Source of the DNA: an uncultured Pelagibacteraceae bacterium
Lineage (GTDB): Bacteria; Pseudomonadota; Alphaproteobacteria; Pelagibacterales; Pelagibacteraceae
Length of the DNA stretch: 64,000 nt
Reading direction: 5' to 3'
Assembly: GCA_902541315.1 (NCBI GenBank)
Contig: CACBQF010000004.1
Span: 25,223 to 89,222, forward strand
The first letter of the stretch is position 1. The number at the start of each line of letters is the position of its first letter. This document shows positions 1-64,000 of this stretch, in pieces. The notes beneath the pieces were generated by a model that ran no database searches, was not told the origin of the DNA, and saw only the letters and a program-made list of their open reading frames with translations. The translations under genes and the position numbers were made by a program.

Positions 1-2
1 AG

Positions 3-428
3 ACACTAGAAGGTTACCAAATTTCAAGGTTGGAACATTCACTCCAAAGTGCAACTAGAGCATATAAGAACGGGGAGAGTGAAGAAATGGTTGTAGCTGC
101 TTTATTACATGATATTGGAGATGAACTTGCTCCAATGAATCACTCTGAATATGCCGCTGCAATATTGAAACCCTATGTATCAGAGAGAACACATTGGATA
201 GTTGAAAAGCATGGGGAATTCCAAATGTTTTATTATGCTCATCATTTAGGTAAAGATAAAAATAAAAGAGATAAATATAAGGGACATAAATACTACCAAG
301 CAACTATAGACTTTTGTGAGAAATACGATCAAAATTCATTTGACCCCAATTATAAATCTCTTCCACTTGATTTTTTTAAACCAATGGTTAAAAAAATTTT
401 TTCAAGGAAACCATATTCATTTATTTAA
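3..428 (+). CDS. HD-domain protein (PhnZ/MIOX-like HD fold), 5' end outside window
   Basis: Frame stays open upstream of the listed TTG (TLEGYQISRLEHSLQSA...). Motifs LEHSLQSA, AALLHDIGD and later His/Asp residues fit an HD domain. Confidence 0.75.
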   Translation, partial: TLEGYQISRLEHSLQSATRAYKNGESEEMVVAALLHDIGDELAPMNHSEYAAAILKPYVSERTHWIVEKHGEFQMFYYAHHLGKDKNKRDKYKGHKYYQATIDFCEKYDQNSFDPNYKSLPLDFFKPMVKKIFSRKPYSFI

Positions 429-458
429 ATTTAAAATAAAATATTAATTGAAATTTAC

Positions 459-1754
459 ATGATTGATACAAAAGATGAGATAATTAAGTATTTTAAATCA
501 GGTTTTAAAGAATCCAAAAATTTTAAAATCGGAATTGAACATGAAAAATTTTTATTTGATAATAAAAGTAATAAAAGATTAGATTATTTAAAAACAAAAG
601 AGATGTTTTCTGCTCTTATTGAATTTGGCTGGAACCCAATTGTTGAACAAGATAACATCATAGGTCTTAATAAAGGTGGAAAAAATATCACTTTAGAACC
701 TGGTAATCAAATAGAGCTATCTGGTGATAAGCTTAATAACATTCATGAGGGTTGTGCAGAGTCTCAGGATTATTTATTCGAATTAAGACAAGTTACAAAA
801 AAACTTGGAATTAATATTGTCAGTGCTGGGTTCGATCCAATCTCGAAACTTAATGAAATACCTAATAATCCAAAGCAAAGGTATAAATTGATGACCAAGG
901 ATATGCCTTTGGGAGGTAACTTAAGTTTGGATATGATGTATAGAACTTGTGGAACTCAGATAAATTTAGACTACAGTTCAGAGGAAGATTTTATTAAAAA
1001 ATTTAAAATTGTTAATTCAATAGTCCCGATCTCAATAGCATTATTTGCTAATTCTTCTATAGTCGAAAAAAAACAAACAAGATACTTATCTTATCGATCT
1101 AAAGTTTGGCAAAATACCTCGAGAGGAGGATTACCGAAAATATTTTTTGATGATTTAGATTTTGAGAAATATGCTGATTTCATAATCAACTTTCCAATTT
1201 TATTTATTCAGGATGGATTAAAATATATTTCTGGCAAAAATTATAAATTCAGTCATTTTATGAACGGAGAAATAAATGAAATTAATAATAGACTTCCCTC
1301 TCAAAAGGATTTGTCTACTCATTTAAGCACAATATTTACAGAAAATAGATTAAAAAAATATATAGAAGTAAGATCTATGGATACTTGCGGATGGGATTGC
1401 TTGTGTTCAGGCCCAGCCTTTTTTGTTGGCATACTTTACGGAAATCTGAATGAAGTTTATGAATTAGTCTCTAAATGGGATAAAGATAAAATCATTAATG
1501 CTTATCTAGAAGCACCTCATAAAGGTTTCAATACTCAGTTAATGGGTAAAGATCTTTTTTATTGGTCATCAACTTTTTTAGACTTATCAAAAAAAGGGCT
1601 TGAAAAAAGGGACATTCTTAACAAAGGTGGTAGGAATGAAGTTATATTCTTAAACCATTTAAAAAAAATCATCAATAATAGAACAACAAATGCTGATCAT
1701 ATGATAAGTAAATTTTCTAAAAATGAAGATTTAAATGAATTATATGACAAATAA
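459..1754 (+). CDS. gshA: Glutamate--cysteine ligase (plant/alphaproteobacterial type)
   Basis: GIEHEKFLF, LEPGNQIELSG and MYRTCGTQINLDY motifs; followed by gshB. Confidence 0.93.
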   Translation: MIDTKDEIIKYFKSGFKESKNFKIGIEHEKFLFDNKSNKRLDYLKTKEMFSALIEFGWNPIVEQDNIIGLNKGGKNITLEPGNQIELSGDKLNNIHEGCAESQDYLFELRQVTKKLGINIVSAGFDPISKLNEIPNNPKQRYKLMTKDMPLGGNLSLDMMYRTCGTQINLDYSSEEDFIKKFKIVNSIVPISIALFANSSIVEKKQTRYLSYRSKVWQNTSRGGLPKIFFDDLDFEKYADFIINFPILFIQDGLKYISGKNYKFSHFMNGEINEINNRLPSQKDLSTHLSTIFTENRLKKYIEVRSMDTCGWDCLCSGPAFFVGILYGNLNEVYELVSKWDKDKIINAYLEAPHKGFNTQLMGKDLFYWSSTFLDLSKKGLEKRDILNKGGRNEVIFLNHLKKIINNRTTNADHMISKFSKNEDLNELYDK

Positions 1755-2670
1755 AATAGTTGCTATTCAGGGAAACCATCCAACGAATCTCAACCCTTTA
1801 ACAGATACAACTATATTCTTAGCAAATGAGATACAAAAAAAAAATTATAAAATTTTCTATTATGATCCAAAAAATTTATCGATAATAAACTCAAAAGTTT
1901 TGGCAAATGGTTTTTTTATTAAATTTGAATATAAAAAAAAAAGTTTTTTTAAAATCTTAAAAAGTAAAAAATTGGATCTTTCTAAGTGTAAATTTGTATT
2001 AATTAGGCAAGATCCTCCTTTTAACCTAGAATATATTTCATCAACTTTTATTTTAGATACAATTAAGAATAATGTTAGAATTATCAATGATCCAACTTCA
2101 ATTAGAAATGTTTCTGAAAAACTTTATTCCACTAACTTTCAAAAATTTATGCCAAAAACAATATTTACTCAGGATATTCATGAAATTAGAAGTTTTTTTA
2201 ATAGAAATAAGAAAATTGTTATAAAACCAATCCACAGTTTCAGCGGCAACGATATTCATCTTATCAAAATTTTTAGATCTAAATTTATAAATAAATTTAT
2301 AAAAAAACATGGATATGTCATGTGTCAAAAATTTTTACCTCAAATAAAAAATGGCGATAAGAGGGTGTTCATAATTAATGGCAAGGTATGTGGAGCTATA
2401 TCTAGAGTTCCAAAAAAAGGCTCTTTTTTGAGTAATATGAGTAAAGGCGCTAAGCCAGTGAATATAGATTTAACGAGAAATGAGAAGAAAATATCAAATA
2501 TTGTTGGAAAAGATTTAAAAAAAAAGAACATTTTTTTTGCTGGTATCGATTTTATTGATCAAAAACTTAATGGAGATATCAATGTTACCTCTCCTACAGG
2601 GTTGAAAACATTTTACGATCTTTCAAAAATTAATCTTGCTAAAACTTTTTGGAAAGAGCTTAAAGCGTGA
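1744..2670 (+). CDS. gshB: Glutathione synthase
   Basis: ATP-grasp protein with KPIHSFSGNDIHLI and GIDFIDQKLNGDINVTSPTGL; overlaps the gshA end. Start chosen at MTNKIVAIQGNHP (ORF track starts at 1735). Confidence 0.9.
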   Translation: MTNKIVAIQGNHPTNLNPLTDTTIFLANEIQKKNYKIFYYDPKNLSIINSKVLANGFFIKFEYKKKSFFKILKSKKLDLSKCKFVLIRQDPPFNLEYISSTFILDTIKNNVRIINDPTSIRNVSEKLYSTNFQKFMPKTIFTQDIHEIRSFFNRNKKIVIKPIHSFSGNDIHLIKIFRSKFINKFIKKHGYVMCQKFLPQIKNGDKRVFIINGKVCGAISRVPKKGSFLSNMSKGAKPVNIDLTRNEKKISNIVGKDLKKKNIFFAGIDFIDQKLNGDINVTSPTGLKTFYDLSKINLAKTFWKELKA

Positions 2671-3527
2671 AAAGTTTGACAGATCAGCAAAAAGGCTCTT
2701 TGCTTGCTTTTGTAGCTGTAATGTTTATAACACCAGATTCGTTATTTATAAGACTTTCAAATCTTGATACTTGGGGCCTAGTTTTTTATAGAGGTATCAT
2801 ACCTTTTTTCACAGTTTTTTTTGGAATGTTGTTAATTTACAAATTAAATTTTTTTAAGATTCTTTTTAATTCTGGTTTTCACGGAATAATTTATATCGCA
2901 ACTTTTAGTATAACTAATATAACTTTTGTTGTTTCAATTCAAAATACGAATGTTGCAAATACCCTTGTTATGATCGCTACTGCACCAATGTTATCTGCAA
3001 TTCTTGGCGCTATTTTTTTAAAAGAACCGCCTGATCGCAAAACATTTATTTCTATAATAATTACTTTTATCGCAATATTTTACATTTTTTTTGACTCTTT
3101 AAAGGTTGGAAATTTTTATGGAGATATTTTAGGTTTTGTAACTGCTCTTGGTTTGGCTGTAGGCGCTATAACAATTAGATCTGCTAAAACAAAAAACTTA
3201 GTGCCTGCAGCTGTAATAGGTAAATTATTTGTTGCTTCTTTTGCCTTATTTTTTATTGAGAGTTTTACACTTAAAGATAAAGATTTATTTATTGTCCCCC
3301 TAATGTGTATTTTGTGTGTTGCAATACCATTTGTACTAGTGACTATAGCCCCAAGATTTATACCTGCAGCTGAAGTTAATCTTTTTTTTCTACTAGAGAC
3401 TATTATTGGCCCTATTTGGGTCTGGGTTATTATCAATGAGCAACCTAGTGTAGAAACACTCCAGGGTGGAGCAGTTATAATTACTACCATTGCAATACAT
3501 TCATTTTTAAAATTAAGAAAAAATTAA
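2667..3527 (+). CDS. EamA/DMT-family transporter
   Basis: About 10 hydrophobic segments in two EamA-like repeats; GTGA overlap with the gshB stop. Confidence 0.88.
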   Translation: MKSLTDQQKGSLLAFVAVMFITPDSLFIRLSNLDTWGLVFYRGIIPFFTVFFGMLLIYKLNFFKILFNSGFHGIIYIATFSITNITFVVSIQNTNVANTLVMIATAPMLSAILGAIFLKEPPDRKTFISIIITFIAIFYIFFDSLKVGNFYGDILGFVTALGLAVGAITIRSAKTKNLVPAAVIGKLFVASFALFFIESFTLKDKDLFIVPLMCILCVAIPFVLVTIAPRFIPAAEVNLFFLLETIIGPIWVWVIINEQPSVETLQGGAVIITTIAIHSFLKLRKN

Positions 3528-3583
3528 ACTTGTCACAATTAAGACTTGATTTAATAATACATCGCGAATAGTTACAGCTTCTT

Positions 3584-4939
3584 ATGAACAAAGTTTTAAA
3601 AAATTCTTGGGCACTATTTTTAGGTATGGGATGTATTATGATGGCCTACGGTTTTCAGGGTTCTCTCCTAGGTGTAAGAGCAGTACAAGAAGAATTTAGC
3701 TTAACCTCGACTGGTTTCATGATGTCAGGATATTTTGTTGGCTATTTTATAGGTGCAGCAACAATTCCTAATATTATATCTAGAGTCGGACATATAAGAG
3801 TTTTTGCGGCATTTGCATCATTATCATCTTTGGTCATTTTGGTTCACTCGATAATTGTCAATCCTTTGGTGTGGTTTTTTTTAAGAGTTCTGACTGGGAT
3901 AAGCATGGTTTGTATCTATACAGTTGCTGAAAGCTGGCTTAACGATAGATCAAGTAACAAAAATAGAGGAAGTGTATTGTCTATCTACATGGTCATACTT
4001 TATGGTACAATGGGAATTGGGATGTTTTTACTAAACTTTAGCAGTCCTCTAAATTTCCAGCCTTTTATTCTAGTTTCTGTAATTACATCAGTTGCTTTAA
4101 TTCCTATTTTGCTAACTAAAAAGAAACCACCAACATTTAAAAGAATTAAAGTAATGACACTCAAAGATCTCTATCAATCATCTCCTTTTGGAATGGTAAG
4201 CTCTTTTTTTTACGGAACTATACAAGCTGCACTTTTTACTTTATTAGCCGTGTACGCAACCTCAATGAATTTTACAATATTAGAGATTTCAATTGTTACG
4301 TTTCTTCTAGCAATATCTGGAGCTATTTCTCAATTTCCGGTTGGAAAAATTTCAGATATGTATGATCGAAGAAAAGTAATTGTTTTTGCTACTTTTGGTG
4401 CGGCGGCTTTTGCAATTATAACAATTTTAGTTACTAGACAGATGTATTTACCAGGTGGACTTGCTACAAGTAAAACCTGGTTCTATATTTTCTTGGTTCT
4501 TTTTTCTTTTTGTAGTTTACCAATATTTTCTTTAATTTTAGCTCACACTAATGATTTTATACCAAAAGAAAAATTTGTAGCTGCTGGTGCAGGTCTTCAA
4601 TTTGTATTTGGTTTGGGTGCAATGAGTGGTCCATTTTTATGCTCAATATTTATGGATTTGGTCGGTCCTAATGGATTTTTTGTTTTTTTATTTTTTTTTC
4701 ATTCAGTAATTGGTTTTTTTGGGATGTATAGAATGAAAGTAAGAAAAACTGTTGAAAATCCTGACTCTCATTTTGTAGCGATGCCCCAAACAATTACACC
4801 AGCTGGAATTGAGCTAAATCCATCGACAGAACACATTGAAGAGCCTTATTCTGATAAGGTAAAGGAAATACTTGAAAGAAAAGGCGTAAAATATAAAAAA
4901 GAGTATAAACAAGTTAAAACAGATAGTGAACTAAATTGA
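3584..4939 (+). CDS. MFS transporter (YcaD-like)
   Basis: 12-TM pattern, RVLTGISMVCIYTVAESWLNDRSSNKNRG and GKISDMYDRRKV loops. Confidence 0.85.
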   Translation: MNKVLKNSWALFLGMGCIMMAYGFQGSLLGVRAVQEEFSLTSTGFMMSGYFVGYFIGAATIPNIISRVGHIRVFAAFASLSSLVILVHSIIVNPLVWFFLRVLTGISMVCIYTVAESWLNDRSSNKNRGSVLSIYMVILYGTMGIGMFLLNFSSPLNFQPFILVSVITSVALIPILLTKKKPPTFKRIKVMTLKDLYQSSPFGMVSSFFYGTIQAALFTLLAVYATSMNFTILEISIVTFLLAISGAISQFPVGKISDMYDRRKVIVFATFGAAAFAIITILVTRQMYLPGGLATSKTWFYIFLVLFSFCSLPIFSLILAHTNDFIPKEKFVAAGAGLQFVFGLGAMSGPFLCSIFMDLVGPNGFFVFLFFFHSVIGFFGMYRMKVRKTVENPDSHFVAMPQTITPAGIELNPSTEHIEEPYSDKVKEILERKGVKYKKEYKQVKTDSELN

Positions 4940-5043
4940 TTATCCCTTTCAGGTTGTAGCTTTAAAAGCCTAATTTAAATAACATTTTTTAAAATTTTTT
5001 ATTGAATAATAATTATTTCTCTAGTGAAATAATGTTTTTATAA

Positions 5044-5778
5044 ATGAAAACAAAAAAAAAAATTCGAACTAGAACAAGCAAACAAAAGCATGGACTTTCA
5101 AGGATTGCTTCCTTTACTACAAAATCTATTACCTCTGCAATATCAAATTATAAAAAAAATAAAGAACAAAACAAAATTAGGGCAATAAAATTACAAAAAC
5201 TTGAGGAAAGAACTTCACTTTTAAAAGAAAAAAAAGATTTAAAAGCCTGGGAAGACAAATTAATCAAAGAAAGTAATAAACTAAAAGTAAGTGAAGATGA
5301 AGTTAGATTAAAAGAAAAAGAAATAAAACTTAAAGATGAAAAACAAAAAATTGAGGGTGAAAGATTGGTAAGAAAAGATGAGGAATTGGTTTTGGTAGCA
5401 AAAGAGTTGAGAGAGAAAGAAAAACAATTAAAAATTAGAGAAGAAGAACAAAATAGAAAAGATATAGACTTAAAAGTGAGAGAAGATGAGTTACATCAAA
5501 GAGATCTTAGAGAACAAAGACGTAAAAATAGAGAATTAAAAAAATTGAGAGAAGAAATAGATAAAGAGAAAGAAGTTGAATATATAAAAATTAGGGAGTG
5601 GGAAGAGAAATTTGATAAAGAACAAAAACTAAAAGAACAAGAAGAGATGAGAAGAGAACAAAAGTTATTGCAAAAAGAGATGGAAAGACGTGCTAAATTT
5701 GGCAATTTAGATGATAATACTGAAAGTTCTTTGAGCCAATTAGAAAAATTTAGTATCGATAAATCAAAAGAAAATTAA
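5044..5778 (+). CDS. Highly charged coiled-coil protein of unknown function
   Basis: 244 aa; basic N-terminus followed by about 150 residues of K/E/R-rich heptad-like sequence. Confidence 0.75.
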   Translation: MKTKKKIRTRTSKQKHGLSRIASFTTKSITSAISNYKKNKEQNKIRAIKLQKLEERTSLLKEKKDLKAWEDKLIKESNKLKVSEDEVRLKEKEIKLKDEKQKIEGERLVRKDEELVLVAKELREKEKQLKIREEEQNRKDIDLKVREDELHQRDLREQRRKNRELKKLREEIDKEKEVEYIKIREWEEKFDKEQKLKEQEEMRREQKLLQKEMERRAKFGNLDDNTESSLSQLEKFSIDKSKEN

Positions 5779-5851
5779 CAAATCTTTTAATCCTAAGACA
5801 TTTAGTTTAAAATTTGCTAATTTATAATTAATATAATTTATAAAATCTTAA

Positions 5852-7225
5852 ATGAATAAGTTTACATTTATAAATCATGCAAGCTATATAGTCGAAACAG
5901 TAAATTCTATTTTACTTGTCGACCCATGGGTTGAAGGATATGCTTTTGATAAAGGTTGGGCTCTATTAGACAAGTCAACTTCAAATGAAGATTTAATTGA
6001 TTTTATAAATAACAAAATGAAAACTATCTATATATGGTTGTCTCATGAACATTCAGATCATTTTTCAATACCATTTTTGATGCTTCTTAAGAAAAAAAAT
6101 GTAAAAGCAAAATTTTTATTTCAAAAAACTTTGGATGGAAGAGTTTCTGAATTTATCAGAAAAATTGGATTTGAAGTGTTCGAGTCTAATGATAAAAAAA
6201 TAAGTATTGATCCTGAACTGTCAATAGTTATTTTTCCATTTGCTGGTGGAGACTCATATTGCTTAACTATCTTAAGAGAATGTTCAATATTGAATTTAAA
6301 CGATTGTGTAATTAACGACGAAATTGCTCTCAATCGTGTAATAACTAATGTTAATAAGTATACCTCAAAAATAGATTTGTTATTAACTCAATTTGGATAT
6401 GCAAACTGGATTGGTAATGATAACGAATCAGAATTACGTGTTTCAAGTGCAACCGAAAAATTATCACGAATAAAATTACAAGTTGAAGGTCTTCAACCTA
6501 AAAATCTTCTGCCATTCGCGTCTTTTATCTATTTTTGTGATAAGGAAAATTTTCATATCAATGATTGTCAAAATACTCCAAAAAATGTTGAAAAACTTTT
6601 TAAAAATAACAACTTTGAATGTAACTTAATTGTTTTAAAACCAATGGATCAGTTAAAGTTATCTGATGAACTTTCAATCCAATCTAAACTATTAAATGGA
6701 CCAAATATAATGTATTGGGAAAGTCTAGCTAAGAATATAAAACCTGAATTAATAAATAAATCTTTATATACACAAATAGATATTATTAATGAATACGAAA
6801 ATTACCGTAAAAAAATTTTTCAAGCTTTCTTATTTGCTCCAAATTTATTAGAAAGATTTAATTTTTTAGTTCCAATAGATATATATATAAACGATTTAGA
6901 TATTATTTTTTCGATGTCATATACTAGAAAATTAATTGTAAAAAAAGGAAAAATTAACGATGCAGATTTAAGTTTATCTTCATCTACAATGATGTTTATT
7001 TTAAAAAATGAATATGGATCTAATACTGCTCATGTAAATGGAAAATTTTATCGTTTAAAATTTGACGGTGTAAAGAAGTTTATGAGGCATTTTAGTCCTC
7101 AAGAGTATATGAAAATGGGTTATGGATTAAATCGCCCTTTCATTACATTTAAAAACGTATTTGGTAAATTAATTAGTAAGTTTTTTAATAAAAACTGGAC
7201 TATAAATCCTAGCTCCGAAAATTAA
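5852..7225 (+). CDS. Metallo-beta-lactamase-fold hydrolase, UlaG/CMAH-like
   Basis: HASYIVETVNSILLVDPWVEGYAFDKGWALL and LSHEHSDHFSIP (HxHxDH) motifs. Confidence 0.75.
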   Translation: MNKFTFINHASYIVETVNSILLVDPWVEGYAFDKGWALLDKSTSNEDLIDFINNKMKTIYIWLSHEHSDHFSIPFLMLLKKKNVKAKFLFQKTLDGRVSEFIRKIGFEVFESNDKKISIDPELSIVIFPFAGGDSYCLTILRECSILNLNDCVINDEIALNRVITNVNKYTSKIDLLLTQFGYANWIGNDNESELRVSSATEKLSRIKLQVEGLQPKNLLPFASFIYFCDKENFHINDCQNTPKNVEKLFKNNNFECNLIVLKPMDQLKLSDELSIQSKLLNGPNIMYWESLAKNIKPELINKSLYTQIDIINEYENYRKKIFQAFLFAPNLLERFNFLVPIDIYINDLDIIFSMSYTRKLIVKKGKINDADLSLSSSTMMFILKNEYGSNTAHVNGKFYRLKFDGVKKFMRHFSPQEYMKMGYGLNRPFITFKNVFGKLISKFFNKNWTINPSSEN

Positions 7226-7242
7226 TTCATTAACTTTAACAT

Positions 7243-8358
7243 TTATTGGTTAGGAAAATAGTCTTTTAAGTCACCTTTTCTATAAACATCTGCTGTACTA
7301 CAGTGAAGTCCACCCCCAAATGCATATGCATCTCTTAAATCAATCGGAATAACTTCCATCCCTAATTTATCAAGTTGCTCTGCTTGATATTTTTCGCTTT
7401 TTTCTACACAGACTGTTTTTGGATCTAAAACTAATACATTCATTGAGAGCCAAACTGAGGAGTAACAAAGAGGTGGTGGTTCATTGTGTGCCGGTTGAGC
7501 AGCATCAATTATTTCCCATCCATTTTTTTCAAAAAGTTTTCTTTGCTCCTTTGGTAATCTTCTTTGAGGGTTATTGATTATTAATCCTTCTTTAATCGGG
7601 GTAAAAGTAGCGTCTATGTGTATTGGGTATGGGTCCCCCGGAAAGTTTACAGCGTGAACTCTATGGTCTTTATAATGTCTCTTCAGCCAATCTATACCTT
7701 TTAAATTTGTAGTAAATCCATGTTGAACTATTAAATCTTTTCCAAATCTCAAAACATCTGCAGCGTCAAATAAAGGTTCCTCCTCAGTTGTTACAAAAAA
7801 TTTTTCTTCAGTCCATTGAAGTCTTTTTTCTATACCGATTTTGTCTGATAAATAATCTTTTCTATAATCAGCATCAGTCAATCTTGGCTTAGGTGCAGAC
7901 TCATGTCTCATATTTGAGTCTTCCTCATAATAACTTTTTAAAAGAGGTCGATAACATAAATACTCAAACCATCTGCATCTATAGCTCATCGTAGCTTCTA
8001 AGATTTCATTTCCTACTGTAAGAAGAACATCTCTCGGTGGCATACATCCAAACATCGTTTCTGTTTTCCAATCTGGTGTAGAAATTTTTTGATTAAAATT
8101 AATTGGCTCTGGTCTATCAACTTTGATTCCACGTTTTTCTAAAATTTTTGAAAAATTATCTAAAAGTTCATTTGCTTTATCGACAGTATCTTTTGTTCTT
8201 GGACCAAATTTTCCTCTCATGTCCGAGTCCTCTGGAACTTTTGCGTCTAAAGCGGGTTCGGGTGCAGGTATACAAGTACCATCTGCCCTACCCACTATTA
8301 CATGTTTCAATGGATCCCACTCATTCCAACTACTAACTACTGTTTTTTTTTTATCCAT
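7243..8358 (-). CDS. Glycine amidinotransferase family protein
   Basis: SSWNEWDPLKHVIVGRADG, HIDATFTPIKEGL and C-terminal FGGGLHCSTADVYRKGDL with the catalytic Cys. Confidence 0.88.
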   Translation of the reverse strand: MDKKKTVVSSWNEWDPLKHVIVGRADGTCIPAPEPALDAKVPEDSDMRGKFGPRTKDTVDKANELLDNFSKILEKRGIKVDRPEPINFNQKISTPDWKTETMFGCMPPRDVLLTVGNEILEATMSYRCRWFEYLCYRPLLKSYYEEDSNMRHESAPKPRLTDADYRKDYLSDKIGIEKRLQWTEEKFFVTTEEEPLFDAADVLRFGKDLIVQHGFTTNLKGIDWLKRHYKDHRVHAVNFPGDPYPIHIDATFTPIKEGLIINNPQRRLPKEQRKLFEKNGWEIIDAAQPAHNEPPPLCYSSVWLSMNVLVLDPKTVCVEKSEKYQAEQLDKLGMEVIPIDLRDAYAFGGGLHCSTADVYRKGDLKDYFPNQ

Positions 8359-8403
8359 TTCATCAAATAAATAGTGATTAAAATTTTTTTTTTCAATGAA
8401 ATT

Positions 8404-9309
8404 TTAATTTAATGCTATGTATCTTTTATTCCATCTCATTATCAAACTGTAATAAAAAAGAGAGATAAAAAGGAAAAATCCGCCAACTATTGTATTTGTA
8501 TTAGGCACCTCATTAATTCCAAATAAAGGAAGCCATACCCAAAAAATTCCACCAATTACTTCGGTCAATGATAATAAAGTTAACTCCGCTGCAGGAATTG
8601 CTTTTGATCCAATTGCATATAAAATCATTCCTATACACACCAAAGTTCCATGTAGCGAGAACAATGATGAGTTATAACTTGTTGAAAAAAACGGTTGGTT
8701 TTTGAGGAATATTACTGAGGCTGCTATAACAAAACAAAACAAACCAGCAATAGCTACTGTAGTAAACTTAGGTGTTTCTTTTCTCCATCTCAAAGTCACA
8801 GAAAATATTGAAAAACCAATAGAAGAGGTAATACCAAAAATAAATCCTACAATCGAATTTTTCTCACTATTTCCAACAGCCATAATTATTATTCCTATAG
8901 TAGCAATAATTATTGAAACCCATACATTTAAGCTAATTTTTTCCTTTAAAAAGAGGAATGCAAGTAGAGCAGTAAAAAATGGCATTGCAGCCAAGCATAG
9001 TAAAGTGATAGCCGCGCTAGTATTTGTAATAGAGTAAATAAACGAAATCATTGCTACGCCTAATCCACAACCACCAATCAATCCTGATTGACCTACTTTT
9101 TTATAATTTTTATAAAAATTTTTACCTTCTTCAAAATATAAATAAAGATTCAAAAGAATAAAAATTGTTAAACCACGTCCAAAGATATACTGCCACGGCA
9201 CTAAGTTAGGATCATCCATATATCTTACTACTAACGGACCAAATGACCAGATAAGACCAGCAAATAATACAATAGGTATTGCTATTTTATCATTTTTAAG
9301 TTCTATCAT
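8404..9309 (-). CDS. EamA/DMT-family transporter
   Basis: 10-TM two-repeat topology; GSKAIPAAELTLLSLTEVIGGIFWVWL motif. Confidence 0.88.
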   Translation of the reverse strand: MIELKNDKIAIPIVLFAGLIWSFGPLVVRYMDDPNLVPWQYIFGRGLTIFILLNLYLYFEEGKNFYKNYKKVGQSGLIGGCGLGVAMISFIYSITNTSAAITLLCLAAMPFFTALLAFLFLKEKISLNVWVSIIIATIGIIIMAVGNSEKNSIVGFIFGITSSIGFSIFSVTLRWRKETPKFTTVAIAGLFCFVIAASVIFLKNQPFFSTSYNSSLFSLHGTLVCIGMILYAIGSKAIPAAELTLLSLTEVIGGIFWVWLPLFGINEVPNTNTIVGGFFLFISLFYYSLIMRWNKRYIALN

Positions 9310-9451
9310 TTAACAATATTTAAATCTAATTTATTTCAACTACAACAAAAATAGATATTGTAGGAAAAGAATTTTTTCTATTATTATTGTTTTTTTTTGT
9401 ATTTAGAGAGCCAACTGCAAGATTTATACTTTATAATGTATATATAAATAT

Positions 9452-9850
9452 ATGAATTTAGAAATAATTAGTATTGCTGCTGACACAAAAAATAATAAAG
9501 ATATTAAAAATCATACGCACTTCATAAAGTTAAAAAACTCTGTATGTGGAGATGAAATTCAACTAAAGCTGATAATAAAAGGAAATAAAATAACTAATAT
9601 TGGTTATCAAACCGAGTCTTGTATATACTGTCAAGCATCTGCAAGTTTATTATCAAAAATTTCTATGAATAGTAAAAAAGTTAAGATTATGAAATTGTGT
9701 GTTGAAGCAAAATCATTTTTTAATAAAGATGAAAAAAATTTAAATAGAAATTTGAAACTATTTTCAAAATTGTTTGTAAAAGAGAATTACTCTCGAAAAG
9801 ATTGTATATTATTACCTTTTAAAGCTATGGAAAAGATAGTATCAAATTAA
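9452..9850 (+). CDS. SufU/NifU-N-like iron-sulfur scaffold protein
   Basis: SVCGDEIQLKL, CIYCQASASLLSK and a third Cys (RKDCILLPF). Confidence 0.75.
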   Translation: MNLEIISIAADTKNNKDIKNHTHFIKLKNSVCGDEIQLKLIIKGNKITNIGYQTESCIYCQASASLLSKISMNSKKVKIMKLCVEAKSFFNKDEKNLNRNLKLFSKLFVKENYSRKDCILLPFKAMEKIVSN

Positions 9851-9854
9851 GTTT

Positions 9855-10319
9855 ATGGGTGATATCAAAAAATCTTTTTTAGCTGGCTTATTTTCTATAA
9901 TTACAATAGGAATACTAACTGGCCTAACTTACAAAACCGAATTAGGTATTTTTCTACTAGCCTCTTTTGGCTCGTCAATGGTTTTATTATATGGGTATCC
10001 TGAAAGTCCATTTGCTCAACCCAAGAATGTTTTTTTTGGTCATTTCACAACTACGTTAGTAGGATTACTTTTCCTTTATCTTTTTCCAATTCCAATTTTT
10101 TTAATAATTCCTTTAGCAGTCGGTGTTGGTGTTGGTTTAATGATATTATTAAACGTTACTCACCCCCCTGCAGGTGGAAATCCAATTATTGTAATAATTG
10201 GAAGTGTTTCTTTTGATTATCTTTTTAGTCCAGTGATAACCGGATCAGTCATAATTATCATTTTTGCAATAGTGATTAATCGTTTTATTTTGAAAAAAAA
10301 TTATCCGATTAAAAAATAA
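9855..10319 (+). CDS. HPP-family integral membrane protein
   Basis: SFGSSMVLLYGYPESPFAQPKN and NVTHPPAGGNPI motifs. Confidence 0.88.
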   Translation: MGDIKKSFLAGLFSIITIGILTGLTYKTELGIFLLASFGSSMVLLYGYPESPFAQPKNVFFGHFTTTLVGLLFLYLFPIPIFLIIPLAVGVGVGLMILLNVTHPPAGGNPIIVIIGSVSFDYLFSPVITGSVIIIIFAIVINRFILKKNYPIKK

Positions 10320-10388
10320 TTTGTTTGCTTGATACTAAAAAATAGGGTTAGATATATAAATTTAATTTTTAATTACAGAGGAGATTTA

Positions 10389-11588
10389 ATGAAAATATTG
10401 TGTATATTGTATGATGATCCAAAAGGAGGGATGCCAAAATCCTATGCTTTATCAGAACTACCAAAAATAGATAAGTATCCAGATGGTATGACACTTCCTT
10501 CACCAAAAGCAAGAGATTATACTCCAGGTCAACTACTAGGATGTGTTTCGGGTGAACTTGGTTTAAGAAAATTTTTAGAAAGTAATGGACATGAATTTGT
10601 TGTTACAAATAGTAAAGATGGGGATGGTTGTGAAGCTGACAAACATATAGTTGATGCAGATATCGTCATATCTCAACCTTTTTTTCCTTACTACTTAACT
10701 AAAGAGAGAATAGCTAAAGCCAAAAATTTAAAGATGGCAATAACAGCTGGAATTGGATCAGACCACGTTGACTTACAAGCAGCAATGGATAACAAAATTG
10801 ATGTTGTGGAAGTAACTTATTGTAACTCAAGATCAGTTGCTGAACATATTGTGATGATGATTGTCTCGATGGTTAGAGATTATCATAACCAACACCGAAT
10901 CGTTAATGAAGGTGGTTGGAATATTGCTGATGCTGTTCAAAGATCTTATGATGTTGAAGGTATGCATATTGGTACTGTTGCGGCTGGAAGAATAGGATTA
11001 GATGCATTGAGAAAAATGAAACCTTTTGACACGCATTTGCATTATTTTGACAGACACAGACTGCCAGAGAGCGTTGAAAAAGAGCTTAATTTAACTTTTC
11101 ATGAGACAGTAGAGTCAATGGTTAAAGTTTGTGATGTTGTAACAATTAACTGTCCACTTCATCCAGAAACTGAAAACTTGTTTGACGATGCAATGATAAG
11201 CAAAATGAAAAAGGGTGCTTACATTGTTAACACAGCTCGTGGAAAAATTTGTAATAGAGATGCAATTGCAAAAGCATTAAAAAGCGGTCAATTAAGTGGG
11301 TATGCTGGTGATGTTTGGTTCCCACAACCAGCACCAAATGACCATGTGTGGAGAAGTATGCCAAATCATGGTATGACACCTCACACTTCTGGTACATCTT
11401 TAACTGCACAGTCAAGATATGCTGATGGTGTAAGAGAGATATTAGAATGTTTCTTTGATGGCAAAGAAATTAGAAATCAGTATTTAATTGTCAAAGATGG
11501 TCAGTTAGCTGGTATGGGAGCTCACTCATACAGTAAAGGTTCAGCTACTGGTGGATCTGAAGAAGCAGCAAAATACAAAAAACAATAA
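10389..11588 (+). CDS. fdh: NAD-dependent formate dehydrogenase (D-2-hydroxyacid dehydrogenase superfamily)
   Basis: Start moved to ATG 10389 behind AGAGGAGA. AITAGIGSDHVDLQAA, NSRSVAEHIVMMI, QPAPNDHVWRSMPNHGMTPHTSGTSLTAQ. Confidence 0.92.
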   Translation: MKILCILYDDPKGGMPKSYALSELPKIDKYPDGMTLPSPKARDYTPGQLLGCVSGELGLRKFLESNGHEFVVTNSKDGDGCEADKHIVDADIVISQPFFPYYLTKERIAKAKNLKMAITAGIGSDHVDLQAAMDNKIDVVEVTYCNSRSVAEHIVMMIVSMVRDYHNQHRIVNEGGWNIADAVQRSYDVEGMHIGTVAAGRIGLDALRKMKPFDTHLHYFDRHRLPESVEKELNLTFHETVESMVKVCDVVTINCPLHPETENLFDDAMISKMKKGAYIVNTARGKICNRDAIAKALKSGQLSGYAGDVWFPQPAPNDHVWRSMPNHGMTPHTSGTSLTAQSRYADGVREILECFFDGKEIRNQYLIVKDGQLAGMGAHSYSKGSATGGSEEAAKYKKQ

Positions 11589-11601
11589 TTTAAGATACAC
11601 T

Positions 11602-11638
11602 ATTAAGGGTAGCCTACTTAAAAGTAGCTACCTTTAAT
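11602..11638. terminator. Imperfect long hairpin downstream of fdh
   Basis: ATTAAGGGTAG-C-CTACT-TAAA-AGTAG-CTACCTTTAAT: 11+5 bp stem with one bulge and one mismatch/wobble; no strong U-tract. Confidence 0.5.
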
Positions 11639-11677
11639 ATAATGGACTTATCAAAACTATTTTGATTATGATATTTA

Positions 11678-12253
11678 ATGAAATATTTTTTAATTATTTT
11701 CATAATTCTATTTAATATTAATCTTTCTTATTCAGCTCAAAAAGATAAGGCATATTTTGCTGGTGGATGTTTTTGGTGTATGGAAGAATCTTTTGAAAAT
11801 TTAAGTGGTGTAGAAGAGGTAATTTCAGGCTATTCAGGTGGAGTTACTGAGAACCCAACATACAAAGAAGTAACATATGGAAATACTGGTCATTTTGAGG
11901 TTGTAGAAGTTGTATATAATAAAAAAATTATTTCATATGAAGAATTATTGGAAAATTTTTGGATAAATATAGATCCATTTGACTCTTACGGACAGTTTTG
12001 TGACAAAGGTTATAGTTACAGATCGGTTGCGTTTTATAAAGATACAAATGAAAAGAAATTAATAGAAAAAGATATTCAAAAATTAGAAAACAGATTTGAC
12101 AAAAAAGTTGTCACATATATTCGAAGTTTTGAAAAATTTTTTAGAGCTGAAGAATATCATCAGGACTTTTATAAGATTAAGCTAGAAAGATATTTGAGAT
12201 ATAAAAAAGCTTGTGGCAGAGAAGAAATTTTAAAAAGGATTTGGAGTCAATAG
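11678..12253 (+). CDS. msrA: Peptide methionine sulfoxide reductase MsrA with N-terminal signal/anchor
   Basis: FAGGCFWCMEESFENLSGV...SGYSGG and AEEYHQDFY; hydrophobic N-terminus. Confidence 0.93.
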   Translation: MKYFLIIFIILFNINLSYSAQKDKAYFAGGCFWCMEESFENLSGVEEVISGYSGGVTENPTYKEVTYGNTGHFEVVEVVYNKKIISYEELLENFWINIDPFDSYGQFCDKGYSYRSVAFYKDTNEKKLIEKDIQKLENRFDKKVVTYIRSFEKFFRAEEYHQDFYKIKLERYLRYKKACGREEILKRIWSQ

Positions 12254-12259
12254 TTTTCA

Positions 12260-13714
12260 ATGGAAAATAAAATAAATTGGAATTTTGACAACTCTTATTC
12301 AAGACTATCTGATGCTTTTAAGGAACATATTAAACCTGTAGCTGTAAAGAATCCTGAATTGGTTATAATTAACGAAAGTTTAGCTAAAGAATTAGATCTG
12401 GATTTAACAAAAATCAATAAAGACAAGCTATCATCTTTATTTACAGGAAATACTCTTCCTGAGGGTAGTAATACAATTGCTCAGGCATATGCGGGTCATC
12501 AATTTGGACACTTTACAATGCTTGGTGATGGTAGGGCAATATTGATAGGTGAACATATAACTAACAGCAACAAAAGATATGATATTCAACTTAAAGGTTC
12601 TGGGAAAACATCATTCTCAAGAAATGGTGATGGTAGAGCTGCATTAGGTCCAATGTTAAGAGAATATATCGTAAGTGAGGCAATGCATAATCTTAACATT
12701 CCCTCAACAAGAAGTTTAGCGGTAGCAAAGACGGGTGAAAAAATAATGCGAGATACTTTACTAGAGGGTGCTATTCTAACAAGAGTGGCTTTGAGCCATA
12801 TTAGGGTTGGAACTTTTCAATATATTGCAGCAAGAGACAAAAAAGATGAATTAGAACTATTATTGAATTATGTAATTAATAGACATTATCCAAAACTGGT
12901 AAATTCAAAAAACAAGGCACTAGATCTTTTAATTAATCTTATGAATAAACAAATTGATCTAGTTGTGAACTGGATGAGAGTGGGTTTCATTCACGGAGTT
13001 ATGAATACTGACAATATGTCAATTTCAGGAGAAACAATTGATTATGGCCCGTGTGCATTTATGGATACATATGATCCAAAAACTGTTTTTAGTTCTATTG
13101 ATCATATGGGAAGATATGCTTACTGCAATCAACCAATCGTTACAAAGTGGAATTTATCAAGATTTGCTGAATGTATAATACCCATGATCGATGAAAATCA
13201 AAAAAAAGCGATCGAGATGGCCACTGAAATAATTAATACTTTTGAAAAGAATTATGAGGAAAAATGGCTTGAAATGATGAAAAAAAAACTTGGTTTATTA
13301 GGAAATCACAGTACTGATAAAACTTTAATTTTAGATTTATTAACCTGGATGCATCAAAAAAAAGCTGACTATACCAATACTTTTTGTCACTTGATGAACC
13401 TAGATACCAAAACGGAAAAAATTTATGAAGAAATGGAATTTATATATTGGAAAGAAAGATGGCAAAAAAGATTGTCGACTGAAAAAAAATTACCTAAAAA
13501 AAACTTAGAATTAATGAAAAATTCTAATCCACTTGTGGTACCCAGAAACCATAAAGTTGAGAAAGTTTTAAATGATGCAAATGAAAATAATTTAGAGCCA
13601 ATTAATAGATTTATTAAAGTTCTAGATCAACCTTTTGCAAACCAAAAAGGAATTGAAGAGTATCAAAAACCTTCTTACTCAAATGAAAAATATCAAACTT
13701 TTTGTGGAACTTAA
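12260..13714 (+). CDS. selO: SelO/YdiU-family pseudokinase (protein AMPylase)
   Basis: QAYAGHQFGHFTMLGDGRA, DIQLKGSGKTSFSRNGDGRAALGPMLREYI, HGVMNTDNMSISGETIDYGPCAFMD. Confidence 0.93.
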   Translation: MENKINWNFDNSYSRLSDAFKEHIKPVAVKNPELVIINESLAKELDLDLTKINKDKLSSLFTGNTLPEGSNTIAQAYAGHQFGHFTMLGDGRAILIGEHITNSNKRYDIQLKGSGKTSFSRNGDGRAALGPMLREYIVSEAMHNLNIPSTRSLAVAKTGEKIMRDTLLEGAILTRVALSHIRVGTFQYIAARDKKDELELLLNYVINRHYPKLVNSKNKALDLLINLMNKQIDLVVNWMRVGFIHGVMNTDNMSISGETIDYGPCAFMDTYDPKTVFSSIDHMGRYAYCNQPIVTKWNLSRFAECIIPMIDENQKKAIEMATEIINTFEKNYEEKWLEMMKKKLGLLGNHSTDKTLILDLLTWMHQKKADYTNTFCHLMNLDTKTEKIYEEMEFIYWKERWQKRLSTEKKLPKKNLELMKNSNPLVVPRNHKVEKVLNDANENNLEPINRFIKVLDQPFANQKGIEEYQKPSYSNEKYQTFCGT

Positions 13715-13717
13715 AAT

Positions 13718-14230
13718 TTACTTAATAGCGATTACATTCAAGCTTATTTTAACATTGTTATAAGGAGCAAAGTCACTTGTATCATCAAACAAACCAAATG
13801 ACTCAACTCTTTTCATACTTTTAAAACCTGCAGTTCTTATAAAATCTTTCAAAAATTCATAGTTCCATCCGAAATAATGGTAATCATATTTATCTGTCTG
13901 ACCACCAAACATCATTCTCATTACATGGAATTTTACTTTGATGGGTGCATCTTTTGCCATAAATATACGACATAAAATATCCATATCAGGCACAGATATA
14001 TAAAACTTTCCATTTTCTTTTAATATTCTATGAATTCCTTTTAAAGTTGATTTAATTTGTTTTTGATCTACATGCTCTACAACATGACTAGCGTAAACCT
14101 CATCAACTGAATTGTCATTGAACTGACTCAAATCTGTAATATCTCCTATAAAATCAGCACCATCTTTACTTTGTATATTTAATATTTTCCAACCCTCTTT
14201 TTGTTGTTTGCCACCTATATGTAGTTTCAT
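13718..14230 (-). CDS. SAM-dependent methyltransferase (class I)
   Basis: DFIGDITDLSQFNDNSVDEVYASHVVEHV... and ILKENGKFYISVPD. Confidence 0.75.
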   Translation of the reverse strand: MKLHIGGKQQKEGWKILNIQSKDGADFIGDITDLSQFNDNSVDEVYASHVVEHVDQKQIKSTLKGIHRILKENGKFYISVPDMDILCRIFMAKDAPIKVKFHVMRMMFGGQTDKYDYHYFGWNYEFLKDFIRTAGFKSMKRVESFGLFDDTSDFAPYNNVKISLNVIAIK

Positions 14231-14236
14231 AATAAT

Positions 14237-15340
14237 TTAAAGGACGTATGGCTCTGGCCTAGCTTTTTTTCCTAAAACTCTTTCAACAGCCATGTTTGAA
14301 ATATCTATCGACTGATATTCTCCAGTTGTAATTAATTCAGTCAAAGCTCTTCCAATTCCAGGAGCCTGCATCAATCCTCTTCCTGTAAAACCAGTTGCTA
14401 AATAAACATTATCAAACTTAGGATGTTTGCCCACAACTGCATTGTTATCTAACCTATTGCAATCATAATATCCTGCCCATCCTCCTGTTAATTTTAATTC
14501 CTCAAAAATTGGAATTCTATTTGCAAGTGCTGGCCAAACTAATTCCTCAAAATCTTCCCAAGCTGGTTCTAAATCTTTTGCATCAAAAACAGATTTAGGG
14601 GAACCAGCTAAATATTCTTTTCCTTCTGGTCTCCAATAAACTCCAGATGGTAAATCTCCTGTTAAAGGCATTTCAGGAATATGTTTTGGACATTTAACTC
14701 TAAATACAGTATGTTTTTGTGGTTCTACTGGTATATCTTCAAGTAATTCTTTCGTCCAACAACCAGCAGCTGAAATAATAGTTTTAGCCTTTATTTCAGA
14801 TAGAGATTTTATATTTCCCTTAATAAATTCTGCTCCAAGTTCGGTAGCTTTGCTTTTTAACGCATTATGAAACATAAAAGGATCTATCCAACCCTCACTT
14901 TGATTATCAGTAAATGTAGCTGTTTCTATTCCCTCAGCATTTATGTAAGGAAAATGATTCGACAACTCTGAACCTTTAATATTTTTTGTACCAGCTTCAC
15001 ATGCTTGATGGTTTTCTAAAGCCTTGTATTGTTCCTCTGCATGTTCAGGACCAAACATTAACAAATAGCCGTTAGGTACCATACTTGCTGTTGGATTTGG
15101 GTTTTTTTTAGTCTTAAGTAAATCTGGAATTTGGAAAATAAACTCTCTCGCAAATTTTCCAAGTAAAATATTTTCTTTTTGAAAAAATTGTCTTCTAAAT
15201 CCGCCTAATGATAATGGAAATGATGCTGATTTGTATGTTAGATCTCTTTCTATAACCTTTACTTTTCTCCCCTCTTTTGTCAAAAAATAAGCGGTTGCAG
15301 CTCCAATAATACCACCTCCAACTATTACTACATCGTCCAT
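14237..15340 (-). CDS. FAD-dependent oxidoreductase, DAO/sarcosine-dehydrogenase family
   Basis: VVIVGGGIIGAATAYFLTKEGRKVKVIERD; C-terminal YLATGFTGRGLMQAPGIGRALTELI. Confidence 0.85.
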   Translation of the reverse strand: MDDVVIVGGGIIGAATAYFLTKEGRKVKVIERDLTYKSASFPLSLGGFRRQFFQKENILLGKFAREFIFQIPDLLKTKKNPNPTASMVPNGYLLMFGPEHAEEQYKALENHQACEAGTKNIKGSELSNHFPYINAEGIETATFTDNQSEGWIDPFMFHNALKSKATELGAEFIKGNIKSLSEIKAKTIISAAGCWTKELLEDIPVEPQKHTVFRVKCPKHIPEMPLTGDLPSGVYWRPEGKEYLAGSPKSVFDAKDLEPAWEDFEELVWPALANRIPIFEELKLTGGWAGYYDCNRLDNNAVVGKHPKFDNVYLATGFTGRGLMQAPGIGRALTELITTGEYQSIDISNMAVERVLGKKARPEPYVL

Positions 15341-15343
15341 AAA

Positions 15344-15826
15344 TTAATTTAATATAACCAAGTTAATATTTAGAAATAATGCATAGAAACACCAAAGTAA
15401 ATAGGGAATCATTAAATAGAAGCTTAATTTATTTACAGGTTTAAACCTTATGATTAACAAAAAAATTAATATTATTAATATTATTAAAACTAACATAGCT
15501 AGAAATATTTTATGCAAAGCAAAAAATATAATACTCCAAGTTGTATTGACGATTATGTGTATAAAATAAATATAAACCGTATTCATATCTCTATTTTTGC
15601 AATGCCAGAAGTTCCAGACTGCAATAGTCATCATAAGGTATAAAATAGTCCAAACAGGAGCAAAAACCCAATCTGGTGGATTTAAACTTGATTTAATAAG
15701 TGTTGAATACCAAGGTTCTTTCAAATTTATTGAGACTGCACCACCAATGAATGAGGCTGAAAAGGTTATTATAAAAAAAAGAATGAATGATAAAATTTTA
15801 TTTTTAGGCATAAAGGTATTATACAT
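15344..15826 (-). CDS. TspO/MBR (tryptophan-rich sensory) family protein
   Basis: EPWYSTLIKSSLNPPDWVFAPVWTILYLMM, NTTWSIIFF, 5 TM segments. Confidence 0.92.
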   Translation of the reverse strand: MYNTFMPKNKILSFILFFIITFSASFIGGAVSINLKEPWYSTLIKSSLNPPDWVFAPVWTILYLMMTIAVWNFWHCKNRDMNTVYIYFIHIIVNTTWSIIFFALHKIFLAMLVLIILIILIFLLIIRFKPVNKLSFYLMIPYLLWCFYALFLNINLVILN

Positions 15827-15835
15827 CTTTGAATA

Positions 15836-16597
15836 ATGAATAAAAAAACAATTTGGATCACGGGTGGAAGCACAGGTATTGGTAAAGCACTAGCATTAAA
15901 ATTCGCTAATGAGGGTTGGAACGTTGCAATATCTGCAAGGAGAGAGAATCTTCTTAAAGAAATAGCTGATACCAATGCCAATATCAGCTCATTTCCATTA
16001 GATGTCACAGATAAATCAAAATGCAAAGAGGTCTTTGAACAAATTAAGAAAAAATTTGAAAATATTGATATTTGTTTTTTTTCTACAGGTACTTGGAATC
16101 CTAAAAAAGAAAAAGATATCGATGTTGAACAGATTGAAGATGTAATTAAAATTAATTTTTTTGGGACATTGAATAGTATTAAGGCTGTAGAGGAATATTT
16201 TAAAAATAAAAAAAGTGGAAAAATTGCTATAGTTTCATCTATAGCAGGTTATAGAGGACTGCCTAATTCGACAGGTTATGGCCCATCAAAATCAGCTCTG
16301 AATAATTTGGCTGAGAGTTTATATTTTTACTTTGGTCGTTCAAATGTGCGTGTCTGTCTAGTTTCACCTGGTTTTATCAAAACTCCCATGACAGATAAAA
16401 ATGATTTTAAAATGCCTTTTTTAAAAACTGCAGAGTATGCCGCTGATAAAATTTATGATGGATTGGTAAATAAAAATATTTTTGAAATCCATTTTCCAAA
16501 ATCTTTAACATTGATACTTAAATTTTTTAGTTTTTTGCCAAGTAAATTATATTTTAGTCTAATAGGTAAAATGACAAAGTATCAGAAAAAAAATTAG
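15836..16597 (+). CDS. Short-chain dehydrogenase/reductase
   Basis: ITGGSTGIGKALA, GYGPSKSALNNLAESLY. Confidence 0.9.
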   Translation: MNKKTIWITGGSTGIGKALALKFANEGWNVAISARRENLLKEIADTNANISSFPLDVTDKSKCKEVFEQIKKKFENIDICFFSTGTWNPKKEKDIDVEQIEDVIKINFFGTLNSIKAVEEYFKNKKSGKIAIVSSIAGYRGLPNSTGYGPSKSALNNLAESLYFYFGRSNVRVCLVSPGFIKTPMTDKNDFKMPFLKTAEYAADKIYDGLVNKNIFEIHFPKSLTLILKFFSFLPSKLYFSLIGKMTKYQKKN

Positions 16598-17139
16598 TCT
16601 TTAACAAAAACGACTGTTAATTCTGCTACCTTAAAACCAAACTTAGTCATTGTTGCTTTATTTATAGCTACTCTATCATCTTGTTTAAAAATCCAATCAT
16701 CGAAAGTAATTTTCATTTGTTTACCTTTTACGGGAACTAATAAAACATATTCAAATTTGAACGCTGGACCATATGAATACCCCTTTGCTTTACCAACTAC
16801 ATCACCAGCTGTACCTTCATAATTATTTTCATCAATTTTGGTAATTTGCCACTGTCTTGTTTGAATTTCACCATCATCCCAATTAAATTTTTCATCAAGG
16901 ATTAATTGATTACCATTCCATTTACCATCTAGATCTGCTGAGAACTGCCTTATAACTTTCCCAGATCGATTTTGTAAAACACCCCATGCTTTTACATTAC
17001 CCGATAAGTATTCCTCAATTATTAATCTTGGTTTTTTATTTATAAAGTCTTCTGGTTTCATTGTATTATTTGAACAGTTTGTAATTAAGAATAAAGAAAT
17101 TATCAATAAAATTGGTTTAAAAAGTTTTATGTTGCTCAT
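16594..17139 (-). CDS. DUF3833-like lipoprotein
   Basis: Lipobox-like LITNCS; KAWGVLQNRSGKVIRQFSADLDGKWNG typical of DUF3833. Confidence 0.78.
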   Translation of the reverse strand: MSNIKLFKPILLIISLFLITNCSNNTMKPEDFINKKPRLIIEEYLSGNVKAWGVLQNRSGKVIRQFSADLDGKWNGNQLILDEKFNWDDGEIQTRQWQITKIDENNYEGTAGDVVGKAKGYSYGPAFKFEYVLLVPVKGKQMKITFDDWIFKQDDRVAINKATMTKFGFKVAELTVVFVKD

Positions 17140-17150
17140 GGTCTCCTCTT

Positions 17151-18329
17151 TTATTTATTCTGTATAGAAAATTGAATTAAATCAATATTTTTGGACTTAA
17201 AACCCGCCTCGCAGTATGATAAATAAAACTCCCACATCCTTTTGAATGTTAAATCAAAACCTTGCTTTTTAATCAACTCCCATTTCCTATTAAATTCGTT
17301 TCTCCAAATAGCAAGTGTATTTGAGTAATGATCAGCATAAGATTCGTAAGATTTTATAGTTAAGCCATTGTTTGAAACGTATTTATCTATACTTCCTTTG
17401 TTCGGAAGAAAACCTCCAGGAAAAATATATTTTTGAATGAAATCTTGTTTGTATTTATACCTGTCGAAAAGATTATCATCAATTGTTATTGCTTGGATAG
17501 CAGCACTTCCATTAGTTGATAAATTATTTTTAATTGTTTTAAAATAACCTTCCAAATAATTTTGACCTACTGCCTCAATCATTTCTATAGATGCAATAGA
17601 ATTATATTTATCTTTTAAATCTCTATAATCTTTTATTTGAATATTAACTTTTTCATTTAATCCACACCTATAAATTCTCTCTTTAGCATATTCAAATTGT
17701 TTTTTTGAAATTGTAATACAATCTAATTTCACATCATACTTTTTACCAAGATACTCAGCAAAACCTCCCCATCCACAACCTATTTCTAAAACTTTATCTC
17801 CAGTTCCAGGTTTAATTAAGTCTATTAATTTTTGATATTTATTATTTTGAGCATCAGATAAATCTTTATTTTTTTCATCAAATATCGCGCTTGAGTAAGT
17901 TAGCGTTTTATCTAACCATAAAGAAAAAAATTCATTACCTAGGTCATAGTGTTTTGAAATGTTAGTTTTGCTTCTATTTTTTGTATTTTTTATGAAAATA
18001 TTTTTCAAGTAATTAATAAAAGGAAAATCTAGCAGTCCAGAAAATTTATGAATTTGTTTTATATTCCTTGCTGTTATCTCTATCAAATTAGATAAATTAT
18101 TCGTCTCAAAATGGTCATTCATGTAGGATTCTGCAAGACCTACACTACCTGATTTTATTAAATTAAAAGTAAAATTTTTATTTTTTATCTTTATATTAGC
18201 TTTTAAAGTATCTTCGATGTTTCCAAAACTATAGTTTTTACCATCATAATTAGTTAGCTCTAAATGACCAACTTTTATATCTTTTAAAATGCTAAAGACT
18301 ATTTTATCTGAAACAGTATTTAAATTCAT
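17151..18329 (-). CDS. Cyclopropane-fatty-acyl-phospholipid synthase-like SAM methyltransferase
   Basis: ISKHYDLGNEFFSLWLDKTLTYSSAIF, VLEIGCGWGGFAEY, YIFPGGFLPN. Confidence 0.9.
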   Translation of the reverse strand: MNLNTVSDKIVFSILKDIKVGHLELTNYDGKNYSFGNIEDTLKANIKIKNKNFTFNLIKSGSVGLAESYMNDHFETNNLSNLIEITARNIKQIHKFSGLLDFPFINYLKNIFIKNTKNRSKTNISKHYDLGNEFFSLWLDKTLTYSSAIFDEKNKDLSDAQNNKYQKLIDLIKPGTGDKVLEIGCGWGGFAEYLGKKYDVKLDCITISKKQFEYAKERIYRCGLNEKVNIQIKDYRDLKDKYNSIASIEMIEAVGQNYLEGYFKTIKNNLSTNGSAAIQAITIDDNLFDRYKYKQDFIQKYIFPGGFLPNKGSIDKYVSNNGLTIKSYESYADHYSNTLAIWRNEFNRKWELIKKQGFDLTFKRMWEFYLSYCEAGFKSKNIDLIQFSIQNK

Positions 18330-19090
18330 TAACTCTCAAAAGTAATATTATTCTTAATTTTAAATTTTCTTTGAATAAATTTAATACCTTTGGTCCACAG
18401 TTTAAACGCTTCAAAATGTATCGCAGATATTATTTTAAAAGTCATAAGTGGGTGTTTTATATATGATTTTAATAATTCTTTACTATTTAAGTCCTTTCTT
18501 TTTCCATCCTGAGATGCATACAAGATTTTTTCATCAGACTGATATTGGTCTATAATAACAGATATTCTTTCACAGGGTTTTAGAATTCTAAAAAAATAAT
18601 TACAATCCATCTCTATAAAAGGTGACACATGAAATTTTTTTGAACAGTTATGTTGAAAAAGTTTATTGTCATCTTCAACTTTAAAAATATATGTATGTTG
18701 TTCACCAAATGTATTCTTAACTTCGTATAAAATAGCAATTAAGTTATTATTAATGTCGTAGATAAAAAAAACACTTAAGGGATTAAAAACATATCCAAAA
18801 ATTCTTGGATAACACAAAAGTTTTATTCTTATATCTTTCGAGATAATATTATTTTCATCTAGATTTTTTTTTACCCATGAAATTAATGAAGATCCATCTC
18901 TATTACCATGATCTTTTTCAAAAAAACTTATTAAATTAAATTTGTTAAATGAAAAAAATTTAATGTTTTTATCTAGCTGGTCTAACTCTGACAAGTCTAT
19001 TAGCAGTGAAAATACACTATATTTAAAAAAATGAGTTCTAGGTTTAAATCTTTTGTGAATAACTGTGCCATTATAAATTGAACTAGTCAT
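18329..19090 (-). CDS. DUF1365 family protein
   Basis: YNGTVIHKRFKPRTHFFKYSVFSLLIDL, RIFGYVFNPLSVFFIYD, KKFHVSPFIEMDCNYFF. Confidence 0.88.
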   Translation of the reverse strand: MTSSIYNGTVIHKRFKPRTHFFKYSVFSLLIDLSELDQLDKNIKFFSFNKFNLISFFEKDHGNRDGSSLISWVKKNLDENNIISKDIRIKLLCYPRIFGYVFNPLSVFFIYDINNNLIAILYEVKNTFGEQHTYIFKVEDDNKLFQHNCSKKFHVSPFIEMDCNYFFRILKPCERISVIIDQYQSDEKILYASQDGKRKDLNSKELLKSYIKHPLMTFKIISAIHFEAFKLWTKGIKFIQRKFKIKNNITFES

Positions 19091-20321
19091 TTAAGTTCTT
19101 CAACATTTCAATAGATGATTTTATGCCATCCTCATGAAAACCGTAACCGAAATAACTTCCGCAAAACAATATATTTTCTTTATTTTGAATACTTTTTAAA
19201 TTTTTTTGATTATCTAAAGCTTTTTGATCGTAATAAGGATGTGTAAAATTAATTTTTTTTATAATTTTATCCTCAGATATTTTTTTTATAGGATTTAAGG
19301 TCAAAAATATATTTTTTTCACTTTTTAAGTTTTGAAGAAGATTTAACCAGTATGAAAGTGAGTTTTTGTTTGTATTCTTTTTATCAACAAAAGAATTCCA
19401 TGAGGACCATACATCTTTATTTTTGGGCATTATGTTTTCATCTGTATGCAATATTGCTAAATTCTCTCTGTAACTAAAATTTGATAAAATATTTCTTTCC
19501 TCATCTGATGGATTATCTATCAAATTTAAGGCTTCATTTGCATGGGTTGCAAGAATAACCTTGTCATAATGAAAAAATTCATTATTGCCACCATAATAAA
19601 CTTGTAATCCAGATGAGATTCTTTTAACAGATTTTATCTTATAATTTTTATAATATTGACCACTGATTAAAGATAAAACTTTATTAACATATGATCTGCT
19701 TCTTTGAGCAACAGTGTACCACTGAGGTCTATTTTTAAGTTTGAATAAGCCGTGATTTTGAAAAAATTTTAAAAAAAAATTCATGGGCATTTTCCCTGCC
19801 TCATAGGGTGGCATAGACCAAATCGCAGAAACCATTGGTATAATGTGATAATTAATAAAACCTCTAGACCACTTATTTTTTTTTAAAAAATCATCTAAAG
19901 TTATTTTTTGATCAATTTCTGAGATATTATCACAAATTTTGTAAAATTTTAGAATATCAAAAAACATTTTGATAAATTCAATATTAAATAAATTAGATTT
20001 ATTAGCAAAAATACCTGATAAACCTTTGCCGCAATACTCATAATTAGAGTCTTCTACAGAAACAGAAAATGACATATCGCTTTTTTCAATTTCAATATCA
20101 ATCTCTTTAAAAAAATTTATTAAATTTGGATATGTCTGATGATTAAATACAATAAACCCCACATCGACAGATATTTTTTTTTTATTAAGAATTGCATCAA
20201 CGGTATAAGAGTGACCTCCAAAATGATCTTCTCTCTCAAAAAGATCTACATGGTGATTTTTTGATAAATAATAAGCTGCGCTTAAACCCGATATGCCTGA
20301 GCCGATTACAGCTACTTTCAT
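19083..20321 (-). CDS. FAD-dependent flavin-containing amine-oxidase-like protein
   Basis: KVAVIGSGISGLSAAYYLSKNHHVDLFEREDHFGGHSYTVD; C-terminal FCGSYFGYGFHEDGIKSSIEML. Confidence 0.88.
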   Translation of the reverse strand: MKVAVIGSGISGLSAAYYLSKNHHVDLFEREDHFGGHSYTVDAILNKKKISVDVGFIVFNHQTYPNLINFFKEIDIEIEKSDMSFSVSVEDSNYEYCGKGLSGIFANKSNLFNIEFIKMFFDILKFYKICDNISEIDQKITLDDFLKKNKWSRGFINYHIIPMVSAIWSMPPYEAGKMPMNFFLKFFQNHGLFKLKNRPQWYTVAQRSRSYVNKVLSLISGQYYKNYKIKSVKRISSGLQVYYGGNNEFFHYDKVILATHANEALNLIDNPSDEERNILSNFSYRENLAILHTDENIMPKNKDVWSSWNSFVDKKNTNKNSLSYWLNLLQNLKSEKNIFLTLNPIKKISEDKIIKKINFTHPYYDQKALDNQKNLKSIQNKENILFCGSYFGYGFHEDGIKSSIEMLKNLND

Positions 20322-20324
20322 TAA

Positions 20325-23195
20325 TTAAGCTGCATCTTCTTTAAATTCATCCATACTAGGACAAGTACAAAAGATATTCTTATCTCCATAAACATTATCT
20401 ACTCGTGCAACTGGTGGCCAAAATTTATTTAATTTCAAAAATTTAGCTGGATAAGCTGCTTCCTCTCTTGAATATTTATGCTTCCAGTCATCTGAAGCAA
20501 GCTCCATATCTGTATGAGGAGCATTCTTGATTGGATTATCAACTTTATCAAATTTTCCAGACTTAATTTTATCTATTTCTAGTTTTATATTAATTAATGT
20601 GTCACAGAATCTGTCAAGCTCTGATAAACTCTCACTTTCAGTTGGTTCAATCATCATCGTACCGGCAACTGGCCATGACATTGTCGGAGCATGAAATCCA
20701 TAATCAATTAATCTTTTTGCGATATCTTCTTCAGTAACCCCAGTCTCAGACTTAATTGTTCTGATATCAATTATACATTCGTGTGCAACGTTGCCTTTTG
20801 AACCTTTATATAAAATAGGAAAATGATCTTTAAGTCTATTAGCAATATAATTGGCGTTTAGAATTGCAAATTTAGTAGCTAGTTTAAGACCTTCAGACCC
20901 CATCATCTTAATGTACATCCATGAAATCGACAAAATACTTGAGCTTCCCCATGGAGCAGCAGAAACTGCACCAATTCCTGTTGCAGGTCCACAATCTTTT
21001 ACGACCGGATGATTAGGTAAATAAACTTGTAAATGTCTTTTACATGCAATAGGTCCCATTCCAGGTCCTCCTCCACCATGTGGAATACAAAAAGTTTTAT
21101 GTAAATTAATATGACAAACATCTGGACCAAAATTTCCTGGTTTTGCGATTCCTACTAGAGCATTTAAATTTGCCCCATCCATATAAACTTGACCTCCATG
21201 TTTATGAATTAAATCACAGATGTCTGATATTTTTTCCTCGAAAACTCCATGTGTAGAGGGGTAAGTTACCATTAATGCGCCAAGGTTTTCAGAATGTAAT
21301 TCAGTTTTTTTCTTTAAATCCTCAAAATCAACATTTCCCTCTTTATCGCAATTAACTACAACAACTTTCATTCCAACCATTTGGGCGCTTGCTGGATTGG
21401 TCCCATGTGCTGAACTCGGTATTAAACATATGTTTCTATTATTATCACCTCTATCTAAATGATATTTTCTTATTACCATTAAACCCGCATATTCACCTTG
21501 AGCACCTGCATTAGGCTGAAGTGAAACTCCTGAGAAACCAGTGATTGATCTTAACCAATTTTTAAGTTCTGTGAACATTGTTCTATATCCTTCCATCTGT
21601 TCAATAGGCACAAATGGATGAGGCTCTGCTAATTCTCTCCATGAAATAGGTATCATTTCTGCGGTAGCATTTAATTTCATCGTACATGAACCTAAAGCAA
21701 TCATAGTTCTATTAAGAGCAATATCCTTATCTTCTAGCTTTTTTAGATATCTGAGCATTTCTGTTTCAGAATGATATGAATTAAAAATAGGATGTTCTAA
21801 ATACTTAGAAGTTCTTAACAAATTTTTTGGTAGATTGGGTAAACTTACCGTAGGATCCTCTTTTTTGATAGACTCTGCTGCATTAAAAATTTTAAGTAAT
21901 TGATTTACTCTATAAACATTTTTCTTTTCATCAAAAGAAACAGCAAGCATTTCTGAATTTACTTTTCTAATATTTACTTTTTGAGCTAAAGCGTTTTTAA
22001 AAATTTGATCAGTCTTTTCTTTAGTAATAATTGTTACTGTATCAAAAAAGTAATCTGAATATAATTCATATCCAGATTGCTTTATTTTATCAGCAAAATT
22101 TTTTGCTAATTGAGATACTCTCTCAGAAATATTTCTTATTCCATTTGGACCATGATAAATAGCATATGCTGCAGAAACTATTGCTAATAAAGCTTGGGCA
22201 GTACAAATGTTGCTTGTAGCTTTATCTCTTCTGATATGTTGCTCCCTAGTCTGTAGTGACAATCTGTAAGCTTTATTTCCATGTCTATCGACTGAAACAC
22301 CAACTATTCTTCCTGGCATAGATCTTTTATATTCATCTTTGGTAGCAAAAAAAGCTGCATGCGGTCCTCCATAACCCATTGGAATACCAAATCTTTGAGA
22401 ACTACCAACTGCAATATCAGCTCCGAGCTCCCTTGGTGTTTTTAGTTTAGCAAGAGCTAGAAGATCACATGCTAAAATTGCTTTACCATTTTTTTTATGA
22501 ATCTTGCTTATTGCCTCACTAGGATCCTTGATGTCACCTAAAGTTCCAGGGTACTGTAAAATTCCACAAACAATATCTTCTTTTAACTGTTCTAAAACTT
22601 TATCCTCATTTCCAACAAGAACTTTTAAGCCCATGGGCTCTGCCCTAGTTCGTATAACATCAATTGTTTGTGGATGACAATCTTCAGAAACAAAAACTAA
22701 ATCGCTGTCACTTTTATTTAGTCTATGACTTAAACCCATTGCCTCTGCTGCAGCTGTACCCTCATCAAGCAAAGATGCGTTTGCAATATCCATCCCTGTA
22801 AAATCAACAATCATTTGTTGGAAGTTTAATAACATTTCTAATCTTCCTTGAGCTACCTCAGGCTGATATGGTGTATAAGAAGTATACCAACCTGGGTTTT
22901 CTAATATATTTCTTAAAATGACATACGGCGTATACGTTCCATAATAACCCATACCAATAAAATTTGAGTAAATTTGATTTTTTTTTGAAATTTCTTTTAG
23001 TTTTCTTAATGCTTCATATTCTGAATTTGATTCACCAATATTTAACTCACCCTTAAACTGTATTTTTTCTGGTACAGTGTTGTCTATTAAATCATCCAGA
23101 GATTTATAATTTAACTTTTTTAACATTTTTAATTGATCATCTTCTGAGGGTCCGATGTGTCTTTTCAAAAAATCTTTTTGTGAATTTTGTAACAT
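20325..23195 (-). CDS. gcvP: Glycine dehydrogenase (decarboxylating), P-protein, single chain
   Basis: RHIGPSEDDQ, GYYGTYTPYVILRNILENPGWYTSYTPYQPEVAQGR, INLHKTFCIPHGGGGPGMGPI. Confidence 0.97.
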   Translation of the reverse strand: MLQNSQKDFLKRHIGPSEDDQLKMLKKLNYKSLDDLIDNTVPEKIQFKGELNIGESNSEYEALRKLKEISKKNQIYSNFIGMGYYGTYTPYVILRNILENPGWYTSYTPYQPEVAQGRLEMLLNFQQMIVDFTGMDIANASLLDEGTAAAEAMGLSHRLNKSDSDLVFVSEDCHPQTIDVIRTRAEPMGLKVLVGNEDKVLEQLKEDIVCGILQYPGTLGDIKDPSEAISKIHKKNGKAILACDLLALAKLKTPRELGADIAVGSSQRFGIPMGYGGPHAAFFATKDEYKRSMPGRIVGVSVDRHGNKAYRLSLQTREQHIRRDKATSNICTAQALLAIVSAAYAIYHGPNGIRNISERVSQLAKNFADKIKQSGYELYSDYFFDTVTIITKEKTDQIFKNALAQKVNIRKVNSEMLAVSFDEKKNVYRVNQLLKIFNAAESIKKEDPTVSLPNLPKNLLRTSKYLEHPIFNSYHSETEMLRYLKKLEDKDIALNRTMIALGSCTMKLNATAEMIPISWRELAEPHPFVPIEQMEGYRTMFTELKNWLRSITGFSGVSLQPNAGAQGEYAGLMVIRKYHLDRGDNNRNICLIPSSAHGTNPASAQMVGMKVVVVNCDKEGNVDFEDLKKKTELHSENLGALMVTYPSTHGVFEEKISDICDLIHKHGGQVYMDGANLNALVGIAKPGNFGPDVCHINLHKTFCIPHGGGGPGMGPIACKRHLQVYLPNHPVVKDCGPATGIGAVSAAPWGSSSILSISWMYIKMMGSEGLKLATKFAILNANYIANRLKDHFPILYKGSKGNVAHECIIDIRTIKSETGVTEEDIAKRLIDYGFHAPTMSWPVAGTMMIEPTESESLSELDRFCDTLINIKLEIDKIKSGKFDKVDNPIKNAPHTDMELASDDWKHKYSREEAAYPAKFLKLNKFWPPVARVDNVYGDKNIFCTCPSMDEFKEDAA

Positions 23196-23575
23196 TATGT
23201 GGAGCTCTCCTTTGCAAATATATCGTATTCATCTTTATTCATTAAAGTATCCATCTCTGACTTATCTTTAATTTTTAATTTAAAGAACCAGGCAGAGTTT
23301 TCTGGATCCTGATTTATTTTTGATGGGTCATCAACAATAGATTGATTTAAATCAACAACCTCACCGCTTACCGGTGTGTATACATCACTTGCAGCTTTTG
23401 TAGATTCAACTACCCCTGCTGTTCCATCCTTTTCTACATTAGATCCATTTTCTGGAAGTTCTGCAAAAACTATATCTCCAAGCATTTCTGTTGCATGCTT
23501 AGTTATCCCAATAGTAGCTATTTCTCCCTCTAATTTAATCCACTCGTGTTCCTTAGAATATTTTACTTCACTCAT
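23195..23575 (-). CDS. gcvH: Glycine cleavage system H protein
   Basis: [12 protein letters not shown]...[20 protein letters not shown] lipoyl-lysine motif. Confidence 0.97.
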
Positions 23576-24678
23576 TAGTTAACTCCTTTTACATAACTCT
23601 TTTTATAAAAAGGTAAACCACAAATTGTAGCTGGATGCTTTTTACCTCTAACCTCTAAAAATATTTTAGTATCTTTTTTAGAAAATTTATTTTTCACATA
23701 TCCCATAGCTACAGGGCCATTGACACTTGGTCCAAAGGTTCCACTTGTTATTTCACCAATTTCTGAATTAGATTCATTGTATATTTTAGTTTTTTCTCTA
23801 GCAATTATTCTTCCCTCTGGTTTTATCCCTACTCTTATCTTATTCACTCCATAGTTTAATTGTTTAGTAATTATATCTGATCCAATAAAGTTTCCTTTTA
23901 AGATTCTCTCTTTTGAAATTGCCCATTTTAAATTTGCCTCTACTGGAGTTTTGTCTTTACTTAATTCATGACCATATAAGCACAAACCAGCTTCCAATCT
24001 TAATGTATCACGTGCTCCAAGACCAATTAATTTTGCACCTTTATCGATTAATCTTCTTGTAAACCTATCTGCAAATTCATTAGTTAGTGATACCTCGAAA
24101 CCATCTTCACCTGTATATCCTGATCTCGTAACGTAAATGTTGTGATTATCCAGTGTAAACCAATTCCCTGTCATAAAATTTAAATTTTCAACACCTTGAA
24201 TAACACTTTTTAAAATTTCTACAGATTTAGGTCCTTGGATTGCAATTAAAGATCTTTCCTCATCCAAAATCATTTTATATTTATCGTTCAATAGTTCTTT
24301 TAAAATTTTATAATCATTTTCTTTGCAAGCAGCATTTAGAATAATTAAAAAACCATCTTTGATTTTAGTAATTATTAAATCATCATAAATTCCGGCATTG
24401 TCACTCATTAGAAAACTATATTTTGAGTGATTTAACTTTAAATTTTTTAAGTCTAACGGAAAAATTCTTTCCAAATCATCAACTAAATCTTCTTGGCCAT
24501 AGATAAATAATTGACCCATATGCGAAACATCAAAAATACCAGAATGGTTTCTTGTGTATCTATGCTCTTCAACAATACCCTCAGAATATTGAATTGGCAT
24601 TTGATAACCTGCAAACTCTACAAATTTTGCTTTGTTGTCTTGGTGCAATTGATAAAGCGATGTTTTTTTTGTATCCAT
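23575..24678 (-). CDS. gcvT: Glycine cleavage system T protein (aminomethyltransferase)
   Basis: [38 protein letters not shown]; adjacent to gcvH/gcvP. Confidence 0.97.
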
Positions 24679-24699
24679 ATTAACTCTTTTTACCCATCT

Positions 24700-24838
24700 G
24701 TATATTTGCCTGAGAGTTTTGCTCCTTCGGCGAGAATTTAATCTCTTTCCAGAGTTAATATGTTACGGTCCATTTTGCCTGAGAGATTCCTGGGTGGTTG
24801 CTCCTTCGGCGCTACAAAAATTTGTAGTCTCTCCCGTA
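24700..24838 (-). ncRNA. Tandem glycine riboswitch upstream of gcvT
   Basis: Minus strand reads ACGGGAGAGACTAC...GCGCCGAAGGAGCAACCACCCAGGAATCTCTCAGGCAAA, then ...CTCTGGAAAGAGATTAAATTCTCGCCGAAGGAGCAAAACTCTCAGGCAAA: two aptamer copies with conserved GCCGAAGGAGCAA and CTCTCAGGCAAA. Confidence 0.95.
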
Positions 24839-24879
24839 ATTAAATTCGTTATATCATAAATTATCATAAACATAAATAT

Positions 24880-25752
24880 TTAATATGCTTTCTTTTTAGT
24901 TAAAAATTTATTCAAAAACTGCAAAACAACTGCTGTGATAACTATTGAACCCCCAATTAAAACAATAATAGGTGGATTCTCATTCGCAAACATCCAGGCC
25001 CACATCGGACCTAGAACGGCTTCTGTTAACATTATTATACCAACGAAAGCGGAAGGAGTTGACCTTGCCCCAATTGTAATAAATATAAAACCAAAACCTA
25101 ATTGAAAAAAACCTGCTAAAAATCCCAAAAAAATATCTTTTGAAGATATAATTATCGTTGGCGACATTAATAATCCAATTATCATTGCAAATATACCTGC
25201 CACTAATTGAAGCGGAATCATGTCGACCTCAGGAAACTTTCTTACTATTAATATTAAAATTGCAAAAGAGATTGGCATTACAAATGCCACAAGATTGCCT
25301 GTCATTTCACCAGGAGAGATTGAAGTTCCAAGCATCAAAAAAATACCTGAGATAGCAAGCAATATACAAAAGAAAGTAAGTTTAGATATTGTCTCCTTCA
25401 AAAAAACATAACCAAATATTGCCAAAAAAAGAGTTTGTGTTTGAATAATAAAATTTGTATTTGCCACAGTAGTTTCGTACATAGCAAATACATAGCTAGC
25501 AAAACCTAAAGATAAAATAGCTCCACCAACAAATCCAGGAATTCCAGATTTAGTTAGAGCACTAAAAAATTTTTTTTTATAAGTAAACAAAAGAAAAAAA
25601 CTAACAACAATTATAAAGAAAAATGATCGCCAAAATAAAATTTGCCAGAGCGTCGAGCCTTCAAAAGATTTAACAATTAATCCTCCAAAACTTAAGCTTA
25701 CAGCGCCTAAAAAAACCAGAAAAGGTCCAGGTATTATTTTGATTAAGTTCAT
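24880..25752 (-). CDS. EamA/DMT-family transporter
   Basis: 10-TM two-repeat pattern; ATGA overlap with the pxpC-like stop. Confidence 0.88.
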   Translation of the reverse strand: MNLIKIIPGPFLVFLGAVSLSFGGLIVKSFEGSTLWQILFWRSFFFIIVVSFFLLFTYKKKFFSALTKSGIPGFVGGAILSLGFASYVFAMYETTVANTNFIIQTQTLFLAIFGYVFLKETISKLTFFCILLAISGIFLMLGTSISPGEMTGNLVAFVMPISFAILILIVRKFPEVDMIPLQLVAGIFAMIIGLLMSPTIIISSKDIFLGFLAGFFQLGFGFIFITIGARSTPSAFVGIIMLTEAVLGPMWAWMFANENPPIIVLIGGSIVITAVVLQFLNKFLTKKKAY

Positions 25753-26696
25753 TCAATTTGAGAAATTAAATTTTGAGTTTCTAAGTCATATAACTTAAAT
25801 AAATTTTCTGCGCTAGATAAATCAACCTGCTTAAACTTTATTTTAGAACCTGGTGATAGTTGAACTAATTTGTCGTAATCAGCACTTATTACCACTCCTA
25901 TTTTTGGATAGCCTCCTATAGTTCCATGATCTGAAAGCATAACAATAGGATTACCATCTGCAGGCACTTGTATTACTCCTTTTATTAATCCTTCTGATTT
26001 AATGTTAGTATCAATAATATTCTCTATTTTCTGTCCTTCTAACCTCATACCCATACGATCAGTTAACTTTGAAACAATAAATTCTTTTTCTAGAAAGATT
26101 TTTTTTCCTTTATCTGAGAAATAATCAAAATTTGTTCCTTTAATTATTCTAATATTTTCTATTTTAGTATTTAAATAATTTAATTTTTTTTCCACTAAGT
26201 GATTATTCAATTTTGAAATATTTATTACTTGTTCATTTTCAAACTTTTTACCATCATTTGCACCAATAATTGCTTTTGTATTTGTAGAACAACTAGACCA
26301 TTGATATTTTAAATCTATTTGACCACCAATAGCTAAATATCCGTACACAGACTTATTGGTAGACAAAATATCTACTTCATCACCATCTTCTAAATTTAAA
26401 GATTGATAACAGTTACCATCAATAGTTATTTTTTTTTTTTTAATCCTGAAATTTACATCACCAGTGATTGCAATATTAATTTTATCTCCAAAATATTTAA
26501 GTAAAGGGCCTTGGTATGCAAATTCTAAAACAGGTGAATTTATCTTATTACCAACAAGTTTATTTGATAATAGATAATTTCTTTTATCCATTGCTCCACT
26601 AAAAGGAATTCCAACATGATAAAGATTTTTTCGACCCTCATCTTGAAAAGTAGTATTAATTCCTGCTCTGATAACCTGAAAATAATTTTTACTCAT
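25749..26696 (-). CDS. pxpC: 5-oxoprolinase subunit C (biotin-dependent carboxyltransferase/KipA family)
   Basis: VIRAGINTTFQDEGRKNLYHVGIPFSGAMDKRNYLLSNKLVGN, MLSDHGTIGGYPKIGVV. Start at MSKNYFQV. Confidence 0.92.
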   Translation of the reverse strand: MSKNYFQVIRAGINTTFQDEGRKNLYHVGIPFSGAMDKRNYLLSNKLVGNKINSPVLEFAYQGPLLKYFGDKINIAITGDVNFRIKKKKITIDGNCYQSLNLEDGDEVDILSTNKSVYGYLAIGGQIDLKYQWSSCSTNTKAIIGANDGKKFENEQVINISKLNNHLVEKKLNYLNTKIENIRIIKGTNFDYFSDKGKKIFLEKEFIVSKLTDRMGMRLEGQKIENIIDTNIKSEGLIKGVIQVPADGNPIVMLSDHGTIGGYPKIGVVISADYDKLVQLSPGSKIKFKQVDLSSAENLFKLYDLETQNLISQIE

Positions 26697-27363
26697 TAAA
26701 ATTTTCATACTGATTTTTTGATATTTCTTTAAATAAGACAATATCGCCTGGATTTATTAAATTTGGGCTTTCCTCTTTTGAACTATCAAATATTCTTAAT
26801 GGACTATTGCCGATAACATTCCAGCCACCCGGACTTTCAAAAGTATAAATATTTGCAAACTGTTCGGTCAAAGCTACTGATCCTTTTGGAACTCTAACTC
26901 TAGGAGTTTCTAGACGATTTGCTCTCATATTTTCAGATAAATCTCCTAAAAAAGGCATTCCCGCAATAAAGCCTGTCATATAACAAAAGAATTCTTTACT
27001 AAAAAAATTTTCATAAATTTTTTCTCTTTTAAGATTGAGTTTGTTCTCCAATCTCACTATATCTAAGGCAAAATTTTCGTCACAACATACTGGAACCTCA
27101 ATTGTTTTATTTTCTAAATCATCTTCATTTGAAATATTAAGGTTTTCTATTAACTTTTTTAAATCTTTAAAATTCGTTTTTTTTAAATCAAAAGAAATTA
27201 TTAATTTATTATAAGAAGGAGATAAATTATTTATTGATGCAATATTTTCTTTCTGAATACTTTTGAAATATCTAATTACTTGAGTATTGGTTTCTCTATT
27301 TACGTCTTTACCAAAGTCACAATATAATGCTGCGTCACCAAGATTTAATATATTTTTTATCAT
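26689..27363 (-). CDS. pxpB: 5-oxoprolinase subunit B (KipI family)
   Basis: GDAALYCDFG, GFIAGMPFLGDL, RVRVPKGSVALTEQFANIYTFESPGGWNVIGNSPLRIFD. Confidence 0.93.
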   Translation of the reverse strand: MIKNILNLGDAALYCDFGKDVNRETNTQVIRYFKSIQKENIASINNLSPSYNKLIISFDLKKTNFKDLKKLIENLNISNEDDLENKTIEVPVCCDENFALDIVRLENKLNLKREKIYENFFSKEFFCYMTGFIAGMPFLGDLSENMRANRLETPRVRVPKGSVALTEQFANIYTFESPGGWNVIGNSPLRIFDSSKEESPNLINPGDIVLFKEISKNQYENFNE

Positions 27364-27390
27364 CCCATGATATACTTAACACTTATGACT

Positions 27391-28170
27391 ATGGAAATTA
27401 ATATAAATTGTGATTTAGGAGAAAAATCAAAACACCATTCAAATAAACATGATCCAGAATTATTGGAAATAGTTAATTCTGCAAATGTCGCTTGTGGATA
27501 CCATGCTGGAGATGATGAAACTATGAGCAAAGTCATAGAAATATCAAAAAAAAATGGTGTAAGTATCGGTGCGCATCCATCTTTCAATGATCCAGAAAAT
27601 TTTGGAAGAGAAAGAATGAATTTATCTGACTCAGAAATTCAAAAACTCATAATTGATCAATACGATATTCTTCAAAAGAAAGCATTAGAGCAAGGAGAAA
27701 ACGTTACACATATTAAGCCTCATGGAGCTTTAAATAATATGGCATGTGAAAATATTGATTTAGCAACAATACTTGCAAAAAGTATAAAAGGAATTAGCAA
27801 AGATTTAATTTACTTGGTCCCCACTGGATCTAAAATGGAGGAAGCTGCAAAAAAACTTGATATGAAAATAGCTTGCGAGATATTTGCAGACAGAAATTAT
27901 GAGGATGACGGTAATCTTGTATCCCGAAAAAAACCTCATGCTTTAATTACAGATCCAGAACAGGCAAAAACACACGTTTTAAGTATGGTTAAAAATCAGT
28001 CGCTTAATTGTCACAGTGGAAAGCAAATACCTTGTGAAATCGACTCTGTGTGTATACATGGTGACAATATGAGCTCATTAGCGACTGCTAAGTCTATCAA
28101 AGATAACTTATTAAATAATGGACTCAAACTAAAACCTTTAAATAAAATGAAGAAGTTTAAAAATGATTAA
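27391..28170 (+). CDS. pxpA: 5-oxoprolinase subunit A (LamB/YcsF family)
   Basis: ININCDLGE, ANVACGYHAGDDETM, SIGAHPSFNDPENFGRE, HIKPHGALNN. ORF track starts at 27367; ATG 27391 or 27385 more likely. Confidence 0.94.
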   Translation: MEININCDLGEKSKHHSNKHDPELLEIVNSANVACGYHAGDDETMSKVIEISKKNGVSIGAHPSFNDPENFGRERMNLSDSEIQKLIIDQYDILQKKALEQGENVTHIKPHGALNNMACENIDLATILAKSIKGISKDLIYLVPTGSKMEEAAKKLDMKIACEIFADRNYEDDGNLVSRKKPHALITDPEQAKTHVLSMVKNQSLNCHSGKQIPCEIDSVCIHGDNMSSLATAKSIKDNLLNNGLKLKPLNKMKKFKND

Positions 28171-28663
28171 AAAAATATTTTTTATAATTATATTGTCTAT
28201 AACTTTAGTATCAAATTCTTATTCTGCAGGATCTAGTAGTGGAGGAGAAGGTGATGGTCCAAAAACCAAAACAAATTATGAAAAAGCAGTTAAATTAATA
28301 AAATCTGCAAATAAATATGAAAAAAAAGGAAAAAAAGATAAAGCACAATCAAGTTATGGAAAAGCTTTAAAACTTTTACTTAAATCAAATAACAAAAAAC
28401 CAAATAAGCCAGATACTTTAAATTATTTAGGTTTTACATCTAGAAAATTAGGTGATTTTGAAAATGGAGAAAAATATTATCTTCAAGGTTTAGCTATCAG
28501 TCCTTACCACATTGGTATTAATGAATATTTAGGTGAACTTTACGTAGCAACAAATAGACACAATCTTGCAGTTGAAAGATTAGAAGTTTTAAAAGGTTGC
28601 GATTGTAAAGAGTATGATGACCTAAAAGCAATTATAGCTGGAGAAAAAATTTCTAAGTATTAA
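28163..28663 (+). CDS. Exported TPR-repeat protein
   Basis: Signal peptide, then TPR-like DTLNYLGFTSRKLGDFENGEKYYLQGLAISP; 8-bp overlap with pxpA. Confidence 0.8.
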   Translation: MIKKIFFIIILSITLVSNSYSAGSSSGGEGDGPKTKTNYEKAVKLIKSANKYEKKGKKDKAQSSYGKALKLLLKSNNKKPNKPDTLNYLGFTSRKLGDFENGEKYYLQGLAISPYHIGINEYLGELYVATNRHNLAVERLEVLKGCDCKEYDDLKAIIAGEKISKY

Positions 28664-29970
28664 TTAATATTTTTAATCATTTGCTCTGGTAGCCACAAAG
28701 CAATCTCTGGGAAAATCACAACTAAGATAACTGCTAGAACCATTAACAAAAACAATGGAAACGCACTTCGAGCAATATAACCCATGTCTTTGTTGGCCAT
28801 ACCTTGCAAAACAAATAAATTAAAACCCACGGGTGGTGTTATCTGAGCCATCTCTACAACAATAACTAAAAATATACCAAACCAAATCATGTCAAAACCT
28901 GCTTGTCTAATCATTGGTTCTATAATGGCCATAGTCAATACCACAGCTGAGATACCATCAAGAAACATTCCTAAAATTATATAAAAAATCATTAAAACAA
29001 AAATTAATACATATGGAGATAAATCCATATTCTGAATCCACATTGCTAAGTTTCTTGGTAAACCTGTAAAACCCATTGCCAAAGATAAAAATGTTGAACC
29101 TGCTAAGATAAATGCAATCATACAAGAAGTTTTTGTTGCACCTAATAAGGATGTTTTAAAAGTTTCCAAAGTTAAACTTTTTTGAAAATATGATAAAATT
29201 AAAGCTCCAACAACTCCTAGAGATGCTGCCTCAGTAGCTGTAGCTATACCAGTATATATTGAACCTATAACAGCTGAAATTAAAATTATAACAGGTAAAA
29301 GTTGTTTAGATCTTTTTATCTTTTCAAAAATTGAATATTCTTCCACAATTTTGGGCATTTGTTTTTTGTTAATCAAAGACCAAAAAATAACATATGACAT
29401 AAAAATTAATGCAATCATTATTCCAGGTAAAATTCCAGCAATAAATAATTTTGCAATAGACTCTTGAACTGCTACTCCATAAATAATCAAAATTATTGAT
29501 GGAGGTATCAATAAGCCTAGTGTTCCAGAACCAGCAAGACTACCAAGTAAAATTTTCTCAGGATAATTTCTTTTTCTTAACTCGGGTATAGACATCTTTC
29601 CTACAGTTGCAACTGTGGCTGCAGAGGAACCTGAAATAGCAGCAAATAAAGCACAACCGACTACATTTACATGTATTAAACCTCCTGGTAATTTTTGCAT
29701 CCACGGAGATAAACCTTTAAACAAATTTTCAGATAGTCTTGTTCTAAATAGAATTTCTCCCATCCAGACGAATAAAGGTAATGCTGTAAGTGTCCAAGAT
29801 GATGAAGTACCCCATATTGTTGTTGCCATTGCATCTCCAACTGGTCTTGATGTAAATAGCATCATACCTATTGCGGATACCCCAATCATGCTTAAGGCTA
29901 CCCAAATACCAGAACCAAGAAAAAATAATAAAACACTTATGAAAAATATTGTTAATAAAATTTCAGCCAT
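28660..29970 (-). CDS. TRAP transporter large permease (DctM family)
   Basis: About 12-13 TM, GSLAGSGTLGLLIPPSIILIIYGV, EMAQITPPVGFNLFVLQG. Confidence 0.93.
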   Translation of the reverse strand: MAEILLTIFFISVLLFFLGSGIWVALSMIGVSAIGMMLFTSRPVGDAMATTIWGTSSSWTLTALPLFVWMGEILFRTRLSENLFKGLSPWMQKLPGGLIHVNVVGCALFAAISGSSAATVATVGKMSIPELRKRNYPEKILLGSLAGSGTLGLLIPPSIILIIYGVAVQESIAKLFIAGILPGIMIALIFMSYVIFWSLINKKQMPKIVEEYSIFEKIKRSKQLLPVIILISAVIGSIYTGIATATEAASLGVVGALILSYFQKSLTLETFKTSLLGATKTSCMIAFILAGSTFLSLAMGFTGLPRNLAMWIQNMDLSPYVLIFVLMIFYIILGMFLDGISAVVLTMAIIEPMIRQAGFDMIWFGIFLVIVVEMAQITPPVGFNLFVLQGMANKDMGYIARSAFPLFLLMVLAVILVVIFPEIALWLPEQMIKNIN

Positions 29971-30453
29971 TTAATTTTTTTTAAATATCAAAATAAGTTG
30001 ATGGAAAACACATATAAAAAAAATAGAAGAACCAAGGGCTACACTTGATTGAGGTATCCAAATTAAAATCTCATCTGCTCCCTCACTTCTTTCCTGAAAT
30101 TTATACGAAATAAGTAACATTTTAATAAAATAAAATGCTAAGTAACCTGAAAAAAAAGTTGCTACACTTAGACACCAGATTTCAATAAACTTTCTATTTA
30201 ACCCTGATAATTTTTCTAGAAAAAGAGTAATTCTTATGTGACCGTTTTCAACAAATGTGTAAGCTAATGCAAAAAAAGATGCTGCAGCCATACAATAACC
30301 AGAGTATTCTGCAAGGCCTCTAATATAAAAACCAAATATTCTTGATGAAATACCTGTTAAAATAAATACTGCTACTAAAACTAAAAATATTGCAGCGATA
30401 TAACCTGAAAATTTATAAAGTTTGTTAAGATTCTTATTTAAAGATTCTAGCAT
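29971..30453 (-). CDS. TRAP transporter small permease (DctQ family)
   Basis: 4-TM protein upstream of DctM. ATG at 30453 preferred over the GTG at 30468, which lies inside a hairpin. Confidence 0.9.
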   Translation of the reverse strand: MLESLNKNLNKLYKFSGYIAAIFLVLVAVFILTGISSRIFGFYIRGLAEYSGYCMAAASFFALAYTFVENGHIRITLFLEKLSGLNRKFIEIWCLSVATFFSGYLAFYFIKMLLISYKFQERSEGADEILIWIPQSSVALGSSIFFICVFHQLILIFKKN

Positions 30454-30458
30454 AAAAT

Positions 30459-30490
30459 TTAAGGCCACTTATTATTATAAGTGGCCTTAA
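30459..30490 (-). terminator. Intercistronic hairpin between dctP-like and dctQ-like genes
   Basis: TTAAGGCCACTTA-TTATTA-TAAGTGGCCTTAA perfect 13-bp stem; minus-strand 3' side continues AATTTTATG. Confidence 0.8.
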
Positions 30491-30502
30491 TTTAATATAC
30501 AA

Positions 30503-31474
30503 TTATTTATAACTAGATAAGACAGCTGCTCCTCTTGAACCAGCTTTTTGAGACCATTCCTTTGCCATCGTCTCACCTACTTTTTCAAAATGAGCCTGTA
30601 AAGATGCGTTTACGGTACCTACTACCATACCAGCATTAGCTAAGGCTTTTTTATCACTAACATTTCCTTGTTTAGATAATTGCCAGCCTTTTCTTTCCGC
30701 TAAAGCTGCTTGTTTCATCACTATATCTTTTGTAGATTGATCAAGTTTATTCCAAGCATCTTTATTTACAATCACCATATTTTTTGGGAACCAAGCTGCT
30801 ATATCATAAAAATATTTCACACCATTTTCCCATATTTTAGAATTTTTTCCTGTAGTAGGGGAAGTGATCATACTTTCTACAGCACCTGTAGAAAATGCTT
30901 GGCTAATTTCAGCAGCTTCAATTTTTGTTGGCGCCATACCTGTTAGCTCAGCGATTCTAATTGTTGCAGAATTGTATGCTCTGAACTTTAAACCTTTAAG
31001 GTCATTAACAGAGTTGATTTCCTTTTTGCTATATAAACCTTGTGCTGGCCATGGCACAGCGTAAAGAAATACCAAACCTTTTTCATCTAAGCCTTTAATG
31101 ATCTCAGCTTTTGATGCTTTGTATAATTTCATAGCATCAGAATAAGATGTTGCCAAGAATGGCTGTGAGTCTACTTCTAATAAAGGATCCTCTTTACCTA
31201 AAGCTGACATAAATCTTTCTCCAATTTGAGCTTGACCAGTTCTCACAGCTCTAAAGATTTCTCCACCTTTAAATAATGAGCCACCGGGATGAGTAACTAT
31301 TGTAAGTTTTCCACCACTTTTTTCAGTTACATTTTTTGCAAATTCAGTTGCGTTTGCAGAATGAAAATTTCCAGCACCATAAGCTAATGCCATATCCCAT
31401 TTTTCTGCAAAAGAAGAATTAATTGACAAAATTGATGAAACTAAAATAATTGATAAGTATTTTATGAATTTCAT
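30503..31474 (-). CDS. TRAP transporter substrate-binding protein (DctP family)
   Basis: Signal peptide; FHSANATEFAKNVTEKSGGKLTIVTHPGGSLFKGGEIFRAVRTGQAQIGERFMSALG. Confidence 0.93.
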   Translation of the reverse strand: MKFIKYLSIILVSSILSINSSFAEKWDMALAYGAGNFHSANATEFAKNVTEKSGGKLTIVTHPGGSLFKGGEIFRAVRTGQAQIGERFMSALGKEDPLLEVDSQPFLATSYSDAMKLYKASKAEIIKGLDEKGLVFLYAVPWPAQGLYSKKEINSVNDLKGLKFRAYNSATIRIAELTGMAPTKIEAAEISQAFSTGAVESMITSPTTGKNSKIWENGVKYFYDIAAWFPKNMVIVNKDAWNKLDQSTKDIVMKQAALAERKGWQLSKQGNVSDKKALANAGMVVGTVNASLQAHFEKVGETMAKEWSQKAGSRGAAVLSSYK

Positions 31475-31587
31475 TTATCCTCCATTTTTTTTAAAACCAT
31501 TTCATTATGTATTAAAATAATTATCAATAAAAAAATTATACTACTTTTGATTGAATAATTTAAAATATCTAATACTATAGTCTTACT

Positions 31588-32199
31588 TTGTTAGAAGAAG
31601 CACTCATATTAGTTCAGATTATTTTCATTGATATAATCTTGGCAGCAGATAATGCAATCATTATTGGATTAATTGCAGCTAATTTTGCGCCAAAAAATAG
31701 AAGACAAATTATTTTATGGGGTGTAGCTGGAGCATTAATATTCAAAGTTGTTTTTGCACTATTTGCTACGTATTTATTTGAATTTTATTTTATAAAAATC
31801 TTAGGAGGTTTGCTATTAATTTGGATCGTTAATGATTTAAGAAAAGATCTTTTTGAAATAAAAAAAGTTAAATCTCCAACTAAAAAATCAAAAGAACCTT
31901 CATACATTCAAAGTGTGTATAAAGTTTTATTTGCTGATATTACGATAAGTTTTGATAACGTAATTGGTGTAGTCGGAGCTGCAAAGGGTAATTTTGGTTT
32001 TATGATTTTTGGTCTTGTATTATCAGTTATTCTTACAGGTGCTATGGCAACCTATCTTGCAAACTATATTCAAAAACATCTATGGATTGCTTATGTGGGT
32101 TTAGGGTTTATCTTACTTGTTGCTCTTCAACTGGTAATTGGCGGTTTGGTTGATCTAGATATATTGTCTATAAATGAAGAATTTAAAAAATATTTCTAA
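31588..32199 (+). CDS. TerC/YjbE-type integral membrane protein
   Basis: FIDIILAADNAIIIGLIA and ADITISFDNVIGVVGAAKGN; TTG start. Confidence 0.88.
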   Translation: MLEEALILVQIIFIDIILAADNAIIIGLIAANFAPKNRRQIILWGVAGALIFKVVFALFATYLFEFYFIKILGGLLLIWIVNDLRKDLFEIKKVKSPTKKSKEPSYIQSVYKVLFADITISFDNVIGVVGAAKGNFGFMIFGLVLSVILTGAMATYLANYIQKHLWIAYVGLGFILLVALQLVIGGLVDLDILSINEEFKKYF

Positions 32200-32966
32200 T
32201 AAGAATGTTTTTTTGTAGGGTATTTTTTTTTTCTTACATCTAAGGCATACTTTCTAATACCAACATTGATATACTTTTTAACATTAGAAAACCTTTTAAC
32301 AAATTTAATCTTGGTATGATTTAATCCAATTAAATCATCAGTCACTAAAACTTGACCATCACAATAAACAGATGAACCAATTCCAATTGTTGGAATATTC
32401 AATTTTTGAGTAATAAGTTTTGCAATTTCAGTTTTTACACACTCTAAAACAATTGCAAATACTCCACTTTCTTGAAGCAACTTTGCGTCACTTATCAAGT
32501 TCTTTATTTCACTATTGGTTTTTCCCTTGGATTTAAATTTTTTTGTTGATTGAGGAAGTAAACCAATATGACCCATAACTGGGATTTTATTCTTAATTAA
32601 AAACTTTATTTGCTCGATAACCCTTTTGCCACCCTCTAATTTTACTGCATCACATTTAGTCTCTTTTAGAATTTTCTCAGCATTCTTTAATGCTAGAGAC
32701 TTTGAGCTGTAAGTTTTGAAAGGCATATCAACAACCATTAAACTTTTTTTGATACCCAATCTAACACTTTTGGAGTGATTTATCATTTCTGTTAAAGTGA
32801 CTTTTTTTGTTGAGGAATAATTGTATAAAACTGAACCCAGAGAATCACCAACCAAAGTAATATCAACATATTTATCAACTTCTTCTGCAATATTTTTTGA
32901 ATAAGCTGTAAGACAAACTATTTTAGACTTTTTTTTTTTATTAATTATTTTTTTAATTTTATTCAT
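32196..32966 (-). CDS. panB: 3-methyl-2-oxobutanoate hydroxymethyltransferase
   Basis: VCLTAYSKNIAEEVDKYVDITLVGDSLGSVLYNY, GHIGLLPQS, PTIGIGSSVYCDGQVLVTDDLIGL. Confidence 0.95.
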   Translation of the reverse strand: MNKIKKIINKKKKSKIVCLTAYSKNIAEEVDKYVDITLVGDSLGSVLYNYSSTKKVTLTEMINHSKSVRLGIKKSLMVVDMPFKTYSSKSLALKNAEKILKETKCDAVKLEGGKRVIEQIKFLIKNKIPVMGHIGLLPQSTKKFKSKGKTNSEIKNLISDAKLLQESGVFAIVLECVKTEIAKLITQKLNIPTIGIGSSVYCDGQVLVTDDLIGLNHTKIKFVKRFSNVKKYINVGIRKYALDVRKKKYPTKKHSY

Positions 32967-33822
32967 TTAAATTACTCATCCAATCTTTAGCTAAAGTAGA
33001 TGAATTTCTTTTATCGTAAAGAAATAAATAAAAGCAAGTTAAATCAAGACTATTATAAATAGCTCCTAAAACACTAAGCTTTAATAATTTTTCATTATTT
33101 AGATTTTTTATTTTATTAATATGTTGAATAAAAACAGCATCAGTCCACATATGTTGAGATGCGAAATTTTTATCTTTATTCGCTACCAATGGCTTAAGGG
33201 TTCTACCAGATAATCCTAAAAATTTATTAAACATAAAGTTATACTGACCTAAGAACTGAGTTATATCACCAAAAAGAGGCTGGTCATGATAAAGGGGTAA
33301 AAATTCAACTTCACAAACTATTTTAAGCACATTATTTAGCAATTTTGTACTTCCTTTAAAAATATCTAACTCAGCACCTTGAACATCTATCTTTATAAAA
33401 TCTATTGTATCAATAGAATATTCGTCTACAAAAGAGTTTAGAGTTATTGTTTCAATTTCAGTCTCTTTTTTTAAATTCATATATTGTAATTCGTGATATA
33501 AATTTAACAATTTTTCGTCTGGTTTATAAAGACTAGTACACAGTGGGCTCTCTGTAATATATAGTTTTCTTTTTTCGTTTTTTTTTCCAAGTGCAAATGG
33601 AAAATATTTAATACCTTTGATAGCTTTAGAATTCATCTGATCACATACCTCCTTTTCAATTTCAAATCCTAAAATCTCACTAGATGGAAAGTGTTCAATT
33701 ATTTTATGAAATCTTGGCTGAGAATTTCTTTCCGGGCGTGCACCAATATCTACAAGAGTAAATTTACAATCAATTTTAGTTTTTTTAATAACTTCTACTA
33801 GTTTTACAAAAGGATCTTTCAT
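32959..33822 (-). CDS. FkbM-family methyltransferase
   Basis: LVDIGARPE..., TLNSFVDEYSIDTIDFIKIDVQGAELDIFKG. Confidence 0.85.
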   Translation of the reverse strand: MKDPFVKLVEVIKKTKIDCKFTLVDIGARPERNSQPRFHKIIEHFPSSEILGFEIEKEVCDQMNSKAIKGIKYFPFALGKKNEKRKLYITESPLCTSLYKPDEKLLNLYHELQYMNLKKETEIETITLNSFVDEYSIDTIDFIKIDVQGAELDIFKGSTKLLNNVLKIVCEVEFLPLYHDQPLFGDITQFLGQYNFMFNKFLGLSGRTLKPLVANKDKNFASQHMWTDAVFIQHINKIKNLNNEKLLKLSVLGAIYNSLDLTCFYLFLYDKRNSSTLAKDWMSNLNE

Positions 33823-33833
33823 AAAAAAAATTA

Positions 33834-35396
33834 TTATTCTAATTCAATTGTACTCGGTGGCTTAGATGTAACGTCATAAACTACCCTATTTATTCCTCTA
33901 ATACTATTTACAATTTTATTTGAAATCATTTGAATAAAAGGCTTTTTAAATTCATAAAAGTCTGCTGTCATACCATCCTCAGAGGTAATAGCTCTCAATA
34001 GACACAGATATTCATAAGTTCTATTATCACCCATTACACCTACAGTCTTAACAGGAAGTAAGGCAGCATAAGCTTGCCAAATTTTATTATAAAAACCATG
34101 TTCTTTTAAAGCAGTTATAAAATAATGATCAGCTTCTTTTAAAATTTTAATTTTTTCTTTTGTTATTTTTCCTGGCATTCTTATTGCTAGACCTGGTCCA
34201 GGAAAAGGATGTCTAGAGATAATTTCTTTATTTAAATTTAGATCTAAACCTAATTTTCTCACTTCATCTTTAAATAAAAATCTTAAAGGCTCTACTAGTT
34301 TAAGTTTCATTTTTTTTGGAAGGCCACCTACATTATGATGTGATTTAATTTTAGAGGTTTGACTACCTGTAACAGATTTACTCTCAATTAAGTCCGGATA
34401 AAGAGTTCCTTGAGCTAAAAATCTTACATTTTTAATTTTCTTGGCATATCTTTCAAAAATTTTTATAAAAAGATTTCCTATTATTTTTCTCTTTTTTTCT
34501 GGATCTGAAATATTTTTAAGTTTTCTTAAAAACTCTTTTTCAGCGTTCACATAAATTAGATTAATTTTTAATCTCTTTTTGAACGTATTAACTACTTGTT
34601 TTTCCTCATTTTTTCTTAAAAGACCTGTATTTACAAAAATACAGTATAGTTTTTTTCCTATTGCTTTGTTTATTAATTGTGCGACTACGCTGCTATCCAC
34701 CCCTCCAGACAAAGCACATATTACTTTATTTTTGCCAACTTTATTTCTTATCTCTTTTATTAATTTATTTTTTTGATTTTTTACTGACCAATTTTTTTTA
34801 ATCTTACAAATTGAAAAAATGAAGTTTTTAATTATTATTTTACCATTCTCTGTGTGAGTTACCTCAGGATGAAATTGTACTCCATAAATTCTTTGCAGGC
34901 TGTTTTCCACAATTGCAAATTTTGAATTTTGACTAGATGCAACAACTCTGAAATTTTTTGGTAATCTGGAGACTTGATCAGCATGACTCATCCAAACTTT
35001 CACATATTTTCTATTTTTAAAATAATCTTTTATTAACGGACTATTATTTTTTTTGATGATATTAGCTAAACCGAATTCTCTATGTTTTGATTGTTTTACT
35101 TTTCCACCCTTTATTTTAGACAAAATTTGATGACCAAAACAAATACCAAGTACTGGTATTTCATTTTCAATAATATTTTTATCAAATGAGTATTTCTTAA
35201 TATCGTAAACGTTTAAAGGTCCACCTGATAAAATTATTCCTTTAATTTTTTCATTTATGTCTTTATTTTTAATTTTTTTATGACTAATGATTTCTGAAAA
35301 TACACCAAACTCTCTTATTCTTCTTGCAATCAATTGAGTAAACTGTGAGCCAAAATCAATAATTAAGATTTTATCAAGACCTTTATCAAGAGTCAT
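33834..35396 (-). CDS. guaA: GMP synthase (glutamine-hydrolysing)
   Basis: [42 protein letters not shown]-terminal [16 protein letters not shown]. Confidence 0.97.
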
Positions 35397-35823
35397 TTTT
35401 TGGCTCTAGATTAGCAAGTGTCTCTAAAATTTTTTTATTCTCACCGCATAAACTTTTACAAACCTCAGAAAATGTTTTTGATAAATCTTTGACTTGGGAA
35501 TAATTTGATTTTTCCAATCCTATTTTCATTAGCATTAAAATAGCTTCTTCATTATTTGGATCTATTAATAAAGTAGCATCTAAATTTTTCTCTTCTTTAC
35601 CTTGATCTTCTTTAGCGTTGTAAATTTTGGCTAAATATAAATATGAATTTGAGTCTTTCGGATTAAAAACAATACTTCTTTCAAACATAAATTTCGCATC
35701 ATCGAATTTTTTATTTTCATAAAGAGTTAAACCTTTTTCAAAAAAGTTCTCACTTGCAAATGAATTAACAAATATGTTTGTAAGAAAATATATAAATATA
35801 ATTTTTTTAAAAATATTTTTCAT
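35386..35823 (-). CDS. Exported TPR-repeat protein
   Basis: Signal peptide; [39 protein letters not shown]. Confidence 0.8.
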
Positions 35824-36905
35824 TAGTATTTGTTATCATCTTTAACTATATCGACATTATGTACCATACTTTCATAAAATCCAGCTTTTGTAATTTTTAT
35901 AAAGTGAGGTTTTTTCCTTAAATATTTAATTTGTTTAGATCCAAGATACCCCATAGATGATCTTAAGCCACCTATCAATTTAAAGATAACTTTACTTACT
36001 TTGCCTTTGTATTTAGCGAGACCTTCAACTCCCTCAGGAACATATTTAGAATTGTCTTTTTGTTTAGATTGAAAGTATCTATCTGCGGACCCTTTATTCA
36101 TCGCTCCAACAGATCCCATGCCTCTAAAGCTTTTAAATAACTTTCCATTTTTTTTTATAAGTTTACCTGGTGTTTCATCAGTGCCAGCAAACAAAGATCC
36201 AATCATGATTGCGTCAGCACCAGCGGCAAATGCTTTCGCCAAATCTCCAGAGTACTTAATACCCCCGTCAGATATTATTTTAACTTTGCTTTTTTTTATA
36301 GCATTTCTAACATTTAAAATTGCAGTTAACTGAGGAACTCCAATACCTGCAACCAATCTAGTAGTACAAATAGAGCCAGGTCCGATTCCAACTTTAATTA
36401 TATCAACCCCTAATTTATACAAGTATTTTGCTGCTTCTGCTGTTGCAATGTTTCCTGCACAAAGCGCAGTTTTTGAATTTTTTTCTTTTTTAATAAACTT
36501 AATCATTTCCGAAACTTTTTTTGTATGTCCATGTGCAGTATCCACCACTATCATGTTTATACCCTCTTTTAAAATTGCCTTTGCTCTAGCAAGCTCATTC
36601 GAACCAGCACCTACTGCAGCTCCAACTAATAAATTTTGTTTTTTAACTTTTTTTATCTCCTGAACTTGTTTTTTTATATTTAAATTACGATGGATAATGC
36701 CAATCCCTCCAGCTTTAGCTATAGCAATAGCCATTTTGCTTTCGGTTATTGTATCCATAGCTGAGGTTAATAACGGAATTCTTAGTTTAAGAAATTTAGA
36801 TAATATAATACTGGTATCAACTTCCGACGGAAGTATATCTGAATATTTTGGAGCTAATGTAACATCATCAAAGGTTAGAGCTTCTTTTATAGGATCCATA
36901 TTCAT
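35823..36905 (-). CDS. guaB: IMP dehydrogenase lacking the CBS (Bateman) domain
   Basis: [64 protein letters not shown]; 360 aa, KKVKKQ joined directly to [10 protein letters not shown]. Confidence 0.95.
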
Positions 36906-36936
36906 TTATATATGATTCCTTAAAATATTAAAGTAG

Positions 36937-37548
36937 CTATCTAATTTTTTTACAAATTATAAAACTTTCTTTAGATTCTTTTCGACTTGATAAAGGTTTA
37001 AAAACCTTAACTTCTTTAAATATTTTTTTTCCAAGTGCGACAATTTCATTAAAGGTGCTACCCATAAAAATTTTTGAAATGAAATAACCTTTTGATGAAA
37101 TTACTTTTTTCGAAAATGTCATTGCCTCTTTGCATAATTCTCCAGTTTGAATTGAGTCAAGGTTCTTTATACCAGTAGTATTTACAGCCATATCAGACAT
37201 GACTACATCAAATTTTTTTGTTAAATTTTCTCTAATTTTTTCTTGAATATCAGGTTCTGTAAAATCACCTTTAATATGAATTCCATTATCAATCGGTGAA
37301 ATTTCTTTTAAATCAATTGATATTATTTTTCCATTTTTTATTGTTTTTGAGGCATATTGAGACCAACTTCCAGGTGCTGCACCAATATCCAAAATAAACA
37401 TTCCGTTCTTAAAAATCTTAAATTTTTTATCTATTTCAATTAATTTATAAGCTGATCGCGCTCTATATCCATCAACTTTTGACCGGCGTACATAAATATC
37501 TCTCTTTTGTTTATTGATCCAGTTTTTAGAAATTTTATTTTTTTTCAA
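36937..37548 (-). CDS. rlmE: 23S rRNA (uridine-2'-O) methyltransferase RlmE/FtsJ
   Basis: YRARSAYKLIEIDKKFKIFKNGMFILDIGAAPGSWSQYA, VMSDMAVNTTGI. Confidence 0.93.
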   Translation of the reverse strand: MKKNKISKNWINKQKRDIYVRRSKVDGYRARSAYKLIEIDKKFKIFKNGMFILDIGAAPGSWSQYASKTIKNGKIISIDLKEISPIDNGIHIKGDFTEPDIQEKIRENLTKKFDVVMSDMAVNTTGIKNLDSIQTGELCKEAMTFSKKVISSKGYFISKIFMGSTFNEIVALGKKIFKEVKVFKPLSSRKESKESFIICKKIR

Positions 37549-38460
37549 TTAAATATTATACCTTAAGCTTTTAATAACTTTTTTATCACTTAGTGTTTCA
37601 ATCTCGATTTCAATATTTTTGTTTGTCCTCATGTCCTTACCATCTTTCCAAATACCAGCTGCAAGGTGCATTATACCTATTTTATAATTGGGCAAATATG
37701 GTTCAACGAAAGTATTATTAATTTCGTCATATTTTGGTAGTAGGTTACTAGCAATCCAATTACAATTAAGTGGTAAAAATTCTGTAACTAAATTATCAAT
37801 ATATACTGACATATTAATCGCTAATCCCTCAGAGCCAAAAATATTTCCTGCTTTTAAGGTTTGTTTAAGATTATTTTGCCAACTTTCCCAACCAGGGGAA
37901 TTTTTTTCTAAAGAAAAAACACCAATGTTTATATGTGGTGCGAAGGCTAATTTTCTTGCTTTATCATATGGTATTTTTGATTTAACTGCATGTTTAAAGT
38001 TTTGTGATTTAATAATTGCTAGTTTTCCAAATAGCCAATTAACTTTTGACATTATTTTGTATCCTGGGCCAAGTGTCTGTGTGATACCTAATTTACCATT
38101 ATTACAAGCTTTAAAATATAATTCTACACATTCCCAATCATTCACCCAAGCATCACAATCAATCCATAAATATTTATCATAATTTGGAAAATACCTTGGC
38201 AAAAAAGCCCTTGAGACTTGACTTTTTAACCATTCTTTTCCTTTTACTTTAAACTCTGGAACTTCAATATCCCAATCTGCTTTTTTAATTTCATTTACTT
38301 TTTTTGACAATAAATCTTTTTGATCTTGTGTTAATCCTGCATCTAAAACACAAATAGCAATTTTTTCACTTTCTTTAAATTTTTTTATAGAATTAATTAG
38401 CTCATCTAATAGAGGAAAATAATTAGCATCTGCTAATGAAACAATTACATTTTTTTTCAT
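37549..38460 (-). CDS. Glycosyltransferase-like protein (GT-A/GT8-like)
   Basis: VSLADANYFPLLDELINSIKKF, DKYLWIDCDAWV (DxD-like). Confidence 0.6.
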   Translation of the reverse strand: MKKNVIVSLADANYFPLLDELINSIKKFKESEKIAICVLDAGLTQDQKDLLSKKVNEIKKADWDIEVPEFKVKGKEWLKSQVSRAFLPRYFPNYDKYLWIDCDAWVNDWECVELYFKACNNGKLGITQTLGPGYKIMSKVNWLFGKLAIIKSQNFKHAVKSKIPYDKARKLAFAPHINIGVFSLEKNSPGWESWQNNLKQTLKAGNIFGSEGLAINMSVYIDNLVTEFLPLNCNWIASNLLPKYDEINNTFVEPYLPNYKIGIMHLAAGIWKDGKDMRTNKNIEIEIETLSDKKVIKSLRYNI

Positions 38461-39263
38461 TAAAGTATATCTTCAAGATCATCTTCATCTTGAATTCTGT
38501 CATTTTCATGTTGCTTTTTAATTTTTTGATAATGAAGAAAACTTATAGGCAACAATAATACATAAATGACAGCACTTAATGCAATTACATTAAATGTGTA
38601 TATAAGTAATAATCCAAAAAATAAAACAATACTGAATAATAGGAATATAGTTGTTCTTCTTGGAATAACTATTTTTTTAAAAGAATAGGTTGGAAATTTA
38701 CTAATCAGTAAAAAAGATGTAATTATAAAAAATATTGGTGTGATAATGTCATAATTAATTTGAAATAATTCAAATCCACTTAAATTTATGATTAATGGTG
38801 TTAGCACTAAAATTCCCCCAGCTGGAGATGGAACGCCCTCAAAAAAATTATCTCTCCACGAAGGCTCACTAATTGAATTAACATTAAATCGTGCTAGCCT
38901 TAAAGCAACACAAATTACATATATTAAACATAATAACCAACCAAATTTTCCAAGTGTATTTAGTTTCCAAAAAAACATAATAAATGCAGGAGCAACTCCA
39001 AAACTTATCATATCTGTTAAAGAGTCTAATTCTTTACCAACTTTTGATGTTCCCTTAATTAATCTAGCTATTCTTCCATCTAGGCCATCTATTAAAGCTG
39101 CGATAATAATTGCTACGATCGCCAATTCAAATCTGCCATCTAAAGCAAACCTTATAGAAGTTAATCCAATGCAAACTCCTATTAAAGTTAACATATTTGG
39201 CAAGATTACTCTTGCACTTTTTTTATCACTTATGATTTTAAATTTTTTTTTTTGTGGTTCCAT
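38460..39263 (-). CDS. pssA: CDP-diacylglycerol--serine O-phosphatidyltransferase
   Basis: LPNMLTLIGVCIGLTSIR, DGLDGRIARLIKGTSKVGKELDSLTDMISFGVAP (CDP-alcohol motif). Confidence 0.94.
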   Translation of the reverse strand: MEPQKKKFKIISDKKSARVILPNMLTLIGVCIGLTSIRFALDGRFELAIVAIIIAALIDGLDGRIARLIKGTSKVGKELDSLTDMISFGVAPAFIMFFWKLNTLGKFGWLLCLIYVICVALRLARFNVNSISEPSWRDNFFEGVPSPAGGILVLTPLIINLSGFELFQINYDIITPIFFIITSFLLISKFPTYSFKKIVIPRRTTIFLLFSIVLFFGLLLIYTFNVIALSAVIYVLLLPISFLHYQKIKKQHENDRIQDEDDLEDIL

Positions 39264-39916
39264 TATTTTTTAGCTAGTAATGTTTCTCCGGCTATAGAAG
39301 TTTGACCAATTTGAACAAGGGGCTCGTAATTTTCATAGTATACATCTGCTCTACTGCCAAATCTTATCATTCCAATTTTATCACCTTGTTTTAAATCTTG
39401 ATCTTTGCTTGACTCACAAACAATTCTCCTTGCAACTAATCCTGCTATTTGAACAACAATAATATCATTACCGTGACTGTCTTTAATTTTGTAATAATTT
39501 CTCTCATTGCCCTCGCTTGCTTTATCTAAAGATGCGTTTACAAATTTTCCTGGTTTATATAAAATTTCTTCAATTTTTCCACTACATGGAGTTCTATTTA
39601 CATGACAATCAAATACATTCATGAATATACTAATTTTTTTGAACTTTTTATTTTCTAATCCAAGTTCTTTTGGGCCATCTACCTCTTCAACCTTGATCAC
39701 TTCTCCATCAGCTGGACTTATAAGATAATTGTCGTCATTAATAATAATCCTATCTGGATCTCTAAAAAAATAATAAACCCAGATAGTTAAAACTAAACCA
39801 ATTAAACCTAGGAAGCTGCTAAAAATATAAAAAATGATAGTAATAATTCCTGCAATAACTAGGAATTTGTATCCCTCAGCGTGAATTTTTGGAAATATCT
39901 TGCTAAACATATTCAT
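39263..39916 (-). CDS. psd: Phosphatidylserine decarboxylase proenzyme (short form)
   Basis: YFFRDPDR, ISPADGEVIKV, FMNVFDCHVNRTPCSGKI, RFGSRADVY autocleavage region. Confidence 0.94.
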   Translation of the reverse strand: MNMFSKIFPKIHAEGYKFLVIAGIITIIFYIFSSFLGLIGLVLTIWVYYFFRDPDRIIINDDNYLISPADGEVIKVEEVDGPKELGLENKKFKKISIFMNVFDCHVNRTPCSGKIEEILYKPGKFVNASLDKASEGNERNYYKIKDSHGNDIIVVQIAGLVARRIVCESSKDQDLKQGDKIGMIRFGSRADVYYENYEPLVQIGQTSIAGETLLAKK

Positions 39917-39985
39917 CTATTTGATAATTTTTCATTAATATGTATATAAAATTGCGAAATTCAATTATTAAGATAGTTAAATAAA

Positions 39986-41200
39986 GTGAGCAAAATAAAG
40001 GTAAAAAACCCAGTTGTAGAGTTAGATGGTGATGAAATGACCAGAATAATCTGGGAATTTATCAAAAATAAATTAATTCTTCCCTACATAGATTTAGGCA
40101 TTGATTATTACGATCTCGGTATGAAAAGCAGGGACAATTCAGATGATCAAATAACTATTGATGCAGCAAATGCAATTAAAAAAGTTGGTGTAGGAATTAA
40201 GTGTGCAACAATCACTCCTGATGAAGCTCGCGTAGAAGAATTCAAATTAAAAAAAATGTGGAGATCTCCAAATGGTACCATTAGAAATATTATTGGAGGC
40301 ACAGTATTCAGAGAGCCAATTATTTGTTCGAATATTCCTAAACTTGTTCCATCTTGGACAGATCCCGTAATTATTGGAAGACACGCTTTTGGCGACCAAT
40401 ATAGAGCTACAGATTTTAAAGTGCCTGGTAAAGGTAAAATGGAAGTAAAATGGACTTCTGAAGATGGCAAAGATGAAATCAAATATGAAGTATTTAATTT
40501 TACAGGTCCGGGAGTTGCTCTTTCAATGTATAATTTAGATAAATCGATTGAAGATTTTGCTAGATCTTGTTTCAGCTATGGATTGATAAAAAAATGGCCA
40601 GTATATTTATCAACTAAGAATACAATCCTAAAAAAGTATGATGGAAGATTTAAGGACATTTTTGAGGAAGTATTTAATAAGGAATTTAAGAAACAATTTG
40701 ATGATGCTAAAATTACATACGAACACAGATTAATCGATGACATGGTTGCATGTGCCATGAAATGGAGTGGTAAATATATTTGGGCATGTAAGAACTACGA
40801 TGGTGATGTGCAGTCTGATACAATGGCCCAGGGCTATGGTTCTTTAGGTCTAATGACTAGCACATTATTAACTCCAGATGGTAAAATAATGGAGGCTGAA
40901 GCAGCTCATGGTACTGTTACTAGACATTATCGTATGCATCAACAAGGTAAAGAAACATCCACAAACCCTATCGCATCTATATTTGCTTGGACTAGAGGCT
41001 TAGCTCATCGGGGTAAATTAGATGGAAATGACGAACTGGTAAAATTTGCAAATACTATAGAAGAAGTTTGTATCCAATGTGTGGAAAGTGGATCAATGAC
41101 AAAAGACCTTGCAATACTGGTTGGACCTTCAAGTAAATATTTAACTACTAATCAGTTCTTGGATGTAATTGATAGTAATTTGAAAAAAAGATTAAATTAA
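39986..41200 (+). CDS. icd: NADP-dependent isocitrate dehydrogenase (eukaryote-like type)
   Basis: [52 protein letters not shown] start. Confidence 0.96.
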
Positions 41201-43858
41201 AGACTTTATCTTTTCAAAAGCTTCATCAATTTTATTTTGGTCCTGACCACCAGCTTGAGCAAAGTCTTTTCGTCCACCTCCACCTTTGCCACCAATAGTC
41301 TCAGAACCTAATTTAGCAAATTTAACCGCATCATATTTATCAATTAATTTTTCTGTTATACCTACAGCCAGTCCAACTTTATCCTCATTAGTAGCAAATA
41401 CAATTATAATACCATCACCTAAATCTTTTTTTCCATTATCAACAAGTTTTCTTAAATCTTTAGGTGGTAGATCAATAACTTTTTGAAATCTTACTTTTAT
41501 ATCTTTAATTTTCTGATCATTAACAATATTTTTTGTTTTGTCTTTTAGAACTGAGTTCACATTGAGTTGTTCAAGTTGTCTTGTAAGATTTTTAATAAGT
41601 TCCTTAAGATCTTTACTTTCTATATTTGGCTTACCGCCAAGTTTTATAATTTGAGATGATAATTCTTTAATTGTATCTTCATCTTTCTGAATTGAAAGTG
41701 TTGATGCTTTTTCTTTATTTTTAATATATTCATCTAATTGTTTATCTCTTAATGCTTCTACTCTTCTAACACCTGCTGCTATAGAGGACTGACTTACGGT
41801 TTTAAATTTTCCTATATCGCCGGTGTTTCTAACGTGGGTTCCACCGCATAATTCTGTTGAAAAATATGCTTCTTTTTCTTTGCCCATAGATACCACCCTT
41901 ACTTCCTCACCATACTTTTCTCCAAAAAATGCTAGAGCACCTTTTTCAATAGCTGCTTTGGGTGTCATAATTCTAGTCGTTACTTCAGTATTATTTTTCA
42001 CATATTCATTTACTAATTTATCAATAGTTTCTAGCTCTTCATTTGTGATTGGTTTCATATGACTAAAATCAAATCTCAAACGATCTGGTGCAACAAGTGA
42101 ACCTTTTTGCATAACATGTTTTCCAAGTGTTCGTCTTAAAGACTCATGAAGAAGATGTGTTGCTGAATGATAAGCTTTTAGATTTGCTCTTCTTTCAATA
42201 TCAATTTTTAATTCAACAGTATCACCTACTTTTATTGAGCCTGTTTTTAACGAACCATAATGAACAAATAAATTACCAAGCTTCTTCTGTGTATCCTCAA
42301 CCTCAAAAACCGAGTTTCCTGAAACTATTGTGCCTTTGTCTCCAAGTTGTCCACCGGACTCACCGTAAAAAGGGGTTTGATTTGTTATTATCATTCCTTC
42401 TTCACCAGTGGATAATGATTTCACTTCGCTATTTTCCTTTATCAAATTTAATATAACTCCCTCTGATTGATTAGACTCGTAACCTAAAAATTCAGTTGGA
42501 CCAATTTTATCTTTGATTGAAAACCAAATTGCTTCTTCTGAACTGTCACCTGAACCTTTCCAATTTTTTTTAGCAAGTTCTTTACTATTTTTCATTAGTT
42601 GATCAAATTTTTTATGATCAACCGTTAATGATTTATTCTTTAAAATATCTTCAGTCAGATCTAATGGGAAACCATAAGTATCATATAATTTGAACGCCAC
42701 ATCTCCTGGTAAGACTTTATCTATTTTTGAAATTTCATCATTTAAAATTTTAATTCCTCTATCAAGTAAAACTAAAAATTTTTCCTCCTCCATTTTTAAT
42801 GTTTCTCGAATTAATGACTCTGATCTTTCTAATTCTGGATAATTTCCTGACATTTCATTTTTTAAAGCCTCAAAAATTTTGAAAAATATTGGTTCTTTAG
42901 ATCCCAGTAAATGAGAGTGTCTCATACCTCTTCTCATTATTCTTCTAAGAACATATCCACGACCTTCATTTGAGGGCAAAACACCTTCAGCTAAAAGAAA
43001 TGAGCTTGCTCTTAAGTGATCAGCAATTACTCTAAAACTTGATATATTTTTATCTTCTTGTTTGACTTTTGTTACTTCAGATATTGAACTTATTAATTTC
43101 TTAAAATGATCAGTTTGATAATTATCGTGTGTTCCTTGTAAAAGAGCTGCAATTCTTTCTAATCCCATTCCTGTATCGACAGATGGTTTTGGTAAATCTA
43201 TTCTTTTATCTTTTGAGACTTGCTCATACTGCATGAAGACTAAGTTCCAAATTTCAATAAAACGATCACCATCTTGATCTTTAGTTCCTGGCAATCCTCC
43301 TTTTAAATGATCACCATGGTCGTAAAATATTTCTGAACAAGGACCACATGGCCCAGTTTCACCCATTGACCAGAAGTTATCTGACGTTGCAATTCTAATT
43401 ATTTTATCATCACTAAAACCTGCAATTTTCTTCCAAAAATTAAAAGCCTCGTCATCCTCATGAAAAACAGTTACATAAAGCCTATTTTTATCAAGGCCAA
43501 AGTCTTTAGTTATCAAATTCCACGCTAGTTCTATTCCTCTTTCTTTGAAATAATCTCCAAAAGAAAAATTTCCTAGCATTTCAAAAAAAGTATGGTGTCT
43601 TGGGGTATAACCAACATTTTCTAAATCATTATGTTTACCACCTGCCCTTACGCATTTTTGAGAAGTGGTTGCTCTTTGATAATCTCTTTTCTCTAAACCA
43701 GTAAATACATTTTTAAATTGTACCATTCCAGAATTAGCAAACATTAGTGTTGGGTCATTATTTGGCACTAAATTACTGGACTCAACAATCTTATGATCAT
43801 TCTTTTCAAAGTATTTTAAGAACGTGCTTCTTATTTCATTTAATGATTTGTCTGCCAT
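41192..43858 (-). CDS. alaS: Alanyl-tRNA synthetase
   Basis: [45 protein letters not shown]-type [34 protein letters not shown]. Confidence 0.98.
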
Positions 43859-43910
43859 ATTTTTAAGATACAGCTTTTTTGTTTTATGTCTAGTTAGGGA
43901 TGAAGGGGGA

Positions 43911-43933
43911 AAGGCGCTTATTATAAGCGCCTT
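43911..43933 (-). terminator. Hairpin downstream of recA
   Basis: AAGGCGCTTATTATAAGCGCCTT, 11-bp inverted repeat around 1 nt (practically 9-bp stem/5-nt loop), between the recA stop and the alaS start. Confidence 0.7.
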
Positions 43934-43958
43934 TATAATTTAAAGATGACCTTTAATT

Positions 43959-45107
43959 CTAGTTCTTTTTGGTAGGAGTAGTCTCTTTTGCAGCCTCTTC
44001 ATTTTCAGCTACTTTCTTCTCCTTTTCAATTTTTTCAGGACTTAGTGGATTTCCCTCAATTTTCTTTGAAATCACACCAGCTTTTTCTCTAATTGCCATT
44101 TCTATTTCTGCAGCAACATTAGGGTTTTGTGCAAGATAAGTTTTTGCATTTTCTCTACCTTGACCTATCTTTTCACCCTTATAAGCATACCATGCTCCTG
44201 ATTTTTCAATAATATCAGCTTTAGCACCTAGGTCGACTAACTCACCCATTTTGCTAATTCCTTTGCCATACATTAAGTCAAACTCAACAACTTTAAATGG
44301 TGGTGCAACTTTATTTTTAACTACTTTTACTCTTGTAGTATTACCAATAATTTCATCTTTATCTTTGATGGCTCCAATTCTTCTAATATCCATTCTTACA
44401 GATGAATAAAACTTAAGTGCATTTCCACCCGATGTTGTTTCTGGACTTCCAAACATAACTCCAATTTTCATTCTAATTTGGTTAATGAAAATCATCATTG
44501 TGTTTGTATTTGAAATTGAACCAGTTAATTTTCTTAAAGCCTGACTCATTAATCTTGATTGAAGACCAACATGATGATCTCCCATCTCTCCTTCAATTTC
44601 AGCTTTTGGAGTTAAAGCTGCAACAGAGTCAATTACGATAACTGAAATAGAGCCTGATTTTACTAGCGTATCAGCGATTTCTAAAGCTTGCTCACCTGCA
44701 TCTGGTTGAGAGATTAAAAGCTCTTCAGTATTTACACCTAATTTCTTTGCGTAAACTGGATCTAAAGCATGCTCTGCATCAACGAATGCACAAATTCCAC
44801 CTGCTTTTTGAGCTTCAGCAACAACTTGTAATGCTAATGTTGTTTTTCCAGAAGACTCTGGTCCGTAAACTTCAATAATTCTGCCTTTAGGTAATCCACC
44901 TATTCCTAAAGCTAAATCTAAACTTAAAGATCCAGTAGATACCGACTCGATATCCATAGCTCTTTTTTCACCGAGCTTCATTACTGAACCTTTTCCAAAA
45001 TTATCTGTGATTTGGCTGATTGCAGCTTCTAAAGCCTTATTTTTCTCTTTATTTTCCAATTCCTGATTTTTAGTAGATTTAACTACTTTTAAGTTATTTT
45101 TAGTCAT
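43959..45107 (-). CDS. recA: Recombinase RecA
   Basis: [73 protein letters not shown]. Confidence 0.98.
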
Positions 45108-45156
45108 TTTTTGCCTTTTTTTTTACGTTTTTTAACACTCGAATCATAAAATAAAT

Positions 45157-45171
45157 GTACACATTTTGTTC
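45157..45171. promoter_or_regulatory. Candidate SOS/LexA-like operator upstream of recA
   Basis: GTAC-ACATTTT-GTTC, one mismatch from the alphaproteobacterial GTTC-N7-GTTC motif; located about 50 bp upstream of the recA start. Confidence 0.45.
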
Positions 45172-45213
45172 TCATTAGCAAGATTTATTTATTTTAGCCT
45201 AAAAAGCCCCTTT

Positions 45214-46512
45214 TTATCGTAATTTTAGATAATCACTATTGAGTAAACCGATAGATTTAAGCAAATTAAATTGAGAAAGAATAAAGTTTCTCTCAGAATC
45301 GGCTAAAGAAATTTGAGCATTCAATAAAAGAGAATTAGATTGAATAACTTCAAGAGTAGTTCTGCCAGAAGAACCGCTATTATATTCTGCTGTAATACCT
45401 TCATTTGCAATTTCCGCTGCCCTTACTTGCAATTGAACAGAGTTAAGCAAACTTTTATTTGATTGAAAATTTGACCAGGCACTTGCTACATTAGTTTGAT
45501 TTTGTTTAATCTCACTGTCTAAAGTTAAACGTGATCTATTTTCTATATTCTTATTTTTATTTAACGATGCCAGATTTTTTCCACCTGAATAAAATGGCCA
45601 AGTAACAGTTGCTTTTAAAGTTTCTTTATCTCTCTCATCGTAAGTAGAGCTAAAGTCATCTGAGTAGGACTTTTCTAAAGATAATTTTGCAGTTGGTACC
45701 AATTCTGATCTTGCAATCGATGTATCTTTTTTCGATTGTTCATATTCCATTTCAGCAATAATTAAATCTGGATTGCTTTTTTTAGATTGTTCAATAGCTG
45801 AATTTAAACTGCCTGGTATTTGGTAACTCATTATTGAACTTTTATTTAATGACTGAGCATTACCTAAAGGTCCAATAATATTTTCATAATTCAACTTACT
45901 AGTTAAAAGATCACTTTGTGCTTGAATAAAACTTGCCTCAGCACCAGCTAATGACGACTCTGATTGTGAGACATCTGATAAACTAATTTGACCTCTTTCA
46001 TGTCTAATTCTATCAGTTTCAACTTGTCTGCTTAGGAGTTCAACGTTAGCTCTATTAATTTCTAATTTTTCATTAGCTGAGATTAATGCAGTATATGCTG
46101 CTACAGTTTTATATAAAATATCTTGCTCTTTTTTTAAAAGTTTCGCTTTTGCTAGATTGATACCGATTTTACTTTTTGACAAATCAGCGCCTCTACCAAA
46201 ATCAAATAATGTTTGAGTAACTGAAATAGATTTAGTTTCCGTATCTACATCAGTAATTGTGGCATTTGACCCATCTCTATTAGTTAATTTGTCAGTCTCA
46301 TCTTGGCTCTTTGATCCCTCTAGAGTAATTGTTGGAAAATAGGAACTCATTGAGATTTTAAGCTCTTGTTCCGAAATACTGATATTTTCTCTTTCAGCAT
46401 TTAATTCAGAATTATTTTTATAAGCTTTTTTTAGAGCTGCAGTAAATGTTTCAGCACTTAAATTTGAAATTATAAATAGATTACTAAGAATGATAATTAA
46501 AAATTTTTTCAT
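45214..46512 (-). CDS. tolC: TolC-family outer membrane protein
   Basis: Signal peptide; ALKKAYKNNSELNAERENI, TLFDFGRGADLSKS, TVTWPFYSGGKNLASLNKNKN, NSGSSGRTTLEVIQSNSLLLNAQI. Confidence 0.92.
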   Translation of the reverse strand: MKKFLIIILSNLFIISNLSAETFTAALKKAYKNNSELNAERENISISEQELKISMSSYFPTITLEGSKSQDETDKLTNRDGSNATITDVDTETKSISVTQTLFDFGRGADLSKSKIGINLAKAKLLKKEQDILYKTVAAYTALISANEKLEINRANVELLSRQVETDRIRHERGQISLSDVSQSESSLAGAEASFIQAQSDLLTSKLNYENIIGPLGNAQSLNKSSIMSYQIPGSLNSAIEQSKKSNPDLIIAEMEYEQSKKDTSIARSELVPTAKLSLEKSYSDDFSSTYDERDKETLKATVTWPFYSGGKNLASLNKNKNIENRSRLTLDSEIKQNQTNVASAWSNFQSNKSLLNSVQLQVRAAEIANEGITAEYNSGSSGRTTLEVIQSNSLLLNAQISLADSERNFILSQFNLLKSIGLLNSDYLKLR

Positions 46513-47438
46513 TTATTTCTATATAATGCAGATTTGATCTGATGGTTACTATTTAAATTGAATATAATTGATGCATATTTAGGCATATTCTTGAACATAT
46601 TTTGCGTAATTCTTTGATACGTTTGCATAAAATTAATTACATCTCCTCTACTCATAATCTTTAAGTTTGATTTTACTTTACTTTTTACCCAAAGTTTTCT
46701 CTCTTGTTTTAATCTCCATTTTTGGAGCAAACTGAAATTTTTTGCTTTTAAATAAATTAAACAATTCAATTGGGAATATAATTTTTTATATTTTGATTTC
46801 AATTGGTCGTTAACATATTTTCTCCAGATCTGTTTTTGATCTTTGGCCTTCTCCATTGAATTGATTGTTTTTTTTAATGAGCTATTTTTTTCAGATTTCG
46901 CTCCCACACACCATCCCTCAAATATAATTACATCTGGTCTGTCTTTTAAATCGTACCAGTATTTTTTATTAAATCTATCATCTATGGCTTTATTAAATGT
47001 TGGTAGTTTTAGTCTTTTAAATTTATTACTTTTTGCTTTTTTAAAGAAATTTAACATCATATCAATATCATGCGTTCCAGGTACCCCTCTTGTTATAAGC
47101 ATGGGATGAACTCTTTTTGATAAATTTTTACGTTCTTTTCTTGTTTTATAAAAGTCATCTATTGAAATTCTAAAAACATTTAATTTAAAATATTTAGTTA
47201 AAATAATTCTGATTAGAGAACTAATTGTAGTTTTACCTGTTCCTTGACCCCCTGCTAAACCCACAAAATAAGGTTTTTTCTTTTCGGCTTTTTTACTTAT
47301 CCAAAAACATAATGGAATTAAGAACAATTTAATCATTCTTTCTTTATTCTTAAATTTGTCAGCTTTTGTCTCTTGAGATTTAATAAACTTTAAACAATCT
47401 TTTTTTACCCTACCAAAACATAAGCTGAATTGTTGCAT
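46509..47438 (-). CDS. P-loop kinase, D-glycerate 3-kinase-like
   Basis: GLAGGQGTGKTTISSLI, ISIDDFYKTRKERKNLSKRVHPMLITRGVPGTHDIDM, IIFEGWCVG. Confidence 0.82.
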   Translation of the reverse strand: MQQFSLCFGRVKKDCLKFIKSQETKADKFKNKERMIKLFLIPLCFWISKKAEKKKPYFVGLAGGQGTGKTTISSLIRIILTKYFKLNVFRISIDDFYKTRKERKNLSKRVHPMLITRGVPGTHDIDMMLNFFKKAKSNKFKRLKLPTFNKAIDDRFNKKYWYDLKDRPDVIIFEGWCVGAKSEKNSSLKKTINSMEKAKDQKQIWRKYVNDQLKSKYKKLYSQLNCLIYLKAKNFSLLQKWRLKQERKLWVKSKVKSNLKIMSRGDVINFMQTYQRITQNMFKNMPKYASIIFNLNSNHQIKSALYRNK

Positions 47439-47443
47439 GAGAA

Positions 47444-47806
47444 TTATTTTTTATCTAAAGGATGATTTTGACCATCGTTTAACGGAATATCCTTTATTTC
47501 AAAAGTGTTTATTTCATCAACACAACCAACATTAAATCCTGTCATAGCTGGATTAATTCTTGGATTATGATGAGTATAAATTCCACACTCAGAACAAAAG
47601 TAATGTTTAGCAACTTTTGAATGGAACTGATAGAGTTTTAATTTATCTCGCCCTTTTACAATTTTGAAATCTTCATTTTTTACCATCGACATAATTGCTC
47701 CTTTTCTTTTACAAATAGAACAATTGCATTTTATTACTTTAGCTAAATCTCCATCTAAATTTATTTCTGCTTCAACAGCTCCACAATGACAAACAAGTTT
47801 TTTCAT
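47444..47806 (-). CDS. GFA/CENP-V-family zinc protein
   Basis: CHCGAVEAEINL, KCNCSICKRKGAI, HYFCSECGIYTHHNPR. Confidence 0.9.
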   Translation of the reverse strand: MKKLVCHCGAVEAEINLDGDLAKVIKCNCSICKRKGAIMSMVKNEDFKIVKGRDKLKLYQFHSKVAKHYFCSECGIYTHHNPRINPAMTGFNVGCVDEINTFEIKDIPLNDGQNHPLDKK

Positions 47807-47871
47807 TTTAATATAAAATTAAACTATCCTTGGTTGAAGTTATCCACAAGCATACAAAATATAGTTTTGAT

Positions 47872-47898
47872 GTTCACGTTTTGATTCACTTTTGATTC
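47872..47898. promoter_or_regulatory. Candidate SOS-like direct-repeat operator upstream of umuDC
   Basis: GTTC-ACGTTTT-GATTC followed by an overlapping ATTC-ACTTTT-GATTCA; shares GTnCACnTTTTG.TTC with the recA element. Confidence 0.4.
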
Positions 47899-47970
47899 AA
47901 TTACGGACTCAAAATACAACCTCTTGCGTGCATTGTATAAATGGGCTATAAATTAGAACAAAACAAGAAC

Positions 47971-48366
47971 ATGAAACTAACTATTCCCTATTATCTGCAT
48001 AAAGCTGGTGCTGGTTTCCCATCACCTGCCACTGATTATATCGAAGAAGATATCGATCTAAACATGCATCTAATCAAAAACGTTCCAGCTACTTTTATTA
48101 TCAGAGTACAGGGAAAATCCATGGTGGATGTTGGGATCAATGATGGAGACTTATTAGTTGTCGATAAAAGTTTAAAACCAAAAAATTTTTCAACAGTTAT
48201 TGCAAATGTTCATGATGAGCTTGTGGTTAAAACTTTAGTTCAAGAAAGAGATAAAAAATTTCTATCTTCTGGGTCTAAAGATTTTTCTAATAGAATTTTA
48301 ATTAATGAAGAAGAAGATGTTTTTATTTGGGGGGTTGTGACGTATGTCATCCATTCAACGTACTAA
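47971..48366 (+). CDS. umuD: UmuD-like S24 autopeptidase, DNA polymerase V subunit
   Basis: AGAGFPSPATDYIEEDIDLNMHLIKN, VQGKSMVDVGINDGDLLVVD (Ser), ELVVKTL (Lys); start at MKLTIPYYL. Confidence 0.92.
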   Translation: MKLTIPYYLHKAGAGFPSPATDYIEEDIDLNMHLIKNVPATFIIRVQGKSMVDVGINDGDLLVVDKSLKPKNFSTVIANVHDELVVKTLVQERDKKFLSSGSKDFSNRILINEEEDVFIWGVVTYVIHSTY

Positions 48367-49624
48367 AAAAATAGGCTTAGTTGATTGTAATTCTTTCTAT
48401 GTTTCATGTGAAAGATTATTTAATCCAAAAATAAGAAAAAAACCTGTGGTTGTTTTATCTAATAACGATGGTTGTATCATTTCTAGATCCAATGAAGCAA
48501 AAGCGTTGGGGATCAAGATGGGTGAACCTTATTTTAAAGCAAAAAATATTATTGTTAAAAATAAAGTTGAAGTTTTTTCGTCAAATTATTCGTTATATGG
48601 AGATTTATCTAGAAGAGTAATGAGAACTCTTAAAAGATTTAATACTGAAATAGAGGTATATTCAATCGACGAGGCATTCATAGATTTATCCAATTTTCCA
48701 GATTCTGAGGTTGAAAAAGTTGGAAGAGAAATTAGACAAACAGTTCTACAGTGGACAGGTATTCCAACAAGTATCGGTATCGCTAAAACTAAAACATTGA
48801 GTAAAGTTGCAAACCATATCGCAAAGAAAAAACAATCAGGAGTAACGAGTTTGATTGGTATAGAAAATTTAGATCCAATTTTAGAAAAAGTTGAAATTAA
48901 TGATGTATGGGGTGTTGGCAGACAACTTACAAAATTTTATCAAAAGAACGGCATCTATAATGCCAAACAACTTAAAAATAAGTCTAACACTTGGATTAAA
49001 AAATGTTCTAATGTTTTAAGCTCAAGAACTGCAATGGAACTTAGAGGAGTTCCTTGTATTGACTTAGAGACTACACAAACAAAAAGGAAAAGTTGTGTCG
49101 TTTCAAGATCATTCGGTAAAAGAATAGAAAGTTTTCAAGAATTAAAGGAAGCAGTTGCTAATTATTGCTTGAATGCTTCTGAGAAAATTAGATCAGAGTC
49201 TTTAGTTGCAAAAGCGATTACAGTATTTGTTAGAACCAGTCCTTTTCAAAGAGATTATGGTTATTATTCAAATTCGAAAACTGTCGACTTTCCAATTGCA
49301 ACAAACAATAGTCTTGAGACTGTTAAAACTGCAGTTGCGATACTTGAGAATATATTTAGGAACGGCTGTCGTTATCAAAAAGCAGGTGTTATGCTTACAG
49401 GATTACGAGATGATGATGATAGGAAAAATTTATTCTCATCAGAAAAGGATGAAAAAATAAAAACTTTAATGCAATCAATTGATAATACTAATTACAGATA
49501 TGGCAGATCAACTCTAAGTCTTGCAAGTGCTGGAGTTCACAAAAAATGGAATATGAGAAGACAATATTCTTCTAAAATAGATACCGCTGATTTTTATTGT
49601 TTGCCAACAATCAAAGCTATTTAA
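48344..49624 (+). CDS. umuC: UmuC, Y-family DNA polymerase
   Basis: GLVDCNSFYVSCERLFNPKIRKKPVVVLSNNDGCIISRSNEAK, YSIDEAFIDLS. Confidence 0.96.
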   Translation: MSSIQRTKKIGLVDCNSFYVSCERLFNPKIRKKPVVVLSNNDGCIISRSNEAKALGIKMGEPYFKAKNIIVKNKVEVFSSNYSLYGDLSRRVMRTLKRFNTEIEVYSIDEAFIDLSNFPDSEVEKVGREIRQTVLQWTGIPTSIGIAKTKTLSKVANHIAKKKQSGVTSLIGIENLDPILEKVEINDVWGVGRQLTKFYQKNGIYNAKQLKNKSNTWIKKCSNVLSSRTAMELRGVPCIDLETTQTKRKSCVVSRSFGKRIESFQELKEAVANYCLNASEKIRSESLVAKAITVFVRTSPFQRDYGYYSNSKTVDFPIATNNSLETVKTAVAILENIFRNGCRYQKAGVMLTGLRDDDDRKNLFSSEKDEKIKTLMQSIDNTNYRYGRSTLSLASAGVHKKWNMRRQYSSKIDTADFYCLPTIKAI

Positions 49625-50807
49625 TAAAATGGCAATTTGGTTCAACAACTGTCCATGATGAAGTGCCAAATTTTCTTTTTGAAATATTTTCAAAATTCAA
49701 AACTATTTTAGCCTGGTAACTGTTAAGATTACTGCTATCTGACGACCATTGCTGAAGTCTTTTGATATTTTCATGATCTGGAAACCGAGTTGCATAAGCA
49801 TAAAGCCAGCCCCAATTACTCCCTTGTCTTCCATCAAGATCTTGCATTTTATAATTTTTTGCAGGTCCAGGTGCTTTCATTTCTTTGGCGTATTTAAAAA
49901 CTATCTCGTTATTTTCAGTAAAATCGATAAAAAACTTAACAATATTATGAAAGTTTTTGCCTTTATATTCATAGTCCCAAATATTGTAGCCCTGGTTTTC
50001 CGCAATAATTGCAATGACTGTTAAAGCATTCATTGCTCTTGCTTGGTAAAACATTGCTCTCCCACCTCTTCTTGTTTCAATAGGCAAACTACCATCTTTT
50101 CTTTGATACCGAATGGTGGCTTCATAATTTTTAAAAGCTTTTTTAAAAAGCTTATTATCATTTAGCAGGACACCCAACTGCATATGACTTATTGCAGATG
50201 ACAGTGCATGGTTGTGAGCTCTTTTAGGAACACCTCTTGCTTGAGTACCATCTTTGTAGGTCATGTCATACATAAGATGTTTGTTTTTCTTTACTATCTT
50301 TTCAAACCAATCTTTAATTATCTTATCCTCATTAGTTGAGATATCTATCACTTGTTTTGCAAAAGAATAACCAGCCATCATTGGTGAAGCCACCCATAAA
50401 TTCACGGTTAGAGTATCATTCCAATGTCTACCCTCATGATCTGATGGACCTGTTCTTTTTGCTGCATCTGCTTTAGCCCATTCCAAAATAATCTTTTTTA
50501 CATTTTCACACGCTTCAACACTACCCCCACCACATGGACGTTTAAAATTTTCAAACCTTTGTAATGCTCTATTAAACCTATTATCTAATCCATAACCTTT
50601 GGGAGCTTTAACCTCTGGAATAGGTGTAACTGGATTAGTCATGGGATTGGAATACATTTTCGTCATACATCTATTTGGATTTTTTGAAACTGGAAAAATA
50701 ATTTCTGGATTATTTATTTTAGCTTTTTTCTTAATTTCTTTAAAATTTGAAAAAGATGGTGTACAAAATAATAAATAAACTAATGTTGCAGAAATTATCC
50801 TAAACAT
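49617..50807 (-). CDS. Alginate-lyase-family (PL5-like) secreted protein
   Basis: Signal peptide; RAHNHALSSAISHMQLGVLLND and DGSLPIETRRGGRAMFYQARAMNALTVIAIIAENQGYN resemble alginate lyase domain motifs. Confidence 0.7.
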   Translation of the reverse strand: MFRIISATLVYLLFCTPSFSNFKEIKKKAKINNPEIIFPVSKNPNRCMTKMYSNPMTNPVTPIPEVKAPKGYGLDNRFNRALQRFENFKRPCGGGSVEACENVKKIILEWAKADAAKRTGPSDHEGRHWNDTLTVNLWVASPMMAGYSFAKQVIDISTNEDKIIKDWFEKIVKKNKHLMYDMTYKDGTQARGVPKRAHNHALSSAISHMQLGVLLNDNKLFKKAFKNYEATIRYQRKDGSLPIETRRGGRAMFYQARAMNALTVIAIIAENQGYNIWDYEYKGKNFHNIVKFFIDFTENNEIVFKYAKEMKAPGPAKNYKMQDLDGRQGSNWGWLYAYATRFPDHENIKRLQQWSSDSSNLNSYQAKIVLNFENISKRKFGTSSWTVVEPNCHFIK

Positions 50808-53494
50808 TATCCAGTATTTTTCATTGCTGCAGCGATTCCTGCTATTGAAGTCAACAAAGTATCATTCAAATATTCTTTATCTTTTTTATTTTTAATAGTC
50901 TTAATTTTTTTTATTGCGATAGGCTGAACTATATTCAAAACTTCAGAATAAATATTTCTTACACCTATTGATGTTCTAAATTGTTTTCTTGCAGCAATTA
51001 TTTCTTTAGGCGTAATTTTCTTATTTAGTTTTTTAATAACATCAAATTGAAATCTAAGTTTTTTTCCAACTCTCTTTAGACTTTCATCTGCTAAATGCTC
51101 TTCGTAAATTTTTGATATCTCAGGATCTGCTTTAGTAATCACCATGTCTAATATATCAAGCATTGAATTAAAAAATGGCCAATTTCTCTCCATATCAAAT
51201 AAAGTTTTTCTAAATTGTTTTATGTATGAATATCTTAAAGCTTCTGCACTTCCAAGCCATGCAGGCAGCATAAGTCTAATTTGTGTCCAAGCAAACACCC
51301 AAGGGATTGCTCTTAAACTTTTTATAGTATCAATGTTTTTTCTTTTTGAAGGCCTTGAACCTATTGAAAGTTTACCAAGAGCTTTGTGAGGCGTAACAGT
51401 TTCAAAGTATTTTATAAAATCAGAACTTTGATTAATATTTTTTCTATAAGAATTTTTTGATATCTCTGACATTTTTTCAATTAATGATCTCCAACTAGCT
51501 TTTGGAACAGGTGATGGTTTTAAGGTGGCTTCAGTCACTGCACCTATGTAACTACATAAATTATATTTTGCTAATGGCTCATAACCATACTTTTGCTGAA
51601 TTACTTCACCTTGGTCGGTAATTCTTATTTTTCCCCTAACAGAGTTTGGAGGTTGTGATCTTAATGTTGATTGTATCGGGCCACCTCCTCGTCCAGGAGA
51701 TCCACCTCTTCCATGAAAAAAAGTTACGTTAATATTATATTTTTTACTTAATTTAATTATTTCCTCTTGAGCTTTATACTGGTGCCAACTTGCACAAATT
51801 TTGCCTGCGTCTTTACTTGAATCTGAATAACCGATCATGACCTCCTGCTCATTTTTAATAACTTTTCTGTACCATGATTGAGAAAACAATTTCTCCATTA
51901 TTTCTTTAGCATTAACTAAATCATCTAAAGTTTCAAATAATGGGACTACTCTTAACTTGTTTTTAATATTGGCCTCTTTTTGTAAAAATATTACAGATAA
52001 CAAATCTGAGGCTGAATTAGTCATTGATATTACATAAGCTCCAAGACATTCACTAGGTTCATTGGCCAAAATTTTAAAAGTTGACCAAACTTCTTTATTT
52101 TCTCTATTTGAAAATTGAAATTTGTTTAATTGATTTTTTTTAGAGAGTATTTGTTTCTTTAAAAATTCAATTTTTTCGTTTTCACTAAATTTTAAATAAT
52201 TTTTTTTATATTTCTTTTTAACATATTCACTAATTAACTGACTATGCCTTGAGGACTCTTGTCTTATATCTAACCTTGCAAGGTTGATACCAAAACACTT
52301 TGCCCTTCGCATTAAGTCTAATAATTCACCGCTGGCAAGATTTTCATTTTGATTTTGTTCTAAAGATTCTCTTACAACTCTCAAAGGCTTTAATATCTCC
52401 TCTCGAGAACTCAATAAATTATTGTGATCTAGAGGTTTTTTATTAACAAGGTGTTGTTCTATCGATCTATGTGTGATCCTCATTTTATCTCTTAGAGGCC
52501 TTAAAAATACCCTATAGGGCTCAAAAGATTTACCTACACTTTTAAGAATTTTTTTCGAGCATTTTTCCATAGAATAAGATCTTATTATTTTAGTAAGTGC
52601 TTTCTCGTACAACTTTGCAGCCTCCCACCTTGATAGTAAAATTGTTTTTCTGGTGACATCAGCTGTAACATTTGGGTTACCATCGCGGTCTCCTCCCATC
52701 CAAGATCCAAATTCAATAGGATTAAAATTTTTCGGCAAACCTTTTTTCATATTCTGTACAAAAATTGAATTTAATCTTCTATAAACTTTTGGAATCGTAT
52801 CCCACAAACTATCCTCAATTATTGCAAGTCCCCATCTTGCTTCATCGAATGGAGATGGTTTAATTCTTTTTAAATCATCCGTATTCCAAATAATAGTTAA
52901 CTCATCAAAAAGTTTTTTCTCCAAAACTACTAATTTTGATGGAAAATTTTTAAGCAGATCTCTTTGTTCAAGAATTTCAATTATATTGTGATATTTTTGA
53001 ATAAGAGTTCTTCTCTTCACTTCGGTTGGGTGTGCAGTCAATACAATTCCAATTTTCAAGTTTTTGGCGGTATTATATATTTTTGTTTCTGAAATTTTTT
53101 TATTTCTAAAGAGATCCTCAAATATTTCCTCTATAAATATGTTGTTGTTTGAAGTTTTCTTATTGCTATTTTCATATTCATTAAGTTTTCTAGAAGCGTC
53201 AATTAAATCAGCTAAATTTATAAAATTCATAAAATGTGTGAATGCTCTAGTTAATTTAAATGAATTTTTTGGGCTCAGTTTTTTAATTGCTTTAATTACT
53301 TTTTCATTAGTTTGATTATTTTTAGAATTTATTTTGTTAGCTTTCGATAATTTTCTAACTTTTTCAACTAATTCAAAAAACTTTTGACCTTCTTGTTCTT
53401 TGATAACTCTCCCTAAAATATTACCCAGATATTTAACATTTTCCCTGAAAAATTTAGTTGGTATACGCTCGTAATATAGATCTCTTTTTTTCAT
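50807..53494 (-). CDS. ppc: Phosphoenolpyruvate carboxylase
   Basis: VLTAHPTEVKRRT, GSWMGGDRDGNPNVTADVTR, MIGYSDSSKDAG, FHGRGGSPGRGGGP, C-terminal AAMKNTG. Confidence 0.98.
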   Translation of the reverse strand: MKKRDLYYERIPTKFFRENVKYLGNILGRVIKEQEGQKFFELVEKVRKLSKANKINSKNNQTNEKVIKAIKKLSPKNSFKLTRAFTHFMNFINLADLIDASRKLNEYENSNKKTSNNNIFIEEIFEDLFRNKKISETKIYNTAKNLKIGIVLTAHPTEVKRRTLIQKYHNIIEILEQRDLLKNFPSKLVVLEKKLFDELTIIWNTDDLKRIKPSPFDEARWGLAIIEDSLWDTIPKVYRRLNSIFVQNMKKGLPKNFNPIEFGSWMGGDRDGNPNVTADVTRKTILLSRWEAAKLYEKALTKIIRSYSMEKCSKKILKSVGKSFEPYRVFLRPLRDKMRITHRSIEQHLVNKKPLDHNNLLSSREEILKPLRVVRESLEQNQNENLASGELLDLMRRAKCFGINLARLDIRQESSRHSQLISEYVKKKYKKNYLKFSENEKIEFLKKQILSKKNQLNKFQFSNRENKEVWSTFKILANEPSECLGAYVISMTNSASDLLSVIFLQKEANIKNKLRVVPLFETLDDLVNAKEIMEKLFSQSWYRKVIKNEQEVMIGYSDSSKDAGKICASWHQYKAQEEIIKLSKKYNINVTFFHGRGGSPGRGGGPIQSTLRSQPPNSVRGKIRITDQGEVIQQKYGYEPLAKYNLCSYIGAVTEATLKPSPVPKASWRSLIEKMSEISKNSYRKNINQSSDFIKYFETVTPHKALGKLSIGSRPSKRKNIDTIKSLRAIPWVFAWTQIRLMLPAWLGSAEALRYSYIKQFRKTLFDMERNWPFFNSMLDILDMVITKADPEISKIYEEHLADESLKRVGKKLRFQFDVIKKLNKKITPKEIIAARKQFRTSIGVRNIYSEVLNIVQPIAIKKIKTIKNKKDKEYLNDTLLTSIAGIAAAMKNTG

Positions 53495-54360
53495 GTAATA
53501 TTATCTATGCTCTCTATTTGGCTTAAAGAATTTTTAAATTCATCCATATTTTCTCTCAATGCTAAATTTGATACAGCATAAACTGCTATTAGTAAGAGTA
53601 GCAAAGGTAACGCTGTTATCACAGAGGCATTACTTTTAATAAGTAAAATATACAAAATTATAAACAATGCAGAACGTATTAAAAAAGTTTTTTTAAAAAC
53701 ACTGATGATAGATAATGAATGTTTTATCAGATTTAAAAAACTCATCTTTGATGGTCCAAAATATCTAGCTCCTCTGATCGATGGCACTTTTATGAAATTT
53801 TTTTCTATTTTAGATAAAGAACCAGAAAAACTATTCCAAGTAGCTTTTTCATTAATCATATTTTCAACTATCTTTTTTGGCAAACAGGTAAAGTTTCCAA
53901 ATTTTATTGATTTGCCAGTAAAAGTTAAAGTTACTAATTTATGTAACTGATAACAAACTTTAAATAACAAACTCTCTGACCTTTTTATTCTCTCTCCTAT
54001 GACTGTAATACCATCTGTATTTTTAATTTGATCTAAAAAATTTTTAATTTCTTCAGGTCTATCTTCACCATCTCCGTCCATTGGTATTGCATAATCAAAT
54101 TCCTCTTTATCTAAAATATATTTCAGTCCAGTAGCTATACATCTTGCATGTCCTTGATTTTTTTTCATATTTAAAATTTTTATAGATTGAATATTGTCAA
54201 AATTGATTTCTCCATTTGGTCGATCGTGATTTGAAGCATCGTTAACAACAATAATGGATATCTCAAAATTTTTATCAATTTTCAAATTATTGATTTCTTC
54301 AAAAAGTTTGAACACCGACTGCCAATCGTTATAAATAGGGATTATAATTTTTATTTTCAT
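53491..54360 (-). CDS. Family 2 glycosyltransferase with C-terminal TM helices
   Basis: KIIIPIYNDWQSVFKLFEEI, VNDASNHDRPNG, YAIPMDGDGEDRPEEI. Confidence 0.88.
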   Translation of the reverse strand: MKIKIIIPIYNDWQSVFKLFEEINNLKIDKNFEISIIVVNDASNHDRPNGEINFDNIQSIKILNMKKNQGHARCIATGLKYILDKEEFDYAIPMDGDGEDRPEEIKNFLDQIKNTDGITVIGERIKRSESLLFKVCYQLHKLVTLTFTGKSIKFGNFTCLPKKIVENMINEKATWNSFSGSLSKIEKNFIKVPSIRGARYFGPSKMSFLNLIKHSLSIISVFKKTFLIRSALFIILYILLIKSNASVITALPLLLLLIAVYAVSNLALRENMDEFKNSLSQIESIDNIT

Positions 54361-54366
54361 AATCTT

Positions 54367-55686
54367 TTAATATCTCCCTAAACAAATATCATCTAAACAA
54401 ATAAATTGACTTGACTTATTTAAAATCTCTTTTTTAGTAAACCCTTCCCACTTTGGCCGTGATTTTAAGTGATAAGATAAATTGCCTGCCTTCCACTCAT
54501 CTCCTGTGACAAATTCAATTTCTTTTTCAAAATCTTGTTCCCAAGTAAATTGGACCTTAGCTGCTATCTCTTTGCCTGGATAATCAGTTCTTTTATCATT
54601 TTTTGTTATAGAAATGTATGCGTATAGGCTCGGGGATAAAAAAAACAAAAATAAAAACCCAACTAAAAAGGAATTTATCTTTTTAAGATTGATTTGAGAC
54701 CTAAATAAGTAGACAGAAAATATTCCAAGAGGTAAATAAAAAGGTGTCATCCACATTGTTCTAATTTTAGATCCTGTAACTACTGAAGTAATAAATATTA
54801 AAAAGATAGGTAAAATACTTATTGATAATAAAAAAAGAAACTTCCTATCATTAAAATTCAATTTAATTTCAATTTTTTTTATCAATAGCCACGTTAAAAA
54901 GAAAAATGGAATTAGTATTCCAATTTGTTTTAATAAAAAAGTAATTGGATATTTTATATGATTTAGAATTTCTGACTCCTCAAGGCCTGATCTTTTCAAG
55001 CCATATAAAACAGTTATAAAATCGTTATCAAGCAACCAAATTATATGTGGAACTAACAGAACTAAAAAAATTTCAATTATTATCAAATATTTAAAATCAA
55101 ATTTTTTAAATTTTTTATAAATAACATAAATAAATAATAAACTAATTGACAATAATAAATAAACGAACAAATATTTAGAAAGAAAACCAATTGCAGCAAA
55201 TAATCCGATTAGAAAACAATCATAAAACTGTATTTCTTTTGCATCATATATCTTCCAAGAGTAATAAATAACCAATGACCAAAATGGTAACTGACAAACA
55301 TTCACATTAAACTCTGGAGTAGTGAAATTAAAGAAATAAATAGCCTCTAACAATAAAACTGAAATTAAACTTAATTTAATATTTTCTAAAATTTCAAAAG
55401 CAAATTTGAATATAAAATAGAATGATATAACTACAAAAATTTGACTTAAAAGATAAAAAGCCCAATCTTGAGAACCAAATATATTATAAAATACCTCAGA
55501 AAAAAAAGCGCTCATTGGTGGGTGTTTGTTAAAACCCCAATCTAAATTGCTTCCCCAAGCTAGCGCCTCTATTGTATCAAGAGGCAAATTTGAATTTGTC
55601 AATGAGGGAATCATTGTCCAAATTATTAAATGTGTAATAGCAAAAATAAAAAATATGTTATTAATATTCTTGTTTAAAACATCCAT
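54367..55686 (-). CDS. GT39/ArnT-like membrane glycosyltransferase
   Basis: DTIEALAWGSNLDWGFNKHPPMSAFF and multiple TM. Start at MDVLNKNINN more plausible than the ORF start at 55752. Confidence 0.82.
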   Translation of the reverse strand: MDVLNKNINNIFFIFAITHLIIWTMIPSLTNSNLPLDTIEALAWGSNLDWGFNKHPPMSAFFSEVFYNIFGSQDWAFYLLSQIFVVISFYFIFKFAFEILENIKLSLISVLLLEAIYFFNFTTPEFNVNVCQLPFWSLVIYYSWKIYDAKEIQFYDCFLIGLFAAIGFLSKYLFVYLLLSISLLFIYVIYKKFKKFDFKYLIIIEIFLVLLVPHIIWLLDNDFITVLYGLKRSGLEESEILNHIKYPITFLLKQIGILIPFFFLTWLLIKKIEIKLNFNDRKFLFLLSISILPIFLIFITSVVTGSKIRTMWMTPFYLPLGIFSVYLFRSQINLKKINSFLVGFLFLFFLSPSLYAYISITKNDKRTDYPGKEIAAKVQFTWEQDFEKEIEFVTGDEWKAGNLSYHLKSRPKWEGFTKKEILNKSSQFICLDDICLGRY

Positions 55687-55764
55687 AAGTAAATATTTAC
55701 AATAATTAAGGTTGCTTGACACCCATATTTTGCTGAATATACTGCCTCGCATTCAAATTTAGAC

Positions 55765-56289
55765 ATGCCAAAAATAGCTAAAGTAAAAAAAAAGGTCACA
55801 AAATCAAAAGCAAAGAGTGTGTCTAAACCAAAAACAAAAGTGGTTACTAAAACAAAAGAAGTTAAAAAAGGACCTATAAAAATATCAAAAACCTACATTC
55901 CAAAAGATACAGAAAAATATATGTGTGAAAAACACAAAGTTTTTTTCAGAATTAAACTGCAAGAATGGAAGAAAGAACTTGTGAAATCAAACAACGAAGC
56001 TCTCTACAACGGCTCTATGGATGATAATAGTATTTCTGCAGATATTGTAGATCAGGCAAGTTCATACACCGATAAAAATGTAGAAATGAAGGCAATCAAT
56101 AGACAAATAAAACTCATCTCAGAAATTGACAAAGCTTTAGCAAGAATTAGGGAAGATACTTATGGATATTGCCTAGATACTGCAGAGCCGATTGGGCTAA
56201 AAAGACTAATGGCAAGACCAGTTGCAAAATATACAATTGCTGCACAAGAAAAACATGAGAAGGACGAAAAGGTTCACGCAGATGACTAA
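55765..56289 (+). CDS. dksA: DksA-family RNA polymerase-binding regulator (single-Cys, degenerate Zn finger)
   Basis: DQASSYTDKNVEMKAINRQIKLISEIDKALARIREDTYGYCLDTAEPIGLKRLMARPVAKYTIAAQEKHEK; Lys-rich N-terminal extension. Confidence 0.9.
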   Translation: MPKIAKVKKKVTKSKAKSVSKPKTKVVTKTKEVKKGPIKISKTYIPKDTEKYMCEKHKVFFRIKLQEWKKELVKSNNEALYNGSMDDNSISADIVDQASSYTDKNVEMKAINRQIKLISEIDKALARIREDTYGYCLDTAEPIGLKRLMARPVAKYTIAAQEKHEKDEKVHADD

Positions 56290-56410
56290 GAGAAAGAAAA
56301 AAACAAAAAAAGTACATAATCCAGTTACTTACAATTTTACTAAAAAATATATTTACTATTATTACGCTCTGTTCTGGATAATTTTAATATTTTTTGTCTT
56401 TAGTAGATGA
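56282..56410 (+). CDS. Small membrane peptide, 42 aa
   Basis: MTKRKKKTKKVHNPVTYNFTKKYIYYYYALFWIILIFFVFSR; starts ATGACTAA over the dksA stop; basic N-terminus plus one TM helix. Only a longer, out-of-frame-start version appears in the ORF track (56222..56410). Confidence 0.6.
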   Translation: MTKRKKKTKKVHNPVTYNFTKKYIYYYYALFWIILIFFVFSR

Positions 56411-56511
56411 ACCCAAAATTAATTTTAATTATTTTAGTTATACTTGCGATCGAAGCATCAGGTCATGGCATTTTTGCTTCATTATTTAGATTTCTTAACT
56501 CGATAAATTAA
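56407..56511 (+). CDS. Small membrane peptide, 34 aa
   Basis: MNPKLILIILVILAIEASGHGIFASLFRFLNSIN; ATGA overlap with the preceding stop; not in the ORF track. Confidence 0.5.
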   Translation: MNPKLILIILVILAIEASGHGIFASLFRFLNSIN

Positions 56512-57138
56512 TTATGGCTTAGGTGGTAATTCATTTTTATCCATAAAAGCAAAACCTTTTTTAACACCATCTCTATCAGAGATATTCTCGTACCATCTAG
56601 TTAAATTTTTAAATTTTTTTAGACCAATGTCATGCCACTCATGCCTGGCAATCCAAGGAAATGTTCCAATATCTGCAATTGTATAATTTTCTCCTGATAA
56701 ATATTTTGATTTCGATAATCTTTCATCTAACTCTCTATATATTCTTTCAGAAATCTTAAAATATCTGTCTTCACCAAACTTACTTTTCCCTGGATTATAA
56801 TGATGAAACTGATGATGTTGACCTAACATTGGACCAACATAGCCCATTTGGGCCATCAGCCATTGATTAATTTCTAATCTTTCTTCCAAATTATAAAATT
56901 TTCCACTTAATTCAGCTAAGTAAATTAAAATTGCCCCAGACTCAAAAACTGTTTTTTTATTTTTATGATCAATAATTACAGGAATTTTACTTAATGGACT
57001 AATCTTTTTAAAATCTTGTTTAAATTGTTCACCATTATCTAAATCAATTTTGGTTACTTTGTAGTCAAATTTGATCTCTTCGAGCATAATACTAATTTTT
57101 TTTCCATTAGGAGTATTAGCTGAAAAAAGCTCAATCAC
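56512..57138 (-). CDS. Glutathione S-transferase family protein
   Basis: LFSANTPNGKKISIMLEEI, LSPLSKIPVIID-like, ESGAILIYLAE, YTIADIGTFPWIARHEW. Confidence 0.92.
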   Translation of the reverse strand: MIELFSANTPNGKKISIMLEEIKFDYKVTKIDLDNGEQFKQDFKKISPLSKIPVIIDHKNKKTVFESGAILIYLAELSGKFYNLEERLEINQWLMAQMGYVGPMLGQHHQFHHYNPGKSKFGEDRYFKISERIYRELDERLSKSKYLSGENYTIADIGTFPWIARHEWHDIGLKKFKNLTRWYENISDRDGVKKGFAFMDKNELPPKP

Positions 57139-58151
57139 TCTTTTTTACCGAGTCTTTTTAACAAATTTGATGAGGTAGTTGTAAATTCAAATCTATATTT
57201 TTCATTGGGTCTTGCAAGTTTAAAACATGCTCTGGCAGCTAAAGCGCCCTCATGGAAACCAGAAAGAATAAGTTTTAATTTACCAGGATAGTTACATATA
57301 TCTCCAACGGCATAAATACCTTTTTGATTTGTCTCAAACCTTTCTGTATCAACCTCAATAGTTTTTTTATTTAAATTAAGACCCCAATTAGCTATTGGTC
57401 CTAATTGCATAATTAGACCAAAAAAACCAAGCACATAATCAGACTTAAGGTTCTTCATTTCATTGTTGTCGTGCTTTATATCAATACTTTCTAATTTTTG
57501 ATCTCCATGGACATTTGCTAATTGATACTTCGTAAATAAGTTTATTTTTCCAGATTTTACGAGTTCCCGCATTTTATCTACTGTTGCTTGTGCTCCTCTA
57601 AATTCATCTCGTCTATGTATTAAATTAATTTTACAATCTTTTGATAACTCAATAGCCCAATCTAATGCACTATCTCCACCTCCAAAAATTGATACTGTTT
57701 TACCTTTAAATATATTTTTATCTTTTACCGAATAAAATAATGATTTATTTTCATATTTCTCACACTCCTTTGGTGCAAATTTTCGAGGTTCAAATGAGCC
57801 AACGCCTCCAGCAATAATGACATTTGGTGTTAAAAAAGTATTACCACTACTAGTTTTTACTGACCAGTTAGCATCTTCTTTCTTAACCTCTTCAACTCTT
57901 TCACCTAAATGAAATTTAATATCAAAAGGTTTTAATTGATTAATTAAATTATTTGTTAGTTCCTCACCCGTGCACTCAGGCACTGCAGGAATATCATAAA
58001 TTGGTTTATCAGGATAAAGTTCTATACATTGGCCACCTATTTTATCTAAATTATCAACTATTTCACAGTCGAGCCCAATCAGTTTTAATTGGTGTGCGGT
58101 AAATAATCCTGTGGGGCCTGCTCCAATAATTAGTGCATCGGTTTTATTCAT
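57135..58151 (-). CDS. Ferredoxin--NADP+ reductase, thioredoxin-reductase-like type
   Basis: DALIIGAGPTGLFTAHQLKLIGLDCEIVDNLDKIGGQCIELYPDKPIYDIPA, FGGGDSALDWAIEL; no CxxC redox motif. Confidence 0.92.
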   Translation of the reverse strand: MNKTDALIIGAGPTGLFTAHQLKLIGLDCEIVDNLDKIGGQCIELYPDKPIYDIPAVPECTGEELTNNLINQLKPFDIKFHLGERVEEVKKEDANWSVKTSSGNTFLTPNVIIAGGVGSFEPRKFAPKECEKYENKSLFYSVKDKNIFKGKTVSIFGGGDSALDWAIELSKDCKINLIHRRDEFRGAQATVDKMRELVKSGKINLFTKYQLANVHGDQKLESIDIKHDNNEMKNLKSDYVLGFFGLIMQLGPIANWGLNLNKKTIEVDTERFETNQKGIYAVGDICNYPGKLKLILSGFHEGALAARACFKLARPNEKYRFEFTTTSSNLLKRLGKKE

Positions 58152-58472
58152 TTAAGCCTGTTTAGACGGTATGTTTACTTCGAGACCATCTATTTCATCT
58201 GAAACAATTATTTGGCAACTCAGTCTGCTATTTGTTTTTGGTTCAAATGCCATATCCAGCATATCATCTTCTCCGTCCTCTTTTTTTGGTAACTTATTAA
58301 ACCAATCTTCTTTGACATAAACATGGCAAGTTGCACATGCCATTCCCCCACCACAATCTGCATCTATCCCAGGTACATCATTTTGAACTGCACCCTCCAT
58401 AACGGTTAAGCCATTTTGAACTTCGATTGTATGCTTTTCGTTCTCATGAGTGATGTAAGTGATTTTGGCCAT
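58152..58472 (-). CDS. [2Fe-2S] ferredoxin
   Basis: [19 protein letters not shown]...LSCQIIV cluster-binding Cys pattern. Confidence 0.95.
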
Positions 58473-58492
58473 TGATATGAATATAGGTGTAA

Positions 58493-58532
58493 AAAAAAAT
58501 AGGGCAAGTATGTAAAAACATACTCGCCCTAT
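58493..58532 (-). terminator. Strong hairpin plus U-tract between proteorhodopsin and ferredoxin
   Basis: Minus strand TAGGGCGAGTATGT-TTTT-ACATACTTGCCCTA followed by a run of T (TTTTTTTT). Confidence 0.88.
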
Positions 58533-58554
58533 AAATTATAAGTTTAAAGCGTAA

Positions 58555-59331
58555 TTATCTTGCTCTTGCGCCAGCTCCAGAACTCATTGCAGCAGCCCAG
58601 ATTACTAGACCAAATGCAATTTTGTTAATGAAGTCAGCTAAGTTGTAAACTACGTTTAATGTGTCTGCATCTACTCCACCAGTTAAGTAACCAAATACAT
58701 AACCTAATGGATAAATTGCCCAACCTACGGTTACAATCATTCTCATTGCACCGAACGCAGTTACAAGAGCTTTGTTTCCGCTCTTAGCAGCAGCTTTACC
58801 TGCTTCACCTGAGAATACTTCATAAAGAATGTATACCCAACCTGCCATACCGATAATGAAACCAAGTGTAGCGTTGATGTATCCAGCTTCTCCTAAGTAT
58901 CCACCGATTAACATTACTAATGAACCGATTAACAATCTCCAGAACATTCCAGAGTTTGCTTTTCTTACAGCTACTAGAATTAAATAAAATTCTACCATCT
59001 GTAATGGCACAGTAATTAACCAGTCAATATATCTATATACTGTTGGTGAGTCACCTGTAGCAACCCATACTTCTCTCATATACATGTAGTGAATGAAAGC
59101 AATACCAGTTACTAGACCAGCAACAGTTACTGATGTTTTCCACGCAGGGTTAACAGTACCTCTCTCCATGAAGAAGAAAGCTGTAGCCGCTAACATACCC
59201 ATTGAAATTATCCAAAAAGATATTCCAACAAAGTCATCCTGAGCTAACATCGTTGCGTCTGCTGCATTAGCAATTCCTGTTAAACCTGTTAGGGCAACAG
59301 CTGCTAGAGCAAACAGTTTAAGTTTTTTCAT
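58555..59331 (-). CDS. Proteorhodopsin, blue-type (Gln at spectral-tuning position)
   Basis: RYIDWLITVPLQMVEFYLILVA (Asp acceptor/Glu donor, PLQ tuning residue), retinal Lys in LADFINKIAFGLVIW; signal peptide. Confidence 0.98.
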   Translation of the reverse strand: MKKLKLFALAAVALTGLTGIANAADATMLAQDDFVGISFWIISMGMLAATAFFFMERGTVNPAWKTSVTVAGLVTGIAFIHYMYMREVWVATGDSPTVYRYIDWLITVPLQMVEFYLILVAVRKANSGMFWRLLIGSLVMLIGGYLGEAGYINATLGFIIGMAGWVYILYEVFSGEAGKAAAKSGNKALVTAFGAMRMIVTVGWAIYPLGYVFGYLTGGVDADTLNVVYNLADFINKIAFGLVIWAAAMSSGAGARAR

Positions 59332-59363
59332 AAAAAACTCCCTCTTTAGTTAGTTTTTACTTA

Positions 59364-59399
59364 TTAGTTTATATAAACTAAGCTTAGGCTTCCCTAAGC
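59364..59399 (-). promoter_or_regulatory. Two abutting inverted repeats in the proteorhodopsin leader/promoter
   Basis: TTAGTTTATATAAACTAA (perfect 18-bp palindrome, 59364-59381) directly followed by GCTTAGG-CTTC-CCTAAGC (59382-59399). Confidence 0.7.
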
Positions 59400-59545
59400 A
59401 AAGATTTGGGTTAAATAGCAAATAAAAACAGATTATTGAAGACTAAAGTGTCATTTATTTACGTTGATTTTACTGACTTTTTGAAATTAAATACAATTTA
59501 TAATTTAATAATCTAAAAAAAAGGCACAATCGAATCAAAAATCAA

Positions 59546-61438
59546 ATGCCCAAGAAATTTAATGAAATATACCAAGAATCTATAAATAATCCTGAAAACT
59601 TTTGGAGACAAGCATCAGAAAACATCTTCTGGTTTAAGAAACCAACCAAAATTTTAAACAAATCAAATCCTCCTTTCTATAAATGGTACGAAGATGGTGT
59701 CACTAATACGTGTTATAACGCATTGGATTTTCACATTGATCAAGGAAAAGGAAGTAAAACCGCATTAATTTACGACAGTCCTATTACTGAAAATAAAAGC
59801 AAGTTCACTTATGAGGAATTAAGATCAAAAGTATCAAAATTTGCAGGAGCACTTAAAAATCAAGGGGTCAATAAAGGTGATCGGGTAATAATTTATATGC
59901 CCATGATACCTGAGGCTGTTATAGCAATGCTTGCTTGTGCAAGGATTGGAGCCATACACTCAGTGGTTTTTGGTGGATTTGCCTCAAACGAACTTGCAAG
60001 TAGAATTGACGACAGTAAAGCAAAACTTTTAGTAACCGCTTCCTGTGGTTTTGAGCCTGGAAGGACTGTTGAATACAAACCTTTAGTAGATGAAGCAATA
60101 AAACTTGCTAATCACAAAATTAGCAAAATGATTTTGTTCCAAAGAAAAGGTCATGAAGTCAAATTAAATGCTCCTGTAGAGATCAGCTGGGATGAAGCCC
60201 ATGCTAATGCTAAAGACACAGATTGTGTAGAAATGAATTCAAATGAATTTGCTTATATTCTTTACACATCAGGAACTACCGGAACTCCAAAGGGTATCGT
60301 TAGAGATATTGGGGGTCACATCGTTGCTTTAAAATGGACTATGAAAAATATTTATAACATTGATGAGGATGATATTTGGTGGTCAGCAAGTGATATTGGT
60401 TGGATAGTGGGTCACTCATATATTGTCTACGCTCCATTATTTAAAGGATGCACAACTGTGCTGTTTGAGGGTAAACCAGTTGGCACTCCTGATGCTGGGG
60501 CTTTTTGGAAAATTATTTCAGACTATAAAGTTAAATCATTATTCACGGCACCAACAGCTTTTAGAGCAATTAAGAAAGAAGATCCTGAGGGTAAATTTTT
60601 TTCTAAATATGACTTAAGCAAATTCGAAAGTCTTTTTTTAGCTGGTGAGCGTGCTGATCCTGATACAATTAAGTGGGCTGAAAATTTATTAAAAGTCCCA
60701 GTAATAGATCATTGGTGGCAGACTGAAACTAGTTGGGCGATCAGTTCAAATTGTACTGGAATTGAAATGATGGAAACCAAATATGGTTCGGCTTGTAAAG
60801 CAGTACCTGGCTATGATGTAAAAATTATTAAATCAGATCAAACTTTAGCTAAGCCAAATGAAATGGGAGATATAGTTGTAAAGCTCCCATTGCCCCCAGG
60901 TACATTCCCAACTCTTTGGAATGCTGATCAAAGATATAAAGAAAACTATATGTCAAATTATGATGGTTATTATCAAACTTATGATGCAGGTCATATTGAT
61001 GAAGATGGATATATATGGATCATGTCTAGAACAGATGACATAATTAATGTTGCGGGTCACAGATTGTCAACGGGAGCAATTGAAGAAGTTTTGTCTGAAC
61101 ATCAATCAGTAGCTGAATGTGCTGTTCTTGGAATAGCAGACAAATTAAAAGGACAATTGCCTATTGGCTTAGTTGTTTTAAAAGCAGGCGTTGATAAAAG
61201 TCATGAAGATATCTCAAAAGAGTGCATACAAATGGTCAGAGAGAAAATAGGTCCAGTTGCTGCATTTAAAATTGCTATAGTTATAAAAAGACTTCCTAAA
61301 ACTAGATCAGGTAAAATTTTAAGAGGAACAATTAGAAAGATTGCTGATAGAGAAGAGTATAAAATGCCTCCAACCATTGATGATCCAGCAATTTTAGATG
61401 AGATAAAAGCTGATCTAAAAAGTAATAATATTCTTTAA
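59546..61438 (+). CDS. prpE: Propionyl-CoA/acyl-CoA synthetase (PrpE-like, AMP-forming)
   Basis: YTSGTTGTPKGIVRDIGGH, TASCGFEPGRTVEYKPLVDEAI, PKTRSGKILRGTIRKIAD. Confidence 0.88.
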   Translation: MPKKFNEIYQESINNPENFWRQASENIFWFKKPTKILNKSNPPFYKWYEDGVTNTCYNALDFHIDQGKGSKTALIYDSPITENKSKFTYEELRSKVSKFAGALKNQGVNKGDRVIIYMPMIPEAVIAMLACARIGAIHSVVFGGFASNELASRIDDSKAKLLVTASCGFEPGRTVEYKPLVDEAIKLANHKISKMILFQRKGHEVKLNAPVEISWDEAHANAKDTDCVEMNSNEFAYILYTSGTTGTPKGIVRDIGGHIVALKWTMKNIYNIDEDDIWWSASDIGWIVGHSYIVYAPLFKGCTTVLFEGKPVGTPDAGAFWKIISDYKVKSLFTAPTAFRAIKKEDPEGKFFSKYDLSKFESLFLAGERADPDTIKWAENLLKVPVIDHWWQTETSWAISSNCTGIEMMETKYGSACKAVPGYDVKIIKSDQTLAKPNEMGDIVVKLPLPPGTFPTLWNADQRYKENYMSNYDGYYQTYDAGHIDEDGYIWIMSRTDDIINVAGHRLSTGAIEEVLSEHQSVAECAVLGIADKLKGQLPIGLVVLKAGVDKSHEDISKECIQMVREKIGPVAAFKIAIVIKRLPKTRSGKILRGTIRKIADREEYKMPPTIDDPAILDEIKADLKSNNIL

Positions 61439-61440
61439 TA

Positions 61441-61773
61441 GTGTTAAAAACATATTTATTCCTAGTTGGGGCAATTTTTTGTGAAGTTGCTGGGACAATG
61501 TTACTGCCAGTATCACAAAATTTTACAAAGTTTTTACCAACTTTTGCCCTAGCTGCATTTTATTTAACTGCATTTTATCTTCTAACATTTGTTGTAAACA
61601 AATTACCAATTGCAATAGTTTATGCCACCTGGAGTGGCCTTGGGATATTTACTATTGCAATACTAGGTTACATTTTTTTTAAACAAACCTTAGCTTGGCA
61701 GGCAATTATAGGGTTATTCTTAATTGTGATTGGCGTAATATTAGTTAATAGTTTTAATGGAAAGATTAGCTAA
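61441..61773 (+). CDS. Small multidrug resistance (SMR) family protein
   Basis: LFLVGAIFCEVAGTMLLPVSQNFT, IAIVYATWSGLGIFTIAILGYIFFKQ; 4 TM; GTG start. Confidence 0.9.
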   Translation: MLKTYLFLVGAIFCEVAGTMLLPVSQNFTKFLPTFALAAFYLTAFYLLTFVVNKLPIAIVYATWSGLGIFTIAILGYIFFKQTLAWQAIIGLFLIVIGVILVNSFNGKIS

Positions 61774-63073
61774 ACACTAAAGGATTTCCCTCAGGTTCAC
61801 CTAAAATTTTACCATCTTTCATTTTTATTTTTCCATCTATAATAGTTGCCATTGGCTTACCCTTAAATTCAAATCCATTGAAAGGCGACCATCCACATTT
61901 ACTCTCAATATTTTCATTTTTAATTTTAATTGTTCTATTCATATCCACCACAGTAAAATCAGCATCAAAACCTTCTTTAATAAATCCTTTATTCTTTATT
62001 CCAAAAATTTTAACTGGATTTTCACATACAAGATTAATTAATTGAGTTAACGATAATTTTCCATCATTTACATGGTTTAACATCACAGGCATCAAAGTTT
62101 GAACACCGGGCATTCCTGAGGGTGAATTGGGATATTCTTTTTCTTTATTAACTTTTAGATGTGGAGCATGATCTGACCCAATTGTATCGTTCAAATTATT
62201 TTTCACTGCATACCAAAATCTATCGTAATGAGATTTATCCCTTATAGGAGGATTCATTTGAGCGTATGTCCCAAGCTTGTCATAACAGTCTGGCGCATAA
62301 ATAGTTAAATGTTGGGGTGTAATTTCAAAAGTAATGTTTCCTTTATGCTGAGATAAAAAATCTATTTCTTGCTTTGTTGATATATGAAGTACGTGAGCTT
62401 TTTTGTTATATTTCTTTGCTATTCTAACAATTCTTCTTGTTGACGACATAGCACATTCCTCACTTCTCCAAACTGGATGTGTATGTACATCTCCATTTTT
62501 AATTAATTTCTTATTTACTTCTAAAATTGCTTCATCCTCTGAATGAACTGCTACAACTTTTGAGCTATTTTGGAAAACTTTATCAATATCTTTTTCATTA
62601 GCTACTAAGAGATTTCCAGTCGACGAACCAGCAAATAGTTTTATACCGCAGCACCCTTCTAAATTTTTTAATTCTGCTAATTGGCTGACGTTGTCAGCAG
62701 TTGCTCCAAAATAAAAAGCGTAATTGCAGTACATTCTATTTTTTGCAAGATCTAACTTTCTTTGAAATTCTTTTATGTTTGATGTTGGAGGGTTAGTATT
62801 CGGCATTTCAAAAACAGCTGTTATACCGCCTGCAACTGCGGCCCTACTTCCCGAATTTAGATCTTCAGTGTCAGTTGAACCCGGTTCTCTAAAATGAGTT
62901 TGGGTATCTATGCAACCAGGTAAAACAGTTTGGTTTTTTGCATCATATGATTCTTTTGCGTCTTCAGAAATATCGCCAATCTTTAAAATTTTACCATCTT
63001 TTACCGCAATATCCTTATTTTCTAATTGTCCGTTAATATAACATTGCCCATTTTTGATTATTAGATCTAACAT
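61766..63073 (-). CDS. pyrC: Dihydroorotase
   Basis: VLPGCIDTQTHFREPGSTDTEDLNSGSRAAVAGGITAVFEMPNTNPPT, GSDHAPH. Confidence 0.9.
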   Translation of the reverse strand: MLDLIIKNGQCYINGQLENKDIAVKDGKILKIGDISEDAKESYDAKNQTVLPGCIDTQTHFREPGSTDTEDLNSGSRAAVAGGITAVFEMPNTNPPTSNIKEFQRKLDLAKNRMYCNYAFYFGATADNVSQLAELKNLEGCCGIKLFAGSSTGNLLVANEKDIDKVFQNSSKVVAVHSEDEAILEVNKKLIKNGDVHTHPVWRSEECAMSSTRRIVRIAKKYNKKAHVLHISTKQEIDFLSQHKGNITFEITPQHLTIYAPDCYDKLGTYAQMNPPIRDKSHYDRFWYAVKNNLNDTIGSDHAPHLKVNKEKEYPNSPSGMPGVQTLMPVMLNHVNDGKLSLTQLINLVCENPVKIFGIKNKGFIKEGFDADFTVVDMNRTIKIKNENIESKCGWSPFNGFEFKGKPMATIIDGKIKMKDGKILGEPEGNPLVFS

Positions 63074-63116
63074 TTATGAAAAAAGTTATTATATTAAAAA
63101 TAGCTATCAATCAAAT

Positions 63117-64000
63117 ATGAATAACAGCGTTTTTATACTAAAAGAAAGATCAATACTCTACGTTAATGGCTCAGATTCTAAAAATTTTCTTCAAAATTTA
63201 ATAAGTAATGACATTAATAAAGTAAATGATAGTTCTAGTTGTTTTGCGTCTTTATTAACACCTCAGGGTAAATTTCTTTATGAATTTATAATTGTAAAAC
63301 ATAAATTAGGTTTTTTTATCGATTGTGAAAAATCTCAGTCAGAAGCGATATTTAAACAATTAAACATGTATAAACTCAGATCAAAAGTTGAGATATTGGA
63401 TTTGAGTAATGAATTTATTGTGGCGAGTTTTGGTTACGAAAAATATTTATCGATTGAAGGATCAAAAGACATATTGGGTTTTACTTTTAAATATAGGGAA
63501 GATCCTATTATTCTAGATCCTCGAAATAAAAATATAGGTGCACGCTTAATAATTAACTTAGAAAAGCTTTACTTATCATTAAAAAAACTGGATTTAAAAG
63601 ATGATAATATCGAAAAATATTACGCTCAAAGTCACAAATTAGGAATTGTTCCGAAATATTTAAATAAACTACAAAATAAATTATTTGGTATTGAGTGTAA
63701 TTATGCTGAGCTTAACGGAATTGATTTTAAAAAAGGATGTTTTGTAGGTCAGGAGAATACAGCAAGAATAAATTTAAAAAACAAACTATCAAAAAGATTA
63801 TTGCCTATTGAAATAATTGAGGGAAATTTATCAGAAGATGAAAAAGTTGTTAATAATGGCGTAGAGATAGGTAAAATATTAATTAATGAAAACTACCCTT
63901 TTGCACTAATAAAGTTTTTAGATAAAAATTTTGACAAAAATCAAGTATTTAAAAGTAAAAATGGAACCTTTAGAATTTTGGTACCTGACTGGTTAAATCT
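63117..64000 (+). CDS. ygfZ: YgfZ/GcvT-like folate-binding protein, 3' end outside window
   Basis: FLQNLISNDI, LLTPQGKFLYEF, KGCFVGQENTARI signature; frame open to window end (MNNSVFILKERSILYVNG...). Confidence 0.88.
   Translation, partial: MNNSVFILKERSILYVNGSDSKNFLQNLISNDINKVNDSSSCFASLLTPQGKFLYEFIIVKHKLGFFIDCEKSQSEAIFKQLNMYKLRSKVEILDLSNEFIVASFGYEKYLSIEGSKDILGFTFKYREDPIILDPRNKNIGARLIINLEKLYLSLKKLDLKDDNIEKYYAQSHKLGIVPKYLNKLQNKLFGIECNYAELNGIDFKKGCFVGQENTARINLKNKLSKRLLPIEIIEGNLSEDEKVVNNGVEIGKILINENYPFALIKFLDKNFDKNQVFKSKNGTFRILVPDWLN

Follow-up and report, generated by a model that had tools for sequence, protein, structure and literature searches.

The window, a 64-kb stretch of a SAR11 draft assembly from the genus Pelagibacter (1.03 Mb in 35 contigs), carries on its minus strand a proteorhodopsin (PR) gene (58555..59331) whose open reading frame encodes a protein of 258 amino acids with a signal peptide. 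The acyl-CoA synthetase gene (acs, 59546-61438) is divergent to PR, and a strong intrinsic terminator consisting of a hairpin and a U run (58490..58532, minus strand) closes the PR transcript before the ferredoxin gene. In the leader that serves PR, two inverted repeats abut at 59364-59399 with no spacer, exactly as the original prediction had read them from the DNA: the palindrome TTAGTTTATATAAACTAA (59364-59381) and GCTTAGG-CTTC-CCTAAGC (59382-59399). On the mRNA strand the latter comes first and is the 5'-proximal hairpin, P1, which reads GCUUAGG-GAAG-CCUAAGC with GAAG as its loop; the perfect 18-bp palindrome, P2, adjoins it as a second hairpin with the core UAGUUUA-UA-UAAACUA. The pair lies 33-68 nt upstream of the PR start codon (ATG at 59331) on the minus strand and is followed by a nearly invariant Shine-Dalgarno (SD) sequence, GAGGGAG (59338..59344), both of which had been foreseen.

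That these repeats are unusual in the surrounding DNA was likewise borne out. No other perfect ungapped palindrome in the 64 kb is as long as the 18-bp one, and just two reach 16 bp. The 74-nt PR leader ranks second in stability among the 62 gene leaders of the window, the first place being taken by the PR terminator, which lies upstream of the ferredoxin gene, and a 97-nt stretch with the repeats has a folding energy of -20.9 kcal/mol, which is z = -2.5 relative to dinucleotide-shuffled sequences. A chance origin is excluded because the repeats are conserved in more than 230 distinct relatives. The proposal that a palindrome at the junction, CTAAGCTTAG, allows alternative foldings fared only partly: the palindrome is present in the window, but in many relatives the end of P1 before TAG reads CC, TC or CG and CTAAGCTTAG is missing, so the alternative fold finds no support. 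Two further long perfect GC-containing hairpins occur at 30459-30490 and 43910-43934, with arms of 14 and 11 bp, the second just upstream of an open reading frame at 41192-43858 (minus strand); both are probably terminators.

Transcription start and distribution of the leader

The start of the PR transcript can be placed from a dRNA-seq study of Red Sea metatranscriptomes, in which reads from the natural community were mapped to Ca. Pelagibacter HTCC7211 (PMC5069720). Table 2 of that study lists bacteriorhodopsin PB7211_669 with start 529616, end 530457 and 507 reads at the transcription start site (TSS), the 10th highest count. Where a gene has a mapped TSS, the tabulated 'Start' is evidently that TSS, and is taken as such because the glcB interval in Table 2, minus the 162 nt by which the text places the glcB TSS upstream, equals a whole number of codons, and because, at most of the 25 starts listed for HTCC7211, a -10-like sequence comes first and a message with a short leader or none begins. 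A covariance model built here matches the genome taken as that of HTCC7211 at 529614-529692, ending at the ATG (529690-529692), and the end of the PR coding sequence in that genome is identical to the end given in Table 2. A TSS at 529616 and an ATG at 529690 give a 5' UTR of 74 nt with A as its first base. The HTCC7211 extended -10 element TGTTATTTA ends 8 nt before the TSS and is homologous to the extended -10 element TGCTATTTA of the window (59412..59420, minus strand), which belongs to the conserved block TTTGnTATTTAA. Transferred by alignment from HTCC7211, the predicted TSS in the window is the A at 59405, 74 nt 5' of the ATG, and the alignments leave a short unpaired 5' end, AUCUUU (59400..59405, minus strand; ACUUU in most relatives), ahead of P1. 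The original prediction had left it to the TSS to decide between an RNA and a DNA element; carried over from HTCC7211, the published start lies upstream of both repeats, and therefore both hairpins are transcribed.

The HTCC7211 UTR shows the order P1 from +6, P2 adjoining and a third hairpin, P3, around the SD, with the predicted fold .....((((((((....))))))))((((((....))))))......(((((((..((....))..))))))). (-19 kcal/mol, z -3.3). Among the 25 mapped HTCC7211 transcript starts, the first 45 nt of PR are the most structured (z -4.8), and most SAR11 mRNAs have no leader or a short one that lacks structure. At the other end of the gene, a terminator-like structure was found downstream of PR in all 200 loci tested. 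PR has its own terminator, and therefore its mRNA should be mostly short and monocistronic, with hairpins at both ends. The terminator precedes a ferredoxin-reductase-GST cluster, PR being still expected to be mostly monocistronic. A transcription attenuator or terminator leader was considered and rejected: P1 is followed by P2 and then by A-rich RNA, and the U run before the ATG comes after the SD and is not preceded by a GC-rich stem.

PR homologues occur in 157 of the 201 genomes sampled from the genus. The leader is found in Pelagibacter and two sister genera, in one copy per genome and always directly before PR; when the genome of the window was searched with the covariance model, the next-best matches had E-values of 0.16 and above. 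A search of 385 genomes across the class gave matches in Pelagibacter only and none in the other Alphaproteobacteria sampled, the viral contigs searched did not contain the leader, and three SAR11 genera whose PR is more distant (66-68% identity) have neither the structured leader nor the signal peptide, so that the leader goes together with the form of PR that has a signal peptide. Of the Pelagibacter genomes without a leader match, most of those examined have an assembly in which PR is missing too. The neighbours of PR are constant, with acs divergent upstream and ferredoxin downstream. Rfam gave no relevant match at or above the gathering score for the window and four other leader loci, and the sub-threshold matches (L20 leader, on the PR terminator; csRNA; snR82) were dismissed as chance-like. 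No description of a PR leader, UTR or hairpin was found in the openly searchable literature, subscription papers being outside this scope, and the tandem-hairpin leader of PR is apparently undescribed.

Pairing of P1 and of the Shine-Dalgarno region

Across the Pelagibacteraceae, P1 retains its shape while its sequence varies freely, with double changes at all eight pairs of the model. Among 94 distinct model-aligned sequences, 98% of the cells pair, and the number of double-change cells is 195, compared with 40.7 in shuffled controls and at most 59 in slid ones. About 64 branch events on the PR-gene tree replace a P1 pair, on both sides, with a different standard pair; the slid controls yield 1-11 paired double-change events on the same tree. 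The stem is mostly 7-10 bp long in relatives and longer in the two other genera, its loops are often of the GNRA type (GAAA, GUAA, GCAA, GCGA, GAGA), and arms as divergent as GGCUUAGG/CCUAAGCC, GGUUCUAUU/AAUAGAGCC and GCAGUAAG/CUUACUGC are found, with a gap of 0-2 nt between P1 and P2 in 233 of 238 leaders. RNAalifold missed P1 on a raw MAFFT alignment, in which the arms were misregistered, a fault that the covariance-model alignment put right. Covariation in relatives, which had been proposed as a check on the repeats, is massive for this first hairpin. By this comparative evidence P1 is a real RNA stem, which selection has kept independently of its sequence.

Nearer the start codon, the SD is probably enclosed by the hairpin P3, AAAAACU / AGUUUUU (59333..59358, minus strand). 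Of 105 unique tails, 102 have an SD-enclosing helix of at least 5 bp, and P3 appears in the minimum free energy structure of the measured HTCC7211 UTR. The arms read AAAAACU/AGUUUUU in Pelagibacter and GAAAACU/GGUUUUC in the two other genera; P3 rests mainly on this one compensatory switch from A-U to G-C between genera, and in AT-rich DNA its support is moderate. Two other pairings seen in the window ensemble were rejected. A helix between UCUUU of the 5' end and AAAGA at the SD is uncompensated in the AACGAAGAGGG or AAUGAGGG clades with 5' ends of the AUU/CUC type, and a start-codon hairpin, AGUUUUUU-AUG-AAAAAACU, is not a conserved feature, relatives with MSKL, MNKL and MKTI starts being without it.

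Competing pairings in the ensembles of the window sequence, together with the wide occurrence of the SD-enclosing helix, would also suit a regulatory switch. The left arm of P2, UAGUUU, would have two possible partners, the right arm of P2 and a downstream AAACUA, the AGUUUU spacer would pair with AAAACU, and a ligand, small RNA or protein would toggle access to the SD. Of 105 unique tails, 96 do repeat AAACUAA further downstream, and riboswitches serve other SAR11 genes (PMC2704228). The combination of P1, P2 and P3 nevertheless dominates the measured HTCC7211 UTR, and the leader has neither an Rfam match nor a conserved sequence resembling a ligand pocket; its conserved sequence is limited to the P2 arms and the A-rich SD region, and P1 has none. 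PR expression in Ca. P. ubique is, moreover, reported to be constitutive, light leaving both transcript and protein unchanged (PMC3090418), so a light switch is unlikely and the light control suggested in the original prediction finds no support. A switch of any of these kinds is considered rather improbable.

The symmetry of P2

The arms of P2 read TAGTTTA/TAAACTA in 218 of 238 leaders. Of the changes in them, 19 affect the left arm and 1 the right; in 12 of the left-arm cases the second pair is then G-U. The centre is self-complementary in 237 of 239 unique leaders (TA in 101, AATT in 91, TATA in 30, ATAT in 10 and TTAA in 5); one of the two exceptions has an asymmetric centre and the other has lost the palindrome. 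When the whole collection was scanned with the four centre bases left free, at least 120 P2-like stretches were recovered; among the matches listed, 80 of 80 belong to Pelagibacteraceae, and none of 71 unique sequences has an asymmetric centre. The PR tree requires at least 11 changes of the centre (12 with the outgroup), a count that recombination could inflate. A hairpin has no room for both of the two innermost symmetric pairs, and the symmetry at these positions therefore points to either a dyad, made by two RNAs or recognised by a dimeric protein, or a mutational mechanism. A hairpin alone does not account for the self-complementary centre.

If the mechanism were mutational, template switching at inverted repeats during replication would rewrite both arms at once, with little selection on P2. 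The creation and perfection of hairpins by such switching have been documented (PMC8794818), and intermediates between the self-complementary centres were not seen. The P2 arms, however, are almost frozen across three genera while the flanks and P1 diverge, and therefore selection acts on P2; template switching could account for the origin of the changes but not for the persistence of the element. That the symmetry and the compensatory multi-base changes are mainly of mutational origin is very unlikely.

A dyad in DNA would be an operator, with a homodimeric regulator on TAGTTTA...TAAACTA forming a roadblock that represses PR or the divergent acs, and with P1 as a separate RNA hairpin. Perfect dyad symmetry is common to P2 and the operators of homodimeric regulators, and in P2 it survives the changes of the centre on the PR tree, as if both half-sites follow one protein; acs, too, adjoins PR in 198 of 201 tree loci, which are all those with the flank covered. 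Yet in all 7 genomes searched the PR leader is the only place with an exact P2 site, and near matches stay below the control rate, which gives no regulon. The spacing of the half-sites alternates between 2 and 4 bp instead of being fixed, the arm changes are lopsided, and PR is reported to be constitutive (PMC3090418). Unlike such operators, P2 is a single site per genome that lies inside the transcript, at about +26, where it shifts with the length of P1, and it abuts a covarying RNA hairpin. An operator is judged unlikely. The dimeric repressor or activator site offered in the original prediction is improbable at 59382-59399, where the sequence is unconserved; at 59364-59381 it is conceivable, the dyad symmetry being kept up to the centre, although the site occurs in a single copy per genome, inside the transcript and at a varying distance from the TSS.

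More broadly, P2 may act as a perfect dyad through which PR messages pair with each other by a self-complementary stretch of 16-18 nt, or on which a dimeric protein sits in RNA or DNA; this is offered tentatively, as something we doubt more than we believe. The symmetry of P2 is the least explained part of the leader.

A putative protective leader and its parallels

By sequence analysis, the transcription of both repeats, the pairing of P1, the conservation of P2, the exclusive linkage with PR and the terminator are established. The structure of the leader is well supported, and its function we infer. Hairpins at both ends of the mRNA and a constitutive output are best fitted by a 5' protective leader of the ompA kind, and by this analogy the leader is viewed, with modest confidence, as a constitutive module that protects the 5' end, in which P3 possibly tunes translation. 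Transcription would start about 74 nt before the ATG, as measured in HTCC7211 and predicted in the window, and 5-6 unpaired nt would precede P1, with P2 following directly. The two hairpins may stack end to end, and an A-rich stretch and the weak hairpin P3 around the SD would come next. P1 and P2 would hinder the entry of RppH and RNase E and so support a steady PR message, and P3 may set the rate of translation. RppH-like genes are present in all three SAR11 genomes checked and RNase E/G in both complete ones. The double hairpin in the 5' UTR that had been envisaged is thus upheld as to its transcription and the covariation of P1, and of the roles put forward for it, stability fits best.

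Several observations count against this protective role. The 5-6 unpaired nt before P1 are borderline for the ompA type, and exact 5' ends vary by strain; the best-known protective 5' stem-loops, those of the ompA work, are tightly 5'-terminal, and 5-6 unpaired nt exceeds theirs. A plain stabiliser does not explain the invariance of the P2 arms and the self-complementary centre. The RNA-Seq and TSS reads of PR number 265 and 507 (PMC5069720), a ratio that is not raised and shows no extra stability in that dataset.

Protection by 5' stem-loops of the E. coli ompA type, also found in papA, B. subtilis aprE and A. baumannii recA, has been reviewed (PMC3997798, PMC7509114). Like it, the PR leader opens an abundant mRNA (in ompA that of a membrane protein) with stem-loops, continues with unpaired A-rich RNA and a good SD, and has a constitutive mode with no ligand. 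It differs in having two abutting hairpins, of which the second is a perfect palindrome with conserved arms and a centre that stays symmetric, and in its 5-6 unpaired 5' nt; there is no sequence homology, and stabilisation is putative in PR.

Short conserved structured leaders have been described in SAR11 before. The eight motifs reported in Ca. Pelagibacter ubique (Meyer et al. 2009, PMC2704228), namely rpsB, rpsL, ffh, SAM-V, rhtB, pntA, bablM and SAR11_0636, share these properties with the PR leader, and the bablM element, like it, has one invariant and one variable stem in series. None of the motifs lies at PR, and the word 'rhodopsin' is absent from the main text of that paper. A second parallel in SAR11 is the likewise abundant mRNA of yhdW (PB7211_1204), a gene of an amino-acid ABC transporter, where a TSS-proximal hairpin is adjoined by the perfect 18-bp palindrome TTATTTGTTAACAAATAA and followed by A-rich RNA and an SD. 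Its sequences are other than those at PR, and both of its hairpins are conserved in sequence. The layout of hairpin and palindrome is present in 31 of 31 yhdW sequences examined, and among the 25 HTCC7211 starts only yhdW, besides PR, has a layout of this kind. This suggests a leader type rather than an oddity of PR, two cases being few.

SAR11 are the commonest bacteria of the ocean, and their PR, a light-driven proton pump, counts among the sea's most abundant light-harvesting proteins; in the literature searchable here, no element controlling the PR mRNA is described. In a streamlined genome where most messages have a short leader or none, the retention of a 74-nt structured UTR across three genera implies that a step after the start of transcription is important for PR. 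With its symmetric-centre rule, P2 bears an unusual evolutionary signature that can be tested directly, and the leader offers a handle for work on PR expression and for measurements of mRNA lifetime in an organism that is genetically hard to manipulate. If the dyad proposed for P2 is true, it would define, together with the yhdW leader, a SAR11 class in which a hairpin and an abutting perfect palindrome are placed on abundant messages.
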